Shown here piece by piece: positions 1 through 64,000 of a stretch of DNA of 64,000 nucleotides. The notes beneath the pieces were generated by a model. The model searched no databases. It was given only the letters and a program-made list of their open reading frames with translations, and was not told the DNA's origin. The DNA comes from Paenibacillus bovis (GTDB lineage Bacteria; Bacillota; Bacilli; Paenibacillales; Paenibacillaceae). Every line of letters begins with the position of its first letter. Within the stretch, counting starts at the first letter, position 1. The stretch covers positions 1,853,501 to 1,917,500 of the forward strand of contig NZ_CP013023.1 in NCBI RefSeq assembly GCF_001421015.2. The letters are read 5' to 3'. Made by a program: the position numbers and the translations under genes.

Positions 1-1185
1 CATAATTTTTACAATGTTGGTAATGATCATGATCTAGCCCTGACCAAAGACAACTACGAAGAGACGGTTAAAGGTCTATTTAACAAAGGATTTACCGTGC
101 AGTCAGACGACAGACAGCTCACGATCACTTCCAAGCTGCATCAGTTGAAGCTGGAGATGAGCAAAGAATCCTATAATAAATATGTAGAGCTGGCCTACGG
201 TCAGAAATTTGCGGAACAGGTGACAGGTACCAGCTCTGCCGACAAGAAGTCTTCTGCTGTTAACAGCGCAGGCATCTATACGAATCAAATTGGCAGTGCG
301 GCAGTTAAAACCGCCAGTGCCGCAGCAACTACAGTTGGCTCGGTAATGAACGGCACCCTGCAGAGCGTATCCTCTTCATCTCTTGGTATCAAAGTAGAGA
401 GTCAGGTATCCGGTGTAACCGAAGCGCTCAAAGTCGAAACCTATACACCGCAGCATCAGAACGAAGCTGCAGCCGCTCAGCCACAACCGGTAAATACAAC
501 GCAGGAAACGGCAGCGAGCCAGCCGGCACCTTCCAATTCGACAACGCAAAATACTACAACATCCAGCTCCGGTACAAACGAGAGTACAACATCCACAGCC
601 TCGACCAGTAATACAGGCCATACCGCACCTGCTGCAGAGCCTTCTTCCTCTGCAACAAGCAGCAGTAATCAAACCAGTCCTGCTCCGGCTTCTACAGCCA
701 CTACGACATCTGAGCCAGCACCTGTAGTGACAACAAGCCCGGCGCCAGTATCTACTGCCACTAACAGTCCAATAGCGGCGGCACCGGTAGCAGCATTTAC
801 TACTACACCAACGAGCAGCCCGACAACCGTACCAACAAGTACAACAACCAGCCCGGCATCAACCACTGTTGCACCAGCAAGTACCAGCACAACAACAGTA
901 CCAACCAATACTACAACTACAGCACCAACCAGCACTACAACAACACCGACAAGCGCTACGACAACAACCGTAGGCACGACAGCACCGACAAGTACAACAA
1001 CAGCACCAACAACCGCAGGTACAACAACACCGACAAGCACTACAACAGCCGCAAGCACAACAGCACCAACCAGTACAACTGGTACACTGGCAGGTGTCGT
1101 CAATACTACAGTAACAGCGACAACCAATACCCTGAATACCACAACTTCCGCAACCAAGAATCTGGTAGGTGGACTGCGTAAATAA
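1..1185 (+). CDS. C-terminal part of a Ser/Thr/Pro/Ala-rich protein (5' end outside window)
   Basis: The frame is open from base 1, so the protein starts upstream of the window and the GTG at 97 is probably internal. The first 75 or so visible residues are ordinary globular sequence that I do not recognise. From about residue 155 to 380 the chain becomes a low-complexity tail dominated by Thr, Ser, Pro and Ala with many short TTT, PTST and APTST units. Such tails are usually disordered linkers, stalks or O-glycosylated wall regions. No sorting signal or membrane segment is seen at the C-terminus, which ends in a short basic stretch. The gene converges on the ABC exporter and shares a hairpin terminator with it. 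Function unknown. Confidence 0.75.
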   Translation, partial: HNFYNVGNDHDLALTKDNYEETVKGLFNKGFTVQSDDRQLTITSKLHQLKLEMSKESYNKYVELAYGQKFAEQVTGTSSADKKSSAVNSAGIYTNQIGSAAVKTASAAATTVGSVMNGTLQSVSSSSLGIKVESQVSGVTEALKVETYTPQHQNEAAAAQPQPVNTTQETAASQPAPSNSTTQNTTTSSSGTNESTTSTASTSNTGHTAPAAEPSSSATSSSNQTSPAPASTATTTSEPAPVVTTSPAPVSTATNSPIAAAPVAAFTTTPTSSPTTVPTSTTTSPASTTVAPASTSTTTVPTNTTTTAPTSTTTTPTSATTTTVGTTAPTSTTTAPTTAGTTTPTSTTTAASTTAPTSTTGTLAGVVNTTVTATTNTLNTTTSATKNLVGGLRK

Positions 1186-1206
1186 GATGAATCGTTCCTG
1201 TCCCAA

Positions 1207-1275
1207 AAAAGCCTGTATCTCTGCCGATATTCCTTCATGATCGAAGGGAAATCATCGGTAGAGATACAGGCTTTT
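1207..1275. terminator. bidirectional hairpin terminator
   Basis: Arms 1207-1228 and 1254-1275 pair over 22 bp with one G-U pair, and are bounded by A and T runs. A smaller hairpin sits in the loop. It separates two convergent genes. Confidence 0.85.
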
Positions 1276-1340
1276 GTAATTGGAAAACAAGCATAACAGG
1301 ATTATAATCGATACTTTGGTACACTCACACCATTTGGTTG

Positions 1341-3140
1341 TCAGGCTTCGGCAACATCATGTCCAGCCTGTCTGGCGTGACGGTACAATTCGGCATAGAT
1401 ACCGCCTTGCGCCAGCAGTTTTGCATGGGTACCCTGTTCAACAATTTCGCCGTGCTCCATGACCAGAATCCGGTCGGCATGCATAATCGTGGACAGCCGG
1501 TGAGCGATAACGATCGTTGTTCTGCCCTCGGATACAGTCTGCAGAGCTTTCTGGACAAGCTGCTCGGTATGGGAATCCAGATTCGCAGTAGCTTCATCCA
1601 AAATCAGTACGCGCGGCCGGAAAACAACAATACGGGCAAAGGAGATGAGCTGACGTTCTCCTGCGGATAATCCGCTGCCACGCTCGGATAAACGGGTATC
1701 GTATTGCTGGGGCAGTTTCATAATCATCTCGTGGGCACCAACAAAGCGGCAGGCTTCGATAACCTGTTCACGACTGACCTGTTCCTGGAACAGCCGTACA
1801 TTGTCGATAATGGACCCTGAGAATAGAAACGGTTCCTGCTGAATCAACCCGACGATCCGGTGCAGCTGCTCCTGCGGAATCCGGCGAATATCCTGATCAT
1901 CGATCATGACAGAGCCTTTTTGCACATCATAGAATCGGTTGAGCAGGGCAATAAGTGTACTTTTTCCGGCACCGGTCGTACCGACGACGCCTACCATTTC
2001 GCCTGGGCGAATATGCAGATCCAGCTGCGGAAGAATCGTCTGCCCTTCGTTATAGCCAAACGTAATATGATTAAAGTCTACTTTGCCCTGTACCTGTTCC
2101 AGATGTACATTGGCTGTCTGCTGCGGCTCGGGATCACGAATCTCCGGCTGAATACGCAGGATGCGCCAGATCCGGTCCATCGATACCATAGTGGACTGAA
2201 ACGTATTCCACTGCATCGTAATCTGGTTGATCGGCTGAAAGAACTGCCGAATATAGCTGATAAAAGCGTACAGCACACCGACTTCCATCTGCTTGTTGAA
2301 TACGGCGACACCGCCGAGCCAGACCATCAGTACCAGCGCGATATTGCCCAGTACGTCAAAGGTACGGTTGAACAATACATTCGACTTGAGCTGCTGTACA
2401 TTGGCCTGCCAGTAGTCGCTGTTGAATTCGGTGAACCGGCGGGTCTGTTCTTTTTCCTGATGGAAAATCTGGATCAGTCCCATACCCGACAGATTCTCGG
2501 CGGTAAAAGCAACCAGACGGGACAGCCGGCTGCGCGCATATTGATACACTTCACGCAGCCTTTTGCGGAACAGAATCGCCAGTGTCGCGATAATAGGCAG
2601 AGTTAACATGGAGTACCAGGCCAGCGTTGTATCCAGCCGGAACATAAAATAAATAATAAAAACGAGCATCATGCCGTCCCGAATCAGACTAAGCAGCACC
2701 TGGGTGAAAAACTGGCTGATCGTCTCTGTATCGCTGGATACATTGGTTACCAGTCCGCCGCTGCTGGAGCGGTCAAAAAAGCTCATCGACAGCCGCGAGA
2801 TATGATCGAACAGGTCTTTACGAATACTGGCGACGATATGCTGTCCGGCATACTGCAGCAGATTGCTCTGAATATAGGTGAAGATCAGACTGACGACAGC
2901 CAGCCCCAGATAGATCAGCGCCATACCGGTCAGAAAAGGCAATCCGCTCTGTCCAACAGCAATATGATCATCGATCACAATACTGACCAGATAAGGCTGT
3001 ACCAGATCGGCAGCAATAGCGAGTATAGTAGCAAAAAATATTCCGATAAAGGTCAGCCGGTGCGGACGGGCATACCGCAGAATAGCACGTAATGCTTCAT
3101 AACGTGAAGCATCCGGCGAACCCGGGGTTTGTTTGCTCAT
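1341..3140 (-). CDS. ABC exporter half-transporter, canonical ATPase subunit (YfiC/BmrD/MdlB type)
   Basis: This 599-residue protein has an N-terminal six-helix exporter domain (about residues 25-310) and a C-terminal nucleotide-binding domain. Walker A is GTTGAGKST, Walker B is VLILDEATANLD with the catalytic Glu, and the H-loop is IAHR. The signature reads LSAGE instead of LSGGQ. Its partner has LSGGQ but lacks the catalytic Glu. In a heterodimer the Walker motifs of one chain face the signature of the other, so together they give one normal and one degenerate ATP site, as known for BmrC/BmrD and TM287/288. The start overlaps the partner stop by 4 bp (ATGA), and AGAAGG lies 9 nt upstream. 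Likely a drug or lipid exporter; substrate unknown. Confidence 0.92.
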   Translation of the reverse strand: MSKQTPGSPDASRYEALRAILRYARPHRLTFIGIFFATILAIAADLVQPYLVSIVIDDHIAVGQSGLPFLTGMALIYLGLAVVSLIFTYIQSNLLQYAGQHIVASIRKDLFDHISRLSMSFFDRSSSGGLVTNVSSDTETISQFFTQVLLSLIRDGMMLVFIIYFMFRLDTTLAWYSMLTLPIIATLAILFRKRLREVYQYARSRLSRLVAFTAENLSGMGLIQIFHQEKEQTRRFTEFNSDYWQANVQQLKSNVLFNRTFDVLGNIALVLMVWLGGVAVFNKQMEVGVLYAFISYIRQFFQPINQITMQWNTFQSTMVSMDRIWRILRIQPEIRDPEPQQTANVHLEQVQGKVDFNHITFGYNEGQTILPQLDLHIRPGEMVGVVGTTGAGKSTLIALLNRFYDVQKGSVMIDDQDIRRIPQEQLHRIVGLIQQEPFLFSGSIIDNVRLFQEQVSREQVIEACRFVGAHEMIMKLPQQYDTRLSERGSGLSAGERQLISFARIVVFRPRVLILDEATANLDSHTEQLVQKALQTVSEGRTTIVIAHRLSTIMHADRILVMEHGEIVEQGTHAKLLAQGGIYAELYRHARQAGHDVAEA

Positions 3141-4876
3141 GAGTGCAGACCTTCTTCCTGTAGCTGATACATGGATGCATAGATACCCTGCTCATTCAGC
3201 AGCTGCTGGTGCGTACCCTGCTGCACAATCCGTCCTTCATCCATCACGATGATCCAATCTGCCTGTTTGACTGCGCTGATCCGGTGCGCGATAATGATCG
3301 TCGTTCTGCTCTGACGCTCCTGAACCAGATTTTCCAGAATCCCGGTCTCGGTCACGGCATCTACAGCGCTCATACTATCATCCAGAATCAGGATGGGTCC
3401 GGTCTTGGCGAGTCCACGTGCCAGACTGGTACGCTGGCGCTGTCCACCGGAGAGGGTAATGCCGCGTTCGCCCAGCCGGGTCTCAAATTGCTCGGGGAAG
3501 CGGGCGATCGGTTCGTAGATCATCGCCTGGCGAGCGTGATTTTCTACTTTTTCCAGTGGAATATCCCGATCACTGAACGCAATATTGTCACGGATCGTTG
3601 TGCTGAACAAGAAGCCGTCCTGCGGCACGTAAGCGATCCGGGAACGCAGACTATTGATCGAGATTCGCCGCACATCCGTTCCGCCGAGCAGGATCGTACC
3701 TGCAGGCGGGTCATAGATACGCAGCAGCAGCTTGACTAGCGTTGTTTTACCGCTACCGGTTTTACCGACAATGCCGACGGTCTGTCCGCTGGCAATATGT
3801 GCATTCAGCCCGGAGATAGCAGGGCGTTCACTGCCCGGATACGTAAAGGTCAGATCACGCAGCTCCAGATCGGGAGAAGCCGCCAGCGGCAGCGCATTCT
3901 CATCATCCTGAATATCCGGCTGTTCGCCCAGCAGGCGGTTGACCCGATCGAGCGAGGCGCTGGAACGCTGCATCATATTGATCACGTTACCAATCTGCTG
4001 GAGCGGACCGGACATGATACGCAGATAGAGCGTCAATGCGATAAAGTTACCGATCGTAATGCTGCCCTGGATCGCCAGATATCCGCCATACATGAGCGAG
4101 ATGACCAGCGACAGCGCCCCAAGAAACGGCACAGCCGCCTGGAAAAGCGAAGACATGCGTACCAGATGCAGTTGATTATCCCGGATCTGATCGACCGTAC
4201 TGCCGAACCGCTGGCGGGCAGTCGGTTCAATCGCAAACGTCTTGGTCACGCGAATACCGCGCAGCTGTTCTTCAGCCGATTCGGTCATTACTGCCAGCGA
4301 TTCCTGTACACTCATCGACCGTTTGCGTATACGTGGGCCAAAATACACCACCAAAAACGGAATCGCCACCATCGGCACAATACTGACCAGAATCAGATAC
4401 AGCGGAATATGACTGAGCAGCATCATAACGAGGCAGGACAAAAACAGGAAAATGGCATTGGTTGTCATGGTAATTCCGTTGGAGATCGATTCACGAACCG
4501 AGGTGACATCGTTGGTCATGGAGCTGAGCAGCTTGCCTGTACCCTGACGGGAAAAATAGTGCTCGCTCAGTGTAGCGAATTTGCGAAACAGACTCTGTCG
4601 CATCGCAAACTCGAATTTGCGGCCGAGGCGCATCACCGAGAATTGCCCGGCTCCAAAAAGCAGATTGTAGGCGATCCCGATCCCTGCCAGAATCAGGCTG
4701 TAGTCGATAATCATCTCATACCGGATATTGCCGGCGAGCAGTGCATCCGTGAATTGCCCGAGTACTCTTGGCAGTGCAGCCTGGGCAATATTGGACAGGA
4801 TAATTAGCACCACCGCCATAAGATAGTGTGGCCAGTGTTCACGTACATAGTCTGTCAGTATACTTCGATCCTTCAT
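3137..4876 (-). CDS. ABC exporter half-transporter, degenerate-site subunit (YfiB/BmrC/MdlA type)
   Basis: This is the first gene of the two-gene exporter operon, 579 residues, with an N-terminal transmembrane domain (about 15-300) and a C-terminal ATPase domain. Walker A is GKTGSGKTT and the signature is LSGGQRQR. Walker B is ILILDDSMSAVD, with Asp replacing the usual catalytic Glu. That substitution marks the non-hydrolysing site of heterodimeric exporters, and the following gene supplies the normal Glu. AGAAGGA stands just upstream of the ATG. Its stop is fused to the next start by a 4-bp overlap, which suggests translational coupling and equal amounts of the two chains. Confidence 0.92.
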   Translation of the reverse strand: MKDRSILTDYVREHWPHYLMAVVLIILSNIAQAALPRVLGQFTDALLAGNIRYEMIIDYSLILAGIGIAYNLLFGAGQFSVMRLGRKFEFAMRQSLFRKFATLSEHYFSRQGTGKLLSSMTNDVTSVRESISNGITMTTNAIFLFLSCLVMMLLSHIPLYLILVSIVPMVAIPFLVVYFGPRIRKRSMSVQESLAVMTESAEEQLRGIRVTKTFAIEPTARQRFGSTVDQIRDNQLHLVRMSSLFQAAVPFLGALSLVISLMYGGYLAIQGSITIGNFIALTLYLRIMSGPLQQIGNVINMMQRSSASLDRVNRLLGEQPDIQDDENALPLAASPDLELRDLTFTYPGSERPAISGLNAHIASGQTVGIVGKTGSGKTTLVKLLLRIYDPPAGTILLGGTDVRRISINSLRSRIAYVPQDGFLFSTTIRDNIAFSDRDIPLEKVENHARQAMIYEPIARFPEQFETRLGERGITLSGGQRQRTSLARGLAKTGPILILDDSMSAVDAVTETGILENLVQERQSRTTIIIAHRISAVKQADWIIVMDEGRIVQQGTHQQLLNEQGIYASMYQLQEEGLHS

Positions 4877-4966
4877 AGGCGTCCTTCTTTCTGCGAACTG
4901 ATCCAGTTACCTTTCTCTATTCATTTAAACCAAAATGAGGTGAGGGATTGCAGTTTGTCTGCATTG

Positions 4967-4994
4967 AAAAAAGAAGCCTGCTTGCAGACTTCTT
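4967..4994 (-). terminator. terminator of the GNAT gene
   Basis: Read on the minus strand, arms of 11 bp (4994-4984 with 4981-4971, one G-U pair) are followed by a run of T. It lies between the acetyltransferase stop and the ABC operon start. Confidence 0.75.
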
Positions 4995-5050
4995 GGAAAA
5001 TTAGCTATTATTCGTAATCTATTGACTGCGTTCCGTGGATTTTATTTTTT

Positions 5051-6217
5051 TTAGATGAAATACAGGCCGTACATATAAGGCAGCGGAATAGCAGGGAACG
5101 TAATTCCGGATTCCTGCAGGACAGTAGAAGACGGATCAAACAGCAGGGAACACAAAGCCTGATCGCCTTGAACGGAATAGGAACCCTGCGGAGTATGGAG
5201 TATATAGTGACTGTTTTCTTTTTCTACAGTAAAATGTATCGATGCGTGATCAGATGCCTGATCGCCGAGCAGTCCGGTCTGCGCCAGCAGGGCAGTTCCA
5301 CTGGCGAGCATGACTGTACCGCCATTGGGAATAATGGATACTTTTGCCCCGATATCCTGTACCTTCTGAATCATTGATGTTTCCTGCCATGGAATAGAAA
5401 CAGTCAGAGAAGATAGGGTATATGAGGAAGCGGCATCTTGCCAGAGTGCCAGCACAGCGTCCTGCTGACCGCCCCATTCCAGCACTTCTCCGCGGCGTTC
5501 GGCGATAGAAGAAGTAGCACCGTTCAGGTTGGAAGTCTCTGCATGGTCAGGCGGGATCGATAAGATGCTAACTGCAGCAATACTGTTTTCGCCTGGAACT
5601 GTAGCTACCCGGATATGCTGCTGCTGATTACGGATATGGGCGACAGGTGCAGCTTCGATCAGCTGCTGCAGCTCGGCCAGACTCATGTGTATGTAAGAGC
5701 TATGCGACTGCAGAAGTGCATAAACAGCGAAAATATCTTCTGTCTGCATATCCCGTACTTCCCATGAAGAGGAGGATACGGGAGAAGCCAGATTATCGGG
5801 TGATAGAACTGCCTGACTAATTTGCCCGAAAAATTGACTGCCTGCACGTGTATACAATGACCGGTCGCCGGAAATAAACATCAGTGATGCTCCCGATTCA
5901 AGGGCATGCTGACGGCATCGCTCCAGCAGTTGTCCGGCCAAGCGCTGACCACGATAATCCGGATGGGTACATACCGCTCCAATCGAAAAAGCGGACAATA
6001 CATGCGTTCCAGCCTGAATCTGTACCGGCACCATTCCCATAAAGGACACCAACCGGTTTTGCTCAGTGAAAGCACCGTAGGAATGACTTATACCGGGATG
6101 GAAAAGGGTAGGGAACGATGTCTCCATATGACGATGATCCGGCTCGCAAAAAATATCATTTGCCAGCTCGGCAGCCTGCATCAATTCGTGTATATGTACT
6201 TTTCGAATCTGTATCAT
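5051..6217 (-). CDS. GNAT acetyltransferase with long C-terminal extension
   Basis: The protein has 388 residues from the ATG at 6217, which is preceded by a perfect AGGAGGT; an in-frame upstream ATG at 6262 has no such site. The N-terminal 150 residues form a GNAT fold, with the acetyl-CoA binding stretch GAVCTHPDYRGQRLAGQLLE at about 80-99. The rest is a long second half with no motif I recognise. The total length and order (GNAT, linker, extra C-terminal domain) resemble Eis-like multi-domain acetyltransferases that carry a sterol-carrier-type tail. That assignment is by architecture only. The gene is monocistronic with its own terminator; the acceptor is unknown. Confidence 0.8.
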   Translation of the reverse strand: MIQIRKVHIHELMQAAELANDIFCEPDHRHMETSFPTLFHPGISHSYGAFTEQNRLVSFMGMVPVQIQAGTHVLSAFSIGAVCTHPDYRGQRLAGQLLERCRQHALESGASLMFISGDRSLYTRAGSQFFGQISQAVLSPDNLASPVSSSSWEVRDMQTEDIFAVYALLQSHSSYIHMSLAELQQLIEAAPVAHIRNQQQHIRVATVPGENSIAAVSILSIPPDHAETSNLNGATSSIAERRGEVLEWGGQQDAVLALWQDAASSYTLSSLTVSIPWQETSMIQKVQDIGAKVSIIPNGGTVMLASGTALLAQTGLLGDQASDHASIHFTVEKENSHYILHTPQGSYSVQGDQALCSLLFDPSSTVLQESGITFPAIPLPYMYGLYFI

Positions 6218-6345
6218 GGTAAGACCTCCTGATTGTCGGTAGTAAGACCATCCACTATACAAACCGGACAGTCAATGTTAAAGCGCTATAACTCTAGCAT
6301 ACCGCAGTTGAACTCCGAATACGATGCTATCCGGAAAAGTTTCCT

Positions 6346-6385
6346 CAAAAAAAATCCTGTTCTCCATCAGCGAGAGAACAGGATT
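6346..6385 (-). terminator. terminator of the nasB-nasC operon
   Basis: On the minus strand a perfect 12-bp hairpin (AATCCTGTTCTC, 9-nt loop, reverse complement) is followed by eight T (A run at 6347-6354). It ends the nas transcript after the 7-bp repeat array. Confidence 0.9.
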
Positions 6386-6396
6386 ATACTAGCTGA

Positions 6397-6515
6397 CACC
6401 AAGCACCAAGCACCAAGCACCAAGCACCAAGCACCAAGCACCAAGCACCAAGCACCAAGCACCAAGCACCAAGCACCAAGCACCAAGCACCAAGCACCAA
6501 GCACCAAGCACCAAG
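6397..6515. repeat. 17 perfect tandem copies of CACCAAG (7-bp VNTR-like array)
   Basis: Counting from 6397, the unit CACCAAG repeats in phase for 119 bp, exactly 17 times, with no mismatch. It lies between the nasC stop (6616) and the nas terminator (6385), so it is transcribed as the 3' untranslated region of the nas mRNA, reading CTTGGTG there. Frames through it encode only repetitive peptides and lack ribosome binding sites. Perfect identity implies recent slippage. Confidence 0.97.
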
Positions 6516-6615
6516 CAGTTACAGCATCTATGCGAATATGCCAGGTAAGTAGGTCAGGCAGAAGATGAATCTGCGTAAGCAATCGCAGCTATGCGTAGAT
6601 CGGTTTGATTTACCT

Positions 6616-8778
6616 TTATATAGAAACAGAGGGTTGAGCCTGCATCTGTACTATACCGGCATGCACCGGCCGAATCGAGACGGCAGTTACTTTGAATCCG
6701 GGCATTTTGCAGTAAGGATCCAGTTCCGGGGAAGTCGCTTCATTGACGTTTTGCGTTCCACCCCAGTGCATCGGCACAAATAGTGTATCCGGTCGGATCT
6801 GGTCACTGATCCGACAGCGAACAAAAAAGCGACCGTGAGCAGACTGGATTTCTGTCCATTCCCCATCCTGCAGATGATGCTGGCGAGCGGTCAGCGGATG
6901 AATCTCGACGTAATTTTCCAATTCACGGGCGGCGAGTGCAGCGCTGCGCCGGGTCTGTACGCCGGTCAGGTAATGGGACAATACTCTTCCATTGGTTAGG
7001 CAAAGCGGATATTCCGGTGAACGCTGCGGTCGTACTGCATGATGGGCTATACCTGTAAATAAAGCCCTGCCATCCTCATGGGCAAATCGCTCCGCAAACA
7101 TCAGCGGCATTCCGTGGTGCTCCGGCGTAGGACAAGGCCAGTATACACCTTCTTCCCGTCGCAGCCGATCGTAGGTAATGCCATAATAATCGGCTGTTCC
7201 ACCCCGGCTCGCTAGCCGCAGTTCATCAAAGATATCTTCGACTTCCCGATAATCAAAATAATGTCCTCTGTCCAGCCGAACAGCCAGCTCGCATAGTATA
7301 CGCCAGTCATCCTTTGTCTCGCCAGGAGCAGGTGCTGCTGCTTCGCGCAGCAGTACTCTGCCTTCCAGATTGGTGAGTGTACCGGTATTTTCCAGATACG
7401 AAGTCACCGGCAGTACAATATCAGCCATCCGGGCTGTTTCCGACAGGAACATATCGGCTACAACCAGCATATCCAGCTGTTCCAGCGCAGAGCGTACGAG
7501 CGGGATATTCGGATTGGAGACAACCGGATTGGAACCCATGACGAACAGGGTACGAATCTCCTGGCGGTCGGCCAGTTCCATCATTTCATAAGCGGATACG
7601 CCTTTGCTGGGGATCTCATCGGGATCGACCTGCCAGACCGAAGCGATATATTGACGATCCTCAGGATTCTCAATCGAACGGTAGCCAGGCAGCTGATCGG
7701 CTTTTTGACCATGTTCACGTCCGCCCTGGCCGTTACCCTGACCGGTGATTGCTCCATAACCACAGCCTGGACGGCCGATTTTGCCAGTAGCCAGCACCAG
7801 ATTGATCAGGTAACGTACAGCGAGATGTCCATCAGTCTGCTGCTCCACCCCGCGAGCGGTGAAAATAATCCCCGTCTGAGCCTGTCCATACCAACTCGCG
7901 GCCTGACGAATCTGCTCGGCAGGAATACCGCATTGTTCTGCGACCTGTTCGGTATCGATACCATTGAGCAGGGATGTGAGATCATCATAACCATTGGTAC
8001 GATTATGGATAAAGGATTCATCCACCCAGCCGTTTTCGATAATAAGATGCAGGAGTGCCAGCGCCAGTATGGCATCGGTACCCGGCCGGATCTGTAAATG
8101 AAGATCTGCGATAGCTGCTGTTGCAGTCTTCCGGGGATCGATAACGATAATTTGGGCACCATTGGCACGGGCTTCATTAAAATAAGGCAGCAGAGTGGGC
8201 TGGCATTCCGCGATATTGGTACCGGCGAGAATGATGCAATTAGCCAGCGGAATATCTTCCAGCCGGCAGGTCATGCCCCGATCCAGTCCGAACACTTTGC
8301 TGCCTGCCGAAGCGGCTGCTGACATGCAAAAGCGTCCATTATAGTCGATATATCGGGTCTTCAATCCGATCCGGGCAAATTTGCCCAGCAGATAGGCGGT
8401 TTCATTGGTCAGTGAGCCACCGCCGTATACGCCGATAGAATCTGGCCCATACTGACGGGCAGCAGATTGAAAATGACTGCTGATCCGGTCCAGTGCTTCT
8501 GTCCATGTCGCTTTTACCAGAGTACCATTGCGGCGAATCAGTGGGAACACCAGCCGTTCCCGATTCATCGCATGCTGGTGGGCATTTATGCCTTTGACAC
8601 AGATACGTCCCTGGGAAGCAGCATTCGGTGTACCTTCGGCCTGCCAGTTGGTATAGCGGCAATCTGTCTGCGATACACTGGGCAGGAGAGTAGAAGGAAG
8701 AGCTTCTGCTTCCTTGTAGTTCAGCGTGATTTTACATTGTACGCTGCAAAAAGGGCACTGCGTTTGCATCATCTTCAT
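6616..8778 (-). CDS. nasC: assimilatory nitrate reductase, catalytic subunit
   Basis: This 720-residue molybdopterin oxidoreductase reduces nitrate to nitrite in the cytoplasm. The N-terminal [4Fe-4S] motif uses Cys8, Cys11, Cys15 and Cys60 (QCPFCSVQC, RICVKG). A molybdopterin-guanine-dinucleotide binding region follows, then the C-terminal dinucleotide-binding domain (about 600-700). Length is close to Bacillus NasC. I chose the ATG at 8778 because GGAAGGAG lies 9 nt upstream; an ATG at 8808 has no good site. The gene overlaps the end of nasB by 47 bp, so the pair is co-transcribed. No nitrite reductase genes follow here. Confidence 0.93.
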   Translation of the reverse strand: MKMMQTQCPFCSVQCKITLNYKEAEALPSTLLPSVSQTDCRYTNWQAEGTPNAASQGRICVKGINAHQHAMNRERLVFPLIRRNGTLVKATWTEALDRISSHFQSAARQYGPDSIGVYGGGSLTNETAYLLGKFARIGLKTRYIDYNGRFCMSAAASAGSKVFGLDRGMTCRLEDIPLANCIILAGTNIAECQPTLLPYFNEARANGAQIIVIDPRKTATAAIADLHLQIRPGTDAILALALLHLIIENGWVDESFIHNRTNGYDDLTSLLNGIDTEQVAEQCGIPAEQIRQAASWYGQAQTGIIFTARGVEQQTDGHLAVRYLINLVLATGKIGRPGCGYGAITGQGNGQGGREHGQKADQLPGYRSIENPEDRQYIASVWQVDPDEIPSKGVSAYEMMELADRQEIRTLFVMGSNPVVSNPNIPLVRSALEQLDMLVVADMFLSETARMADIVLPVTSYLENTGTLTNLEGRVLLREAAAPAPGETKDDWRILCELAVRLDRGHYFDYREVEDIFDELRLASRGGTADYYGITYDRLRREEGVYWPCPTPEHHGMPLMFAERFAHEDGRALFTGIAHHAVRPQRSPEYPLCLTNGRVLSHYLTGVQTRRSAALAARELENYVEIHPLTARQHHLQDGEWTEIQSAHGRFFVRCRISDQIRPDTLFVPMHWGGTQNVNEATSPELDPYCKMPGFKVTAVSIRPVHAGIVQMQAQPSVSI

Positions 8779-11026
8779 GGCTAATGGCTCCTTCCTGTCC
8801 AAGTTCAACGTTCTGCTCGTAATATCGGTTCAATACCTGCTCGCGGATATGCAGCAGCCGGGTACGCTCCAGCCACTGCCATACCGGTTCACCGTACCAG
8901 GATTTTTCATAGTAATAGTGAAGACAGAGAGACAACAACCGGATCGCTTCCTGAAAAGAATCCATCAGAGCGATCAGTTCTGCTTTGCGGAAAGATCCAG
9001 CCGAGCTGCCGCCCGCATAGACTTCCCATCCTGCCGGAGAACTGCATACCGCCAGATCATATAACAGTACGGCTGACGGACCCGTAGAGTGAATAGCCGC
9101 CGCTATATGCAAAGGAGCAGCCGGTACAATCTTCTGCCATCTGCTGTATAACTGCTGTAAAAGATCACGGCTGTCTGGTATCTGTTCCAGTAATACAGGA
9201 TCAGCATGAAGCAGCAGGGAAGCAGAAAAAGAAGAACTAACGATACAAAGAGATCCGGCGCCGGGCAGCGTGTTTACCAGTGAATGCGGCAGAAGAGGGG
9301 CGGATGACGTATAACGGCTTTCCGGCAGCTGTACATTAGTTTTTATTTCGAAAGTATCTGCCGCAGCATATGCCGGATTAGCGAACTGCATCAATGGATG
9401 GGTAGCAAGATAATAATCAAGAGCAGGCAGACACTGTGGACAGCCATCCCTAGTAGTCCAGTTCAGCTGCTGCATCACCTGGGCGGCTGTCTGCCAGTCC
9501 TGTTCATGAATTTGTCGGCGCAGCATCTCATGGCTAAGAGAAGTACAGCTGCAAATAGCAGCAATCTCTTCTACCTCAGGAAAGGATTCATCCGCAGCAG
9601 AAGCAGATTGTGTTAGCCCGGCGGCATGACAGCGCACAAGTGCTTCCACGACAGGACGGCAACCGCCGCATGAACCGGAAGCACGGGTATGCTCCCTGAC
9701 TTCATCTGCTGTCTCCAGCTGTAGCTGGGTCATTGTGTCGAGTATGGCGCATTTGGTCACTGCATTGCAGGCACATACGACCGATTGCGGAGAAAGGGCT
9801 ATTGCGGCCGCATCTGCCGGATTAATGGATGTATTGTTGCTGTCATTTTCCGCTGCGATCCATGTTTCGGCAGATTGACCGCTGCGTACCGCTTCGACCA
9901 GAGCGGTACCTTCGGCGGTCTCGCCGTATAATATGGCCGCGCTAATTTTACCATTGGTAGCCAGAATGCGGCGGTAGGTATGACGCACACCATCATACTG
10001 CTGCACGATATCCTCGGCTTCTGCGGCCTGAATATCTCCAACCGAGAAGACATGTACACCGGAGATTTTGAGCTGGGAGTATGGGATGGAGCCCGAATAA
10101 TCGGATGTTGGCTGCTCACACAGATGCGCAGCCAGCACCTGAGCCTGCTCATACAACGGAGCGACCAGACCATAAGAAATTCCCCGATGCTCCGCACACT
10201 CTCCAATCGCATAAATGCCGGGCTCGCTGGTCTGCATTCGGTCGTCTACCCAGATAGCGCGTCCTGTCCGGATACCGGCCTGCTCAGCCAAACGAATATT
10301 GGGACGAATACCGACTGCCATTACAATCAGATCGGCAGCCAGTCGATCCCCCTGCTCAAAGCGCAAACCCTGCGCGCGGGTCGTTCCCGTAATTTTCTGT
10401 GTATTGCGGTTCAGGTGAAAAATCATGCCCTGCTGCTCCAGTTCTTTTTGCAGCATACCGGCAGACAAGGCATCCAGCTGACGATTCATCAGATAAGAGG
10501 CATTATGTATCACATGCGCCTCCATACCGAGATGAAGCAGACCACGCGCCGCTTCCAATCCAAGCAATCCACCACCGATAACAGCTGCCCGGCGGTACCG
10601 GCTCGCATACTCGGTCATGATCCCGCAATCTTCAATATTACGAAAAGAAATGACCCCTTTTTTGTCCGAACCGGGCAGAGGAGGGATAAAAGGAACTGAA
10701 CCGGTCGCTATAATCAGGATATCGTATTCTGTCTGCATCCCAGAAGCTGTATATATCATTCGCTGTCCCGAATCAATCCGCATAACCTGTTCACCCGTAT
10801 ACAGCTGAATTTCATTTTCCCGATACCAATCCAGCGAGTGCAGAATAATATCCTCAAACCGGCTTTCACCCTGAAGTACTTTGGATAATAGAATCCGGTT
10901 ATAGTTTGGCCGGGATTCCGCACCAAATACCGTAATTTTGAAATGTCCGGGCCGCCGCTTTACTATTTCTTCCACACAACGCATTCCCGCCATTCCATTA
11001 CCAATCACGACTAACCTTGAGGGCAT
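8732..11026 (-). CDS. nasB: assimilatory nitrate reductase, electron-transfer subunit
   Basis: This 764-residue flavoprotein passes electrons from NAD(P)H to NasC. It opens with an FAD-binding Rossmann motif (VVIGNGMAGMR) and has a second nucleotide-binding glycine motif near residue 150 (AVIGGGLLGLEAARG). These resemble the N-terminal part of NirB-type nitrite reductase. Two BFD-type [2Fe-2S] Cys clusters follow, near residues 420-470 (VVCACNAVTKC, CGGCRP) and 490-540 (ICSCTS, CPQCLP). Size and order match Bacillus NasB. The start at 11026 has AAAGGAGG 7 nt upstream, better than the ATG at 11053. A TnrA/GlnR-like box lies about 140 bp upstream. Confidence 0.92.
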   Translation of the reverse strand: MPSRLVVIGNGMAGMRCVEEIVKRRPGHFKITVFGAESRPNYNRILLSKVLQGESRFEDIILHSLDWYRENEIQLYTGEQVMRIDSGQRMIYTASGMQTEYDILIIATGSVPFIPPLPGSDKKGVISFRNIEDCGIMTEYASRYRRAAVIGGGLLGLEAARGLLHLGMEAHVIHNASYLMNRQLDALSAGMLQKELEQQGMIFHLNRNTQKITGTTRAQGLRFEQGDRLAADLIVMAVGIRPNIRLAEQAGIRTGRAIWVDDRMQTSEPGIYAIGECAEHRGISYGLVAPLYEQAQVLAAHLCEQPTSDYSGSIPYSQLKISGVHVFSVGDIQAAEAEDIVQQYDGVRHTYRRILATNGKISAAILYGETAEGTALVEAVRSGQSAETWIAAENDSNNTSINPADAAAIALSPQSVVCACNAVTKCAILDTMTQLQLETADEVREHTRASGSCGGCRPVVEALVRCHAAGLTQSASAADESFPEVEEIAAICSCTSLSHEMLRRQIHEQDWQTAAQVMQQLNWTTRDGCPQCLPALDYYLATHPLMQFANPAYAAADTFEIKTNVQLPESRYTSSAPLLPHSLVNTLPGAGSLCIVSSSFSASLLLHADPVLLEQIPDSRDLLQQLYSRWQKIVPAAPLHIAAAIHSTGPSAVLLYDLAVCSSPAGWEVYAGGSSAGSFRKAELIALMDSFQEAIRLLSLCLHYYYEKSWYGEPVWQWLERTRLLHIREQVLNRYYEQNVELGQEGAISHEDDANAVPFLQRTM

Positions 11027-11168
11027 ATGGTTTCCTCCTTTATCTATCCACATATCTGTCTCTGTTTAGAAATGTATCCGATATCTCTACGCTTATTTAA
11101 AATGTATGCATCCATCCGAAACGCAATTAACTATATGCCATCCTGACTAACCAATCCGTTTTAAGTTA

Positions 11169-11185
11169 AGTAATATTACCTTACA
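11169..11185. promoter_or_regulatory. TnrA/GlnR-type box upstream of nasB
   Basis: The 17-bp site fits TGTNA-N7-TNACA with a single mismatch at the first base. It lies about 140 bp upstream of the nasB start, consistent with nitrogen-limitation control of nitrate reductase. Confidence 0.65.
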
Positions 11186-11277
11186 TACAAAAAGTGAACA
11201 ATCTCATTTCGAAAAATGAATACAACAGCAAAAAAGAGCAATTCAACTAGAAATCATTCTAGAATTAAACAGAAAAA

Positions 11278-11312
11278 GCCCTTTTCTGCTGACTTAACAA
11301 CAGGAAAAGGGC
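11278..11312 (-). terminator. terminator-like hairpin upstream of nasB
   Basis: Arms around GCCCTTTTC and GAAAAGGGC pair, with a T-run on the minus strand. No convincing gene precedes it, so it may end a short transcript or belong to a longer nas leader. Confidence 0.5.
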
Positions 11313-11558
11313 ATCATTGCCATCAATCAAGATCACACATCTTTGTGTGAAAGTTATAAAATAACAGTAAAGGATTCCGAATATTATGTCAATATAATTA
11401 ACGTATAATAGATAATTAGTATTAAATACCACTAATAAGTTAAATAGTATAACATAAGAGGATGAGTGATATGGATATCTGCATAGCACTAATGTTAATC
11501 ATTTATAAGGTATTAATTATCTCTATAAAGCTACAAAGTCACAAAACCACAAAACCAT

Positions 11559-11588
11559 AAATCCCTAAATCCCTAAATCCCTAAATCC
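11559..11588. repeat. short tandem repeat, unit AAATCCCT, 3.75 copies
   Basis: Three full copies plus six bases of an 8-bp unit lie in the non-coding gap between nasB and rocA, beside the structured element. Confidence 0.85.
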
Positions 11589-11640
11589 AGTAAAGCATCT
11601 GATCCATTAAAGTAAATAAGTCCATCAAAATAAAGCCGAC

Positions 11641-11768
11641 GCACAGAACGGAAGAAAGGAAATAAGAGCAAAGGACGAGATTTAAGCCTGGAGATCCTCA
11701 TTCCTTCCCACCATTAAAGGATCTCCAGGCTTAACCAGAGGACGTGCTCTTATTCCTTTCTGAAGTGA
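11641..11768. ncRNA. three-helix structured element, copy 1
   Basis: Outer helix arms lie at 11654-11670 and 11745-11760 (16 bp plus one bulged A). Inner helix arms at 11682-11697 and 11719-11734 are 16 bp and perfect. Between them is an internal loop with AAAGGACGA on the left and CCAGAGGACG on the right. A short CAC/GTG helix closes the base, with a second internal loop AGAACGGAA / TGAA. The apical loop contains TCCTT. The same architecture with different helix sequences occurs at 28213-28336 and 53476-53600. The type label ncRNA is an inference; the strand is uncertain, although loop order suggests plus. Confidence 0.7.
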
Positions 11769-11814
11769 ATAATGCAAGTCCATGTTAGTCCAGTCCTCCC
11801 GACCTAGCCCAGCG

Positions 11815-11845
11815 AAAAGCCCCTGTATTTGCTCATACAGGGGCT
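11815..11845 (-). terminator. terminator downstream of rocA
   Basis: Perfect 11-bp arms (11819-11829 and 11835-11845) with TTTT following on the minus strand, about 95 bp after the rocA stop. Confidence 0.7.
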
Positions 11846-11938
11846 CCCACCTACCTATTTCCATAAAATAAAATCAATTATCACTATATCGCGTCACGTT
11901 ACGCATATCCAACCCCACCGACAAGCGCAGCTTACTCC

Positions 11939-13507
11939 TTACAGCTTGCGCGAAGTTAACTTCGCCTGGGTAAACAGCAGCAGATAATCATGTCCGCCGG
12001 CTTTGGAATCTGTACCCGACATATTGAATCCGCCAAATGGCTGTGCACCTACCAGTGCGCCGGTACATTTGCGGTTTACATACAGATTACCACAGTGCAT
12101 AGTCTCCAGCGCTTCGCTGATCCGCTCTTCATTGGAAGAGAAGAATGCACCAGTCAGTCCAAATTCCGTATCATTATAGATCTCGATCGCTTCCTGATAA
12201 TCCTTGGCCGAGCAGAGAGCCAGTACCGGACCGAAGATTTCTTCCTGCATAATGCGGGCTTTGCGATCCACATCTGCGAATACCGTAGGCTGGATATAGT
12301 AACCATTACCGTCTGCTTTGTTACCGCCTGCGACCAGACGACCTTCGGTTTTGCCGATCTCGATATAATCAAGGATTTTGTTGTAGGAGGATTCATCGAT
12401 AACCGGTCCGGATGGATAGTTTTGTTCCGGCAGACCAATCGACAGGCGGCCGGTCAGCTCGGTTACTTTTTCCACAATCTGCGGATAGACCGATTCTACG
12501 ATCACGGCACGTGAGCCAGCCGAACATTTCTGACCCTGGAAGCCAAAAGCAGAAGCGACAATAGCCTGTGCAGCAGCATCCAGATCTGCAGTCTCATCGA
12601 CTACGATTCCATCTTTGCCGCCCATTTCGGCAACCAGTCGTTTCATCCAAATCTGGCCTTCTGCAGTATCGGCAGCCAGTCGGCTGATGCGCAGTCCTAC
12701 TTCCTTGGAGCCGGTGAAGCTGATAAAGCGTGTTTTCGGATGGGTAGTCAGATAATCGCCTACTTCAGCGCCGCTGCCTGGGATAAAGTTGATTACGCCT
12801 GATGGTAATCCGATCTCTTCCATAAGAGCGACGAATTTGTGAGCAATAACCGGTGTTGTGGAAGCTGGCTTGAGCAGTACCGTATTGCCGGATACTACAG
12901 CAGCTGTCGTCATACCGACACAGATCGCCAGCGGGAAATTCCACGGCGGAATAACGATACCTACACCGAGAGGAATATAGGTCAGTCGGTTATCTTCACC
13001 AGGAATCGGTGTCAGCGGCTGCGTCTCGTTGATCTGATCCAGACGCAGCATCTCGCGCGCATAGAATTCCATAAAGTCAATCGCTTCCGCAGTATCTGCA
13101 TCGGCTTCGGCATAGTTTTTGCCGGCTTCCAGAATCATCATCGCCGAGAATTCGTGCTTGCGTTCGCGCATGAGGGTGGCAGCTTTGAACAGATAATCGG
13201 CACGTATACGAGCAGGAACTTTTTTCCAAGTCTCAAATGTCTCCAGCGCCGTATGCATCGCCTGTTCAGCGAGCTGCTGATTGGCTTTGCTCATGTAACC
13301 GATCACTTCATCCTTATTGGCAGGATTGATAGAAACGATTTTGTCTTCGGTTACAATCTTCTGGTCTCCGATATGCAGGGGAAGGGTCTGACCCAGTTCT
13401 GCTCTGACACGGGCAATAGCTTGTTCCATCGCTTCACGGTTCTCTGGTTGGCTGAAATCGACAAAAGGCTCATTGGCAAAGGTTTTGATATCTGTTGTTT
13501 TACTCAT
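11939..13507 (-). CDS. rocA: 1-pyrroline-5-carboxylate dehydrogenase
   Basis: This 522-residue aldehyde dehydrogenase oxidises P5C (glutamate semialdehyde) to glutamate, the second step of proline and arginine catabolism. The general base is Glu294 (LVAEMGGKD) and the nucleophile is Cys328 (GFQGQKCSAGSR). The NAD-binding glycine motif is FTGSKEVG near residue 264. Length and sequence follow Bacillus RocA/PutC. AGGAG is 8 nt upstream of the ATG. The proline dehydrogenase gene lies 2.2 kb upstream on the same strand, with a regulator between them. A site resembling TGTTCA-N4-TGAACA lies 123-138 bp before the start. The same gene is called putC when proline is the main substrate. Confidence 0.94.
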   Translation of the reverse strand: MSKTTDIKTFANEPFVDFSQPENREAMEQAIARVRAELGQTLPLHIGDQKIVTEDKIVSINPANKDEVIGYMSKANQQLAEQAMHTALETFETWKKVPARIRADYLFKAATLMRERKHEFSAMMILEAGKNYAEADADTAEAIDFMEFYAREMLRLDQINETQPLTPIPGEDNRLTYIPLGVGIVIPPWNFPLAICVGMTTAAVVSGNTVLLKPASTTPVIAHKFVALMEEIGLPSGVINFIPGSGAEVGDYLTTHPKTRFISFTGSKEVGLRISRLAADTAEGQIWMKRLVAEMGGKDGIVVDETADLDAAAQAIVASAFGFQGQKCSAGSRAVIVESVYPQIVEKVTELTGRLSIGLPEQNYPSGPVIDESSYNKILDYIEIGKTEGRLVAGGNKADGNGYYIQPTVFADVDRKARIMQEEIFGPVLALCSAKDYQEAIEIYNDTEFGLTGAFFSSNEERISEALETMHCGNLYVNRKCTGALVGAQPFGGFNMSGTDSKAGGHDYLLLFTQAKLTSRKL

Positions 13508-13629
13508 TAATCTATCTCCTCTCAGAATGGAAGCAGAATAAAATCATGATTTGTAAAAACATACATTTATTTGAATTATACACTTTTAACTTTATAATTG
13601 TACAATTTGAACAAAATAATTTAAGTAAA

Positions 13630-13645
13630 TGTATAATAATGAACA
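13630..13645. promoter_or_regulatory. putative proline-regulon operator upstream of rocA
   Basis: TGTATAATAATGAACA matches the 16-bp palindrome seen at 13877 and 16716 in the right half exactly and in four of six left-half bases. An extra TGAAC half-site lies near 13613. It is 123 bp upstream of the rocA start. Confidence 0.55.
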
Positions 13646-13875
13646 TTGGATATATAAATTAATAACAAAATCAAAGGGAATTGACCAGATTTCAATCCAC
13701 AGAATTAATTGGACTAATACATTTTGAAAATTCGCCTATGTTCTTTTTGTTGTTTATTCCCTTTATCGGAATCCGAAAATAAGGCAAATCCGGATACGTA
13801 AATCGGTCATGCGGTTGTCAGCAGCGGGACTATCATGTTAAATTGTTACTAAATTACATGGAGTGAGAGATAATT

Positions 13876-15612
13876 ATGTTCAATAATGAACAATTACAAA
13901 TAAATAAAAATATAATTGAGCTGCCCCCTCAGGCAGACGCGCAAAAGGTAGCCGAATCACTGCTGCAGGGCCAATCGGTTTGCGTATGGCATAATCATCA
14001 GGCCTACCTGTTTACCAATAACGATCTTCCTGTCTGGCAGCAGGCTGCCGGCAGTATCGAGAATACGCTGCAATCGTGCGAACCTTCTCCTGTAGTAAGC
14101 AGTGAAGTCGCAAAAGGAATAGACGATCGCTGGATCGATCAGCTGTCCGATTCATTGAGCCGTCCAATAGTGTTCACAGCACCGGACGGACAGGCTGCGG
14201 GATTCCTTCATTGTACAGATCTGCTGCGTCAGGTGTATCGCCAGAAGCGCAAAGCCGAGATGTACCTGAATGGACTGCTGGATACTGTGACTGATGCGGT
14301 GACCGCTGTCGATCAGGAAGGCAGGGTAATCTGCTGGAACGATGCAGCTGCGCAGATTTACGGTATTCCGTATGAACGTATTATGGGCCAGACGATCGGT
14401 GAGCATTTTGATCCGGAATCGATTATGCTGCTGCGTGTGCTGGATGAAGGACGCAAAGTCCACAACATGTATCACAAATCCTCCGAAGGCACACATGTGC
14501 TGATCAATGCCTCGCCGGTACTGGATTCGTCAGGCCATGTTGTCGGAGGATTGTCTTCCGAGCAGGATATCACTCATCTGGTCAAATTGAACCGGGAGCT
14601 GTCCCATGCCCAGGCGAGCATCCTCGATACGATGCCGCGTCGGAATGATCCGTTCACCCTGATGGATGGACAAAGTCACAGTATCAGCAAAGTCGTGCGT
14701 ATCGGCAAAAAGATCGCTGAGCTGAACACCCCTGCGCTGTTGTACGGAGAAGCCGGCTCCGGCAAGGAACAGCTCGCCCGGGCTATTCATCTGGCAGGTG
14801 CGCATGCGGAATCTCCTTTCCTGTCACTGAACTGTGGTGCCGTGCCGCCGGGGATGCTGGATAGTGAGCTGTTTGGCTTTATCGGCGGTACGTATTCCGG
14901 TCAGGATATTCAGGAAGCCGGCAAGCTGGAGCAGGCAGGTGATGGTACTTTATTTCTGAACGAGATCGACAAACTGCCGCCCGATATCCAGAACAAACTG
15001 TACCGTGCGATCAAAACGCGTTCTTTCCGCCGCTATGGAGGTCAGGAAGATATCCCGCTGCATGCCCGGATTATCGCTGGTACACGGACTGCACTGGATC
15101 AGCGAGTCACCGATCAGCAGTTCAGTTCCGAGCTGTATTACGCGCTGGGTGTCGTCACGATTACAGTGCCGCCGCTGCGTGAACGCCGGGAAGATCTGTC
15201 GATACTGGTGCATATGTACCTGCGCGAATTTGCTGTCCATTACCAGAAGCCTGTGCCAAGGGTGGCGCCGGAAGTGATGCTGGCATTTGCCCGTTACGAC
15301 TGGCCGGGCAATATTGCCGAACTGCGTGCCGTTATTGAACGCTGCGTGATTCTGAGTGAAGGAGATTCGCTGTTGCTGGAGCATCTGCCCGAATCGCTGC
15401 AGGGACCGGTTTTTGTACGGGAAAAGGAAGATATCACCGTCGCTGAGCCTTCGGTCACTCATAGTCTCAAAGCCCGTGTTACCGAAGAGGAAGAAAAGCT
15501 TCGCATCGAAGAAGCGATACAAAAAGCTGCCGGCAATAAAAGTATCGCTGCCCGGATACTGGGGATCTCCCGCGGAACCCTGTACAATAAAATGACCAAG
15601 CACCAGCTGTAA
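13876..15612 (+). CDS. PAS-AAA+-Fis transcriptional regulator, degenerate sigma-54-activator type
   Basis: The 578-residue protein has an N-terminal region of unknown fold (1-125), a PAS domain (about 128-240), an AAA+ domain (about 265-500) and a Fis-type helix-turn-helix (about 540-575). It sits between rocA and putB, as RocR-like activators do. Walker A is intact (GEAGSGKE, 291-298). The sigma-54 contact loop GAFTGA reads GTYSGQ (338-343), the Walker B Asp is Asn362 (GTLFLNEI), and both positions of the arginine-finger motif are replaced (FSSELYYAL). No GG-N10-GC promoter is visible before rocA or putB. It therefore probably works without sigma-54, as TyrR does. A palindromic operator covers its own start codon. 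The ATG is at 13876 with GGAGTGAGAG upstream. Confidence 0.88.
   Translation: MFNNEQLQINKNIIELPPQADAQKVAESLLQGQSVCVWHNHQAYLFTNNDLPVWQQAAGSIENTLQSCEPSPVVSSEVAKGIDDRWIDQLSDSLSRPIVFTAPDGQAAGFLHCTDLLRQVYRQKRKAEMYLNGLLDTVTDAVTAVDQEGRVICWNDAAAQIYGIPYERIMGQTIGEHFDPESIMLLRVLDEGRKVHNMYHKSSEGTHVLINASPVLDSSGHVVGGLSSEQDITHLVKLNRELSHAQASILDTMPRRNDPFTLMDGQSHSISKVVRIGKKIAELNTPALLYGEAGSGKEQLARAIHLAGAHAESPFLSLNCGAVPPGMLDSELFGFIGGTYSGQDIQEAGKLEQAGDGTLFLNEIDKLPPDIQNKLYRAIKTRSFRRYGGQEDIPLHARIIAGTRTALDQRVTDQQFSSELYYALGVVTITVPPLRERREDLSILVHMYLREFAVHYQKPVPRVAPEVMLAFARYDWPGNIAELRAVIERCVILSEGDSLLLEHLPESLQGPVFVREKEDITVAEPSVTHSLKARVTEEEEKLRIEEAIQKAAGNKSIAARILGISRGTLYNKMTKHQL
13877..13892. promoter_or_regulatory. operator palindrome overlapping the regulator start codon
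   Basis: TGTTCAATAATGAACA begins on the second base of the ATG. Outer arms TGTTCA and TGAACA are perfectly complementary around a 4-bp centre. The position suggests autorepression. Confidence 0.65.
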
Positions 15613-15626
15613 TCTGTTGTTATCCC

Positions 15627-15664
15627 AGGCTTGTCTGAAAAGAGCGCTGCTCACAGGCAAGCCT
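15627..15664. terminator. hairpin between convergent regulator and putB genes
   Basis: Arms AGGCTTGTCTG and CAGGCAAGCCT (one G-U pair) lie between the two stops. The T-tracts are weak in both directions. Confidence 0.55.
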
Positions 15665-15672
15665 ATTTGGCT

Positions 15673-16587
15673 TTACTTGAACAGATTTTTGAGTACAAAC
15701 CATATATTGGCTGGGCGCTCTGCGAGGCGGCGCATATTATAGCCAAACCAGTCTCGTCCATAAGGCACATAGACCCTGACTTTGTATCCCTCTTGTACGA
15801 GCCGCTTTTGAAGGTCTTCGCAGATACCATACAGCATCTGGAATTCAAACTGATGCAAAGGAATATGATAGCGCTTAACTTCTTCTCGTACATAACGGAC
15901 AATTTTCTCGTCGTGCGTAGCAATCGCTGTGTAGTTGCCGTTGGTCAGATGCTGGCTGATAATTTTGCAGTAGTTGCTGTCCACATCTTCCTTGGCCGGA
16001 AAAGCGACAGCAGGAGGTTCCTTGTAAGCGCCTTTGACCAGTCTCAGATTGGCGCGGTATTCATTCAGATCTTCAATATCCTGCTGGGTACGGTACAGAT
16101 ACGCCTGCAGTACAATGCCTACATTATCAAACTGCTGGCGTAGCTCACGGTAGATATCAATAGACATCTGACAGTGGGCATAATCCTCCATATCGATCCG
16201 GACGAAGTTGCCATAGCTTTGTGCTCTTGTCAGGATAGAGGTCATATTGTCGATACAGAGCTGACGGTCGATATCCAGACCGAGCGAAGTCATTTTGAGC
16301 GATAGATTGGACTGTACTCCACTGCGCGAGATAGCATCCAGTGTCTCCAGACACATCTGGGTGGATTCCATCGCTTCTTCGCGGGTAGAGATAAATTCGC
16401 CCAGATGATCCAGTGTCGCCAGTCGGCCATCCTGATTAAGCGCACGTACAGCCTGTACAGCTTCTTCAATTGTCACCCCAGCGACAAAACGTCTGGCTCC
16501 AAAGCGCAAACCATACTTTTTGGCCATTTTATTGGCGGAAGGATTCTTAGCCAGTGACTGAAATAAATTCCGAAGCACGGTCTCCAT
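15673..16587 (-). CDS. putB: proline dehydrogenase
   Basis: The FAD-dependent enzyme oxidises proline to 1-pyrroline-5-carboxylate, the first step of proline catabolism, and feeds RocA. From the chosen ATG at 16587 it has 304 residues, close to Bacillus PutB. An upstream in-frame ATG at 16680 would add a 31-residue segment without a ribosome binding site, whereas AGAGGGG precedes 16587. The conserved C-terminal stretch RVYVPYGRDWFGYNMRRLAE is the substrate- and flavin-binding end of monofunctional proline dehydrogenases. The identical operator palindrome TGTTCA-N4-TGAACA sits 130 bp upstream. Confidence 0.93.
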   Translation of the reverse strand: METVLRNLFQSLAKNPSANKMAKKYGLRFGARRFVAGVTIEEAVQAVRALNQDGRLATLDHLGEFISTREEAMESTQMCLETLDAISRSGVQSNLSLKMTSLGLDIDRQLCIDNMTSILTRAQSYGNFVRIDMEDYAHCQMSIDIYRELRQQFDNVGIVLQAYLYRTQQDIEDLNEYRANLRLVKGAYKEPPAVAFPAKEDVDSNYCKIISQHLTNGNYTAIATHDEKIVRYVREEVKRYHIPLHQFEFQMLYGICEDLQKRLVQEGYKVRVYVPYGRDWFGYNMRRLAERPANIWFVLKNLFK

Positions 16588-16715
16588 GCTACCCCTCTTT
16601 TCATGAGAACTGGTTGAATATGTCATTATTCTAATCAATAGTCTGAAGAATGTATATACAAAACGTATATTTTTGTACAAATTATTTTAAAAAATTAGAT
16701 TATTTTCATGTGATG

Positions 16716-16731
16716 TGTTCAATAATGAACA
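16716..16731. promoter_or_regulatory. operator palindrome upstream of putB
   Basis: TGTTCAATAATGAACA is identical over 16 bp to the site across the regulator start codon at 13877. It is 129 bp before the putB start, almost the same distance as the related rocA site. Confidence 0.65.
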
Positions 16732-16922
16732 AAATAGACTCTTGTTACCTGTCTTGAACTAAAAATGATAATAAAAGGACGAGCACAAAAGAGAAACAAT
16801 TTGAAAGAGAGAATCAAGTAGAAGGATCATGCCAATCGAAGGAAAGTTAATAAGATGAATAATATGCTATATAGAAATTAATGTTATTTAATATTACACA
16901 TAAAATTATTTTAATAAAAATT

Positions 16923-16939
16923 TGTTAATTTAATTGACA
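16923..16939. promoter_or_regulatory. TnrA/GlnR box over the nasA -35 region
   Basis: TGTTAATTTAATTGACA is a full match to TGTNA-N7-TNACA. Its right end is the -35 hexamer of the nasA promoter. A box here would more naturally repress (GlnR-like) than activate. Confidence 0.75.
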
Positions 16940-16962
16940 CAAAGACAATCTATTCTTATAAT
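16934..16962 (+). promoter_or_regulatory. sigma-A promoter of nasA
   Basis: TTGACA (16934-16939), a 17-bp spacer and TATAAT (16957-16962) are a complete consensus. Predicted transcription start is near 16969. Confidence 0.85.
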
Positions 16963-16968
16963 TTGAAA

Positions 16969-17085
16969 CAAATTCACTATCCGGTGATTCATAAGTTTAC
17001 ATATTCAAGCACAATGATGTGCAAATGCAGGCAATGAAGCCGCAATTTTATCCTTTGATTTCAAAGGGGAAATTGCGGCTTTTTG
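16969..17085 (+). promoter_or_regulatory. nasA leader with two small hairpins and an attenuator terminator
   Basis: Downstream of the promoter are hairpins with six-base loops at 16974-16987 (TCAC/GTGA) and 17009-17022 (GCAC/GTGC, loop AATGAT). A strong terminator follows, with arms 17037-17048 and 17070-17081, an inner 6-bp helix and five T. The nasA start is 75 bp further on. Transcription must pass this terminator, so control by antitermination is likely. The second loop has A at position 1 and G at position 4, as in ANTAR targets; the first does not. Confidence 0.7.
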
Positions 17086-17160
17086 TATGGACTTATGCAA
17101 TCAACGAACATGCCGGATCATCGAAATCAGTACATTATGAAATACAGAGGAGCGAGAGAG

Positions 17161-18384
17161 ATGGGGAGAAAAAGTTTCTGGCAGAGCGGGCATAAGCCTA
17201 CGTTATTTGGTTCTTTTTTGTATTTTGATATCAGCTTTATGATCTGGGGATTGATTGGGCCGCTCAGTGTAGTGATCGCGCAGGATTATCCGATGGACCC
17301 GGTGCAAAAAGCGCAGCTGGTCGCTCTCCCGGTACTGGGTGGTTCCATTTTGCGGCTACTGCTTGGCTTTCTGTCTGACTATATTGGTCCCAAGCTGACC
17401 GCGCAGCTGGGGATGATCGTTACGCTGGTACCGCTGTATCTGGGCTGGCAGTGGGTAGAGTCGCTGGATCAGCTGTATGTAGTTGCGCTGCTGCTGGGAA
17501 TAGCCGGTGCGTCATTTGCCGCAGCTTTGCCGCTGGCGAGCCAGTGGTATCCCAAGGAGCATCAGGGGCTGGCAATGGGGATAGCCGGTGCCGGGAATAG
17601 CGGCACCGTACTGGCGACGCTGTTCGCCAATCGGCTGGCTCAGCATTTTGGTAGCTGGGAAGTTGTATTTGGTATCGCGATGATTCCGATCGTTATCGTT
17701 TTTATCTATTTTAGTATTTTCGCCAAAAATAGTCCGGAACGTCCGGCGCCGAAAAAGCTGTCCCAGTATGCGTCGGTACTGAGTCAGCGGGATGCATGGG
17801 TATTCTGTGCCTTTTATTGTGTGACATTTGGCGGTTTTGTCGGTCTGGCTAATTACTTGACGATTTTCTTTAATACACAGTATGGATTGTCTGCTGTCCA
17901 TGCAGCAGATATTACGACGATTTGCGTGATAGCCGGCAGCTTTTTCCGTCCGGTTGGCGGGTATTTGGCAGACAAGATCGGGGGGGCACGGATGCTGATG
18001 TATCTGTATACCGGTGCGGGATCGATGCTGCTGTGTGTTTCCTTTTTACCGCCGCTGCCGGTCGTTGTGGTGATGCTATTTATCGGAATGATGTGTCTGG
18101 GGGCGGGGAATGGCTCCGTATTCCAGCTGGTTCCACAGCGGTTTGGCAATGAGATCGGTCTGGTGACCGGTATTGTCGGGGCAGCCGGGGGACTAGGGGG
18201 ATATGCGCTTCCACTGATTCTTGGTAATCTGTACAAAACAGCAGGCTCATATACCCCCGGCTTTATCGTACTGGGTACGGTGGCGTTTTGTTCGCTGGTG
18301 CTGCTCGTGGTGATGCAGACCCGGTGGCGGGGCAGCTGGCTGCGCAGTGCAGCTATTAGCGAGTCCGCGCGTCAGGCAGGATAA
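17161..18384 (+). CDS. nasA: nitrate/nitrite transporter (NNP family, MFS)
   Basis: This 407-residue polytopic membrane protein takes up nitrate for assimilation and partners functionally with NasB-NasC, which lie 6 kb away. It carries the two glycine-rich NNP signatures, AGAGNSGTVLATL near residue 144 and VGAAGGLGGYALP near 345, and the early WGLIGPLSVVIAQ segment typical of NasA/NarK. The start at 17161 is preceded by AGAGGAG at good spacing. A longer frame from 17083 would begin inside the leader terminator and is rejected. A terminator follows at 18464-18512. Confidence 0.92.
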   Translation: MGRKSFWQSGHKPTLFGSFLYFDISFMIWGLIGPLSVVIAQDYPMDPVQKAQLVALPVLGGSILRLLLGFLSDYIGPKLTAQLGMIVTLVPLYLGWQWVESLDQLYVVALLLGIAGASFAAALPLASQWYPKEHQGLAMGIAGAGNSGTVLATLFANRLAQHFGSWEVVFGIAMIPIVIVFIYFSIFAKNSPERPAPKKLSQYASVLSQRDAWVFCAFYCVTFGGFVGLANYLTIFFNTQYGLSAVHAADITTICVIAGSFFRPVGGYLADKIGGARMLMYLYTGAGSMLLCVSFLPPLPVVVVMLFIGMMCLGAGNGSVFQLVPQRFGNEIGLVTGIVGAAGGLGGYALPLILGNLYKTAGSYTPGFIVLGTVAFCSLVLLVVMQTRWRGSWLRSAAISESARQAG

Positions 18385-18463
18385 GCCGGATTTCATAAAA
18401 GAATAACACGAGCAAGTCAATCTTCAGAGGATTATAGCTGTTTTTATAAACGTATAGCCTACC

Positions 18464-18512
18464 AAAAGGCTGGTGTTCTCCTGGCGAATAGAGGGGAATA
18501 TCAGCCTTTTTT
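18464..18512 (+). terminator. terminator of nasA
   Basis: Arms AAAAGGCTG (18464-18472) and CAGCCTTTT (18502-18510) with a following T-run, 80 bp after the nasA stop. Confidence 0.8.
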
Positions 18513-18683
18513 GATGATAGAATTATAGATTCCGTCCGCCAGCTGGCTGTCTTTTATACAGGAATCGGCGGTTATATTGCGATATTGGACATGCGGCTGG
18601 ACAAATGGGGTAGTGTAGGTAACAGATTTAAGGAGTATAATGAGGAATATCTGTATTATCCAGTGGTCAATTTCATCCTGTAA
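18513..18683 (+). pseudogene. possible 3' remnant of a small-protein gene
   Basis: One frame is open for 57 codons and ends in TAA at 18683, with protein-like composition (a hydrophobic start, then MRLDKWGSVGNRFKEYNEEY). It has no start codon with a ribosome binding site, and the nasA terminator abuts its 5' end. It may be the decayed tail of a lost gene. The rest of the gap to 18870 shows nothing I can name. Confidence 0.25.
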
Positions 18684-18870
18684 TAAATTAGTTTTAATGC
18701 TCTATATACTTAGCCAATTAGTTATTAGAGTCGACATAGTTGCTGGCGTTTATTGCAATGAGTTTATAGACACTTTTGAAATTTAAATTTGTGCAGGTAT
18801 AAAATGGAATAGGGTAATGATAGGACTCTGCTACTGAAGTACATACGTTATAACAAAGGGGCTGAACACA

Positions 18871-20106
18871 ATGAATTCTTTTACAACCATGCTGCAAAAA
18901 TATGCCGAACTGGTTATCCAGGTCGGCGTAAATATCCAGCCAGGTCAGGTGCTGATTGTCAATGCACCTCTGGAGACTGCCGAGCTGACCAGACTGATTG
19001 TAGCCAAAGCTTATGACGCTGGTGCCAAATACGTCATGGTCGATTGGGATGACGAGCAGATCACCCGTATCCGCTATGAACATGCAGCCGATGATACATT
19101 TGGCTATTATCCGCAGTGGCATGCTGATATGATGGAGAAATTCGCCGAAGAAGGCGGAGCCATTCTGCGTATCAAAGTACCGAATCCGGAGCTGTTTGAT
19201 GGTATTGATTCCTGGAAAGTATCTGCTTCGGTCAAGGCTACAGCGATAGCCAACGAGAAATACAGTGTCTACACACGCAACAGCCGTATCAGCTGGTCAC
19301 TGATCAAAGCACCGACTGCAGCCTGGGCGAACAAGGTATATGCGGATCTGCCCGAAGCAGAACGCATCCCGGCGATGTGGGAAGCGATCTTCATGATGAA
19401 CCGGGTTACCGCCGACAATGATCCGGTAGCCGCCTGGCGCGAACATATCGAGCATCTGCGTAAAGGCAAAAACCTGCTGAACGGCAAAAAATATAAAAGT
19501 CTGCATTACCGCGCGCCTGGAACAGACTTGCATGTACAGCTGCCGGAAGGACATATCTGGCGCAGTGGCGGTGGCGAGAATGACGCGGGTACTTACTTTG
19601 TCGCCAACATGCCGACAGAGGAAGTATTCTCGATGCCTCATCGTACCGGTGTAAATGGAACGGTGAAGAGCACGATGCCGCTAAACCTGAACGGTCGTCT
19701 GGTGGAAGGCATTATACTCACATTCAAAGACGGCAAAGTCGTTGAATATGATGCAGCAGCCGGACGCGAATATCTGACCGATCTGCTGGATACCGATGAG
19801 GGGGCTTCCTATCTCGGAGAGATTGCGCTGGTTCCTTATGACTCTCCAATTTCCAGGCTGAATCGTATTTTCTATAATACGGGTATTGATGAGAATGCAT
19901 CCTGCCATTTTGCGCTGGGCAGTGCTTATCCGACCAATATCGAGGGTGGTACACAGCTAAGCAAAGAAGAGCTGGTGCAGCGCGGAGCCAATGTCAGTCT
20001 GACTCATGTGGACTTTATGGTCGGCTCGGCAGAGCTGGATATTGACGGCGAGCTGCCGGATGGCACGGTTGAGCCGGTCTTCCGTCAGGGCAACTGGGCA
20101 TTCTGA
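18871..20106 (+). CDS. M29 family metallo-aminopeptidase
   Basis: The 411-residue cytosolic enzyme removes N-terminal amino acids from peptides using a two-metal site. Expected M29 ligands are visible: Glu250 (MPTEEVF), Glu317 (LGEIALVP), His346 (NASCHFALG), His379 and Asp381 (LTHVDFMVG). Length and N-terminal domain match AmpS/PepS/AmpII. AAAGGGG precedes the ATG. The gene stands alone with a terminator at 20142, and no neighbour suggests a special substrate. Confidence 0.93.
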   Translation: MNSFTTMLQKYAELVIQVGVNIQPGQVLIVNAPLETAELTRLIVAKAYDAGAKYVMVDWDDEQITRIRYEHAADDTFGYYPQWHADMMEKFAEEGGAILRIKVPNPELFDGIDSWKVSASVKATAIANEKYSVYTRNSRISWSLIKAPTAAWANKVYADLPEAERIPAMWEAIFMMNRVTADNDPVAAWREHIEHLRKGKNLLNGKKYKSLHYRAPGTDLHVQLPEGHIWRSGGGENDAGTYFVANMPTEEVFSMPHRTGVNGTVKSTMPLNLNGRLVEGIILTFKDGKVVEYDAAAGREYLTDLLDTDEGASYLGEIALVPYDSPISRLNRIFYNTGIDENASCHFALGSAYPTNIEGGTQLSKEELVQRGANVSLTHVDFMVGSAELDIDGELPDGTVEPVFRQGNWAF

Positions 20107-20141
20107 TTTTCCGAGTCCTTTTCATATGTGCATCATCAACC

Positions 20142-20168
20142 AGACGGGGTCATTAGATCCCGTCTTTT
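20142..20168 (+). terminator. terminator of the aminopeptidase gene
   Basis: Arms GACGGGGTC and GATCCCGTC (one G-U pair) are followed by TTTT, 36 bp after the stop. Confidence 0.8.
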
Positions 20169-20487
20169 GCTGTATCTTCCTGCTGATGCAGTAGAAGAAA
20201 CTGCCCATTTTTTTTGAAAACAGTCGATTCGGGCGATCGGCATCTAACAGAAGACAGGTACGACTATAGGTCGATAAAATGCAAAAAGAGGAGACAATAA
20301 ATAATTTTTTATGGCATAAAGTAAAATTTTTAATCATTTTTAGACAGGTATCCCCTCTTTAAAGCAGAAGTACTAACACAACACCATTGCCAATACTCCA
20401 ATAAATTAGACATTCTTTGCTAAAAGCTGACACAGAAAATGTACGTCAACCATTCTCTCAACAAAAGGGTAAAGGGTGATTGCCATC
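20169..20487. other. non-coding gap before the GH3 gene
   Basis: About 320 bp, AT-rich. I see only a loose 7-bp inverted repeat, AAAGAGG near 20286 and CCTCTTT near 20355, with a long loop. The GH3 promoter must lie here but no consensus hexamers stand out. Confidence 0.5.
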
Positions 20488-22800
20488 ATGATCTATCAAG
20501 ATGCAACGTATTCGCTGCAGGAAAGAGTACAGGATTTGTTATCACGAATGACCAGGGAGGAGAAAGTCGGACAGCTGGTACAAATATTCGGCTGGCAGAC
20601 GTTTGAACGCAATCCCGACGGTACGATTACATTAACCGAAGAATTCAGACAGCAAATCCGGGAAGGTCATGTAGGTGCATTATATGCTGCGCTGCGTGCC
20701 GATCCATGGACCGAAGTCACGCTGGAGACCGGGTTGTCTCCGCGCGAAGGAGCAGCTGCACTGAATACGATTCAAAAGTACGCAATCGAGCAATCCCGGC
20801 TGGGCATTCCGCTGATGTTTGGCGAAGAATGCTCACATGGGCATATGGCAATTGGCGCTACCGTCTATCCGGTGCCGCTGCTGGCTGCAAGCACATGGAA
20901 TACCGAGCTATATGAAGAGATGTGCCATGCGGTGGCAATCGAGACGCGCAGTCAGGGCGGAGTAGCCACCTATTCACCGGTGCTCGATATCGTACGCGAT
21001 CCGCGCTGGGGACGTACGGAAGAAACGTATGGCGAAGATCCTTATCTGGCCGGCGAACTGGCTGCAGCTGCTGTGAGAGGACTGCAGGGACGGGGACTGG
21101 ATGCGCCGGATAGTGTGATTGCGACACTCAAGCATTTTGTGGGCTATGGCGCTTCGGAAGGTGGACGCAATGCAGCGCCTGTACATATGGGAATGAAGGA
21201 ACTGCACGAGGTGGATCTGGTTCCTTTTCGCAAGGCCGTAGAGGCGGGAGCCGTTTCTGTAATGACCGCCTATAACGAAATTGATGGTGTGCCATGCACA
21301 TCAAGTGAGTATTTGCTGGAAGAGGTGCTGCGCACACAGTGGGGATTTGATGGATTCGTGATCACGGATGCCAGCGCCATGAATATGCTGGTACACGGCT
21401 ACAATATTGTAGAAAGTGGCGAGCAGGCAACAGCCCTCGCACTGAAGGCAGGCATTGACCTGGAAATGTCCGGTTCCATGTTCAGCCGATATCTGAATCC
21501 TGCACTGGAGCAGGGAATCGCGGATGAAGCATATCTGGATCAGGCGGTGAAGCGTCTGCTGGAGATCAAGTTCAGACTGGGGTTGTTTGATCGTCCTTAT
21601 GTAGATCCTGACCGGGCGGAGCAGCTGATTCATTCGCAAGAGCATATCCAGCTGGCAAGGGAAGTCGCCCGTCAAGGCATTATTTTGCTCCAAAATAAAG
21701 AGAATACGCTTCCAATTCACGTCGAGACAGCTGGTAAAATTGCAGTTATCGGTCCCAATGGCAACACGCCGTATAACCAGCTGGGAGACTATACTTCGCC
21801 GCAACCGGAAGGCAAAGTTATCACTGTTCTGGAAGGCATTCGCCAGTATCTGGCAGCCAAGGGGCTGGATGATCAGCTGCTCTATGCGCCAGGCTGCCGC
21901 ATTCGGGATGAATCGGAGGAAGGGTTTGAATACGCACTGGAAGTAGCGGGGCAGGCAGATACGGTAGTCATGGTGCTCGGAGGCTCGAGTGCAAGGGACT
22001 TTGGCGAAGGCACCGTCGATCTGCGTACCGGTCAATCTCTGGTACACAACTCTGGAGCGAGCGATATGGAGAGCGGCGAAGGTATTGACCGGGTAGATAT
22101 CAATCTGACCGGCGTACAGCTAAAACTGTGTCAGGCGGTGCATGCCCTGGGCAAAAAGCTGATCGTTATCTATATCAACGGTCGGCCGGTCGCAGAGCCG
22201 TGGATCGATGAGCATGCAGATGCCATTATCGAAGCCTGGTATCCCGGACAGGAAGGCGGACATGCGCTGGCCGAGATTTTGTATGGAGAGGTGAATCCTT
22301 CCGGACGATTGACCATCTCGGTTCCCCGTCATGTAGGACAGCTACCGATCTATTACAATGGCAAGCGCACACGGGGCAAGCGATATCTGGAAATGGATCT
22401 GCAGCCTGCGTATCCATTTGGGCATGGACTGAGCTATACGACTTTTGCCTATAGTGATCCTGTGGTCTCCCCGGCATTGATCCATCCCGATCAATCGGCA
22501 ACGGTTACCGTGCAGATTACCAATACCGGCAGCCGGGCAGGGTGGGAAGTCGCTCAGTTGTATCTGACCGACCTGGTATCCTCCGTAACCCGTCCGGATA
22601 AAGAGTTAAAAGGATTCTATAAAATATGGCTGGAGCCGGGCGAAAGCAGCGAGGTCACCTTTACCCTGACACCCGAGCATCTGGAACTAGTCACCGCGCA
22701 GCTGCACAGGGTCGTTGAGCCTGGAGAGTTCCGAATTCAGGTGGGTAGTAGCTCTGCAACAGGCAAGTCTGCCGTTCTGACCGTTATGGCTGCAAAGTAA
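20488..22800 (+). CDS. glycoside hydrolase family 3 (beta-glucosidase/xylosidase type)
   Basis: This 770-residue retaining glycosidase has the (beta/alpha)8 domain with LKHFVGYGASEGGRN near residue 214 and the nucleophile Asp in GFDGFVITDASAM near 293. The alpha/beta sandwich (about 390-640) and a C-terminal fibronectin III-like domain (from about 690) follow, as in BglX-type enzymes. No signal peptide is present, so it acts on imported oligosaccharides. I chose ATG 20488; a GTG at 20476 is also possible, each with an AAAGGG-type site. It is followed by a terminator and the GH38-GH125-GH29 genes. Sequence alone does not fix the sugar. Confidence 0.9.
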   Translation: MIYQDATYSLQERVQDLLSRMTREEKVGQLVQIFGWQTFERNPDGTITLTEEFRQQIREGHVGALYAALRADPWTEVTLETGLSPREGAAALNTIQKYAIEQSRLGIPLMFGEECSHGHMAIGATVYPVPLLAASTWNTELYEEMCHAVAIETRSQGGVATYSPVLDIVRDPRWGRTEETYGEDPYLAGELAAAAVRGLQGRGLDAPDSVIATLKHFVGYGASEGGRNAAPVHMGMKELHEVDLVPFRKAVEAGAVSVMTAYNEIDGVPCTSSEYLLEEVLRTQWGFDGFVITDASAMNMLVHGYNIVESGEQATALALKAGIDLEMSGSMFSRYLNPALEQGIADEAYLDQAVKRLLEIKFRLGLFDRPYVDPDRAEQLIHSQEHIQLAREVARQGIILLQNKENTLPIHVETAGKIAVIGPNGNTPYNQLGDYTSPQPEGKVITVLEGIRQYLAAKGLDDQLLYAPGCRIRDESEEGFEYALEVAGQADTVVMVLGGSSARDFGEGTVDLRTGQSLVHNSGASDMESGEGIDRVDINLTGVQLKLCQAVHALGKKLIVIYINGRPVAEPWIDEHADAIIEAWYPGQEGGHALAEILYGEVNPSGRLTISVPRHVGQLPIYYNGKRTRGKRYLEMDLQPAYPFGHGLSYTTFAYSDPVVSPALIHPDQSATVTVQITNTGSRAGWEVAQLYLTDLVSSVTRPDKELKGFYKIWLEPGESSEVTFTLTPEHLELVTAQLHRVVEPGEFRIQVGSSSATGKSAVLTVMAAK

Positions 22801-22826
22801 CGAATAAGGTTCACCCGGCATATTTT

Positions 22827-22856
22827 ACAGCTAGATCTACTACCTTAGCTGTTTTC
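22827..22856 (+). terminator. terminator of the GH3 gene
   Basis: ACAGCTA (22827-22833) and TAGCTGT (22846-22852) flank a 12-base loop, with TTTT following. Confidence 0.7.
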
Positions 22857-23028
22857 TATGAAAAAGCACGAGGAGCCAACATCAAGCAGACCACTATTAA
22901 TGAATAAAGTATTTAAAATAGACCACTCCACACTAGGAATAAAATAGGATGACCATGCCGTCTTTTCCCTGCAAGTCACTATACTACCATCAGCACACTA
23001 TACGCGGTTTTGCCCAAGGAGGCCCACT

Positions 23029-26000
23029 ATGCATCGTATGGAACGATTTGTGAAGCATCTTGCCGAACGACAATGGCTGGAACAAATAGAACTGACCGAC
23101 TGGACGATCGAAGAGGCACGTTATATTACAGCTGGACGTTATGAGACATTGTCACCCCGTCGTCAAAGTAATATGACGCTGCAGGGAAAGCACGGGATTA
23201 CTTATTTATTGGAAGCCCAGGTATTGCTGCCTGCATCCTGGGCAGAGCATCCGGCTGGACTGTTGTTCAGCGCAGGCGGCGGTGAAGGACTGCTGCGAGT
23301 GAATGGAGAGTTCTATCATGGGCTGGACCGCAATCATACTTTTGTTCCTTTTCGCCCTGAACATGCCGGTCAGACGCTGCAGCTGGAGATTGAACTGTAT
23401 GATCCGATTCCCGAGCCACATGACCCTCTGAACGGGCAACCGGAAAAGGTAATACCGCTTACCGGATTCACTGCCAGCCTGGTTAGTGTAAATGCCGGAT
23501 TACGCAGTCTGATCTACAGTCTGCGACTGCTGATCGACTCGGTTCGCCGTCTGCCGGAGGGAGAGCTGCGCCGATTACATATGACGGAGGCGCTGGAACA
23601 ATGCATGGATGCCGCCTATGAGCTGCCAGAAGATTCCTGGCAAATGGAAGAGCCGTGGAGTCAGCTGGAACAATTGCTGCGTGAGCAGATCGGACAGCAT
23701 GCTCCATCGCAGGAGAATAATGGACGTATGATTATGGTCGGCCAATCGCATATCGATATCGCCTGGCTGTGGCCAATTCGGGAGACCGTGCGCAAAACCA
23801 GCCGCACTTTCTCCACTATGTGTACGCTGCTGGAGCAATACCCGGAATTTATTTATACCCAGAGCCAGCCGCAGCTGTTTGCCTATGTGAAGGATCATTA
23901 TCCGGATCTGTATGCCAAAGTAAAAGCCTATATCGCCGAAGGACGCTGGGAACTGGTCGGTGGTATGTGGGTAGAGCCGGATCTGAATATTCCAAGCGGC
24001 GAATCCCTGGCCCGTCAGCTGCTGTACGGACAGCGATTTTACCGGGAGGAATTCGGTGTAATCTCGACGATCGAATGGCTGCCGGATACGTTCGGTTATG
24101 CGGCATCCCTGCCCCAGCTGCTGCGCCAGGCAGGCATCGACTATTTTATGACAACCAAGCTCAACTGGAATGATACGAATATTTTCCCGTATGACCTGTT
24201 CCAGTGGGTGGGGATTGACGGTACGCCGGTATTGTCCTACCTGAATCATGGGGTGAATGAGTCGACCAGTGTCAAGGATATTGATGAACACTGGCAATCC
24301 TACCGTCAGAAAAATATTCACCCCGAGCAGATGCTGCTATACGGTCACGGTGATGGCGGAGGAGGTGTCACTCTGGATATGGTGGAATATGTGCAGCACG
24401 CAGAGATGATGATCGGTCAGCCGCAGGCAGCTTTTGGAACAGCAAAGGAATTTTTTGACCATACTTCCGAACAGGCAGACGAGCTGCCGACATGGCATGG
24501 AGATCTGTATCTGGAACTGCACCGTGGAACCTACACGACCCAGGCACGGAACAAGCGATATAACCGCAAAGCCGAAGCACTATACCGGGAAGCAGAAATA
24601 TGGGAGCGGCTTGCGGCTATTCGGCTGAATCGCTCCAGCCTGCCAGCGCAGACCAGTACTACAGGAGAAAATGAACAAGCAGTACCATCGCGTTCCCTTG
24701 CGACGTCAGTTGCATCCGATACCGCAGATGTATCTGCGGAGACTTCCAGCCTTTCTGCAAATACGATAGATGCAGCCGATTACTCGGTCAGTCCGCTGAT
24801 CTGGAATGGTAGCCGTGAAGCGGCTGGACCGATCATTACAGCTGAACGGTTCCGCGAGGGCTGGACCGGTATTATGCTGAATCAATTTCATGATATCGTG
24901 CCCGGCTCGGCTATTACCGAAGTCTATCGTACGTCGGATGTGGAGTACGAAGAGATTATGCGAATCGGTCAGAAAGCGCTGGATCAGGCACTTGATCTGT
25001 GGATTGATGCGTTAAATCTGTCCGGTAAAGGTACAGCCTGCGTCGTGTTCAACAGTCTGGGCTGGGAACGCGGTGAATGGATCGAACTGGAGGGAGGCCT
25101 GGAGCTGCAGGGCATAGCAGTCTATGATCAGGCTGGACAGCGTTTGCCGAGCGATCTGGTGCCTCGGGAAATGGCAGCATCGTCTTCGGAGAATACATCG
25201 GAGCCGGTTCTGCGATTTACTGCCGCCCGCAAGCGTCTGCCTGGTCTGGTGCCGCTCTATTCAACTGTGAATCAGCCGTTTTCCGGTTCCGATCCGGGGG
25301 CAGCCGAAGAACACGTAGCCTCAGCCAAAGCTGCAGGGACTGCGGCAGCGAGTTATCTGCTCCGAGTGTATGTACCGTCTATTCCGGCATTTGGCTGCCG
25401 GGTAGTATGGCTTCGTCCGCAGCACGAAGAGGTTATAGAAGCAGCCCATGCAGTTCATATCGAGGTGGCAGGCGAATACGAGCATGAGGATGATGTGACC
25501 GGTCCGGAGGATATCGTATTGGGCGCTGCAGTTCCTCCGGTCTGGGAGACGCCATTTTACCGGATCGCCTTTAATGAACGAGGGGAGATCAGTTCCCTCT
25601 ATGATCTGCGCCATGATCGTGAACTGATTCAGAGTGGGCATACGGGTAATGCTTTTGGGTATTATCACGATCGTCCGACGCTCTGGGATGCCTGGGATAT
25701 TGATCCGCAGTTTGCCCGGCAGTCGGCGGGTAAGGCACAGCTGCTATTCTCCCGGGTGATCATGCGTGGCCGCACCGGCGATATTTTGCGATTCAGCTGG
25801 CAGATCGGACAGTCGGAGATTACGCAGGATCTATATCTATACGCCGATCATCCAAGAATAGATTTCAAAACACAGGTCCAGTGGCGGGAAAGCCATAAGC
25901 TGCTCAAAGTTAACTTCCCTGTGGATCTGGTGGCAGCCTCGGCGACCTACGAGATTCCGTTTGGCGCACTGGAACGGACGATGAGCAGCAATACCTCCTG

Positions 26001-26703
26001 GGAACAGGCTCAATTTGAGGTGTGTGGACATCGCTGGGCGGATATCTCCGAGGGTAATTATGGAGTCAGCCTGATGAATGACTGCAAATACGGCTACGAT
26101 ATCAAAAACGGACATATGCGCCTGTCCCTGCTGCGCGCACCCAAGTGGCCGGATGCAGAGGCAGATCAGGGTTATCATGAATTCACTTATTCCCTGCTTC
26201 CGCATAGCGGCAATTGGCGCGAAGCGCATGTGGTTCGTGCAGCGATGGAGCTGAATCAGCCTGCACCGTACCGGATAGTCAATCGTTACAGCATATCAAC
26301 GGAATGGGCCGAGCAACCTGCTGCAGTGCAAGAAAATGCTCAAGCAGAAGTTCAAGCTAGCTCCTCGTATACTTCGAACGATAGGGAAAACGAACAGCAG
26401 TATACAGGAATTTCGCTGCTGGATTATGAAGGCGGACATATTATTCTAGATACCATCAAACCAGCCGAGGACGGAGACGGTACTATTTTCCGCTTGTACG
26501 AATCCTCCGGCAGCCGCGGTAAAGCAATGATCCATTCTGGCGCGTTAACCTTCCAGCAGCCTGCTGCAGAAGGAGAATGGATACTAACCAATCTGCTAGA
26601 AGATGAGCGCGAAGTCCTGTCGCCGATAGATGGTACATTGTCCCTGACATTTAGACCTTATGAGATCAAAACGCTGAAATGGAAGAGAGGTAGTATATCA
26701 TGA
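23029..26703 (+). CDS. glycoside hydrolase family 38 alpha-mannosidase
   Basis: This 1224-residue retaining, zinc-dependent alpha-mannosidase has its first zinc ligand motif near residue 240 (GQSHIDIAWLWPIRE). The nucleophile Asp lies in EWLPDTFGYA near 352 and a second metal/active-site stretch, HGDGGGG, near 437. The C-terminal half is the beta-sandwich region of the family. At about 535-590 there is a Ser/Thr/Ala-rich insertion that looks like a disordered linker, making the protein longer than usual bacterial GH38 enzymes. No signal peptide. AAGGAGG precedes the ATG. The stop overlaps the GH125 start by 4 bp (ATGA), so the two mannosidases are co-translated. Confidence 0.93.
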   Translation: MHRMERFVKHLAERQWLEQIELTDWTIEEARYITAGRYETLSPRRQSNMTLQGKHGITYLLEAQVLLPASWAEHPAGLLFSAGGGEGLLRVNGEFYHGLDRNHTFVPFRPEHAGQTLQLEIELYDPIPEPHDPLNGQPEKVIPLTGFTASLVSVNAGLRSLIYSLRLLIDSVRRLPEGELRRLHMTEALEQCMDAAYELPEDSWQMEEPWSQLEQLLREQIGQHAPSQENNGRMIMVGQSHIDIAWLWPIRETVRKTSRTFSTMCTLLEQYPEFIYTQSQPQLFAYVKDHYPDLYAKVKAYIAEGRWELVGGMWVEPDLNIPSGESLARQLLYGQRFYREEFGVISTIEWLPDTFGYAASLPQLLRQAGIDYFMTTKLNWNDTNIFPYDLFQWVGIDGTPVLSYLNHGVNESTSVKDIDEHWQSYRQKNIHPEQMLLYGHGDGGGGVTLDMVEYVQHAEMMIGQPQAAFGTAKEFFDHTSEQADELPTWHGDLYLELHRGTYTTQARNKRYNRKAEALYREAEIWERLAAIRLNRSSLPAQTSTTGENEQAVPSRSLATSVASDTADVSAETSSLSANTIDAADYSVSPLIWNGSREAAGPIITAERFREGWTGIMLNQFHDIVPGSAITEVYRTSDVEYEEIMRIGQKALDQALDLWIDALNLSGKGTACVVFNSLGWERGEWIELEGGLELQGIAVYDQAGQRLPSDLVPREMAASSSENTSEPVLRFTAARKRLPGLVPLYSTVNQPFSGSDPGAAEEHVASAKAAGTAAASYLLRVYVPSIPAFGCRVVWLRPQHEEVIEAAHAVHIEVAGEYEHEDDVTGPEDIVLGAAVPPVWETPFYRIAFNERGEISSLYDLRHDRELIQSGHTGNAFGYYHDRPTLWDAWDIDPQFARQSAGKAQLLFSRVIMRGRTGDILRFSWQIGQSEITQDLYLYADHPRIDFKTQVQWRESHKLLKVNFPVDLVAASATYEIPFGALERTMSSNTSWEQAQFEVCGHRWADISEGNYGVSLMNDCKYGYDIKNGHMRLSLLRAPKWPDAEADQGYHEFTYSLLPHSGNWREAHVVRAAMELNQPAPYRIVNRYSISTEWAEQPAAVQENAQAEVQASSSYTSNDRENEQQYTGISLLDYEGGHIILDTIKPAEDGDGTIFRLYESSGSRGKAMIHSGALTFQQPAAEGEWILTNLLEDEREVLSPIDGTLSLTFRPYEIKTLKWKRGSIS

Positions 26704-28022
26704 CTCAATCCATGGCCAATATTCATATGCCCCCAATGTCTCTGCCGCCTGCCGTGAAAAAGGTGCTTCAGGAAGCCGAGGAACGTCTGGCTCATCGACC
26801 GCGGCTGGCCGAACAGTTCAAGAATTGTTTTCCCAATACGCTGGAGACGACAACCAAGCTGCTGGATGATGATACGACCTTTGTCATTACCGGCGATATT
26901 CCTGCACTCTGGCTTCGCGATTCGGTGGAACAGTTGATGCATTACGTACCGATCTGTGGGGAAGATGAAGAGCTGCAGCGTATTATTCGCGGTTTGATTC
27001 GCCGCCATATGTTCTATCTGTCTATAGATCCGTATGCCAATGCATTCAATGAGACAGCCAATGACTGGCACTGGGACCCGGCAGATGAGACGGAGATGGG
27101 GCCGTGGGTCTGGGAGCGCAAGTTTGAACTGGATTCGCTGTGCTTTACCGTCCGGCTGGCCTATCATTATTGGAAAGCCAGCGGCAAATCCGACATTTTC
27201 GATAGTGGATTCAAGCAGGGACTGCGCAGCATCTATGAATTATGGCGTACCGAGCAGCATCATATGGAAGAATCACCTTACCGTTTTACCCGGCGCAATT
27301 GTCCGTCGATTGATACGATTCGTAACCAGGGTAAAGGGATGCCGGTCAACTATACAGGCATGATCTGGTCGGGTTTCCGTCCAAGCGATGATGCCTGCGA
27401 GCTTCATTATAATATTCCGTCCAATATGTTTGCAGTGGTCTGTCTGCGCCAGATGCAGGAGATGGTACGTTTTGTATACCGCGATCTGGAATTTGCTGCA
27501 GAGCTGGCGCAGATGGAAGAAGAGGTGCAGCATGGCATCGAGTTGTACGGTATTTATCATCACCCACAATATGGCCGGATCTACGCTTATGAGACAGACG
27601 GATTCGGCAACTACTGCCTGATGGATGATGCCGGTACACCGAGCCTGTTGTCCATGCCGTATCTGAGCTACTGTGCAGTAGATGATCCGATGTATTTGCA
27701 GACCCGGCGTTTTATTCTTAGTACGGAAAATCCATTTTATTTTGAAGGCAAAGCCGCACGCGGAATGGGCAGCCCTCATACCCCACCAGATTATATCTGG
27801 CATATGGGACTATCCATGCAGGGTCTGACAGCCAGTACCGACGAAGAAATGCTCGCCATGATCGATATGCTGGAAGCCACCGATGCCGATACCGGCTATA
27901 TGCACGAAGGCTTCCATGCTGACGATCCTGCTACATTTACCCGTCCCTGGTTTGCCTGGTCGAACAGCCTGTTTTCCCATCTTGTCTACACCGCCATGCA
28001 AAAAGGATTGCTGGACAAGTAA
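26700..28022 (+). CDS. glycoside hydrolase family 125 exo-alpha-1,6-mannosidase
   Basis: The 440-residue inverting enzyme removes non-reducing alpha-1,6-mannose and, unlike GH38, needs no metal. It has the family's (alpha/alpha)6-barrel signatures: TGDIPALWLRDSVEQ near residue 64, the acidic stretch SDDACELHYNIPSNMF in the middle and HEGFHADDP...WFAWSNSLF near the end. Its start overlaps the GH38 stop, and the ribosome binding site lies inside GH38. GH38 and GH125 together would clip alpha-1,2/1,3- and alpha-1,6-mannose from high-mannose N-glycans or yeast mannan. It appears cytoplasmic. Confidence 0.92.
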   Translation: MTQSMANIHMPPMSLPPAVKKVLQEAEERLAHRPRLAEQFKNCFPNTLETTTKLLDDDTTFVITGDIPALWLRDSVEQLMHYVPICGEDEELQRIIRGLIRRHMFYLSIDPYANAFNETANDWHWDPADETEMGPWVWERKFELDSLCFTVRLAYHYWKASGKSDIFDSGFKQGLRSIYELWRTEQHHMEESPYRFTRRNCPSIDTIRNQGKGMPVNYTGMIWSGFRPSDDACELHYNIPSNMFAVVCLRQMQEMVRFVYRDLEFAAELAQMEEEVQHGIELYGIYHHPQYGRIYAYETDGFGNYCLMDDAGTPSLLSMPYLSYCAVDDPMYLQTRRFILSTENPFYFEGKAARGMGSPHTPPDYIWHMGLSMQGLTASTDEEMLAMIDMLEATDADTGYMHEGFHADDPATFTRPWFAWSNSLFSHLVYTAMQKGLLDK

Positions 28023-28212
28023 GTCATTCATACGCTCAGAAGATAGAGAAAATTCCCAAGTCCGCTTTTAAAACATTAAATAAATTAAAAAATTAACTCT
28101 AAACAATGAATTCAGAGTATAACATTAACGAAATTGATCATAAACTTTTCCCAAACATGCTACTACTCAAAATGCCGCTGAACACGTATATATGGAAATG
28201 AAGTAACAACAT

Positions 28213-28336
28213 CCGCCCAGCGTAGAAAAGGGAATTGGGACAAAGGACGACTTTGGACCCTGAGAATCAACCTTCTCTCCCTTCACGGATTCTCAGGGTC
28301 CACCGGAGGACGTGTCCCAATCCCTTTTCGCAGCGG
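28213..28336. ncRNA. three-helix structured element, copy 2
   Basis: A basal CCGC/GCGG helix (28213-28216, 28333-28336) is followed by an internal loop CCAGCGTA / GCA. The outer helix 28225-28242 pairs with 28313-28329 (17 bp plus one bulged A). An internal loop AAGGACGAC / CCGGAGGACG comes next, then a perfect 15-bp inner helix (28254-28268 with 28288-28302) and an apical loop containing CCCTT. Both internal loops match copies 1 and 3 while the helices differ. It lies between the GH125 and GH29 genes; in plus orientation it is co-directional with them. The label ncRNA is an inference. Confidence 0.75.
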
Positions 28337-28344
28337 CTGAACTT

Positions 28345-28381
28345 TCATCATCCCAACCAACTTCATCATCCCAACCAACAA
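28345..28381. repeat. two direct copies of an 18-bp unit
   Basis: CTTCATCATCCCAACCAA and a near-identical preceding copy stand side by side just after the structured element and before the GH29 start. Confidence 0.75.
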
Positions 28382-28490
28382 CTACTGCCACAAAGAAAAA
28401 CACTCAACACAGCACAATGACACATCACACAGTAATGCACCACATACGTACAGCCTGCTCACAATGATCATTCCACGGAGGCGATATACC

Positions 28491-29921
28491 ATGAACGATC
28501 AACCAATCAAGGATACAGAATCGAATATACCCGATGACCAGCAGCCTGCCGTAGTACAGGATGGGGTTCACAACTACAGCAGCGAAGAATCATGGATAAA
28601 GCCGGAAGATCCGGTTCTGCTGGAACGTCTGGAGTGGTTTAAGGATCAGAAGCTGGGCCTGATGATGCACTGGGGTCCTTACTCGCAGCTGGGCGTTGTC
28701 GAATCCTGGGCGCTCAGTGACGAGGATGGAGACTGGTCACGCGATGGAATTGACTGGCAGGATGATCCTCAGGAGTTCAAACGTGAATATTTTGACTTGA
28801 ACAAGACCTTTAACCCGATCCGGTTTCAGCCGGACGTATGGGCAGATCTGGCGAGTGAAGGCGGATTTCGCTATCTGAACTTTACGACCAAGCATCATGA
28901 CGGCTTTTGTATGTGGGATACGCATACGACCGATTACCGGATTACAGGCAAAGACACGCCGTTTCACCGTCACAAGTATGCCGATATTGTTGGCAATCTG
29001 TTTGATGCTTTTCGTGCACGCGGGTTGGCGATCTCGGCTTACTTTTCCAAAGCAGATTGGCATACTCCCTATTACTGGGCAGATGGGATGGAGCGTGGGC
29101 AGCATAGCTGGCGTGGGCCAACGTATGATCCGAATGCGTATCCATGGCTTTGGGAACAATTTGTGCAGTTTACACATGATCAGATTACAGAGCTGCTTAC
29201 TGCGTATGGACGCATCGATGTACTCTGGCTCGATGCAGGGTGGGTACGTCCCGGCAAAAGAGGACAGGATATTCGTCTAGGCGAAGTGGTAGATCGGGCA
29301 AGACAGCATCAACCATGGCTGCTGGCAGCAGATCGTACAGTCGGCGGTGCGTACGAGAATATTGTAACGCCCGAGCAGACCGTGCCGGAGCATCCCATGT
29401 CGATTCCATGGGAAAGCTGCGTGACCATGGGCACTTCCTTTTCGTTCCGCTATGAGGACCAGTACAAGTCCGTTCGTGAACTGGTGCATCTGCTAATGGA
29501 GATCGTTGCCAAAGGGGGCAATCTGGCACTTAATGTAGGTCCGCAGCCAGACGGACGCTTGCCGGAAGGAGCTATTCATCGTATCAAAGGACTTGGTGCA
29601 TGGCTCAACGTATATGGAGAAGCGGTCTATAGTACGCGTAGCTGTGAACCTGCGTATACAGGGAATTGGGCTTTTACAGCAAAGCAGTCTGAACACAAAG
29701 TGTATGCCACTCATCTGTATAGAGACGAACATGCGAGTATTCCGGCGACTCATCTTATTCCTTATCAAGGAACAGTGCATTCCATTGATCTGCTGGGAGA
29801 AAATGTGGTGGAAACAATCGATTTTCAGCAGACGGCAGAAGGGATACAGGTTCATTTGCCTATTCCTGCGCAGACTGAAACCCAGGCACCTATTGCTCAT
29901 GTTTTTCGTTTACATGTATAA
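28491..29921 (+). CDS. glycoside hydrolase family 29 alpha-L-fucosidase
   Basis: The 476-residue retaining exo-fucosidase removes alpha-L-fucose. The nucleophile is the Asp of RIDVLWLDAGW near residue 247, and the N-terminal LMMHWGPYSQLG and FTTKHHDGFCMWDT stretches are standard substrate-binding parts of the GH29 barrel. A small beta-sandwich follows after about 370. No signal peptide is seen, so it probably acts on imported glycans. The start at 28491 has CGGAGG 9 nt upstream and replaces an ATG at 28464 without a site. It is separated from GH125 by copy 2 of the structured element. Confidence 0.93.
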   Translation: MNDQPIKDTESNIPDDQQPAVVQDGVHNYSSEESWIKPEDPVLLERLEWFKDQKLGLMMHWGPYSQLGVVESWALSDEDGDWSRDGIDWQDDPQEFKREYFDLNKTFNPIRFQPDVWADLASEGGFRYLNFTTKHHDGFCMWDTHTTDYRITGKDTPFHRHKYADIVGNLFDAFRARGLAISAYFSKADWHTPYYWADGMERGQHSWRGPTYDPNAYPWLWEQFVQFTHDQITELLTAYGRIDVLWLDAGWVRPGKRGQDIRLGEVVDRARQHQPWLLAADRTVGGAYENIVTPEQTVPEHPMSIPWESCVTMGTSFSFRYEDQYKSVRELVHLLMEIVAKGGNLALNVGPQPDGRLPEGAIHRIKGLGAWLNVYGEAVYSTRSCEPAYTGNWAFTAKQSEHKVYATHLYRDEHASIPATHLIPYQGTVHSIDLLGENVVETIDFQQTAEGIQVHLPIPAQTETQAPIAHVFRLHV

Positions 29922-29996
29922 AATCAGCCGAATCAAAAAGGATAGCTGGATAGTCGGGGAGACGTTCAGTTCGCTTTATGCGACGTTGTAAATAAA

Positions 29997-30029
29997 AAAA
30001 GGCTACCTGCTATATGGAGGTAGCCTTTT
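29997..30029. terminator. bidirectional terminator between GH29 and the siderophore lipoprotein
   Basis: AAAAGGCTACCT and AGGTAGCCTTTT form a perfect 12-bp stem serving both convergent genes. Confidence 0.9.
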
Positions 30030-30041
30030 GTGATAAGTGGA

Positions 30042-31055
30042 TTACTTGGTCTTGTTTTTGTCTACGATCATATCTGCCAGCAGTCCGATTTGTCCGACAA
30101 TAGACTTGGGATCGTAATAAGAGAATGTATCATACGGCAGATCGTATACCTGACCGCTTTTGACAGCAGGAAGACTGTTCCAGATGGCGCTGCTTAATAC
30201 TGCATTTTTTTGAGCGTCTGTAGTTCCATCATTAAAACAAATGAAAATATGATCAGCGTTGAGGTACTCGGGCAGATTCTCCATTTGGATTTTCAAAATT
30301 TGTTTGCCGCTGTCGATGACTTCTTTTTTTACATTGTCGAGCGGTTTGAGCTGCAAGCCGTCATACAGTGCATATCCACCACGTCCATAATTGTCGCCAA
30401 GAATAGAAATATCCTTTTCACGTACATTGACCAGCACAGCAGTTTCGCCAGGTTTAACGACGTTTTTGATCTTTTCCCGGCCAGCACGGGCTGCTTCATC
30501 ATATTCGGTCAGCCATGCTTGGGCTTGCTGTTCGCGTCCAAGTAATTTACCGAACATCTGAATTTCTTCTTTGGGACTATTGTACGCGGTATAAGGAACA
30601 TAAAGCGTCGGTGCAATCTGGCTGAATTGATCATAGGATTTAACGTCAAAATCGTTAATAACGATCAAATCGGGATTGAGCGAAACGACTTTCTCTATTG
30701 AGGTTGGCGTGCCAATATCTTCTATACCCTGCTCTTGTTCTTTTAAAAATGGGCTGCCCATCCACCACTCTTTGTTGGCAGCAACCGGTTTTAGACCCAG
30801 AGCGATCAATGTACCATGATAATACGTCGATACAATACGCTGTGGATGAGCAGGAATCGTAATTTTGCCTTTTGCCGTATCGATTGTACGATCAGCTGCG
30901 GTGTTTGTACTGGAATCCGCACCTGTTTCCGTTTTCGTTGCTGTACTGGATGAAGCTGTTGGGGCAGTAGATTGTCCGCAGGCAGCGAGCAGCAGACAAG
31001 TCACTATCATCATCGCTATCATACAGGCTGGCTTAGTAAGCAGCCGTTTATTCAT
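30042..31055 (-). CDS. iron-siderophore ABC transporter substrate-binding lipoprotein
   Basis: The 337-residue class III binding protein (FecB/FeuA-like) captures ferric siderophore outside the membrane. The signal peptide ends in the lipobox LLLAAC with lipidated Cys26. A low-complexity Ser/Thr linker follows, then two lobes joined by a long helix, with RIVSTYYHGTLIALGLKPV at the start of the first lobe. The start at 31055 has TGGAGG 8 nt upstream. A Fur box lies 24 bp before the start. No permease or ATPase gene is nearby, so it must share a transporter. The adjacent AraC protein with its own binding-protein domain is the likely activator. Confidence 0.9.
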   Translation of the reverse strand: MNKRLLTKPACMIAMMIVTCLLLAACGQSTAPTASSSTATKTETGADSSTNTAADRTIDTAKGKITIPAHPQRIVSTYYHGTLIALGLKPVAANKEWWMGSPFLKEQEQGIEDIGTPTSIEKVVSLNPDLIVINDFDVKSYDQFSQIAPTLYVPYTAYNSPKEEIQMFGKLLGREQQAQAWLTEYDEAARAGREKIKNVVKPGETAVLVNVREKDISILGDNYGRGGYALYDGLQLKPLDNVKKEVIDSGKQILKIQMENLPEYLNADHIFICFNDGTTDAQKNAVLSSAIWNSLPAVKSGQVYDLPYDTFSYYDPKSIVGQIGLLADMIVDKNKTK

Positions 31056-31078
31056 TGTCCATTCCTCCAATTTGCTAA

Positions 31079-31095
31079 TTGATAATGATTATCAA
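31079..31095. promoter_or_regulatory. Fur box
   Basis: TTGATAATGATTATCAA is a perfect palindrome matching the Gram-positive Fur/PerR 7-1-7 site (TGATAATNATTATCA). It lies between the lipoprotein gene and the AraC gene stop, so it should repress the lipoprotein when iron is plentiful. Confidence 0.9.
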
Positions 31096-31149
31096 ATAGA
31101 ATCATATCAATCAGCTGTAAGTACGTCTATGGACAATAATGATCAATTC

Positions 31150-33123
31150 TTATGGCAAATATGATGCCAGACATTGCAGCCACCTATCTAGCTGCAGTTC
31201 CTGGGAAAAAGGATCAAATCCATAAAAAATATGCGGGTCCATCATATACACTTTTCCAGCTTGTACAGCAGGTAGCTGATTCCACCAGGATGAGTTCATT
31301 ACAGAAGGGGAAGTCTGCCTGAGCTCGCGATTCTGATGCTCAACCGGATAATGAATCACGATCATATGATCGGCAGCATAATGATCGAGCTGAGGAAGAG
31401 GTACTTCTATATTTAACAGTCCCTTACGAATAATCTGCTGTTGAACAGATTCTGGCGCTTCACAGCCCAATCCATCGTAGATCAGCGGACCGCCCATACT
31501 GCGCAGATTACCATATACATATACTTTTTCAGCTACAATTTTATAGATGCCTACCGTTTCGCGTCTGGACAGCCAGGATTGTATGTCCTGTCTGGCTACT
31601 TCCAGTCGGGTATCCCAGCTCTGCAGCCATGCCTGGGCTTGATGCTGACGTTGTACACGTTCGGCAAGCCAGAGCCACTGTTCCCGCCAGTTATAGTGCT
31701 CAAGCGCAAGTTGCTGAACGGGTACGTATTCATTCAGCTGCTCTATATTCGGATGGTCTTCATAAGCGAACAAGAGGTCAGGCTGGATCGTTTGAATCCA
31801 TTCTGAAGAGGGAGTAGGCAGATTCTCCAGATCGGATAGCTGTAAATAAGGCTTTGTCTCTTGCGCTTCACTTGATGAGCCGCCTGCTTCGGCACTGGAC
31901 AGCGGCCAGAAATGCTCCTGCCAGAGGCGAAGCATATTTAGATTGAGATAACCTGCGGCTGGCTTGATCCCCAGATACAATAACATGGATGTTAGCGGGA
32001 TATCACAGGCAGCATACTGCTTAAGTGACGTTCTGTATTGACTGGGAGGCAGACCGAACTGCTGCTTGAATTTGCGGCTAAAATAATGCACATCGCTGTA
32101 TCCGCATCGCCGGGCTATCATATCTGTACTCGTCTGTGACAACTGAAAATCCAGTCTTGCCTGATTCAGCCTTACCCTGGATAAATAGGTACTGAAAGAG
32201 CATCCTTTGTAACTGCGAAACAGACGTGAAAAATGCTCTGGAGTTACTCCCATCTGACGCGCCAGTTCATCGCGCCGCAGATTCTCGCGATAATGCGTCT
32301 GAACATACTGAATCATTTGTTCAAAAGTCAGATGATCATTTTGGACAGTACCTTCGGTTTCCATACATAACAAATGCAGCAGCTCATAAAAATTGCGATA
32401 AAAACGGAGCATTTGTAATGGCTGATGTACACTATGCTCGTCATAAGTATTCAATTCCCCACATAATCGGCGGATTTCTGCAGGAGATTGGATATGTAAA
32501 ATGACTGCGGATTCGCTCCAATCGCCTTTTCCTCCGGCAGGCAAAAAAGAGGGCCATGCTGCCAGCTTAGCAGATGTTGTCGTGGCAAGCGGGTAGTCTG
32601 CATCGGTGGGAATCTCCTGTAATACCAGATGAAATAACTCCAAAGGTTCATGTCCGGCGTTACCAATATGAAAACCTGCACCTTCCGGACAAAAAAGAAT
32701 CTGCTGTGCATCCATATCTGCAGCATGTCCCCGAATCGTCACTCGTGCGCTGCCCTTGCCAATCATGAGCAGGGTATCTCGATCAGCAACCATCCATTCA
32801 GATTTAGCAGGCGTATCAAAACGGATAGTTGTAAACGAAACAGGTCTCCACAGAAGAGGGAGGCTGCCTGGCACAGCTGGCGGACGGTGAGGATGAGGCT
32901 CTGAATGGGATACTATCGTTTGAGGAGAATCGATTGGGCCATAGTCCAGCGAGCCTTCTCGTAATTGTCTGCGAACAGCCGCTGCTGCTTCATCATCTAA
33001 TCGTCCCAGGTAACGGATCGTTTGATGCCGCACTTTGCCATCGGTATCGCGATACGATTCGACCAGTCGATAATAGGTGTAGACATGCTGTCCGCGCCGT
33101 ATCACTTGTTTTTTCAAAAACAT
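31150..33123 (-). CDS. AraC activator with C-terminal siderophore-binding domain (Btr-like) and transposase-like N-terminus
   Basis: The predicted protein has 657 residues in four parts. Residues 1-60 (RRGQHVYTYYRLVESYRD, IRYLGRLDDEA) resemble the N-terminus of IS1634/IS4-type transposases. A cupin-like sensor region runs to about 270. Two AraC helix-turn-helix motifs follow (about 280-380, GYSDVHYFSRKFKQQFG). The remainder is a FecB-type binding domain, as in Bacillus Btr, which senses the iron-loaded siderophore. I chose ATG 33123; TGGAG is 13 nt away, so the start is not secure. Direct repeats at 33141-33173 may be its own operator. Confidence 0.85.
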   Translation of the reverse strand: MFLKKQVIRRGQHVYTYYRLVESYRDTDGKVRHQTIRYLGRLDDEAAAAVRRQLREGSLDYGPIDSPQTIVSHSEPHPHRPPAVPGSLPLLWRPVSFTTIRFDTPAKSEWMVADRDTLLMIGKGSARVTIRGHAADMDAQQILFCPEGAGFHIGNAGHEPLELFHLVLQEIPTDADYPLATTTSAKLAAWPSFLPAGGKGDWSESAVILHIQSPAEIRRLCGELNTYDEHSVHQPLQMLRFYRNFYELLHLLCMETEGTVQNDHLTFEQMIQYVQTHYRENLRRDELARQMGVTPEHFSRLFRSYKGCSFSTYLSRVRLNQARLDFQLSQTSTDMIARRCGYSDVHYFSRKFKQQFGLPPSQYRTSLKQYAACDIPLTSMLLYLGIKPAAGYLNLNMLRLWQEHFWPLSSAEAGGSSSEAQETKPYLQLSDLENLPTPSSEWIQTIQPDLLFAYEDHPNIEQLNEYVPVQQLALEHYNWREQWLWLAERVQRQHQAQAWLQSWDTRLEVARQDIQSWLSRRETVGIYKIVAEKVYVYGNLRSMGGPLIYDGLGCEAPESVQQQIIRKGLLNIEVPLPQLDHYAADHMIVIHYPVEHQNRELRQTSPSVMNSSWWNQLPAVQAGKVYMMDPHIFYGFDPFSQELQLDRWLQCLASYLP

Positions 33124-33140
33124 GATTATATTCACACTCC

Positions 33141-33173
33141 AGTTGAGGTCTACAACAAAAAGTTGGGTCTACA
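33141..33173. promoter_or_regulatory. pair of direct repeats upstream of the araC-type gene
   Basis: AGTTGAGGTCTACA (33141-33154) and AGTTGGGTCTACA (33161-33173) start 20 bp apart, two helical turns, as expected for an AraC dimer site. They lie directly before the regulator start. Confidence 0.55.
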
Positions 33174-33372
33174 TTTTGCTTTTATTGTGCCGCAGATCGG
33201 AAACAAAGAAAAGAAAAATGAATAAAATAGCAAAAGATCGAAGACCACCCCGGCAGCGAAGCGGATTGGATCGGTACGAATATTTCCCCAAATGCATCGT
33301 TTATGGTACATTTATAAGCAGAAAAGTCTGGACAAGCAACCTGTCCAAACAAGAATGAGGGGAATGGTGGAT

Positions 33373-33801
33373 ATGGCTGTTGATGAGAACTATCAGCGGA
33401 AGCTGGAGGATCAGAAGCGGTTATTCAAGCAGCTGGGAATCAAGTTTGATGCACTTACAATTCACGAAAAGGATTTTACTACTAAAATGAGAGGCTACTC
33501 ACAGGAAGATGTAGACTTTTTCCTGGATGATGTCATTCTCGACTATGAGCGTTTCTACAAAATTATTACGGATCTGCTCGATAAATATAATGAGCTGCAG
33601 CGTCGTCAGACATATGAAAAAGAACGCGTGATGGCTGAGAAAGAGCGTGTCCATGAAGAAAAGGAACGTGCCTTTGCCAGAGCCCAGGCGCTGGAGAATG
33701 GCGTGGACAAGAGCGTAGTGACCGAGGCGATTGTCAGCCTGGAGCGTACAATTGCCCAGATGCGTGCCCGTCTGCAGGAAGACCGTTCGGACAAATACTG
33801 A
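33373..33801 (+). CDS. DivIVA/GpsB-family coiled-coil protein
   Basis: This 142-residue protein has the DivIVA lipid- and protein-binding N-terminal domain (LTIHEKDFTTKMRGYSQEDVDFFLDDVILDY at about 27-57, split here by conserved FTTKMRGYS and DVDFFLD). A highly charged coiled coil (about 70-115) and a short C-terminal helix follow. Size is between GpsB and full DivIVA. Such proteins mark curved membrane at division sites and guide wall synthesis. Several ATG codons lie together; 33373 has GAGGGG and GGTGG upstream. Monocistronic, ending at the hairpin 33884. Confidence 0.8.
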   Translation: MAVDENYQRKLEDQKRLFKQLGIKFDALTIHEKDFTTKMRGYSQEDVDFFLDDVILDYERFYKIITDLLDKYNELQRRQTYEKERVMAEKERVHEEKERAFARAQALENGVDKSVVTEAIVSLERTIAQMRARLQEDRSDKY

Positions 33802-33883
33802 TCATAGTTATTATCCGGTCTGCCTGTTGTACATGCTTTACATTACATAGGCCGGTAATGCTGCAGTATATAGCAGATGCACA

Positions 33884-33922
33884 AAAAAAGCTGTATTCCT
33901 CCAACGGGAATACAGCTTTTTT
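33884..33922. terminator. bidirectional terminator
   Basis: Perfect 16-bp arms (33884-33899, 33907-33922) with A6 and T6 ends separate the DivIVA-type gene from the convergent TetR gene. Confidence 0.95.
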
Positions 33923-33947
33923 GCATACTCTTCTGTTCGAAGCGGGT

Positions 33948-34835
33948 TTATACAGCCAGTATTTTTTTCAATCGTGTACAATTGTCGACGAATACCGGCT
34001 GCTGTTCCAGGAATTGCAGCATAGCTTTGATCATGCCAAAGCGGCGATGCGGATCTGCGATTTCCTGTTCCAGTGTAGACAGAACCTGCCAGATTTCTTC
34101 TTTTTCCAGATCCGGTATATTCAGATGGTGCAGACTACGCTTCAGACTGAACATCAGTTCATGAATCATGATCCCCTTGAATACCGGACTGTCTTGGACA
34201 TGTTGATTGCCAAGCTGCAATTCGTTACAATCCCAGATCGGTTTGTAGCCATGATCAAACATATTTTTGGCCATTCCATCTACCATTTTGGCGAGGTAGT
34301 CGGATATCTCGGACTGATCCAGATTGGACTTGATCCCGATTATCGGCAGGAACATGTATTGCATGAGCAGCCCGCGGATCAGGAAGATAATATCATATAC
34401 ATACGGCTTTACCTGATCGCCATAAATATCGACGAGACAGTCTGTACTCCATTGATTTAGCCGATATTCCAGTAGCAGACATTCTTCTAGCAGCTTTTCA
34501 TTTTGCAGGATACTTTTATCATGAATAGACATCATGACCGAATGAATTTTGCTTTCGAGTGTACTTTTCAGATGAACCTGAATAAAGCTGGATATTTTCT
34601 GCTGCGGCTCTTCATCCGATTTGGCATAAAAGCTGAAAATATGCTCTTCTACCGTCTGCGAGTGCATTTTCACCGTCGCAATCAGTACATCTTCCTTGCT
34701 CTGAAAAAATTTGTAAAATGAAGCTTTGGCCATTCCGCTTTCTTTGGCAATTTCGTCAACCGATGTTGCCGTGTATCCTTTTTCGGAAAAAAGTCGAACC
34801 GCCGCCTCGATAATATCTTCTTCTTTGCTTTTCAA
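33948..34835 (-). CDS. TetR-family repressor of the RND efflux operon
   Basis: The protein has 295 residues from a TTG start at 34835, preceded by GGAAGGAG at 8 nt. The longer frame up to 34949 would add residues that run through a palindrome and lack a start signal. The N-terminal helix-turn-helix is typical (EDIIEAAVRLFSEKGYTATS, GMAKASFYKFFQSKEDV). The remaining 240 residues are an all-helical ligand domain, longer than usual for TetR proteins. It lies directly behind the adaptor-RND genes on the same strand and is the obvious candidate repressor. Confidence 0.9.
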   Translation of the reverse strand: MKSKEEDIIEAAVRLFSEKGYTATSVDEIAKESGMAKASFYKFFQSKEDVLIATVKMHSQTVEEHIFSFYAKSDEEPQQKISSFIQVHLKSTLESKIHSVMMSIHDKSILQNEKLLEECLLLEYRLNQWSTDCLVDIYGDQVKPYVYDIIFLIRGLLMQYMFLPIIGIKSNLDQSEISDYLAKMVDGMAKNMFDHGYKPIWDCNELQLGNQHVQDSPVFKGIMIHELMFSLKRSLHHLNIPDLEKEEIWQVLSTLEQEIADPHRRFGMIKAMLQFLEQQPVFVDNCTRLKKILAV

Positions 34836-34875
34836 GGGCGCTTCTCCTTCCGTAGATAATAAGCCTGTAAAATGT

Positions 34876-34910
34876 CGAAAACGGACCCTTGCTATAGCAG
34901 TCCGTTTTCG
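34876..34910. promoter_or_regulatory. long palindrome between RND pump and TetR genes
   Basis: CGAAAACGGAC and GTCCGTTTTCG are perfect 11-bp arms around TGCTATAGCA, itself a palindrome. It could be the TetR operator for its own gene or a weak terminator of the pump operon. Confidence 0.6.
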
Positions 34911-34982
34911 CTCTGGCAGAGTCGGTACCAACATACCTGGCTCTGCCATTTACTATTTGAGATCGTATCTGTCTATCAGTAA

Positions 34983-37900
34983 TTATACTTTTGGAGCAGC
35001 TTTTAGTTTCTCTGCTCTGCGTTGTTTTCGTTCCATTTTACGTGCCTGCCGCTTGTCTTTGGAACGTGCGACAACCATGTAGAGGGATGGAACTACGAAC
35101 AATGTCAGAATGGTGGAGAAGATCAGACCGAAGATAATAACGACCCCGAGCGGGCGGAACAGCAGCTCGCCGACGGTAGCGATCGGGATCATACCGACAA
35201 TCGCAGTCAGGGAAGTCAGCAGGATCGGACGGAAACGGGCGGAAGCCGCCTGGATAATCGCTTCTTTCAGTTCCATGCCTTCATGTCTGGCATCTTCGAT
35301 AAATTCAATCAGTACGATACCGTTCCGGACGACGATACCCGCGAGGGCGATAATCCCCATCACCGACATAAAACCGATCGGTGTACGTGTCAGGAACAAG
35401 CCGAGAATACCACCGGCTGCGGCCAGATAGACAGTAGTCATAATAATGAGCGGAATCGACAGGGAGTAGAACTGGATCACGATCAGAATAAAGATCAGGA
35501 ATACTGCAACGACGAACAGTTTACCCAGGTCACCGAATGTATCGGCCTGGTTGGACGTTTCACCGCCGATTTCCCATGTGTAACCTTCCGGGAAATTCAT
35601 CTGCTGCAGCTTCGGCTGGATCTCCTGCATGACTTCGGTCGCCGTGCGTCCGTTAACGTCTGCTTCAATCGTATTCACGCGCTGCAGATCATAACGATCA
35701 ATCTGCTGGATCGAGAATGTTGGTTTCATGCTGACGATCTGGGACAGTGGAATCTGTGCGCCTGCCGAGTTGGTCACATTGACCTGTTGCAGCAGTGCAG
35801 ACGGGCTGGAAGAGGTGGAACCCTTCATGTAGACTTTCATATCCACCAGATCTTCACCGTTATCAAAGTCACCGACACTCATACCGCTGCCCATCATCAG
35901 GAGAGTCTGCGTCAGATTGCTGTAGGTCACTTTGTAGCGGTCCATCGCCTGTTTGTTAACAACGAAGTCCAGTGCATAGTTGTCGATACCCATCGTATCG
36001 GTAATGCCATACGTACCTGGAGTATCACCGATAATCTGTTTGATCTGGTCCGTCAGACTGCGGATTTCTTCCAGATCATCACCCAGTATGCGGATCGATA
36101 CCGGTTTACCTACCGAGACACCAAGATCGGTTCCGCTAACGGAAGTCTGGATACCCGGATAGTCTTTTTTGAGTGCATCTGCCCACTGGTCGGTCGTCTG
36201 GCTGATATTCATGCCATGTTTACCGGTGACCAGAATCTGTCCGGCATTGGCACTGCTGCCTCCCAGTCCACTCAGGTTGGTGAACAGCTGCGGAGCGGCG
36301 CCACCGGAAGCATATGCCATATTTTCAACTTCAGGCTGCTTTTTGATCCAAGCCGCCATACTTTGTACGACCCGATCGGTTTCCTGCAGCGATGTGCCGG
36401 AAGGCAGATTCACGTTGATCGTGATCTGTGGATCTTCGGAGGTCGGGAACAGCTCCACCGGAGTGAACGCGGCCAGACCATACGCAAATGTACTGACGAC
36501 CAGACCGATCAGACCAATCAGCAGCGGACGTTTTAATACTTTTGGCATCAGGCGGTGTGCGTAACCGTTGCTGACTGCCTGGATTTGCCGTCCGAGCAGA
36601 CCGGCTGGTTTGTCGATGTGGCGTTTGCCGCGTTCGATCTGACGTTCTTCATACCATTGACGGAAGATTGGGATAATCGTCAGGGACATGATCATCGACG
36701 CCAGCATACACAGCGAGATTACTGTCGGGATCGGACGGATAAAGGCACCCATATCACCCTGCAGTACCATCAGCGGCAGGAAGGCCGAGATCGTCGCCAG
36801 TGTAGCGGTAATAATCGAAATAGCAACTTCCTTGGTTCCCTTGATCGAGGCGTCTGTTGGATTCTCACCCAAGGTGGACAGCCTTCGCTCAATATTATCG
36901 TTGACGACGACCGCGTCATCGACCAGAATCCCGAGCACGATAATCAGACCGACAATCGTAATCTGATTGAGCGTAATGCCCAGACCCGGCAGGAAGATCA
37001 GTCCGAGCGCAATCGATACCGGAATCGCCAGCGCAACGAAGCCGGCAGTCAGCAGATTCATCCCGAGCGTACAGATCAGGATAACGGCTGCGATAGCGAT
37101 CAGCATTTCCTTGATCAATCCACCGAAGATTCGTTCGACCTCGTCATTCTGCGCGAACAGAGAGACGATTTTGACATTGGCCGGAAGTGTCTTTTTAAGA
37201 GAATCCATTTTCTCGGTGAGGCGTTCATTCATGGTAGGTACGTCAGAGCCAGTCTGGCTGCTGATATCCAGTGAAATCGAAGGTACGCCATTGTAGTAGC
37301 TGAGATAGGATTCAGTCTCTTTGAGCAGCTGAACATCGGCTACATCTTTGAGATAGACAGGGATACCTGCTTCCGTCTGGAAGACAACAATATCCTTGAG
37401 CGTGTTATAGTCGGTTGCCTTATCAACCGTCAGCTGATAAGAACGGTTCTCATAAGTGAGATTACCTGTAGGGACCCGGTTATTCTCGGATTGAATCGCT
37501 TGCCGGATCGTTTCCCACGAGATATTGTACTGCTGCAGCTTGGCCATATCGAGATCGATACGCACCTGCTGATCCGGAATACCCTGGATCTCGACACTGG
37601 TGATGCCCGGTACGGACCGGAGCTGATCACGCCATGTATTCATCAGATCGCTGAGACCGTAGATATCTTCTTTGGTTTTGCCGTAGATAGCAAAGGACTG
37701 GACAAAGGTGGATGTCAGGTTATCATTGACGACCGGTGTATCGGCATCGGTCGGCAATTCTGCCTGCGCATCTTCGACTTTGCGGCGCAGCTCATTCCAT
37801 GTATCTTTGGCATTTGCATCATCCTCGGCTTGAACGGTAATCGTCGAGATTCCGTTTCCCGAGGTGGAGGAGATCGTTTTGAGATTGGTGACCTCTTTGA

Positions 37901-38105
37901 TCTTCTGCTCCAGCACTTCCGTAACGGTCTGTTCCATCAATTCCGGTGTTGCACCAGCGTATGTAGTGGTAACAAGAGCCGTTTTGACCACGATATCCGG
38001 CATAAGCTGCTTCGGCATCTGGGACAACTGCGTGACACCGAACAGAATGAGCATAACGAAGAAGAGTAAAGTGATTTTACGTTTGCGGACAAAGTAATTA
38101 ATCAT
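34983..38105 (-). CDS. RND-family efflux transporter (AcrB/SwrC type)
   Basis: The 1040-residue protein has the duplicated 12-helix layout of RND pumps with two large extracytoplasmic loops (about 40-330 and 560-860). The proton-relay acidic pair is present in TM4 (GILVDDAVVVNDNIERRL). It would exchange protons for drugs, surfactants or other amphiphiles; the Bacillus homologue SwrC exports surfactin. The start at 38105 overlaps the adaptor stop by 8 bp, so the pair is co-translated. The ATG at 38129 lacks a better site. TetR follows downstream. Confidence 0.93.
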   Translation of the reverse strand: MINYFVRKRKITLLFFVMLILFGVTQLSQMPKQLMPDIVVKTALVTTTYAGATPELMEQTVTEVLEQKIKEVTNLKTISSTSGNGISTITVQAEDDANAKDTWNELRRKVEDAQAELPTDADTPVVNDNLTSTFVQSFAIYGKTKEDIYGLSDLMNTWRDQLRSVPGITSVEIQGIPDQQVRIDLDMAKLQQYNISWETIRQAIQSENNRVPTGNLTYENRSYQLTVDKATDYNTLKDIVVFQTEAGIPVYLKDVADVQLLKETESYLSYYNGVPSISLDISSQTGSDVPTMNERLTEKMDSLKKTLPANVKIVSLFAQNDEVERIFGGLIKEMLIAIAAVILICTLGMNLLTAGFVALAIPVSIALGLIFLPGLGITLNQITIVGLIIVLGILVDDAVVVNDNIERRLSTLGENPTDASIKGTKEVAISIITATLATISAFLPLMVLQGDMGAFIRPIPTVISLCMLASMIMSLTIIPIFRQWYEERQIERGKRHIDKPAGLLGRQIQAVSNGYAHRLMPKVLKRPLLIGLIGLVVSTFAYGLAAFTPVELFPTSEDPQITINVNLPSGTSLQETDRVVQSMAAWIKKQPEVENMAYASGGAAPQLFTNLSGLGGSSANAGQILVTGKHGMNISQTTDQWADALKKDYPGIQTSVSGTDLGVSVGKPVSIRILGDDLEEIRSLTDQIKQIIGDTPGTYGITDTMGIDNYALDFVVNKQAMDRYKVTYSNLTQTLLMMGSGMSVGDFDNGEDLVDMKVYMKGSTSSSPSALLQQVNVTNSAGAQIPLSQIVSMKPTFSIQQIDRYDLQRVNTIEADVNGRTATEVMQEIQPKLQQMNFPEGYTWEIGGETSNQADTFGDLGKLFVVAVFLIFILIVIQFYSLSIPLIIMTTVYLAAAGGILGLFLTRTPIGFMSVMGIIALAGIVVRNGIVLIEFIEDARHEGMELKEAIIQAASARFRPILLTSLTAIVGMIPIATVGELLFRPLGVVIIFGLIFSTILTLFVVPSLYMVVARSKDKRQARKMERKQRRAEKLKAAPKV

Positions 38106-39591
38106 TAGCTTTGGCCCCGCTGTTCGCATTGTTGGAAGCTGCCGGAGCAGCAGCTTTGTTGTCCTGTGCCTGGCTCACTGTCAGATCATCTCCATCAAAG
38201 AGACGGTCTGAACCGCGGGTAACGACTTTATCGCCTACTTTCAGCCCGCCGGTGATTTCATAGCGGTTATTGTAGAGATTGCCGAGTTTGACGGTTGTTT
38301 TAACAGCTTTGCCCTTTACTTCCTTGAATACATACGGATCACTGCCGGAGCTGATTACCGCTTCTACAGGCAGCAGAATACCCTGTTTGGAAGAAGCCTG
38401 ACGGGAAGCACTTACGACCTGACCGGGTTTCCAGTCTGCGTTGGGGTTGCTAATGGCTACCTCAACATTGATCGAGCCTGTATTTTCGTTGGTTTGCGGA
38501 TACAGTTTGGCGACTTTGCCGGTACGGACTTCATCGTACAGACTAATGCTGACCTGCTGTCCGATTTTCCATTGGGCAATCTCGCTGTCCGGGATCGGCA
38601 GCAGTACTTTGAGGCGGTTGATTTCGCCAATACTGAATACTTCGGTACCGGCACTTACGGTTTGTCCTTCCGAGATCTGCTTGGTCAGAATCACACCGGA
38701 AGCAGGAGCTTTGAGATTGGCGCGGGACAGTTTGAGTTTGGCTGTATTAAGCGCAATGACTGCCTGATCATAGCTGGCCTGGGATTGTTCGACACCTGCC
38801 TGAGCCTGTTCTACAGCAGCATTGGCCTGTGCAACGCTGGCTTGTGCATTTTCAATACCTACCTGAGCCTGTTTGACAGCAGCAGCGGCAGAAGCACGGT
38901 CTGACTGACTTGCACCTTCGAGAATAAGGGAAAGTTGTTCCTGGGCATCTTTGAGGCTTTCACTTGCGTTGGCAAGAGTCGTCTGCGCCTGCTCGTTCTC
39001 CTGCTGGGTTAACAGCCCGTTATCGAAAAGGGTCTGTGCGCGGGTAGCGGCCGTTTTGGCCTGATCATAAGCGGTTTGTGCTTTGGTTACCGCATTTTGA
39101 GCCTGTGCTTTTTCCTGTGGACGTTTGCCGGACAATACGCCCTGTTCACTGGCACGGGCACTTTCAACCTGGGCCTGTGCAGAAGCGACGCCTGCAGCAG
39201 CCGCCTGCTGACCGGCTCTGGCATTGGTCATGGAAGCACGGGCACTTGAGAGTGCAGCCTGTGCAGCAGCAACAGATTGATTGGCATTTTCAACTTCAAG
39301 CTGAATATCTGCCGTATCCAGTTGTGCCATGACAGATCCCTTATTGACACGGTCACCGACATCACCATTTACCGAAGAGACTGTTCCATTAATCTGAAAG
39401 GAAACAGGCGTCTCATCATAAGCAGCGAGGGTGCCGGATAGATCATAAACAGCATCCAGTGATTCCTGCTTAACAGTGGCAACCTGAACGGTACTGCTTG
39501 CCGGTTCCACTGCAGCATTTTCAGTTGAACAAGCAGTCAGGCTGACTGCCAGCAGAAGTGCTGTAAAGGCCATTGGCCAGCTCTTCTTCAT
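38098..39591 (-). CDS. RND efflux adaptor (membrane fusion lipoprotein)
   Basis: The 497-residue HlyD/AcrA-like adaptor has a signal peptide ending in the lipobox SLTAC (Cys21). A biotinyl-lipoyl half (about 40-95) leads into an Ala/Gln-rich coiled-coil hairpin of about 200 residues, much longer than average. The second lipoyl half and beta-barrel follow (PASGVILTKQISEGQTVSAG). It probably couples the pump to a partner outside the membrane. AGGAGG is 11 nt upstream of the ATG. A strong promoter lies at 39652-39681 on the minus strand with a palindrome beside it. Confidence 0.92.
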   Translation of the reverse strand: MKKSWPMAFTALLLAVSLTACSTENAAVEPASSTVQVATVKQESLDAVYDLSGTLAAYDETPVSFQINGTVSSVNGDVGDRVNKGSVMAQLDTADIQLEVENANQSVAAAQAALSSARASMTNARAGQQAAAAGVASAQAQVESARASEQGVLSGKRPQEKAQAQNAVTKAQTAYDQAKTAATRAQTLFDNGLLTQQENEQAQTTLANASESLKDAQEQLSLILEGASQSDRASAAAAVKQAQVGIENAQASVAQANAAVEQAQAGVEQSQASYDQAVIALNTAKLKLSRANLKAPASGVILTKQISEGQTVSAGTEVFSIGEINRLKVLLPIPDSEIAQWKIGQQVSISLYDEVRTGKVAKLYPQTNENTGSINVEVAISNPNADWKPGQVVSASRQASSKQGILLPVEAVISSGSDPYVFKEVKGKAVKTTVKLGNLYNNRYEITGGLKVGDKVVTRGSDRLFDGDDLTVSQAQDNKAAAPAASNNANSGAKAND

Positions 39592-39651
39592 AATTTCAGT
39601 ATCCTCCTCTAAACTCCCCAGTTTTTTTTGTACTCTCTAGTTCATGGGTGA

Positions 39652-39681
39652 ATTATAGAATCAATCCACACTACTTGTCAA
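39652..39681 (-). promoter_or_regulatory. sigma-A promoter of the efflux operon
   Basis: On the minus strand TTGACA (39681-39676), an 18-bp spacer and TATAAT (39657-39652) precede the adaptor gene by about 60 bp. Confidence 0.8.
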
Positions 39682-39685
39682 TTGT

Positions 39686-39698
39686 AACAACGGTCGTT
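39686..39698. promoter_or_regulatory. candidate TetR operator
   Basis: AACAACGGTCGTT is a near-palindrome (AACRACSGTYGTT) five bases upstream of the -35 element, where a TetR dimer could block polymerase. Confidence 0.45.
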
Positions 39699-39865
39699 TT
39701 TTATGTACTCAATCCCGGGATGTAGATTCCAGCTATCAAAAATAAGACCTCAAACCGATGTTAAACTAAAAGCACTTCTATATAGGAAGAAATGCGCTGG
39801 AGTTCTTTTGCAGCGGTTGTGCATTTTTAATGAAAGAAAAAGAGACGAATATTGTGAATATTGTG

Positions 39866-39892
39866 TGACCGAAGGTCAGTTTGTTGTATAAT
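39866..39892 (+). promoter_or_regulatory. promoter region of the small membrane-protein gene
   Basis: A perfect -10 TATAAT lies at 39887-39892. A palindrome TGACCGAAGGTCA at 39866-39878 overlaps where the -35 should be and could bind a regulator; the -35 itself is poor. Confidence 0.45.
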
Positions 39893-39926
39893 CGAGATAC
39901 AAAATATGGAAGGAATGGTGTTGCGC

Positions 39927-40085
39927 ATGAGACCGGATGAAGATCGGAACAGACAGCATGATGGCGAGGAGCAACCTCAGTACCTGGCTGTAAAGCCGCC
40001 CATATTACGTGAACGGATGCAATTACTGATCGCAGCGGTGCTCCTTGTAGCTGTTGCGGTTTTACTGATCGAATGGCAGTGGTAG
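39927..40085 (+). CDS. small single-pass membrane protein
   Basis: A 52-residue protein: a charged N-terminal half (MRPDEDRNRQHDGEEQPQ), a short linker, then a C-terminal hydrophobic helix (LLIAAVLLVAVAVLLIEWQW). It is probably tail-anchored with its N-terminus inside. A -10 box upstream and a perfect terminator just downstream (40121) frame it as a one-gene unit. The ribosome site is modest (GGAAGGA, about 12 nt away), and GTG or TTG starts a few codons earlier are possible. It lies between the divergent adaptor and TolC-like genes. Function unknown. Confidence 0.6.
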   Translation: MRPDEDRNRQHDGEEQPQYLAVKPPILRERMQLLIAAVLLVAVAVLLIEWQW

Positions 40086-40120
40086 TCTGAACAGGGAAGT
40101 GTATCACAGGTATCATTTAT

Positions 40121-40157
40121 GCGGGATTCTGGGTATAAAGCAGAATCCTGCTTTTTG
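40121..40157 (+). terminator. terminator of the small membrane-protein gene
   Basis: GCGGGATTCTG and CAGAATCCTGC, a perfect 11-bp stem, followed by T5. Confidence 0.9.
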
Positions 40158-40427
40158 GAATGTAGAGAAACGGCAGCGCCTGGAATGGAGAAAGAAGGCA
40201 GAGCGGATAGTAGTGAATACCAAGCTGTTTGGTGTAGTCTCATCCGCCAAAGTGGGTTATACTAAGAGGTGGGCCTTTTAAAAGTTTACCTCATTTCTAA
40301 CGATTATGGTTGATTTATTTCGTTAGGAATGCTAAATTAATTTTATTAGGAATACTAAATGTTTTTGATTTTTCTACTCGGTCAGTTATATTATTTGATG
40401 AAATATAGGAAAGAAGGTTATTCGGAT

Positions 40428-41705
40428 ATGAAAAAAGGAATGGTAGGTGCTTCTGTGTTTGCAATGCTGCTTGCAGCAGCGCAGCCGGCGGTACTTGTAC
40501 ACGCAGCAGATAGCACAACGGCAACAACAACCACTACAACGAATGGAACAACACCAACAGCAGACGCTACAGTAACAGAACAAGCCAAGTCTCAAATCTC
40601 CGGTGTAAGAGAGCCGAAAAAAGTAGACAGCCTGAATCTGGAGAAAGTGATTGATCTGGCGATCAATGACTCTTACAATCTGGAACTTCTGCAGCTCAAA
40701 TATAAAGTACTGGATCAACAAAATGCCAGCCTTGGTATCGACTATGTCGACTATACCAACGCTTCTCCGGGTCTGACATATACACCGAAAAAAGGCAGTA
40801 ATGAAGTAGAACTGTCCCAGGGTTCCCAGACTGGCCAGACACTGGAAGACAATCTGCGCGATCTGGATACCCAGAAGCTGAACACACAGCTGCAGGTAGA
40901 TGAAGCCAAGGAAGGTACAAGACTGGCAATGACCGGTCAATATGTACAGCTTCTGTCTTACCAGAAACAAATCTCTTTGTCCCAGGAGCATATCCAGGTA
41001 CTGACTCGTGATCTGCAGCGTGCACAGACTCTGCAATCTCTTGGTTCCGGTACGCAGGAAGATATCGATACTGCCGACCGTGCACTCAAAACAGAGCAGG
41101 ATAACCTGACAACTCTCAAGGATACGTACCAGAAAACACTAGCAACCCTGTGTTATGATCTGGGTATCGTGTACGATCCGAATCTGCCACTGGAGCCTAT
41201 CAAAGTAACATTGGAGCCAGCTCCTAAAGTAGACGCGGATACACTGCTAGGCAAATCCTACCAGATCCAGTCTCTGGGTAACAGTGTAGCCAAAGCGCGT
41301 ACAGACGAAGACAAAAAAATTACCGGTAACAGCTTTGACGAGCAGGCGCTGAAAGCTACAAGACAGATTGCCGAGCAGCAGCTGGAACAAGGTAAAGTAA
41401 CATATGCCAAAGCGATTCAAACCAATCTGCAGGATATGGACACAGCCTTCAAGGATGTTCAGACTTCCCAGCGTCTGGCACAGGATGCCAACGTCGATGG
41501 CGTGAACATGCAGATCCGCTATAATGCTGGCGTAACTACCAAGTACGATATGGAAAAACACCAGTATCAGGTAGATGCAGCACAGGCCAAAGCCGAACTG
41601 ACACTGATGCAGTACTTTGTACAACAAGCCAAAGTAAAAGCAATGAGCAACGGTTATATCGCGAACAGCAGTGCTTCCGGAGCATCCGCTTCTGCCGGAA
41701 ACTAA
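40428..41705 (+). CDS. TolC-like (outer-membrane efflux protein family) secreted protein
   Basis: The 425-residue protein starts with a clear signal peptide (MKKGMVGASVFAMLLAAAQP, cut after VHA) and a Thr-rich linker. Two long alpha-helical, Gln/Asp/Leu-rich segments follow, as in the coiled-coil barrel of TolC (DKKSLNLEKVIDLA-type start near residue 70). TolC proteins form outer-membrane tunnels, yet this genome otherwise looks monoderm. It lies divergent from the adaptor and RND pump genes, so the three could form a tripartite system. I chose ATG 40428 because AGAAGG lies 10 nt upstream and the signal peptide then begins correctly. Confidence 0.8.
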   Translation: MKKGMVGASVFAMLLAAAQPAVLVHAADSTTATTTTTTNGTTPTADATVTEQAKSQISGVREPKKVDSLNLEKVIDLAINDSYNLELLQLKYKVLDQQNASLGIDYVDYTNASPGLTYTPKKGSNEVELSQGSQTGQTLEDNLRDLDTQKLNTQLQVDEAKEGTRLAMTGQYVQLLSYQKQISLSQEHIQVLTRDLQRAQTLQSLGSGTQEDIDTADRALKTEQDNLTTLKDTYQKTLATLCYDLGIVYDPNLPLEPIKVTLEPAPKVDADTLLGKSYQIQSLGNSVAKARTDEDKKITGNSFDEQALKATRQIAEQQLEQGKVTYAKAIQTNLQDMDTAFKDVQTSQRLAQDANVDGVNMQIRYNAGVTTKYDMEKHQYQVDAAQAKAELTLMQYFVQQAKVKAMSNGYIANSSASGASASAGN

Positions 41706-41740
41706 GCATCGTTCGGTTAGATCTGATAAATAACAAACAA

Positions 41741-41772
41741 AAAACGCCTGTCCATTGGACAGGTGTTTTTTT
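41741..41772. terminator. bidirectional terminator
   Basis: ACGCCTGTCC and GGACAGGTGT with a 3-base loop, flanked by A and T runs, between the convergent TolC-like and MFS genes. Confidence 0.92.
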
Positions 41773-41892
41773 GCGTTAAATCTTATTCAGCTGTGATGAA
41801 TATTCATATCCAGCATTAGTATACGTCGGCAGAAGTGCTTCTCTAATTTGAGAACGGGAGCAAAATAAAAAATCCTGTATATCAGGGCTCGG

Positions 41893-43155
41893 TTATGCTG
41901 AAGCTCCATTTGTCCATTCATTGAGTTTGCGGTCCGAAGGCAGCAAGAACGTCAGGGCACCTAGTAATGGAAGGAAGCTGCACAGCTGCATAACCGGCGA
42001 AATTCCGATCGAATCGATCCAGCTGCCCAGCACAAGCGCACCGACACCACCTAATCCAAAAGCCAATCCGGTGATCAGACCGGATACAGTGCCGATCCGG
42101 CCGGGCACCAGCATCTGTGCATAGACGACAGTGACAGAAAAGCTGGAAGTGATAATAAATCCGATAATCGCTAACAAAATACCGGTCCATAGCAGATTGG
42201 CATAAGGCAGTAGCAAGGCGAGCGGCACTGCGCCGGCCATGGACAGGAAGATCAGATTCCGTTTGCCAAAACGATCCGCCAGTGGACCACCGAAAAAGGT
42301 ACCGACAGCTCCGGCAGCCAGGAACAGAAACACATACAACTGGGCATCACCTACGCCCAACCCGAACTGCTCGATCAGGTTAAAGCTGTAATAGCTTCCG
42401 ATCGAAGAGACATACCACGAGCGTACGAATACGAGCAGGATCAGAATCACCATCGCAAAAGCGATCCGGCTGCGTAGCTCCGGACGAATCTTCTCGGCAG
42501 TCTGGCGCTTTTTGTGCAGGTTCTCATTTTTCAAAGCGCCTCCATACCAGCGGGCAATCAGCAGCTGTACCAGAATACCGAGAGCAGCTACGCCGGTGAA
42601 TCCAATCGCTCCGAATTGTCCATAAGGTACAAAGATCAGCGTTGTCAGCAGCGGAGCGAGCGATTGCCCGGCATTACCACCGACCTGAAAAATAGACTGG
42701 GCCAGGCCGCGGCGATCACCGGAAGCCAGATGAGAGACCTTGGAACCTTCTGGATGAAAAGTAGCAGATCCCAAACCGACAAAAACAACAGCGATCAGTA
42801 CAGCGGTATAGGAACCGGCGAGTGCGAGCAGCAGCATACCGGTAAAAGTAAAAGCCATACCGATCGGCAGCAGTGCCGGGGTAGGCCGTTTATCCGAGAA
42901 CAGACCGATAAACGGCTGCATAATGGAAGCAGTAAAATTAATCGTAAACGCAATCCAGCCAATCTGCGTATAGTTGAGATTCATCGTCTCTTTCAGAATC
43001 GGAAAGATAGCCGGAATCACGGACTGCATGGAATCATTGAACAGGTGAACCAGTGAAATGGCCAGCAGAACGCCAAATATGGTCTGATTGGCAGCAGGCG
43101 GGATATTCCGCTTTTTGGCTTTGGTAGCAGAAGAGGATGCCGTTGGAAAAGACAA
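41893..43155 (-). CDS. fsr: MFS efflux transporter, fosmidomycin-resistance (Fsr) type
   Basis: The 420-residue, 12-helix transporter matches E. coli Fsr along its length. Recognisable segments are AISLVHLFNDSMQSVIPAI, SATFHPEGSKVSHLASGDRR and GLAQSIFQVGGNAGQSLAPL. It should export fosmidomycin or similar compounds by proton antiport. The start is TTG at 43155 with AAGGAG 8 nt upstream. It is a single-gene unit sharing a terminator with the TolC-like gene. Confidence 0.88.
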   Translation of the reverse strand: MSFPTASSSATKAKKRNIPPAANQTIFGVLLAISLVHLFNDSMQSVIPAIFPILKETMNLNYTQIGWIAFTINFTASIMQPFIGLFSDKRPTPALLPIGMAFTFTGMLLLALAGSYTAVLIAVVFVGLGSATFHPEGSKVSHLASGDRRGLAQSIFQVGGNAGQSLAPLLTTLIFVPYGQFGAIGFTGVAALGILVQLLIARWYGGALKNENLHKKRQTAEKIRPELRSRIAFAMVILILLVFVRSWYVSSIGSYYSFNLIEQFGLGVGDAQLYVFLFLAAGAVGTFFGGPLADRFGKRNLIFLSMAGAVPLALLLPYANLLWTGILLAIIGFIITSSFSVTVVYAQMLVPGRIGTVSGLITGLAFGLGGVGALVLGSWIDSIGISPVMQLCSFLPLLGALTFLLPSDRKLNEWTNGASA

Positions 43156-43646
43156 GGGACAGGACTCCTTTTAAATAAAATAATAAACAGATCAAAAGCA
43201 GTAATGCTCTTCATCGCAGGTATAATCTGTATTTCAGTATATCAGAATTTGATTCGTTGCTGAGAGCAAAGCGCAAAATACTTTGTGTGACAAGTAAAAA
43301 AAGGAAGAAAAGGATAGCAAGAAGGATATAACGGTATTGCAGGTGCCTCCAGCAATATAGATGTCGCTGCAGGAGGAATTCTGCGATCATGCTGTATAAG
43401 GATTCTTTTATAGCAAAACGCATCCATGTGCACAATGGCACCGGATGCGCTTAATGATTATTTAAAAGAAAGAATCTATCGCAATACCATACACAATGCG
43501 TATGCTGTGAAGAACATGTATTGTCAAATACAAGTGAAGTGCATATATGCAGTCCTGACTATTATCAGAACAACCAGAAAACCAGAAGCATCATCCAGTT
43601 GCTTTCCAGCCAGAGATCACTTTGTGATGTGGTAAGGTCGATTCAA
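43156..43646. other. non-coding gap between fsr and the IspA-type gene
   Basis: About 490 bp. Short open frames here lack ribosome sites and protein-like composition. It must hold the fsr promoter, but I see no strong hexamers, repeats or hairpins. Confidence 0.5.
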
Positions 43647-44612
43647 TCAGGAACGGTCCAGCATTTTTACGACGGCTTCCGGTTTGAGTATTTCGGCCAG
43701 CTTTTCCAGTGCTGTCAGATACAGAAATCCATTACCTTCCGCACGAGGGGAATAGCCCAGAGGAATCGTACGCCGAACGAGCTGAGCATACAGCTCAGGC
43801 TCGGTCAGTTCACGTTCAAAGCTGCGGTTAGCAATGATTTTGATCAGGGCCATCGCTCCGGATACATGCGGCGTCGCCATAGATGTACCACTCAATGTGG
43901 CATATTTGCCATCCAGATAGGTAGACAGAATATCTTCGCCTGGTGCGACCAGATCGACCTCGGTATTGGTATTGGAAAATTCGGACGACTGTTTGGACAG
44001 ATTGACCGAGCCTACGCTGATCACTTCGTTATAGTAGCCGGGATAGCCGTATTCATCGGTAGATTCCTGATTGTCTCCTTCATTGCCTGCAGCGCAGATC
44101 ACCAGAATATTCTGTGCGACCGCGGCCTGGATCGCTTCATGCATAGCGGGTACATCTTCCGGACCGCCGAGTGACATGGAGATAATATCCACTTTTTGCT
44201 CTACTGCATAATGGATTCCGTTAATAATCCATTCATACTGTCCTGAACCCTGACGATCCAGTACTTTGAGGATCAGCAGATTTGCTTCGGGAGCCACACC
44301 GACTACTCCGGAATCATTGGCAATACCGGCAATCGTGCCAGCCACATGAGTACCATGACCATTATAGTCTTCATAGATATCCGGGTTCCCCTCATCGTCT
44401 CCTGTAAAGTTGCGTCCTCCCTGAATTCTGCCCTGCAGATCCGGATGGTCAGTATCACAGCCTGTATCCAGAATCGCGATCGTAATACCTTCTCCGCGGC
44501 TTTGTTCCCATACCTCTGGAGCTTGAATCAGGGATACTCCCTGTGGCGTCTCATGTACCTGTTCTGCCTGAGTAACAACCTGGAAAGGAATAACTCTCAT
44601 TTGACCTGCCAT
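43647..44612 (-). CDS. ispA: intracellular subtilisin-family serine protease
   Basis: The 321-residue S8 protease has a full catalytic triad: Asp49 (AILDTGCD), His86 (NGHGTHVAG) and Ser244 (SGTSMATPH), with oxyanion Asn176 (CAAGNEGD). There is no signal peptide, and the short N-terminal extension with the IPF motif (RVIPF) blocks the active site until cleaved, as in Bacillus IspA. It degrades cytoplasmic protein during stationary phase or nutrient stress. AGGAGG is 8 nt upstream. A TnrA/GlnR box lies in the shared upstream region with the allantoinase operon. Confidence 0.94.
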   Translation of the reverse strand: MAGQMRVIPFQVVTQAEQVHETPQGVSLIQAPEVWEQSRGEGITIAILDTGCDTDHPDLQGRIQGGRNFTGDDEGNPDIYEDYNGHGTHVAGTIAGIANDSGVVGVAPEANLLILKVLDRQGSGQYEWIINGIHYAVEQKVDIISMSLGGPEDVPAMHEAIQAAVAQNILVICAAGNEGDNQESTDEYGYPGYYNEVISVGSVNLSKQSSEFSNTNTEVDLVAPGEDILSTYLDGKYATLSGTSMATPHVSGAMALIKIIANRSFERELTEPELYAQLVRRTIPLGYSPRAEGNGFLYLTALEKLAEILKPEAVVKMLDRS

Positions 44613-45017
44613 TTTCGTTTCCTCCTATTGGAAATACGGATTATGGAGCAATCAAGCGCAGAGATATACAGACGGCAATTAACAAAGTTTTATTCAGACG
44701 CATACACAACAGCGAAAGGTGTTTGGTATATTTTAACAGTAAAAGTGTCAGTAATCCATAACCTGTTCTTTATCATATTAATCAGTTGAAGAAGTTACGA
44801 AATAACCTTGGTTGAAATAATCATAGTTATTGGATATAGCTATATAGATATGTAACTTTACCTAACATGAAATCTTTTATCTTTCCTGATTTATTAAATA
44901 CCAAAGAGTATTAAGTTAATATATATTACATATAATTTAAATTTAGCTTCTTTTACAAATGTAAACGTCGCTTTTAGTGCATGGAAATAGAAAATAGAGA
45001 TATATGCGTTAATATTG
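44613..45017. other. AT-rich divergent upstream region
   Basis: About 400 bp between ispA and the gntR-type gene. It contains the TnrA/GlnR box at 44851; nothing else stands out. Confidence 0.5.
44851..44867. promoter_or_regulatory. TnrA/GlnR box in the ispA / allantoinase-operon divergent region
   Basis: TGTAACTTTACCTAACA fits TGTNA-N7-TNACA completely. It is about 150 bp upstream of the gntR operon -35 and 240 bp from the ispA start. Confidence 0.65.
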
Positions 45018-45047
45018 TTGACGTAAATAGATGCCGTACCCTATACT
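45018..45047 (+). promoter_or_regulatory. sigma-A promoter of the gntR-ABC-allantoinase operon
   Basis: TTGACG, an 18-bp spacer and TATACT end 48 bp before the first start codon. Confidence 0.7.
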
Positions 45048-45094
45048 CCGTGTAAATAAAGTTGCGATATCGATCCGAAAGGAGCATATGAATA

Positions 45095-45781
45095 TTGGGC
45101 CAGGAACAGGAGATCTATCAGACAATCAAGCAGGCTATTATCGATCAGAAAATGCGTCCCAATATGCAGCTGGTAGAAGAAGTGCTGGCGGAGTCATTTG
45201 GAGTTAGCCGGACACCGGTACGTAATGTAGTCCGTCGTCTGGCAGCAGAGAAGCTGGTAACTATTATTCCTTACAAAGGAGCATTTGTCTCCTGTCCGAC
45301 GATCTACGAAGCCAGGCAGATTTTTGAGATGAGACGTGTTATTGAAGTAGCGGTTGTGCACAAGCTGTGTCAGGAATTCAGGAATGAACAGTATGCCCGG
45401 CTCAACCAATTGATCAAGGAAGAACACAAAGCCCAGCGTGACGGCCGTATTCTGGAAGCGATCCGGATCACCGGAGACTTTCATCTCAAGTTGGCAGAGG
45501 CTTCAGGTAATGCATATTATCATCGCTATCTGGAGGAACTGATTTCATTATCCTATGTCGTAATTGCCTTGTATGGAGAGCAGAAGACCAAGTGCTGTCA
45601 GGATCATCAGCGAATCCTGGAAGCGATTCGGCAGGGAGAAGCTTCGCTGGCTAAACAGCTGATGCTGGATCATCTACAGGAGATCGAGAAGGAATTGAAC
45701 TTTGATGAACAGCATACCCGTTCCTTATCGCTGGCGGATATTTTGCAAGAGCAGCGGCAGGCAGGCGGACAAATCGTATAA
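45095..45781 (+). CDS. GntR-family (FCD/FadR subgroup) regulator
   Basis: This 228-residue regulator has an N-terminal winged helix (LAESFGVSRTPVRNVVRRLAAE at about 29-50, split as FGVSRTPVRN and RRLAAE) and an all-helical C-terminal FCD ligand domain. The FCD metal/ligand residues are suggested by ETAV-like RRVIEVAVVHKL, GDFHLKLAEASGN and DHQRILEAI. The start is TTG at 45095, with GAAAGGAG about 10 nt upstream; an ATG seven bases earlier is out of frame. It leads an operon with an ABC transporter and an allantoinase, so an allantoin- or ureide-type ligand is plausible. Confidence 0.88.
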   Translation: MGQEQEIYQTIKQAIIDQKMRPNMQLVEEVLAESFGVSRTPVRNVVRRLAAEKLVTIIPYKGAFVSCPTIYEARQIFEMRRVIEVAVVHKLCQEFRNEQYARLNQLIKEEHKAQRDGRILEAIRITGDFHLKLAEASGNAYYHRYLEELISLSYVVIALYGEQKTKCCQDHQRILEAIRQGEASLAKQLMLDHLQEIEKELNFDEQHTRSLSLADILQEQRQAGGQIV

Positions 45782-45858
45782 AGTTCCGTCTGCTGTGGAT
45801 TGTATACAATGTTGGATGCGAAACAGGATACAGATTGTACCCAAAGGAGAGAAGCCCG

Positions 45859-46602
45859 ATGAAATTAACCGTTGAAAAGGTACGTAAAAATTTTGGCGAG
45901 CGGACAATTTTGCAGGATGTGGATCTGACTATTCATGAGAATGAATTTATCTGTATTCTCGGACACAGTGGCTGCGGAAAATCGACACTGCTGAATATGG
46001 TGGCCGGTTACATATTCCCCGATGAAGGCGAGATCAAGATTAACGGCGAGAAGATTCAGGGTCCCTCCCGTCAGCGCGGTATGGTGTTTCAGGATCATGC
46101 ATTGTTCCCCTGGTGCACGGTACTGGAGAATGTAGCTTTTGGTCCGGAAGTACAAGGGATGTCCAAAAAGCAAGCACGCGAGACTGCCAGAGAGTTCCTC
46201 GGTCTGGTAGGGCTGGAAGCATACGGAGCCCATTATCCGGCAGAGCTGTCCGGCGGTATGAAGCAGCGGGTTGGTATTGCCCGGGCGCTCGCAAGCCATC
46301 CGGATATTCTCCTGATGGATGAGCCGTTTGGAGCACTGGATATCCTGACGCGCGATATGATGCAGCGGGAGCTGCGGAGGCTGTATGAGAAGCTGCATAC
46401 TACTATTTTATTTGTGACTCACAGTATCAGTGAAGCGGTCTATCTGGCAGACCGGGTCGTCGTGATGAAGCATGGAGTCGTTGCCGAGGTATTCGAGATC
46501 GGAATCCAGCATCCGCGTTCTTTTGATTCGCCAGGATTTGCAGACATGATGGCACGAATCGAACGATTGTTAATGGAAGATGAAAAGGAGGTTATCGTAT
46601 GA
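45859..46602 (+). CDS. ABC importer ATPase (SsuB/TauB/NrtD type)
   Basis: The 247-residue ATPase energises import with the following permease and binding protein. Walker A is GHSGCGKST, the signature is LSGGMKQRVGIARALA, Walker B is ILLMDEPFGALD and the H-loop is VTHS. It belongs to the family serving sulfonates, taurine, nitrate and pyrimidine-like compounds. The start at 45859 has AAAGGAG at good spacing; the ATG at 45835 does not. Its stop overlaps the permease start by 4 bp (ATGA). Confidence 0.92.
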   Translation: MKLTVEKVRKNFGERTILQDVDLTIHENEFICILGHSGCGKSTLLNMVAGYIFPDEGEIKINGEKIQGPSRQRGMVFQDHALFPWCTVLENVAFGPEVQGMSKKQARETAREFLGLVGLEAYGAHYPAELSGGMKQRVGIARALASHPDILLMDEPFGALDILTRDMMQRELRRLYEKLHTTILFVTHSISEAVYLADRVVVMKHGVVAEVFEIGIQHPRSFDSPGFADMMARIERLLMEDEKEVIV

Positions 46603-47489
46603 ATGAAATTCAGACCACCTTATCCAAGACCGGCGAGACAGCTGCACCGACGCTCAAGCTGAACACGATCCGTAAGCGTAAAGGTACTGGCTTGCAGTCT
46701 ACCGTTAATATGATCAAAAATGTAATTCCGTACGTGCTGTTTTTTGTAGTATGGGAGCTGTTTTCCCAGATTAATGGTCGTATCCAGATGTTCAATCCGC
46801 TGTTTCTCCCGGCGCCCTCCCTGCTGATTCATGACGGCTGGGCACTTGCCAAAACGGGCATTATTACTGATAGTCTGCTTGCCAGCTCCATGCGTATTTT
46901 TTTCGGATTTGCTTGTGGTGCGACAGTGGCTGTATTGCTGGCGGTATTAATGAGCAAGTTCTCCATGCTGGAGCGCTGGATGTCTCCTTTTCTAACGCTG
47001 GTAAGCCCGATTCCTTCGCTAGCGCTGCTGCCTTTGTTCATTATCTGGTTTGGCATCGGTGAATTCCCCAAAGTACTGCTGATTGCATGGACTACATTTG
47101 TCCCGGTACTGGTCAATACGGTAGAAGGTTTCAAATCGGTTCCTTCTACGTTGATTCGCTCGGCACTCAGTCTTGGTGCTTCGCAGCGCCAGGTATTTAC
47201 CCGCATTATGATTCCTTCCGCTATTCCAAATCTGCTGATCGGCGCGCAGATCAGTCTGGGACTTTCTTTTTCCGCATTGATCGTATCGGAGATGATGGGC
47301 GCCGATTCGGGTCTTGGCTATCTGATCGTGGATGCGCGCAATTATTTTAAAGTAACGAATATGTTCGTAGCGATTATTCTGATCGGTATTGAATACAGCC
47401 TGTTCGCCCTGCTGCTCAAGCTGCTGGAACGCAAAGTACTGGCTTGGCGTCGCGGCGGTATCGGAGAAGCAGTCGAAAAAGTCAGATAA
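46599..47489 (+). CDS. ABC importer permease (SsuC/TauC type)
   Basis: This 296-residue permease has about six membrane helices (from residue 42). The ATPase-contact EAA-type loop lies near 190 (LGASQRQVFTRIMIPSAIPN). Residues 1-38 are a basic cytoplasmic extension. Translation is coupled to the ATPase by a 4-bp overlap. Together with the downstream lipoprotein it forms a complete importer. Confidence 0.92.
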   Translation: MNEIQTTLSKTGETAAPTLKLNTIRKRKGTGLQSTVNMIKNVIPYVLFFVVWELFSQINGRIQMFNPLFLPAPSLLIHDGWALAKTGIITDSLLASSMRIFFGFACGATVAVLLAVLMSKFSMLERWMSPFLTLVSPIPSLALLPLFIIWFGIGEFPKVLLIAWTTFVPVLVNTVEGFKSVPSTLIRSALSLGASQRQVFTRIMIPSAIPNLLIGAQISLGLSFSALIVSEMMGADSGLGYLIVDARNYFKVTNMFVAIILIGIEYSLFALLLKLLERKVLAWRRGGIGEAVEKVR

Positions 47490-47620
47490 CAATGGAAAAA
47501 CGACAACTCGTTTATGGATAATACGCATGTTTGGGATAAATACCTTACAGCCAGAACATCACAGCAGGAGGTATCCATATACAAGATACAATCCATTTTA
47601 TATTCAAGGGGGAAACAGAA

Positions 47621-48694
47621 ATGAAGAAGAACTGGCTGCAAATGATAACGGGTCTGGCAATGATATCGGTACTGGCAACAGCATGCTCCAGCGGAGGAAC
47701 AGCAGACAAAGAAACAGCCGCGGCGAGCGGTACAGGAGCAGCCACCAGTCTGGAACAGACAGATATTACGCTGGTCGGTGTACGGGATGCTCAGATCTCC
47801 TCGCAGCAGATTATTGCGGACAAGCTGGGCTACTTTAAAGAAGAAGGGCTGAATGTCGAGAGCAAGCTGATCGAGAGCGGCCCCGATATCGGTCCGATGG
47901 TCTCCGGTGGCAGTGCGCCGATCAGTATCCAAACCAACTTTATGGATATTATCCTCAAGTCCAATAATATCGGTGTCAAAATTGTCGCTCCTCTAGCCCA
48001 GATCGCCGGTACACAGGCAGTGGTCGGTTCCTCCAAATTGCAGCTTGGTTCCGCCAAAGACCTGGAAGGCAAAACGATCGGTATTCCCAACGGAGCCGAT
48101 GTCAAAATCGCTATCGACAATATGGGCAAGGAGCTGGGCGTGGACGTTAGCAAAATCAAATTCGTCAATCTGGCACCGAGCGATGCGGTAGTTGCGCTGC
48201 AAAATGGCGATATTGATGCGATGGCAGCCTGGGAGCCTTTTATTACCAAAGCAGTGCAGGGCGGTGGCAAGTTCCTGTTTAGCGGTACGAAGAGCGAGCT
48301 TCCCGACAAAAAAGGCGATGTGAACTGGATGAGTGTCCATACTACTGTTCAAGTCACCGACAAGTACCTCGAAGAAAATCCGAATACAGTTAAAGCCGTA
48401 CTGCGCGCACTCGATAAAGCGACAGATTATATTAATGATCATCGCGAAGAAGCGATCAAGATCCTCGCGCCTGAACTGCATCTGAGCGAAGCCGAACTCA
48501 AGGAGATCATGAACCGCAATGTCTATTCCATGAAAGTGGATGATACGTATGTGAATGGAAGTAATGGCCCAGCAGTTGGTAATTATCTGCAATCGGTTGG
48601 CAATATCATTTCTATTCCAGCACCGGCATCCTATCATGATCTGAGCCTGCTCAAGGATGTGGATTCTTCCCTGGTAGAAGCGGATATCAAGTAA
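47621..48694 (+). CDS. ABC importer substrate-binding lipoprotein (SsuA/TauA/NMT1-like)
   Basis: The 357-residue lipoprotein has a signal peptide ending LATAC (Cys22) and a Gly/Ala/Thr linker. A two-lobe NMT1/THI5-like domain begins with ITLVGVRDAQISSQQIIADK; GPMVSGGSAPISIQTNFMDI and LEGKTIGIPNGADVKIAIDN follow. Family members bind sulfonates, nitrate, thiamine precursors or ureides. Being upstream of an allantoinase gene, allantoin or a related ureide is a reasonable guess. Confidence 0.9.
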   Translation: MKKNWLQMITGLAMISVLATACSSGGTADKETAAASGTGAATSLEQTDITLVGVRDAQISSQQIIADKLGYFKEEGLNVESKLIESGPDIGPMVSGGSAPISIQTNFMDIILKSNNIGVKIVAPLAQIAGTQAVVGSSKLQLGSAKDLEGKTIGIPNGADVKIAIDNMGKELGVDVSKIKFVNLAPSDAVVALQNGDIDAMAAWEPFITKAVQGGGKFLFSGTKSELPDKKGDVNWMSVHTTVQVTDKYLEENPNTVKAVLRALDKATDYINDHREEAIKILAPELHLSEAELKEIMNRNVYSMKVDDTYVNGSNGPAVGNYLQSVGNIISIPAPASYHDLSLLKDVDSSLVEADIK

Positions 48695-48808
48695 CGGATA
48701 GTGAACAATAGTAAACACGGCTTGAATAGTAAACAACAATGTAGTCGGTCAATAGTGCGCACATCTGCTGAATCTCTATAGAGACAGCCAACAGACTTGC
48801 AGTAGCTG

Positions 48809-48843
48809 GCGGGAGATCTCATACATGCAAAATGATCTCCCGC
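48809..48843 (+). promoter_or_regulatory. hairpin between the binding-protein and allantoinase genes
   Basis: GCGGGAGATC and GATCTCCCGC form a perfect 10-bp stem without a T-tract. It may stabilise the upstream mRNA rather than terminate. Confidence 0.6.
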
Positions 48844-48880
48844 TGTACATAATCATCTCGCAGACAGGAGCGTGCAGTCC

Positions 48881-50281
48881 ATGTATTCCTATGATCTGGT
48901 ATTTACAGGCGGAACCGTGGTTTTCCCGGATAAGGTGCAGCAGACCGATATCGCTGTTCACAATGGCGTCATTGTGCATATTGGCAATCTTTCTTGCGAA
49001 GATATCGAGAGATCCAGACAGATCGTGAACGCCGAAGGTTTGTATATTATGGCCGGTATGATTGATGCGCATGTGCATCTGAACGAGCCAGGATTTGGCG
49101 ATTGGGAAGGATTCGTTACCGGATCGGCAGCACTGGCTGCAGGAGGATGCACCACTTATATGGATATGCCGCTCAATGGCGTTCCTCCGACAGTAACACC
49201 GGCCGCGCTGCAGCAGAAAAGGGAATTGGCAGCGGGTCATTCCCATATTGATTATGCCTGCTGGGGAGGACTCGTACCGGGCAATCTGCAAGAGCTGGAT
49301 GCGCTCAGTGAGCAGGGAGTATGCGGATTCAAGGCATTCATGTCGGCGCCCGGTGACCCGAGTGAAGAAGCTTTTCGCAATGTCGATGATCGTACTCTGC
49401 TGGAAGGAATGAAGCATATTGCCCGTATGGGCCGGGTACTCGCGCTTCATGCTGAAAGTGAACCTATCGTCTCTGCGTGGACAGCAGCCTTGTTGGCCGA
49501 AGAACGCACAACAGCTGCCGATTATTCCGCATCCCGCCCGATACAAGCAGAGCTGGAAGCAGTACGTACAGCACTGGAGTATGGCAGACAGGCCGGCTGT
49601 GCGCTGCATTTTGTACATATCAGCAGTGCAGCAGCAGTACGGATGATTCAGGAAGCCAGACAGGAAGGCATGGATGTGACGCTGGAGACCTGTCCTCATT
49701 ATTTGACGCTGACAGATGTTGATCTGGAGCAGATTGGTCCAGCTGCCAAGTGTGCACCACCGCTGCGCAGCTTGGATGAACAGGAACTGCTGTGGCAGTG
49801 TGTCGCAGCAGGAGATATAGATATGATTACTTCGGATCATTCGCCATGCCCGACTATGCTCAAGACCGCTGCTGCCCATATGTTCGATGCCTGGGGAGGA
49901 ATTTCGGGAGCCCAGCATTCCCTGGAGCTGATGATTAGTGAAGGCTATAGGAAAAGGGATCTGCCACTGCCTCTGATCAGCCGCATGCTGTCTCAGGCTC
50001 CGGCCCGCCGATTCAGATTATACCCGCAAAAAGGAGAAATACGAATCGGCGCAGATGCAGACCTTGTGCTGGTGGATCTGAATACAGCGTACACCGTACA
50101 ATCCGAACAGCTGCTCTACCGGCATAAGCATAGCCCATACGTAGACAGGGAGATAGGCTGTCAGGTCAGCATGACGGTTGTACGCGGACATATCGTTTAT
50201 ACCCGTGAAAAAGGTGTGCGTGATCATGCTGTAGGACAGTCACTGCACATCCGAAATGAAAAACCGCTTAGTCTCTCTTGA
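48881..50281 (+). CDS. allB: allantoinase (cyclic amidohydrolase)
   Basis: The 466-residue enzyme opens allantoin to allantoate in the purine degradation route; dihydropyrimidinase or hydantoinase activity is the alternative. All expected metal ligands are present: His64 and His66 (IDAHVHLNEPG), the carboxylated Lys151 (CGFKAFMS), His190 (LALHAESEP), His246 (HFVHISS) and Asp319 (TSDHSPC). Length is close to Bacillus PucH. The ATG at 48881 has AGGAG 10 nt upstream. It is last in the gntR-ABC operon and shares its nitrogen-control site. No allantoate amidohydrolase follows in this window. Confidence 0.85.
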   Translation: MYSYDLVFTGGTVVFPDKVQQTDIAVHNGVIVHIGNLSCEDIERSRQIVNAEGLYIMAGMIDAHVHLNEPGFGDWEGFVTGSAALAAGGCTTYMDMPLNGVPPTVTPAALQQKRELAAGHSHIDYACWGGLVPGNLQELDALSEQGVCGFKAFMSAPGDPSEEAFRNVDDRTLLEGMKHIARMGRVLALHAESEPIVSAWTAALLAEERTTAADYSASRPIQAELEAVRTALEYGRQAGCALHFVHISSAAAVRMIQEARQEGMDVTLETCPHYLTLTDVDLEQIGPAAKCAPPLRSLDEQELLWQCVAAGDIDMITSDHSPCPTMLKTAAAHMFDAWGGISGAQHSLELMISEGYRKRDLPLPLISRMLSQAPARRFRLYPQKGEIRIGADADLVLVDLNTAYTVQSEQLLYRHKHSPYVDREIGCQVSMTVVRGHIVYTREKGVRDHAVGQSLHIRNEKPLSLS

Positions 50282-50398
50282 ACAGTGTTACGCATTTTAC
50301 CAGCAAGTGAAAGTAAGCGCGGTTAACAATCGAGGGTCCAATAAAGTAGAATAGCAAACAGTAAAGTAGAATAGTAAGCAGCAAATCATATAAGCAGC

Positions 50399-50434
50399 AA
50401 AAAGGCGCCGTTCCGTATTGGAACAGCGCTTTTT
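50399..50434. terminator. bidirectional terminator
   Basis: Stem of AAAAAGGCGC-TTCC with GGAA-GCGCTTTTT between the convergent allantoinase and CynX-type genes. Confidence 0.82.
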
Positions 50435-50456
50435 CATTGTGTAAAAGTATAACGAT

Positions 50457-51647
50457 TTATTCGGATGACATTACTGGACGAACAGAAGCGGTCTGATCGG
50501 TGTCACCTGTGTAATGACCAATTCGCCATTGAAGCAGAATCATAACGCTGATAACAACAGCCAGCACCAGATAAGCAGGCAGGAAGCTATGGTAACTGTC
50601 ATATAACCAGCCAATCATTAGCGGACCCATAGCGCCAAGCAGATAACCTACACTCTGATTCATGGCAGATAATGCATTGGCCTGTGCCGTATCCGGTGCC
50701 TCCTGAATAGGCAGCATCAGTGCCAGCGGGAATAATCCGCCTGTACCTATACTTAACAAAATCACAGCGAGTACAGGCAGATTACCCGTTACCAGCAGCG
50801 TCAGTGCGATAAGCTCCATAATACTGCAGCCAATCAGCCACCATTTGCGGCGGCCGAATCGATGAGCACCTGCCGGAATCAGAAAACTCACCGGAATCTG
50901 TGTCAGAGTGAACAGTGTCACCATATAACCGGCCTGCAGCTGGGAATATCCGATCTGCTGCATCATCGGAGATAACCAGGCGGTAAAAGAATAAAAAATG
51001 GACGACATTAGGCCAAAGAATACAGTCAGCAGCCAGGCACGTTTTTGGCGAAAAGGCATACGTGTTCGCTGGATGCCTTGCTTCGCAGTAGGTACATTGA
51101 CATGGATCACCAATTTAAACCAGAAGACGGCTGCGATCAGAGCCAGTAGGGACCAGCAGGACAGGGCGATAGACCAGGAACCTCCTGTCCAGTTCTGCAT
51201 GGGAACCGCCAGACCGGAAGCAATCGCAGCACCAATCACCATCGATACCGAATATAGACTAACCATGGCTGCAGGACGGGGGAAATATTTTTTGATAAAG
51301 CCGGAGAGCAGTGGACTGATCATGCCGATGCCTGCACCAGCGATCAGAGCACTGCCCAGCAGCAGTCCCGGTACATGTGCCCAGCTGCGCAGAAAGGTAG
51401 ACAGACCAATCAGGATAAGGGAGCACCAGATGACTTTTTCCATTCCCCAGCGCTGACTCCAGCGTAGAGCCAGCGGAGCGAATATCCCCATTCCAAGTAC
51501 CGGCAGAGTGACGAGCAGACTGGCGATTGTTCCATTCAGTCCCAGATCGGCTCGAATACTCTGCATCAGGGGAGAAATAGAGGTGATGGCAGGACGCAGA
51601 TTGAGCGCTGCCAGAATTAACAGGATGATATAAAAACTGTACCGCAT
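50457..51647 (-). CDS. MFS transporter, CynX/NimT family
   Basis: The 396-residue, 12-helix transporter begins with the family segment NLRPAITSISPLMQSIRADL. CynX/NimT proteins move cyanate, nitroimidazoles or small organic anions; the substrate here is unknown. The ATG at 51647 has AAGGAG 8 nt upstream, whereas the longer frame from 51719 would add a 24-residue segment without a membrane helix. It is divergent from a LysR gene across a shared operator. Confidence 0.87.
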   Translation of the reverse strand: MRYSFYIILLILAALNLRPAITSISPLMQSIRADLGLNGTIASLLVTLPVLGMGIFAPLALRWSQRWGMEKVIWCSLILIGLSTFLRSWAHVPGLLLGSALIAGAGIGMISPLLSGFIKKYFPRPAAMVSLYSVSMVIGAAIASGLAVPMQNWTGGSWSIALSCWSLLALIAAVFWFKLVIHVNVPTAKQGIQRTRMPFRQKRAWLLTVFFGLMSSIFYSFTAWLSPMMQQIGYSQLQAGYMVTLFTLTQIPVSFLIPAGAHRFGRRKWWLIGCSIMELIALTLLVTGNLPVLAVILLSIGTGGLFPLALMLPIQEAPDTAQANALSAMNQSVGYLLGAMGPLMIGWLYDSYHSFLPAYLVLAVVISVMILLQWRIGHYTGDTDQTASVRPVMSSE

Positions 51648-51740
51648 GATAAAAGCTCCTTTTCCCAGGTTTAAGCAAGAATGGATAGCCTCTCTCAAGA
51701 GCCATCGCCTATCCAGCATAAAACAGAGAAAATGATTGTA

Positions 51741-51774
51741 CCATACTATTGTTTCTATAATAATGATAGTATGG
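51741..51774. promoter_or_regulatory. LysR-type operator between cynX-like and lysR genes
   Basis: CCATACTAT and ATAGTATGG, perfect 9-bp arms 16 bp apart, sit between the two divergent starts. The TATAAT-like centre suggests overlap with a promoter. Confidence 0.7.
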
Positions 51775-51842
51775 AACGATGATCAGAACGTTATTCCCGA
51801 GAAAGTAATCTTAAAAAGTGAAATGATAAGGGGAGGAGCAGA

Positions 51843-52751
51843 ATGGAACTGCGACAGCTTCATTATTTTGTAGCAGTATGCGAAGAACTTCATTTTACTA
51901 GGGCAGCTGATCGACTGAATATCTCACAGCCTACACTCAGTCAGCAGATCCGGGTACTCGAAGACGAACTGGGCACACCGTTATTCGATCGCATTGGAAA
52001 AAAGACAGCGCTGACCGAAGCAGGCCGACTGTTGTACCATTACAGCACCACAATTCTGCGTACTATGCAAAATGCACGTTCTTCTATTGCTGAGCTGCAG
52101 GTACAGCAGCGGGGAACCCTGCGCATCGGTGTATTGCCATCGGATCTGGATTATCGGCTAAATGAATTATGGATTGAGTTTCACAGCCGTTTTCCTGGAG
52201 TTCGGCTGGAGATTATCCCTACTATCGAAGTGCACAAGTTTATTTTTGAAGACAAAGTGGATATTGGTATCGGACTGGCCGAACGTCCGGATCATCGCCT
52301 TGTCCAGACTCTGCTGGGCAAGGAAAGCTACAGTTTGTTCATGCCTGCCGTTCACCCTCTCGGTCAGCAGAAAGTCATTGAATTGGAGCAGGTGAGAGAG
52401 CTGCCGCTTGTCTTATATCCACAGGGATTTCTGGGAAGGATACTGATCGAGCGATGCTTTCAGGAAAAAGGGTGGGAGCTGGTAACCGTAATGGACAATG
52501 GATCGGCAACTTCCCAGCTGCGTATGGTACAGGCAGGGATCGGATTCAGTATCCATCCTCATGATATGCTGGCAACCCTGCTGGATAATGGGCTCACTGC
52601 CGTCCCTATCGTAAATCCGGCTCCTGTACGACAGATCGAGTTGGTGTACCGTACCGATCGTTATATGGGAGTAGCGGCAAGAGCCTTTATGGAAATGACC
52701 CGGCAGCATTTCTCGCAACCTGCAGATGCTGACACTGGATCACTGTACTGA
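51843..52751 (+). CDS. LysR-family regulator
   Basis: The 302-residue protein has an N-terminal winged helix (LHYFVAVCEELHFTRAADRL, ISQPTLSQQIRVLEDEL) and a two-lobe effector domain from about residue 90. The C-terminal region is CynR/CatM-like in length. GGGGAGGAGCAGA precedes the ATG. It is divergent from the CynX-type transporter and probably controls it together with its own gene via the palindrome at 51741. Confidence 0.92.
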   Translation: MELRQLHYFVAVCEELHFTRAADRLNISQPTLSQQIRVLEDELGTPLFDRIGKKTALTEAGRLLYHYSTTILRTMQNARSSIAELQVQQRGTLRIGVLPSDLDYRLNELWIEFHSRFPGVRLEIIPTIEVHKFIFEDKVDIGIGLAERPDHRLVQTLLGKESYSLFMPAVHPLGQQKVIELEQVRELPLVLYPQGFLGRILIERCFQEKGWELVTVMDNGSATSQLRMVQAGIGFSIHPHDMLATLLDNGLTAVPIVNPAPVRQIELVYRTDRYMGVAARAFMEMTRQHFSQPADADTGSLY

Positions 52752-52805
52752 CAGGTACATAAGCGTGCCGTCTAACGAACCCACGCAGGAACAAGATACT
52801 CAAAA

Positions 52806-52854
52806 CAAAAGCGCATGTTCTTCTCTGTGAGGCAGAAAAGGACATGCGCTTTTG
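52806..52854. terminator. bidirectional terminator
   Basis: CAAAAGCGCATGT and ACATGCGCTTTTG, a perfect 13-bp stem between the convergent lysR and queF genes. Confidence 0.9.
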
Positions 52855-52922
52855 GATAAGATGGAATTAATAAAATACACAGTATAGCGATTATGCATAC
52901 AGGGATTTATATGCTGCAACAA

Positions 52923-53420
52923 TCAGCGGTTATCAATAGTCTCCGGATACATATCATGGTTCATCATGCGATGCTCGGCCATTTGCTCATACTTGGTACC
53001 CGGTTTGCCGTAGTTGGTGTATGGATCGATCGAGATGCCGCCGCGCGGGGTAAATTTGCCCCAGACTTCGATATAACGAGGATCCATCAGTTTCACGAGA
53101 TCGTTGAGGATAATATTCATGCAGTCCTCATGAAAATCACCGTGATTACGGAAGCTGAATAGATACAGCTTGAGCGATTTACTTTCTACCATTTTTACAT
53201 CAGGGATATAGCTGATATAAATGGTCGCAAAATCCGGCTGTCCGGTAATCGGGCACAGGCTGGTGAATTCCGGGCAGTTGAATTTGACAAAGTAGTCACG
53301 GTACGTGTGCTTGTTATCAAAGCTCTCCAGGATACTTGGATCGTACTCAAATGTATATTTGGTACCTTGGTTGCCAAGCAGGGTGAGGTCTTGCATTTCG
53401 TCTTGTTGTCTTCCTGACAT
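52923..53420 (-). CDS. queF: NADPH-dependent preQ0 reductase
   Basis: The 165-residue enzyme reduces the nitrile of 7-cyano-7-deazaguanine (preQ0) to the amine preQ1, the last step before insertion into tRNA. Cys56 and Asp63 lie in [12 protein letters not shown], and the NADPH/substrate motif is [20 protein letters not shown]. Size matches Bacillus QueF (unimodular type). AAAAGGAG precedes the ATG. It is the last gene of the queC-D-E-F series but is separated from queE by 353 bp holding copy 3 of the structured element. Confidence 0.96.
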
Positions 53421-53475
53421 ATGGGAATCTCCTTTTAATTACAAATTTGAAAATAGAGCCGGTTGAATGGGCAAG

Positions 53476-53600
53476 GCGCTTCGGAAATGAATAGCTCTTG
53501 CGGTCGCTGGTAAGCCCGAATATTTTGAAATAAGGATTACAATGGTAAATATCCGGGCTTAAAGGCGACCTTTCGAGCTATTCATTCCCTCCGCTGGCGC
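53476..53600. ncRNA. three-helix structured element, copy 3
   Basis: Basal GCGC/GCGC (53476-53479, 53597-53600). The outer helix 53483-53497 pairs with 53575-53588 (14 bp plus one bulged A). The inner helix 53511-53525 pairs with 53547-53561. Read on the minus strand, the internal loops are CAGCGGAG / GAA and GAAAGGTCGCC / CCAGCGACC, matching copies 1 and 2, and the apical loop contains ATCCTT. It lies between queE and queF, co-directional with the operon in the minus orientation. The label ncRNA is an inference. Confidence 0.72.
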
Positions 53601-53773
53601 ATGGAATTCATCAGGTTCATTATCATAAGAACCGAAATCATTAAAAAGATATTCAAGCCTGCGGCTGGCATATGGGTAATAGAGTGGCAGTCAACTCACT
53701 CGTCTTTTATATGACATATTGCTGTCCAACCTAGAATACCGGTACATTGCTGAAATCAAACGACAGCTTTCTT

Positions 53774-54703
53774 TTACACGCCGCGTTTGTTGCCCCATAC
53801 GAGAGTATGCAGTTGTGGCAGGATGCGGGCATCGTTAAAGGCTGGCATATCCATAGCCTGGTCGATCAGCCATTCGTAGCGGTGCAGCAGGGAAGAGGCA
53901 ATATTGTCGTCGGCACTGGTAACGTCGGGGTTACCGGTCTGCATGTAGAACGGTACATTCGGGTAGCGCTTGTGTACCTGTTCGGCGTACTTCAGATCGG
54001 CTTCGTCGAAAATAACGACTTTGAGGCTGATCGATTGGTCGACGGGGGCCTGTTCGTCCGAGTCGGCATAGATGATATCCTGCATCATCTGATTGATCTG
54101 GTTCTGGCGCAGCTTGCGGATAATGCTATCCAGGATCTCGAAATTAGTCTCCATCCCCGAGCTTGGCGGCTTGGGCGAGATGGTCACATCGTTGATATCC
54201 AGCAGCCAATCCTGCCAACGGGAACCCTGTGTCTCGACAGCGGTACGAATACCATCCTGGCGAAGCAGCTGGACCAGTTCACCAATCGAGACCAGCAGTG
54301 CCGGATTGCCACCGGAAATAGTGACATGGTTAAAACGGTCGCCACCGATAGCTTTGAGCTCATCGTATACATCCTGGGCACTCAGCTTGCGAATCTGGTC
54401 TTTGGCACTGCCGTCCCAGGTGAAGGCGGAGTCACACCAGCTGCAGCGATAATCGCAGCCTGCCGTGCGCACGAACATCGTTTTTTGTCCGATAACCATG
54501 CCTTCGCCCTGAACAGTCGGTCCGAAAATCTCCAGTACCGGGATCGTAGCTGTAGGACGGCTTGCCGTACCAACAGATTCATTTCCACGACTGGCTTGCT
54601 CATTTTCGCGGCCTGTCTGATCATTTTCATTCATTGATGCTTTATTACTGTTTACTTGGTCGACCATCATATCGCTGGGTTTGTCGGTGAGGATGCGGCT
54701 CAT
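53774..54703 (-). CDS. queE: 7-carboxy-7-deazaguanine synthase (radical SAM)
   Basis: This radical SAM enzyme contracts 6-carboxytetrahydropterin to 7-carboxy-7-deazaguanine. The cluster motif is CDYRCSWC (Cys83, Cys87, Cys90), preceded by FGPTVQGEGMVIGQKTMFVR, and the C-terminus ends LPQLHTLVWGNKRGV. From the ATG at 54703 it has 309 residues. About 53 of these form an extra N-terminal, Asn/Glu/Ser-rich, apparently disordered stretch that Bacillus QueE (243 residues) lacks. The start overlaps the queD stop by 4 bp (ATGA). Confidence 0.95.
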   Translation of the reverse strand: MSRILTDKPSDMMVDQVNSNKASMNENDQTGRENEQASRGNESVGTASRPTATIPVLEIFGPTVQGEGMVIGQKTMFVRTAGCDYRCSWCDSAFTWDGSAKDQIRKLSAQDVYDELKAIGGDRFNHVTISGGNPALLVSIGELVQLLRQDGIRTAVETQGSRWQDWLLDINDVTISPKPPSSGMETNFEILDSIIRKLRQNQINQMMQDIIYADSDEQAPVDQSISLKVVIFDEADLKYAEQVHKRYPNVPFYMQTGNPDVTSADDNIASSLLHRYEWLIDQAMDMPAFNDARILPQLHTLVWGNKRGV

Positions 54704-55191
54704 GATTCCATCCACTCCCGTCTGGCTTCGGCATAGCTGGTCGGTGTCTCGTATAATTGAACGAACTCGGTCCGTCCGCCCTGTACCTGATCGCAGTAAG
54801 GTTCGCTTTGCAGCGCCTGTTCCATTTGTTCGTACAGCCAGACTACCATATTCTCGGCAGTGGTATTCATTGGCGGCAGGGTTTCGTTCAGATAACGGTG
54901 ATCCAGATAAGGCTCGATGCGTTCTTTCCAGATGTTCTTGATATCGCCAAAGTCCACCACGATACCATTCATGGAAGGAATGCCGCTAATGCCAAAAATT
55001 ACTCGATACGTATGTCCGTGCAGATTCATGCATTTGCCTTCGTAGGCATGCAGATGATGGGCTGCATCGAATGTGAATTCCTTGTTTACCAGCACCCGTT
55101 TGCGATGATAACGGAGCTGTTCATGCTGGATATCGGTGCCATACTGCTGCAGCTTCTCGACAATACGAAACGGTCCGGGTTGATTCATCAT
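54700..55191 (-). CDS. queD: 6-carboxy-5,6,7,8-tetrahydropterin synthase
   Basis: The 163-residue enzyme converts dihydroneopterin triphosphate to 6-carboxytetrahydropterin. Zinc ligands are His45 or His46 (FDAAHHL), His58 and His60 (NLHGHTYR), and the catalytic Cys54 is in [10 protein letters not shown]. Residues 1-32 form a short extra N-terminus. It overlaps queC by 4 bp at its start and queE by 4 bp at its end, so the three are translationally coupled. Confidence 0.95.
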
Positions 55192-55916
55192 TGTTGACCA
55201 CCCCGTGCAGCAGAAGTGTCGGATTCATCCAGCTCAATCATAATACGGCGGGCTGCCGGTGCAGCATTGCGCTCCTGTACATATTTGTCCAGTCCGGCTT
55301 TGCGCAGTTTGCACGCCGGGCATTCTCCGCAGCCATCACCGATGATGCCGTTGTAGCAGGTGAGCGTATTCTCGCGAATATATTGGAAAGCGCCCAGATC
55401 GTCTGCCATTTTCCATGTCTCGGACTTGTCCAGCCACATCAGCGGCGTATGAATCACAAAGTCATAATCCATTGACAGATTGAGCGTCACATTCAGGGAT
55501 TTGACGAAAATATCACGGCAATCCGGATAGCCGCTAAAATCGGTCTCGCATACGCCGGTAATCAGATGACGTGCGCCTTTTTGCTTGGCTAGGATCGCAG
55601 CGAAGCTCAGGAACAGCAGATTGCGTCCGTCGACGAATGTGCTCGGGAGCTCTCCTTCTTCCTGGGTGATTTCGATATCCGAACGGGTCAGTGCATTGGG
55701 AGCGAGCTGGTTCAGCAGGCTCATATCCAGAATCGTCTGCTGGACTCCCAATTCTTCGGCGATTTGCTTGGCTACTTCGATCTCGGCGCTATGACGTTGT
55801 CCGTAGTTAAAAGTAACAACCTCGACTTCGGCAAACGTCTGTTTTGCCCAGAACAGGCAGGTCGTGCTATCCTGGCCGCCGCTGAATACGACAACCGCTT
55901 TTTCATTTTTAAGCAT
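55188..55916 (-). CDS. queC: 7-cyano-7-deazaguanine (preQ0) synthase
   Basis: The 242-residue ATP-dependent ligase turns 7-carboxy-7-deazaguanine and ammonia into preQ0. It has the PP-loop SGGQDSTT (residues 12-19) and a C-terminal zinc knuckle ([18 protein letters not shown]). GGAGAG lies 8 nt before the ATG. It is first in the operon, about 400 bp downstream of a preQ1-I riboswitch. Confidence 0.96.
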
Positions 55917-56319
55917 AAAAAAATCTCTCCATTTCCATCAGGGGATATCAGAAAATACAGCCTGGTTATGAATAGTATCGCTGCATAGGAAGACGATTCG
56001 GCAATAGCCGGTCATCCACAGGCAGGATACACATCCTATCCGAACGTGGTTTCTGTTGTCCTTTGGGAAGAAGAGAGTTCCATGAACTTGATCTATAGTG
56101 GCATTCTGCAGCATCATGTTGTGAAATAAAAAATACTCATCATTAATGAGTCGGATGTATACAAAATGCTCAAGCAAAAACAAACCTGCGATTGCGGATT
56201 TTTGAAATCAAGGATACAAAAGATGAGGAGACGGATAGCGATTCGAGACGGAACGTCTTTAGACCACTTTATCATCATTCATAACTATCATATCGATTCA
56301 AAAATATCTGCAATGAGGC
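55917..56319 (-). promoter_or_regulatory. long leader between preQ1 riboswitch and queC
   Basis: About 400 bp with no convincing gene; a minus-strand frame at 55938-56183 lacks a ribosome site. No strong terminator next to the aptamer is obvious. Confidence 0.45.
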
Positions 56320-56360
56320 GGTTTTAGTTTTTTATAGAGGGAGTTCGCGAACCTCTCCCG
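56320..56360 (-). promoter_or_regulatory. preQ1-I riboswitch aptamer
   Basis: Minus strand: stem GGGAGAGG / CCTCT with the tail ATAAAAAACTAA, the A-rich H-type pseudoknot strand typical of class I preQ1 aptamers. It lies upstream of queCDEF in the same direction, so it should lower expression when preQ1 is abundant. Confidence 0.9.
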
Positions 56361-56576
56361 CGTCGTACTGCACAGAACTTCCATGTATACCGATGATATA
56401 AATAGTAGTTCCAATCAGGCCAACTACGGACTTTCTTCTGTTCAGGATGCGGCTGTAAAAACCGCTTCATCAGTATAGCACATTCAATCGGGATTGGTAG
56501 GGTAAATTATGCCAATGAATAAGCAATAAGAAGGCTGAATTAAGCAGCTGTATAACGTGTATATCGGTAGAAAAAT

Positions 56577-56591
56577 GTACATAGTATGTAC
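56577..56591. promoter_or_regulatory. 15-bp perfect palindrome upstream of the barstar-like gene
   Basis: GTACATAGTATGTAC is about 60 bp before the barstar-like start and could be a repressor operator. Confidence 0.4.
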
Positions 56592-56651
56592 CTAAAGGAT
56601 ACGGATAAAAGAATTAAAATAAAAAAACAGTAACAAACAGGGAGTGGATAC

Positions 56652-57170
56652 ATGTTAACCGATGATGGGTGTATAAGTTTAGAAAAACCTTATTTCTATG
56701 TAAAGTATCCGGACAAAATGGAGTTTAGCGAACCATGGATACAGAATAGTAATAATAGCCCAAATGTGAAAATAACTTTTCTGGATGGAGATCATTGCAC
56801 AACGGTTGAAGGACTATTCAAAGAATTCAACGAAAAGTTCGACTTCCCATCTTATTTCGGCTGGAATTGGAATGCTTTGGACGAATGTCTCAGCGATCTG
56901 GATTGGCTGGATGCGCATGGACATATCGCTTGTATTCGCAATGCCGAAAAACTGCTTGGCTTATATGATAGCGACTTACTTATTATTTTGGATATTCTAA
57001 AAATGAATGTTCTGGAATGGAATAAAGGAAGATCATACTTTTCTCCTGAAAAACCACCCATGCCTTTTAATGTAATTTTTTATTGTTCCAAAGAACATCA
57101 GGAAGAATTCATAAAGAAGCTGCAAAAAGCAAATATACATGCGGACGTGCCTTTACAATCGAGATCATAA
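56652..57170 (+). CDS. barstar-family ribonuclease inhibitor
   Basis: The 172-residue protein has a barstar domain at about 45-150: the typical stretch FDFPSYFGWNWNALDECLSD carries the Trp/Asn/Asp cluster that forms the barnase-binding helix. The first 45 residues are an extra N-terminal part. Barstar proteins neutralise secreted ribonucleases such as barnase or RNase toxin tips of polymorphic toxins. No ribonuclease gene is adjacent, so it looks like an orphan immunity gene. GGGAG precedes the ATG. Confidence 0.85.
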   Translation: MLTDDGCISLEKPYFYVKYPDKMEFSEPWIQNSNNSPNVKITFLDGDHCTTVEGLFKEFNEKFDFPSYFGWNWNALDECLSDLDWLDAHGHIACIRNAEKLLGLYDSDLLIILDILKMNVLEWNKGRSYFSPEKPPMPFNVIFYCSKEHQEEFIKKLQKANIHADVPLQSRS

Positions 57171-57274
57171 TACAGAGCCGATTATACAAAGAAAATAAAT
57201 ATACACACCCTGCAGAACAACGAGTAATGAAGCATTATAAGTGTATACTAACTCTTGCAAAAATAAGGGCAACA

Positions 57275-57320
57275 CGAAAAAAAGCGACTATTCACACGAT
57301 AATTATCGTGCGCAGTCGCT
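57275..57320 (-). terminator. terminator of the DUF4253 gene
   Basis: AGCGACT/AGTCGCT outer arms with an inner perfect CACGATAATTATCGTG; on the minus strand a long T-run follows. Confidence 0.88.
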
Positions 57321-57337
57321 GCTCGATTTAATAGAAA

Positions 57338-58108
57338 TCAATCCCACCAGAAATACCAGATATCCTGCTGCTTCAGGTAACCTGCATAGCTGCCAATCGT
57401 CTCAAAGTCTTCCAGTACATAGTTGCAGAACAGCATATGCTGCTTGGCCAGCTTCAGTGCCTGCTCGTCCGTCTGGGGACGACGCTGTGCGCGCAATATC
57501 CAGGTGCTGTCATTTACTGCAATAGGGATCGCCCCATACTGCTGCTGCCATTCCCGGAATACAGCGGACTGCAGCGTGGGCAGCGGGCATTCATTGAATC
57601 CACCCATGGGAATGATCAGCGGTGCATGATATTCCTGTCCCTGCGGCAGCGTCAGCCAGATAGCGCCGTCCTCAGCACGATCCGATGTCCAGGCTGCATC
57701 CGGTACAGGAAGTATTTTGTCTCCAGCGATGATCTGTTCTTTGAAATAATCGAGAGCTTCGTCCACTTCTGCCAAATGGCGGTATGCGGCGAATAGTTCA
57801 TCTGTCGATAACTTCTCCAGCGGCTCATACTTCTCGGGCAGTTCGCTCGATTCCCAGAGCCATGTCATCGCCCGGCGCAGCGCTTCGGTCAATGGAAGAG
57901 TGTCTGCTTCGGCGGCATTTTGCTCCACATAATCAGCGAGAGAGGCGTTTTCACCAATCGCATCTTCTATCAATTCTTCGATATTGTCATTGGGCAGGAC
58001 AAGCAGGCGATGCTGTCCGGTGTGGCTGGCATCCGGATAAGTCACATCTTCCGGCTCGATTGCTTCTGTTTCGTAATCTTTCAGCCATTCAAGCATTTGT
58101 TCACTCAT
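57338..58108 (-). CDS. DUF4253-domain protein
   Basis: The 256-residue acidic protein ends with the DUF4253 pattern: YGAIPIAVNDSTWILRAQRR, then ALKLAKQHMLFCNYVLEDF and the terminal WYFWWD. The N-terminal 130 residues are Glu/Asp/Leu-rich and helical. DUF4253 proteins often appear near polymorphic toxin immunity genes, and biochemical function is unknown to me. AGGA is upstream of the ATG. A strong terminator follows on the minus strand. Confidence 0.82.
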   Translation of the reverse strand: MSEQMLEWLKDYETEAIEPEDVTYPDASHTGQHRLLVLPNDNIEELIEDAIGENASLADYVEQNAAEADTLPLTEALRRAMTWLWESSELPEKYEPLEKLSTDELFAAYRHLAEVDEALDYFKEQIIAGDKILPVPDAAWTSDRAEDGAIWLTLPQGQEYHAPLIIPMGGFNECPLPTLQSAVFREWQQQYGAIPIAVNDSTWILRAQRRPQTDEQALKLAKQHMLFCNYVLEDFETIGSYAGYLKQQDIWYFWWD

Positions 58109-58290
58109 AATGGAGATCCTTTCTATATTTGTGATAGGGGGTTCAATCAGGGTCAGGCTTGATTATGTAACTGCGGATGAAGCAGCAGCGGAGATAGATA
58201 ATCCAGAAATACTGCAAGTATCTCTGAATAGAGGCTGCTCTTCATCACTATATCATTGTGCCTATATTATACGATATTCCTAATCTATAC

Positions 58291-59040
58291 TTACTCGGTG
58301 ACATTGCCCTGATTGGCAACCTCGGCGGATTTACGTTCGATATGTTCGGGTTCGCCCAGGTAGAAACGCCGGATCGGCCGTACCTGATCATCCAGTTCAT
58401 ATACAAGCGGGATACCAGTAGGAATATTTAGCTCGGTTAACGACTTCTCGTCAATATCTTCCATATATTTGATTAATGCGCGCAGCGTGTTGCCGTGAGC
58501 AGAAATAAGAATACGCTCTTTTTTGCGGATCAGCGGTACGATCCGGTGATGCCAGAAATCGCCAACCCGATATACGGTATCCTGCAGACTTTCGCCAAGT
58601 GGAAGGTCCTGTGGATTAATATTTTTGTAGCGTTCTTCGAACTGTGGATTGCGCGGATCGTCGGTTTGGAGCAAGGGTGGTTTTACCGTCAGACTGCGCC
58701 GCCACAGATGCAGCTGTTCTTCCCCGTATTTCTCGGCAGTCTCGGTTTTGCTGAGGCCCTGGAGAGCGCCATAGTGCCGTTCATTCAGTTTCCAGGCTTT
58801 TTGCTCGGGAATCCAGAGAAGATCCAGTTCATCCAGAATATAATGCATGGTCTGAATAGAGCGTTTCAAGACAGAGGAGAAGGCCATATCAAATGTATAT
58901 CCCGCTTCGCGAATCAGATGCCCGGCTTCACGCGCTTCGTGAATACCTCTCTCGGTCAAAGACACATCGGTCCAGCCGGTAAACAGGTTTCTGCGATTAT
59001 ACTCACTTTCTCCATGGCGAACAAGAATAACGTGATACAT
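58291..59040 (-). CDS. gpmA: 2,3-bisphosphoglycerate-dependent phosphoglycerate mutase
   Basis: The 249-residue glycolytic enzyme interconverts 3- and 2-phosphoglycerate. The phosphohistidine His9 is in LVRHGESEYN, the second active-site His in SAHGNTLRAL, and LNERHYGALQGL supplies the acid and substrate ligands. Size is that of E. coli GpmA. AAGGGG lies 9 nt upstream of the ATG. It is a housekeeping gene among immunity-type genes, with no operon partner. Confidence 0.96.
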   Translation of the reverse strand: MYHVILVRHGESEYNRRNLFTGWTDVSLTERGIHEAREAGHLIREAGYTFDMAFSSVLKRSIQTMHYILDELDLLWIPEQKAWKLNERHYGALQGLSKTETAEKYGEEQLHLWRRSLTVKPPLLQTDDPRNPQFEERYKNINPQDLPLGESLQDTVYRVGDFWHHRIVPLIRKKERILISAHGNTLRALIKYMEDIDEKSLTELNIPTGIPLVYELDDQVRPIRRFYLGEPEHIERKSAEVANQGNVTE

Positions 59041-59407
59041 GAAGTATTGCCCCTTTCAGCGGATGAGAATAAGTAATGGGATGGGAATAATTGTAGTCAT
59101 ATTGGAAATGCCAAAGTGAGCAAATAGTGGCTGGAGAGACACTATGTAATTCAGGGTTGTAGTGGTTTTTATGTGCTTGCTCTCTATTTGATTTTAACCA
59201 ATACAGCTTATATAAAATCAATTTACGAATACACAAACTTCTGGAAATATGGTATTAACGCATATCATCTGAATTGTTCTTGTAAATACGTTGTTAGTAA
59301 AAATGTAATTTGAACATTAGATTTATAGGGGGACGAAAAGATAGAGCATGCGAAATGAAAAGGTAGGAGTCAGTGATTTTAATCAAATATTTAAGGAGGT
59401 TTTGTAG
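59041..59407. other. non-coding gap upstream of gpmA and the CdiI-like gene
   Basis: About 367 bp, AT-rich, holding the divergent promoters. No repeats, hairpins or clear hexamers recognised. Confidence 0.5.
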
Positions 59408-59680
59408 ATGAGTACGGATAAATACGAGACATTTAAATATTTTCTGGATTGTTATATTGTAACAACAGAGAGTTATATAGATGTACTAGAAACAGTACAA
59501 GAATTCCAAAAGTCTGAAAGAGAGAAGATTACATACGATCTTATATGTGAATTAGTAGAAATGAAGAGCAAAAACAAATGGGAAGAAATCCAAGCCATTA
59601 TAGTTGAACATTCGTTTAGAAGATATAATCCCGAAAAAACCAAGTTATTGATAGAGGATATGTTGAGAATATTAAATTAA
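59408..59680 (+). CDS. small CdiI-like immunity protein
   Basis: The 90-residue acidic protein (ETFKYFLDCYIVTTESYIDV, then a helix, and EKTKLLIEDMLRIL at the end) resembles the small family annotated as contact-dependent growth inhibition immunity proteins. I recall the pattern but cannot verify it. AAGGAGG is 8 nt upstream of the ATG. The gene is AT-rich compared with the metabolic genes around it, which fits acquired immunity genes. No matching CdiA toxin is present. Confidence 0.6.
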   Translation: MSTDKYETFKYFLDCYIVTTESYIDVLETVQEFQKSEREKITYDLICELVEMKSKNKWEEIQAIIVEHSFRRYNPEKTKLLIEDMLRILN

Positions 59681-59761
59681 CTGTAATAGACACTATTTGA
59701 TATAAACACTGTTTTCATTCAGTAGCAATTCATAGGAATGAAATGATAAAGGCGGCGCGTA

Positions 59762-59893
59762 ATGTTTGCTCAAGGTGAATTAGAGGAACTGGAAGATAAG
59801 AAAGATTCTTTTGGAAATGGGGCAGTCGCTATAAATGAAGTTACAATAGATTACTTTCATATTTTATCAAATAATTATAGGTACTTTTTTTAG
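59762..59893 (+). CDS. 43-residue open frame, possibly a truncated gene
   Basis: The ATG at 59762 is preceded by AAAGGCGG and opens 43 codons (MFAQGELEELEDKKDSFGNG). It ends just before the first zinc-ribbon gene. Composition is protein-like, but it is short and ends abruptly, so it may be a fragment of a larger immunity-type gene. Function unknown. Confidence 0.35.
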   Translation: MFAQGELEELEDKKDSFGNGAVAINEVTIDYFHILSNNYRYFF

Positions 59894-59911
59894 AAGGGAA
59901 GCTGAAAGATT

Positions 59912-60169
59912 ATGAATAATAATTGCCTGGTATGTGGGTACGATCAACTAGAAGAACCTCAATATGTAAAAGAAGTACCAAGCTATGAAATTTGTCCTTT
60001 TTGTGGTTTCGAAGCCGGATTTGATGATGATGCTGCAAGTTATCCGCTGACTATACCGGAATATAGAGCCAAATGGTTAAAGAATAGTACGTCATGGTTT
60101 GCACCTACTGATAAGCCGGAAAATTGGGCTTTAAAAGAACAATTAAAAAATATAAACTTCGAAGTGTAA
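59912..60169 (+). CDS. CxxC zinc-ribbon-like small protein, copy A
   Basis: The 85-residue protein has two CxxC pairs (CLVCGYD, CPFCGFE) about 20 residues apart, likely binding one zinc. The stretch GFDDDAASYP and IPEYRAKWL follows. This pattern is widespread in small proteins beside toxin-immunity loci; function is unknown. A paralogue of about 90 percent DNA identity lies at 61090-61356, on the other side of the Imm11-like gene. The start ATG is 59912 with a weak GGGAAG site. Confidence 0.7.
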   Translation: MNNNCLVCGYDQLEEPQYVKEVPSYEICPFCGFEAGFDDDAASYPLTIPEYRAKWLKNSTSWFAPTDKPENWALKEQLKNINFEV

Positions 60170-60213
60170 TTAATATCAATACGTTATCAAGAGATACAGA
60201 GAAAAGAGGACAT

Positions 60214-61035
60214 ATGAAAATTTGGAGCGTTATGCTTTCAAGTGAAGCATTAAGGATTGACGAATTAGAAGATGCTAATAGAATAGAAGAACTAATAAAT
60301 GAACTATGTATAGGCGAGAAAGTTAATGATTGGTCAGGCATAAAATTAAAAACATATTCAGAAGGCCTATACTCTGATTTTGCAAATTTCTTCCATGGGC
60401 TACCTTTATTTAGTCAAAAAGCACTAAAAGTATTTCAGCCGCTAATCGGAGATGAGATTGAATTTCTATCTGTGACACATCCTGATCATAACTTTTTTAT
60501 ATGTAATATCCTCAACATAGATGATTATATTGATCATAGTTTAGCTATACCAAAAAGAATTGAAATTTTAAAATTAATTCGAACATATGATCATTACGTT
60601 TTTAAAGATGCACTTTTAATGCATTCTGTCAGAAGACATATTTTCCGAATACCCGAGCTAAGACGTAATATTTTTGTTTCTGATGAATTTGTACAAACAT
60701 ACCTGGAAAATGACTTGAATGGTTTGGTTTTTGAACTGGTTTATGATTCTGAGTCAAGAAATGCTAATGATGACAAACAAATTCTTGCTTATCAGAATTA
60801 TATTGCCGAGAAAATTGAAGTTGGTGAATCCTATACCTGGGATCAGGCAATGAAGCTGATCAAACAAGGAGCAGCTTTTGCAAGTCAGCACTGGAAAATC
60901 CAGCAGACTTCAGACGGAGACTTTATGATAGGACAGTTAACACGGGGATTCGATTATCAATTTTTTGTTCCTACCGTCATATTAAAAGAATTATATGAAT
61001 TAGATTGGTATAAGACTACTAAATCAGACATTTAA
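60214..61035 (+). CDS. Imm11-like (DUF1629-type) immunity protein with extra C-terminal domain
   Basis: The 273-residue protein looks like the Imm11 family: LPLFSQKALKVFQPLIGDE, the hydrophobic FFICNILNIDDYID core, and IFRIPELRRNIFVSDEFVQT before the family end near residue 185. About 75 further residues (ESYTWDQAMKLIKQGAAFAS, HWKIQQ) form a separate C-terminal module. From the ATG at 60214, AAAGAGG is at good spacing; the ATG at 60124 would overlap the previous gene. It is flanked by the two zinc-ribbon copies. No cognate toxin is seen. Confidence 0.6.
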   Translation: MKIWSVMLSSEALRIDELEDANRIEELINELCIGEKVNDWSGIKLKTYSEGLYSDFANFFHGLPLFSQKALKVFQPLIGDEIEFLSVTHPDHNFFICNILNIDDYIDHSLAIPKRIEILKLIRTYDHYVFKDALLMHSVRRHIFRIPELRRNIFVSDEFVQTYLENDLNGLVFELVYDSESRNANDDKQILAYQNYIAEKIEVGESYTWDQAMKLIKQGAAFASQHWKIQQTSDGDFMIGQLTRGFDYQFFVPTVILKELYELDWYKTTKSDI

Positions 61036-61089
61036 CATTACTAACATCTATTTTTGTAGTATACTGTCTAGTCCATAATTGAAGAGAGA

Positions 61090-61356
61090 GTGAGAATCAT
61101 AAATAATATTTGCCTGGTATGTGGGTATGATCAACTAGAAGAACCTCAATATGTAGAAGAAGTACCAAGCTATGAAATTTGTTCTTGTTGCGGTTTCGAA
61201 GCTGGATTTGATGATGATGCTGCAAGTTACCCGCAGACTATACCGGAATATAGAGCTAGTTGGTTAAAGCATGATGCGCCGTGGTTTATGCTCAAAGAGA
61301 AACCAGCAAATTGGGACTTAAAAGAACAATTAAAAAATATAAATTTTGAGTTGTAA
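61090..61356 (+). CDS. CxxC zinc-ribbon-like small protein, copy B
   Basis: A close paralogue of copy A (CLVCGYD, CSCCGFE, then GFDDDAASYP), 88 residues from GTG 61090. The base corresponding to the ATG of copy A is ATA here (61102-61104), so the ancestral start is lost and translation would begin four codons upstream at GTG, where only a GAGAG site exists. Either the start moved or the copy is becoming silent. The coding frame is intact to the TAA. Confidence 0.6.
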   Translation: MRIINNICLVCGYDQLEEPQYVEEVPSYEICSCCGFEAGFDDDAASYPQTIPEYRASWLKHDAPWFMLKEKPANWDLKEQLKNINFEL

Positions 61357-61397
61357 TCTGTTGAGACCTTCCACTATAAAAAAATCTTCAAACTTCA

Positions 61398-61432
61398 TCG
61401 GAGGGCATTTCCCTACTGCTTTCTGAAGTGAA
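61398..61432 (+). other. possible decayed 3' half of the structured element
   Basis: About 33 bases (CGGAGG...TTTCTGAAGTG) align without gaps to the 3' half of copy 2 (CGGAGG...TTTTCGCAGCG), with 21 of 33 identical. TTTCTGAAGTGAAT is also identical to the end of copy 1. No pairing 5' half is found upstream. Confidence 0.3.
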
Positions 61433-61587
61433 TGATGACCAAACTCTCTATATCAATTGGCAAGCACTCGTATTCATGTTATTTTAAAGCAGAAAGCGAT
61501 CTACTCTCTGCACATTAACAGACAGTACCCGAAAAAGATCGCCCCACTACTCGCTTATATCAAACTAACCATAAAGGAGATTCATCT

Positions 61588-61917
61588 ATGAATATTACGA
61601 TTCGCCGTGCTCAGCTGGCAAAGCTGGAAGAACCAGAAAAAGGCTTTGTCGGTAAAGTCGAACTGGAAGTCGAAGGACATGCCGAACCTTACGAACTCAC
61701 TCTGTTCTCCAAACGAGGTACTGACTGGGATTACAGTCTGCACTTCCTGAACGAATCCGGTAAAGAAGAGGAGATCGAAGCCCTGGAGACTGTTATCGAG
61801 GAAAATGATGATGAATTCGATCGTATCATTGATGCAGCATGGGATACTTGTGCTGCTGAAGATGTACCTCCGCACATCCAGCGTGAACGCGAAGAAGCCG
61901 GCTCTTCCAACGATTAA
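61588..61917 (+). CDS. conserved-looking small acidic protein
   Basis: The 109-residue protein has no signal peptide or membrane helix. It is rich in Glu and Asp, with a beta-rich first half (NITIRRAQLAKLEEPEKGF) and a helical second half (EEEIEALETVIEENDDEFDR). AAAGGAG is 10 nt upstream. I do not recognise the family. Codon use is like the core genes rather than the AT-rich patch to its left. Confidence 0.7.
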   Translation: MNITIRRAQLAKLEEPEKGFVGKVELEVEGHAEPYELTLFSKRGTDWDYSLHFLNESGKEEEIEALETVIEENDDEFDRIIDAAWDTCAAEDVPPHIQREREEAGSSND

Positions 61918-61995
61918 TTTAGAGAGCATTGGATGACCGGTATAATACAGATTTGACATTACCGCTCATTGAACCGGTATCGCTCTATCTTGCCT

Positions 61996-62032
61996 ATAGC
62001 CATACACTGTATCAGATACAGCGTATGGCTAT
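61996..62032 (+). terminator. terminator-like hairpin after the small acidic protein gene
   Basis: ATAGCCATAC-CTGTATC pairs with GATACAG-GTATGGCTAT with one mismatch, followed by a weak T-rich stretch. Confidence 0.6.
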
Positions 62033-62582
62033 TTGTATTGCAGCGAATAATTCGCCTCGGAATAGTATTGTCATGAACAGGACTTTTCAAAATATGTAAG
62101 GCATAAAGTCATGCTCCTCACCATACCATAGACCTGTTCGTTTCGGAAAAAGTCGAAAATACTTAAAAACTTGATATCTAAGCAGTTTATTCAATAATTT
62201 CAGTCAAAATATAGGTAGAAGAACTTTTCGACCTTAAATATAATGGGTATTATAGACTAATAATTGCGTGAAAACGTATATCGATTATGACAAATATCTT
62301 CAAATTTTGAATAACGGAGCCTTTAGACTCAGGATTTTGGAGGCGTTATCCTGTTACACTAAAATATGCTCTGTGGTACGCCAAGTACCCGTATAACCTC
62401 TATTGGAAACATGACATCAAGCATACGGGCAGGAATGGCAGTTCCCCTGATGTAAATTATTACAGACCAATACAGATAAACATTATTTTATGAAATAGAT
62501 GCGAAAGAATGGTTGAAACGCGACGAAAAAGGCCGTTAAACAATGCCAATCTGAAGAATGTACAACAGAGAGGAGATTAATA
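62033..62582. other. non-coding gap
   Basis: About 550 bp, AT-rich, with no gene, repeat or strong hairpin that I can recognise. It should hold the promoter of the 62583 gene. Confidence 0.5.
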
Positions 62583-63173
62583 ATGATCAGTTTTTTTCGC
62601 AATAAAACGATTCCGTTAGCAGATCAATGGAGCAAGCTGCAGGAAGCAGGCATTGTACTGAATGCAGATGTGGACATGAAGCAGGTGATTGCTGGCAATT
62701 CACTATCCTGGTATGAGGAACGGCCCTATACCAACCTGCTGATTTCCCTGGGAGAGCAGATCTGTACAGATGGCGAATGCATCTATCCTTCGGACCAGCT
62801 CTGGTATGTCGATCTTCAGGCGATCGAGAACACGGATCTGTACACCCAGCTGGCAGAGCGTATGGTAGCAATGACCGGTGATCAGCTGGATATGAGATTT
62901 ATCCGCAGCTGCCTTGATCATGAAAAGGAGCAGGTTGTGTTCTCTTTCCTGCATCACGGCGAAAAAGTCGAATGGGATATCCGTTACTATCCAGAATGGG
63001 CAGACAAGACCTTTTTTGACCGACTTATCCAGCTGGATATGCGTCGCGGCGGAGAGCGGCAGTTTGTCTATATGGCACTCGGCCAGCATCTGCTGATTGG
63101 CTATATGGACCAAAAGCAGTATAAAATGCTGAACAAGCTGGTTGAACCCCGCTTTGAACTTTGGAAATCATAA
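62583..63173 (+). CDS. protein of unknown function
   Basis: The 196-residue soluble protein (MISFFRNKTIPLADQWSKL...) has AGAGGAG 6 nt before the ATG and no signal or membrane segment. It contains WYEERPYTNLLISLG and a strongly charged middle; nothing matches a family I know. A strong terminator follows, so it is monocistronic. Its place beside immunity-type genes could be coincidence. Confidence 0.7.
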   Translation: MISFFRNKTIPLADQWSKLQEAGIVLNADVDMKQVIAGNSLSWYEERPYTNLLISLGEQICTDGECIYPSDQLWYVDLQAIENTDLYTQLAERMVAMTGDQLDMRFIRSCLDHEKEQVVFSFLHHGEKVEWDIRYYPEWADKTFFDRLIQLDMRRGGERQFVYMALGQHLLIGYMDQKQYKMLNKLVEPRFELWKS

Positions 63174-63240
63174 TAATATTTGGATTTCCCTTTTTGAATT
63201 TCCCTTATGTTGTTCCACAAGACTTATACGAATACAGACG

Positions 63241-63283
63241 AAACGCCCTGCTTTTGGTATCTGCCAAAAAGCAGGGCGTTTTT
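63241..63283. terminator. terminator after the 62583 gene
   Basis: AAACGCCCTGCTTTT pairs with AAAAGCAGGGCGTTT, followed by T5. Confidence 0.92.
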
Positions 63284-63610
63284 GTGCGATCGAGATTAAA
63301 AATAATATATGGAACATTATGGTAAAGTGCTGGTTTATACATATTTTTAAATTCTAAATATCAGAATATTGGCTTTAATCGGGCACAAAAAGGCAAAAAC
63401 ATGAATGAAAACGCTATATGTATAGGAATATAAGAAATTGATAGCTATTTCTGCATTATGGTCATTTTGTTATCGTTTTCAGTAGATATTTAAAATTTTA
63501 AGGGTTGATTTTACTTTTTATGGTAATAAAATAGATATGTACTCTTTTCCATATTTACATGTAATTACAGAAAAATAACATACGCATACCACAAAAAGGA
63601 GATGGACAGA
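63284..63610. other. non-coding upstream region of alsS
   Basis: About 330 bp, very AT-rich, with no clear operator or promoter hexamers identified. Confidence 0.5.
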
Positions 63611-64000
63611 GTGAGTACAACTACCCAAAAAGAGAGAGAGAATATGATGATCCCAACTGCACAATCTTCCGATGCACAGACTACAGATTCCTCCAGTAAT
63701 GAAATGGCGGCTGCCGCTACAACAAAGGCAAAAACAGGAGCCGATATGGTCGTGGATACCCTGATTGCCCAGGACGTACAATATGTATTCGGTATTCCCG
63801 GCGCGAAAATCGACCCGGTATTCGATGTATTGCAGGATCGCGGTCCACAGCTGATCGTATGCCGGCATGAACAAAATGCTGCTTTTATGGCGGCAGCGAT
63901 CGGCAGACTGACTGGCAAGCCCGGTGTATGTCTGGTAACATCCGGTCCTGGCGCTTCCAATCTGGTTACTGGTCTGGTAACTGCCAATGCCGAAAGTGAT
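63611..64000 (+). CDS. alsS: catabolic acetolactate synthase, N-terminal part (runs off window)
   Basis: The thiamine-diphosphate enzyme joins two pyruvate molecules into acetolactate for acetoin synthesis. The visible 130 residues contain the AlsS stretch [20 protein letters not shown]. The catalytic Glu86 is in [10 protein letters not shown], and [13 protein letters not shown] follows. The start is GTG at 63611 with AAGGAGA 8 nt upstream; an ATG at 63602 is too close to that site. The first 45 residues are a Ser/Thr/Ala-rich extension not seen in Bacillus AlsS. The 3' end lies outside the window. Confidence 0.93.

Follow-up and report, generated by a model that had tools for sequence, protein, structure and literature searches.

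A dispersed family of hairpin elements in Paenibacillus and relatives, with a fold that selection appears to maintain

Small interspersed repeats of bacteria are often taken as parasitic relics, whereas in the family described here the fold is constrained at individual copies that have not moved, which opens a test of whether, and through what partner, a bacterial repeat of this kind came to serve as a structured RNA (or DNA) module. The attC sites of integrons are single-strand hairpins in which unpaired bases define the strand; the present elements resemble them as single-strand hairpins and differ from them in being dispersed as singles and pairs. The intergenic structured repeat bcr1 is of similar size and occurs in Bacilli, and by description it can be likened to the present element in size, intergenic place and host group. 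The accessible portion of one source names bcr1 of Bacillus cereus as a MITE and, by the title of a paper cited there, as specific to the B. cereus group (PMC3733652).

The BOX elements of Streptococcus pneumoniae, as far as the accessible parts of their description go, are modular, have a variable number of boxB units and were judged parasitic and dormant (PMC3049150). According to the same partial account, they share with the present family high-copy dispersal, a predicted RNA fold, proposed mobilisation in trans and low present mobility (PMC3049150), but are set apart, on a comparison of descriptions, by the fold conservation, compensatory evolution and in-place constraint seen here. REPs, in the portions of the literature at hand, are 20-40 bp long, have a Y1 transposase as partner and carry GTAG or CGTC at one end, and REP/REPIN systems are alike in their dispersed palindromes, the alternating REP orientations of their composite repeats and their long-persisting populations (PMC3733652, PMC2817692, PMC8049555). 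The present elements, in contrast, are ~130 nt long (120-150), bear CGNAG on both sides and occur in a genus in which no Y1 was found in 15 of 16 genomes, so that membership in a REP/REPIN-RAYT system was rejected on the transposase as well as on the size and tag of the palindrome.

A description of such repeats in Paenibacillus was not found in the literature searched, which covered repeats and structured RNAs in part; repeats and 73 predicted ncRNAs are mentioned in the accessible part of the genome paper of P. vortex, in too little detail to place this family. On that literature and on Rfam 15, the family is apparently undescribed. At the gathering threshold, Rfam 15 gave no match for the elements of the window, by which we mean the whole 64-kb stretch analysed, its sole match there being a preQ1 riboswitch, and none at 20 loci with elements of other genomes, in agreement with the remark of the initial annotation that no known family fits. 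Matches below the threshold lay far under the cut-off, belonged mostly to microRNA families and were set aside as chance.

In this window of Paenibacillus bovis, a three-helix element had been proposed at three intergenic sites, and all three were located (11641-11768, 28213-28336 and 53476-53600), with folds that each beat 200 of 200 dinucleotide shuffles; z-scores on the plus strand are -9.9, -7.7 and -5.7 for copies 1, 2 and 3, and copy 3 reaches -8.4 on the minus strand. Their neighbours are mutually unrelated, comprising a pyridine-nucleotide oxidoreductase, an aldehyde dehydrogenase, GH125, a fucosidase, QueF and a radical-SAM protein. Copy 1 (11635..11773, plus strand) is a subfamily A element and scores 146.1 bits with R1, a covariance model built from 16 P. 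bovis copies bearing both conserved inner-loop strands, copy 1 among them. Its outer helix, with one bulged A, joins 11653-11670 to 11745-11761, and its inner helix of 17 bp with the apical loop occupies 11682..11734 (arms 11682-11698 / 11718-11734), all on the plus strand.

Copy 2 (28207..28341, plus strand), likewise of subfamily A, scores 133.8 bits with R1, in whose training set it stands, and 57.9 bits (E 6.8e-11) with R3, a model built from elements of other genomes; the R3 search of the window did not detect copy 1 at E 1. Read on the plus strand, copy 2 begins with the 5' basal motif GCGTAG (28220..28225), which supplies the basal pairs G28220-C28334 and C28221-G28333 and the GNA of the symmetric GNA/GNA loop that follows. 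The 5' arm of the 17-bp outer helix (28225..28242) carries the conserved bulged A at 28234 and leads into the 5' strand of the inner internal loop, AAGGACGACTT (28243..28253), whose columns are conserved, as are those of the 3' strand of that loop, CCGGAGGACG (28303..28312). Between the two strands lies the inner helix of 15 bp (28254..28302; arms 28254-28268 / 28288-28302, apical loop 28269-28287), and beyond them follow the 3' arm of the outer helix (28313..28329), the 3' basal motif CGCAGC (28329..28334) and a C-rich, G-poor 3' tail (28342..28401). An 18-bp tandem duplication is found in this tail at 28344-28379, where the P. dauci ortholog has a single unit.

The initial annotation placed copy 3 correctly, but its strand is the minus strand, while copies 1 and 2 lie on the plus strand. 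As a general-type element at 53471..53606, copy 3 scores 88.7 bits (E 9e-18) with R3 on the minus strand against 34.4 on the plus strand, and 85.6 against 33.9 bits with a further model, R2, which was trained on sequences that include the window copies; R1, which has no copy 3 in its training set, detects it on the minus strand at 56.2 bits. A QueF gene and a radical-SAM gene stand on either side, both on the minus strand (Pfam). The preQ1 riboswitch lies at 56318-56361 on the minus strand (43.8 bits, Rfam 15), and downstream of it on that strand lie the radical-SAM gene (53774-54715) and QueF (52923-53420). Copy 3 may thus sit in sense inside a putative queuosine operon.

The element is a rod 120-150 nt long that folds on one defined strand. 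It starts with a 2-bp base and a symmetric GNA/GNA loop; next come the outer helix, which carries a single bulged A, then the middle module and the inner helix; at the tip is an apical loop, frequently a small hairpin itself. Several details of the earlier description change accordingly. What had been called a short basal helix consists of two pairs, one G/A-C/T and one C-G, which close the GNA/GNA loop (CGNAG in both strands), and no covariation supports basal pairs further out in those copies for which an anchor could be set (70 of 86). That helix sequences differ completely between copies was too strong a statement, since a large part of the inner helix (TTTAAGCC..GG) is common to copies 1 and 3. 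The shared inner loop holds for copies of the A subfamily, whose middle module is GGAC/GGAC and can be read as tandem G-A, but in other subfamilies its place is taken by a Watson-Crick helix (GGCC/GGCC, GACC/GGTC or TCGC/GCGA). A kink-turn was dropped, on reasoning, because no 3-nt bulge stands beside the tandem G-A. The general type carries an additional GCGNAGC-like mini-hairpin. The P. bovis genome houses several subfamilies that differ in middle module and apical hairpin (e.g. L108:2785-2876), and one of its copies is without the entire inner helix, the outer helix being retained.

Chance as the source of the recurring pattern is excluded, because the exact two-block pattern occurs 16 times in the P. 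bovis genome and once for the reversed control. Within the 16 copies, 98.2% of paired cells hold standard pairs (shuffle mean 82.6%) and 25 of 36 pairs show two-sided changes (shuffle mean 12.7); none of 500 shuffles attains the observed values on four of five measures, and two of 500 do so on the fifth, pair types. Across 92 copies from P. bovis and relatives, in an alignment that was fitted to the model and hence leans towards its structure, standard pairs make up 95.1%, two-sided changes occur at 33 of 36 pairs, and 688 two-sided cells stand against 197 in shuffles, with 0 of 500 shuffles reaching the observed values on all five measures. The architecture is unchanged in a model-free MAFFT alignment with RNAalifold of 16 elements of other genomes (24 of 38 pairs two-sided), although the way these elements were obtained, by R1 or R2 searches and then by choice for CGNAG ends and loop motifs, tilts the result towards that structure. 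Fourteen of them are from other genera and two from the same genus, one (L064) being also among the 92, and it is from these 16 that R3 was built. Covariation thus exceeds shuffled expectation, as the initial annotation had anticipated, and it supports a conserved secondary structure, as expected of a structured cis- or trans-acting RNA.

The pairs also tell which strand folds. At paired positions of 86 of the 92 copies, 60 cells hold G-T and 11 hold A-C, the former occurring at 20 and the latter at 10 of 33 positions, and 15 of the 16 copies of other genomes give 17 against 1; these counts omit rows with three or more broken pairs (six and one, respectively) and three poorly paired columns, and they become 67 against 23 with all 92 rows and 72 against 52 when the three columns are added too. 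From the excess of G-T over A-C at paired sites it follows that the element strand is the folding one and the one on which selection acts, be it as RNA or as single-stranded DNA, the asymmetry being compatible with folded single-stranded DNA as well.

The three hairpins of the window are members of a family of dispersed hairpin elements in Paenibacillus and relatives. In the P. bovis genome, R1 yields 119 matches at E <= 0.01, which correspond to at least 86 places, mostly intergenic, once 32 overlapping opposite-strand matches and one weak match are removed; 150 of 960 first-look candidates were scored, so that further copies are possible, and a few of the 86 places reach only 43-50 bits. Beyond this genome, within the genus R1 matches 15 of 16 genomes (E 0.001); within the family R2 matches 94 of 245 genomes, in 9 of 19 genera (E 1e-6; 13 candidates scored per genome); and within the order R3 matches 234 of 296 genomes, in 32 of 48 genera (E 1e-5; 11 candidates scored per genome). 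Fuller scoring of 18 chosen genomes gave 12 to 145 matches each, opposite-strand matches included, and the named genomes in the exact pattern scan are those of P. wulumuqiensis, P. dauci and P. hunanensis (54 stretches; own species possibly excluded). The further copies that the initial annotation called for are therefore present, at home and in most sampled genomes of the order, and the covariance models are ready for the annotation of Paenibacillus genomes.

Copies have mostly been inherited in place, judging by the sampled copies that were set against P. dauci and P. wulumuqiensis. Among 64 elements in loci fetched from these genomes (51 and 13, respectively), 51 are orthologous to P. bovis elements, and 54 when the window copies are included, which add one ortholog in P. 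wulumuqiensis and two in P. dauci; the fetched ortholog loci come mostly from best matches. Mean divergence in 44 P. dauci ortholog pairs, gaps not counted, is 3.7% in the stems, 12.4% in the apical loop and 18% and 20% in the two 60-nt flanks, and the difference between stems and flanks shows the fold to be under constraint at its site. Of the two-sided changes in intact ortholog pairs, 11 kept the base pair and 3 broke it, and of the one-sided changes 46 kept it and 36 broke it; unfiltered, the figures are 14 against 3 and 51 against 48. The bias of one-sided changes towards pair keeping is only mild. Copy 1 has orthologs in both species; in P. dauci the element can be aligned but most of the flanking sequence cannot, and its inner helix in P. 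wulumuqiensis shows two two-sided compensatory changes. Copy 2 has an ortholog in P. dauci. Selection seems to keep the folded shape while the letters of the stems change. Decayed or truncated copies exist as well, P. dauci having a partial deletion at 1648381 and a decayed copy at 1521875. At 1604499, where P. dauci is without the element, no tidy joint or duplication is readable, and one further site (L174) holds mostly different intergenic DNA.

With respect to the adjacent genes, there is no clear bias in orientation. Relative to the element, and by a crude ORF caller, upstream and downstream genes are same/same at 29 places, opposite/opposite at 21, same/opposite at 20 and opposite/same at 14, with two incomplete, and the upstream gene lies on the same strand at 50 and on the opposite strand at 35 of the 86 places. 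The element itself is directional, its C-rich, G-poor 3' flank being strand-specific: C exceeds G in the 60 nt 3' of the element at 83 of 86 places (49 of 50 single and 34 of 36 paired copies), irrespective of whether the downstream gene is on the same strand (41 of 44) or the opposite one (41 of 41), against 38 of 86 in the control. The same holds for 61 of 64 elements of P. dauci and P. wulumuqiensis and 26 of 31 of other genomes. Rho-dependent terminators have a C-rich, G-poor stretch on one strand. The present elements are alike in having such a region on their own strand, but differ in the fixed rod hairpin upstream of it and in showing no clear bias to follow a gene.

Neighbouring copies follow a rule of their own in that all 18 pairs closer than 600 bp in the P. 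bovis genome are divergent, with their 5' sides facing, as are all 17 such pairs in the loci of P. dauci and P. wulumuqiensis, many of which are orthologous to P. bovis pairs. That paired copies form one transposing unit was rejected, since the 18 spacers are without mutual similarity. The rule fails in one other genome, G181, where, among 96 listed copies, five of six neighbour pairs within 1.5 kb are co-directional, in arrays with a period of ~177 bp. Single copies lie along the direction of replication in 32 of 50 cases with the terminus at half-way, and in 34-36 of 50 with the terminus at 3.1-3.25 Mb, a placement made afterwards at the sign change of sampled GC skew, the uncorrected p ranging from 0.065 to 0.003. 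For all copies, with the terminus at half-way, the count is 50 of 86 (p 0.16, not significant), and in G181, with position 1 taken as the origin, the lean is absent (42 of 96 listed copies). A replication lean suits a DNA role at least as well as an RNA role.

Signals of independent transcription were looked for around the 86 P. bovis copies. None has a sigma-70-like box pair scoring above 9/12 and directed towards the element, this being the one promoter type covered, and a T-run of six within 120 nt on the 3' side occurs at 1 of 86; the stand-alone RNA gene, being without such promoter or terminator signals, was set aside as improbable. Short tandem arrays occur in the 5' flanks of many elements, and the window has CACCAAG x17 at 6397-6517. 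Arrays of at least six units stand on the 5' side of 7 of 50 single copies and on the 3' side of 0 of 50, and in 8 of 18 spacers against 2 of 36 outer flanks. Microsatellite arrays as a part of the element were nevertheless rejected, as they are common elsewhere in these genomes despite the 5' excess.

Signs of mobility come from G181. Eighteen of its copies, taken from the top of the match list and so biased to similarity, have near-identical hairpins, with outside sequence kept to very different lengths. Some lie in ~225-bp units with inverted ends (GGCTC...GAGCC); a scripted search found both ends in 3 of the 18, with flanking 8-mers agreeing at 3, 6 and 7 of 8 positions, and at locus L308 TATTTATA is seen by eye on both sides. 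In the P. bovis genome, GGCTC and GAGCC ends occur together at 0 of 86 places. A MITE, named by the initial annotation as counting against its reading, may in part apply to the MITE-like units of this one other genome, but leaves the in-place conservation elsewhere unexplained. Two G181 loci (L292, L293) are head-to-tail tandem arrays with a period of ~177 bp, and one miniature copy has no inner hairpin.

Neither of the two transposase families tested fits the elements. The Y1 (HUH) transposase PF01797 is present in 1 of 16 genomes of the genus and absent from that of P. bovis, and IS200/IS605 or RAYT mobilisation was on this count rejected as a general mechanism. ISL3 mobilisation, hinted at by the GGCTC ends and 8-bp repeats of G181, was rejected as general too: ISL3, the sole family in the search for shared ends, was found in 1 of 12 genomes, in a lone locus where the transposase is split by a stop and the ends are unrelated to those of the element.

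The explanation we favour, with a confidence that falls a little short of even, is that these are repeats of mobile origin whose hairpin is selected in place, most likely as RNA, with a putative partner factor. The family has likely spread as short non-autonomous mobile units, recently so in one lineage, and selection likely preserves the hairpin, not the mobile ends. The acting form is probably an RNA within read-through or operon transcripts, and a dedicated RNA-binding factor would, on balance, read the fixed non-Watson-Crick sites while the stem letters drift. The C-rich, G-poor 3' tail could conceivably serve to load Rho or another factor that binds single-stranded RNA, and hairpin and tail together might form a directional transcript boundary. 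The earlier reading as a structured RNA (or protein-bound DNA hairpin) is supported by the many copies, by covariation above shuffles and by the lack of an Rfam match. A bolder proposal, which we put forward tentatively and would not call probable, is that of an order-wide RNA class, made up of mobile-origin hairpins selected at scores of loci and bound by one predicted factor through the GNA/GNA, bulged-A and tandem G-A sites, with the C-rich tail as its landing place, the elements serving as directional transcript boundaries or RNA-protein docking sites.

The main rival assigns the action to single-stranded DNA: the hairpin would be extruded or exposed in replication as the site of a putative transposase or recombinase and be kept mobilisable, as in REP/REPIN or attC. 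We regard this as possible, though on the unlikely side. Dispersal without clear gene-orientation bias fits it, as do the 18 of 18 close pairs that are divergent, as expected of two-ended units, the likeness of G181 copies and end sequences, the commoner tandem arrays on the 5' side and the lean of singles to the replication direction (32 of 50, or 34-36 of 50, by terminus placement); GNA loops and GCGNAGC motifs, moreover, fold well in DNA. It is less readily reconciled with constraint at orthologous, unmoved copies, with spacers that share no similarity, with the absence of replication bias in G181 (42 of 96 listed copies when position 1 is taken as the origin), or with the rarity of Y1 and of the stop-split ISL3 in genomes all of which have the hairpins.

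Further readings have less to commend them. Stand-alone small RNA genes acting in trans would account for the strong RNA-like fold, the one-strand polarity and copies that stay in place although those in the window share no neighbour gene, but the want of sigma-70-like box pairs above 9/12, the near absence of T-runs after the element and up to 145 matches per genome (opposite strand included), a high number for trans RNAs, make such a family improbable. Neutral MITE relics, in which template switching from arm to arm (quasi-palindrome correction) imitates covariation, appear more improbable still. Long inverted repeats are substrates of such correction, G181 has MITE-like ends, decayed and truncated copies are present and one-sided changes are only mildly biased; against this, non-complementary loops and the bulged A remain conserved, the G-T over A-C asymmetry would not come from correction alone and, most strongly, stems evolve about five times more slowly than the adjacent flanks at the same site. 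For ordinary intrinsic terminators or attenuators, suggested by strong intergenic hairpins, the chance is very slight, 85 of 86 places being without a T-run of six within 120 nt and the elements having no clear tendency to follow a gene; a simple terminator is disfavoured because a transcript-end element would be expected to show the gene-orientation bias that is not evident here.

The A type had no match on plasmids, and neither it nor the G181 type had one in phage records. Elements of the G181/general type are found on three Paenibacillus plasmid records (NZ_CP013204.1, NZ_CP054613.1 and NZ_CP054609.1), four of these places being on one 2.7-Mb replicon of P. cellulosilyticus. Among IMG/VR viral contigs, the general-type pattern occurs in 11 stretches (L314-L324), of which five come from contigs of ~25-28 kb and have the pattern ~200-820 bp from the start of the fetched stretch; these five are possibly the host flank of one conserved prophage-like region.
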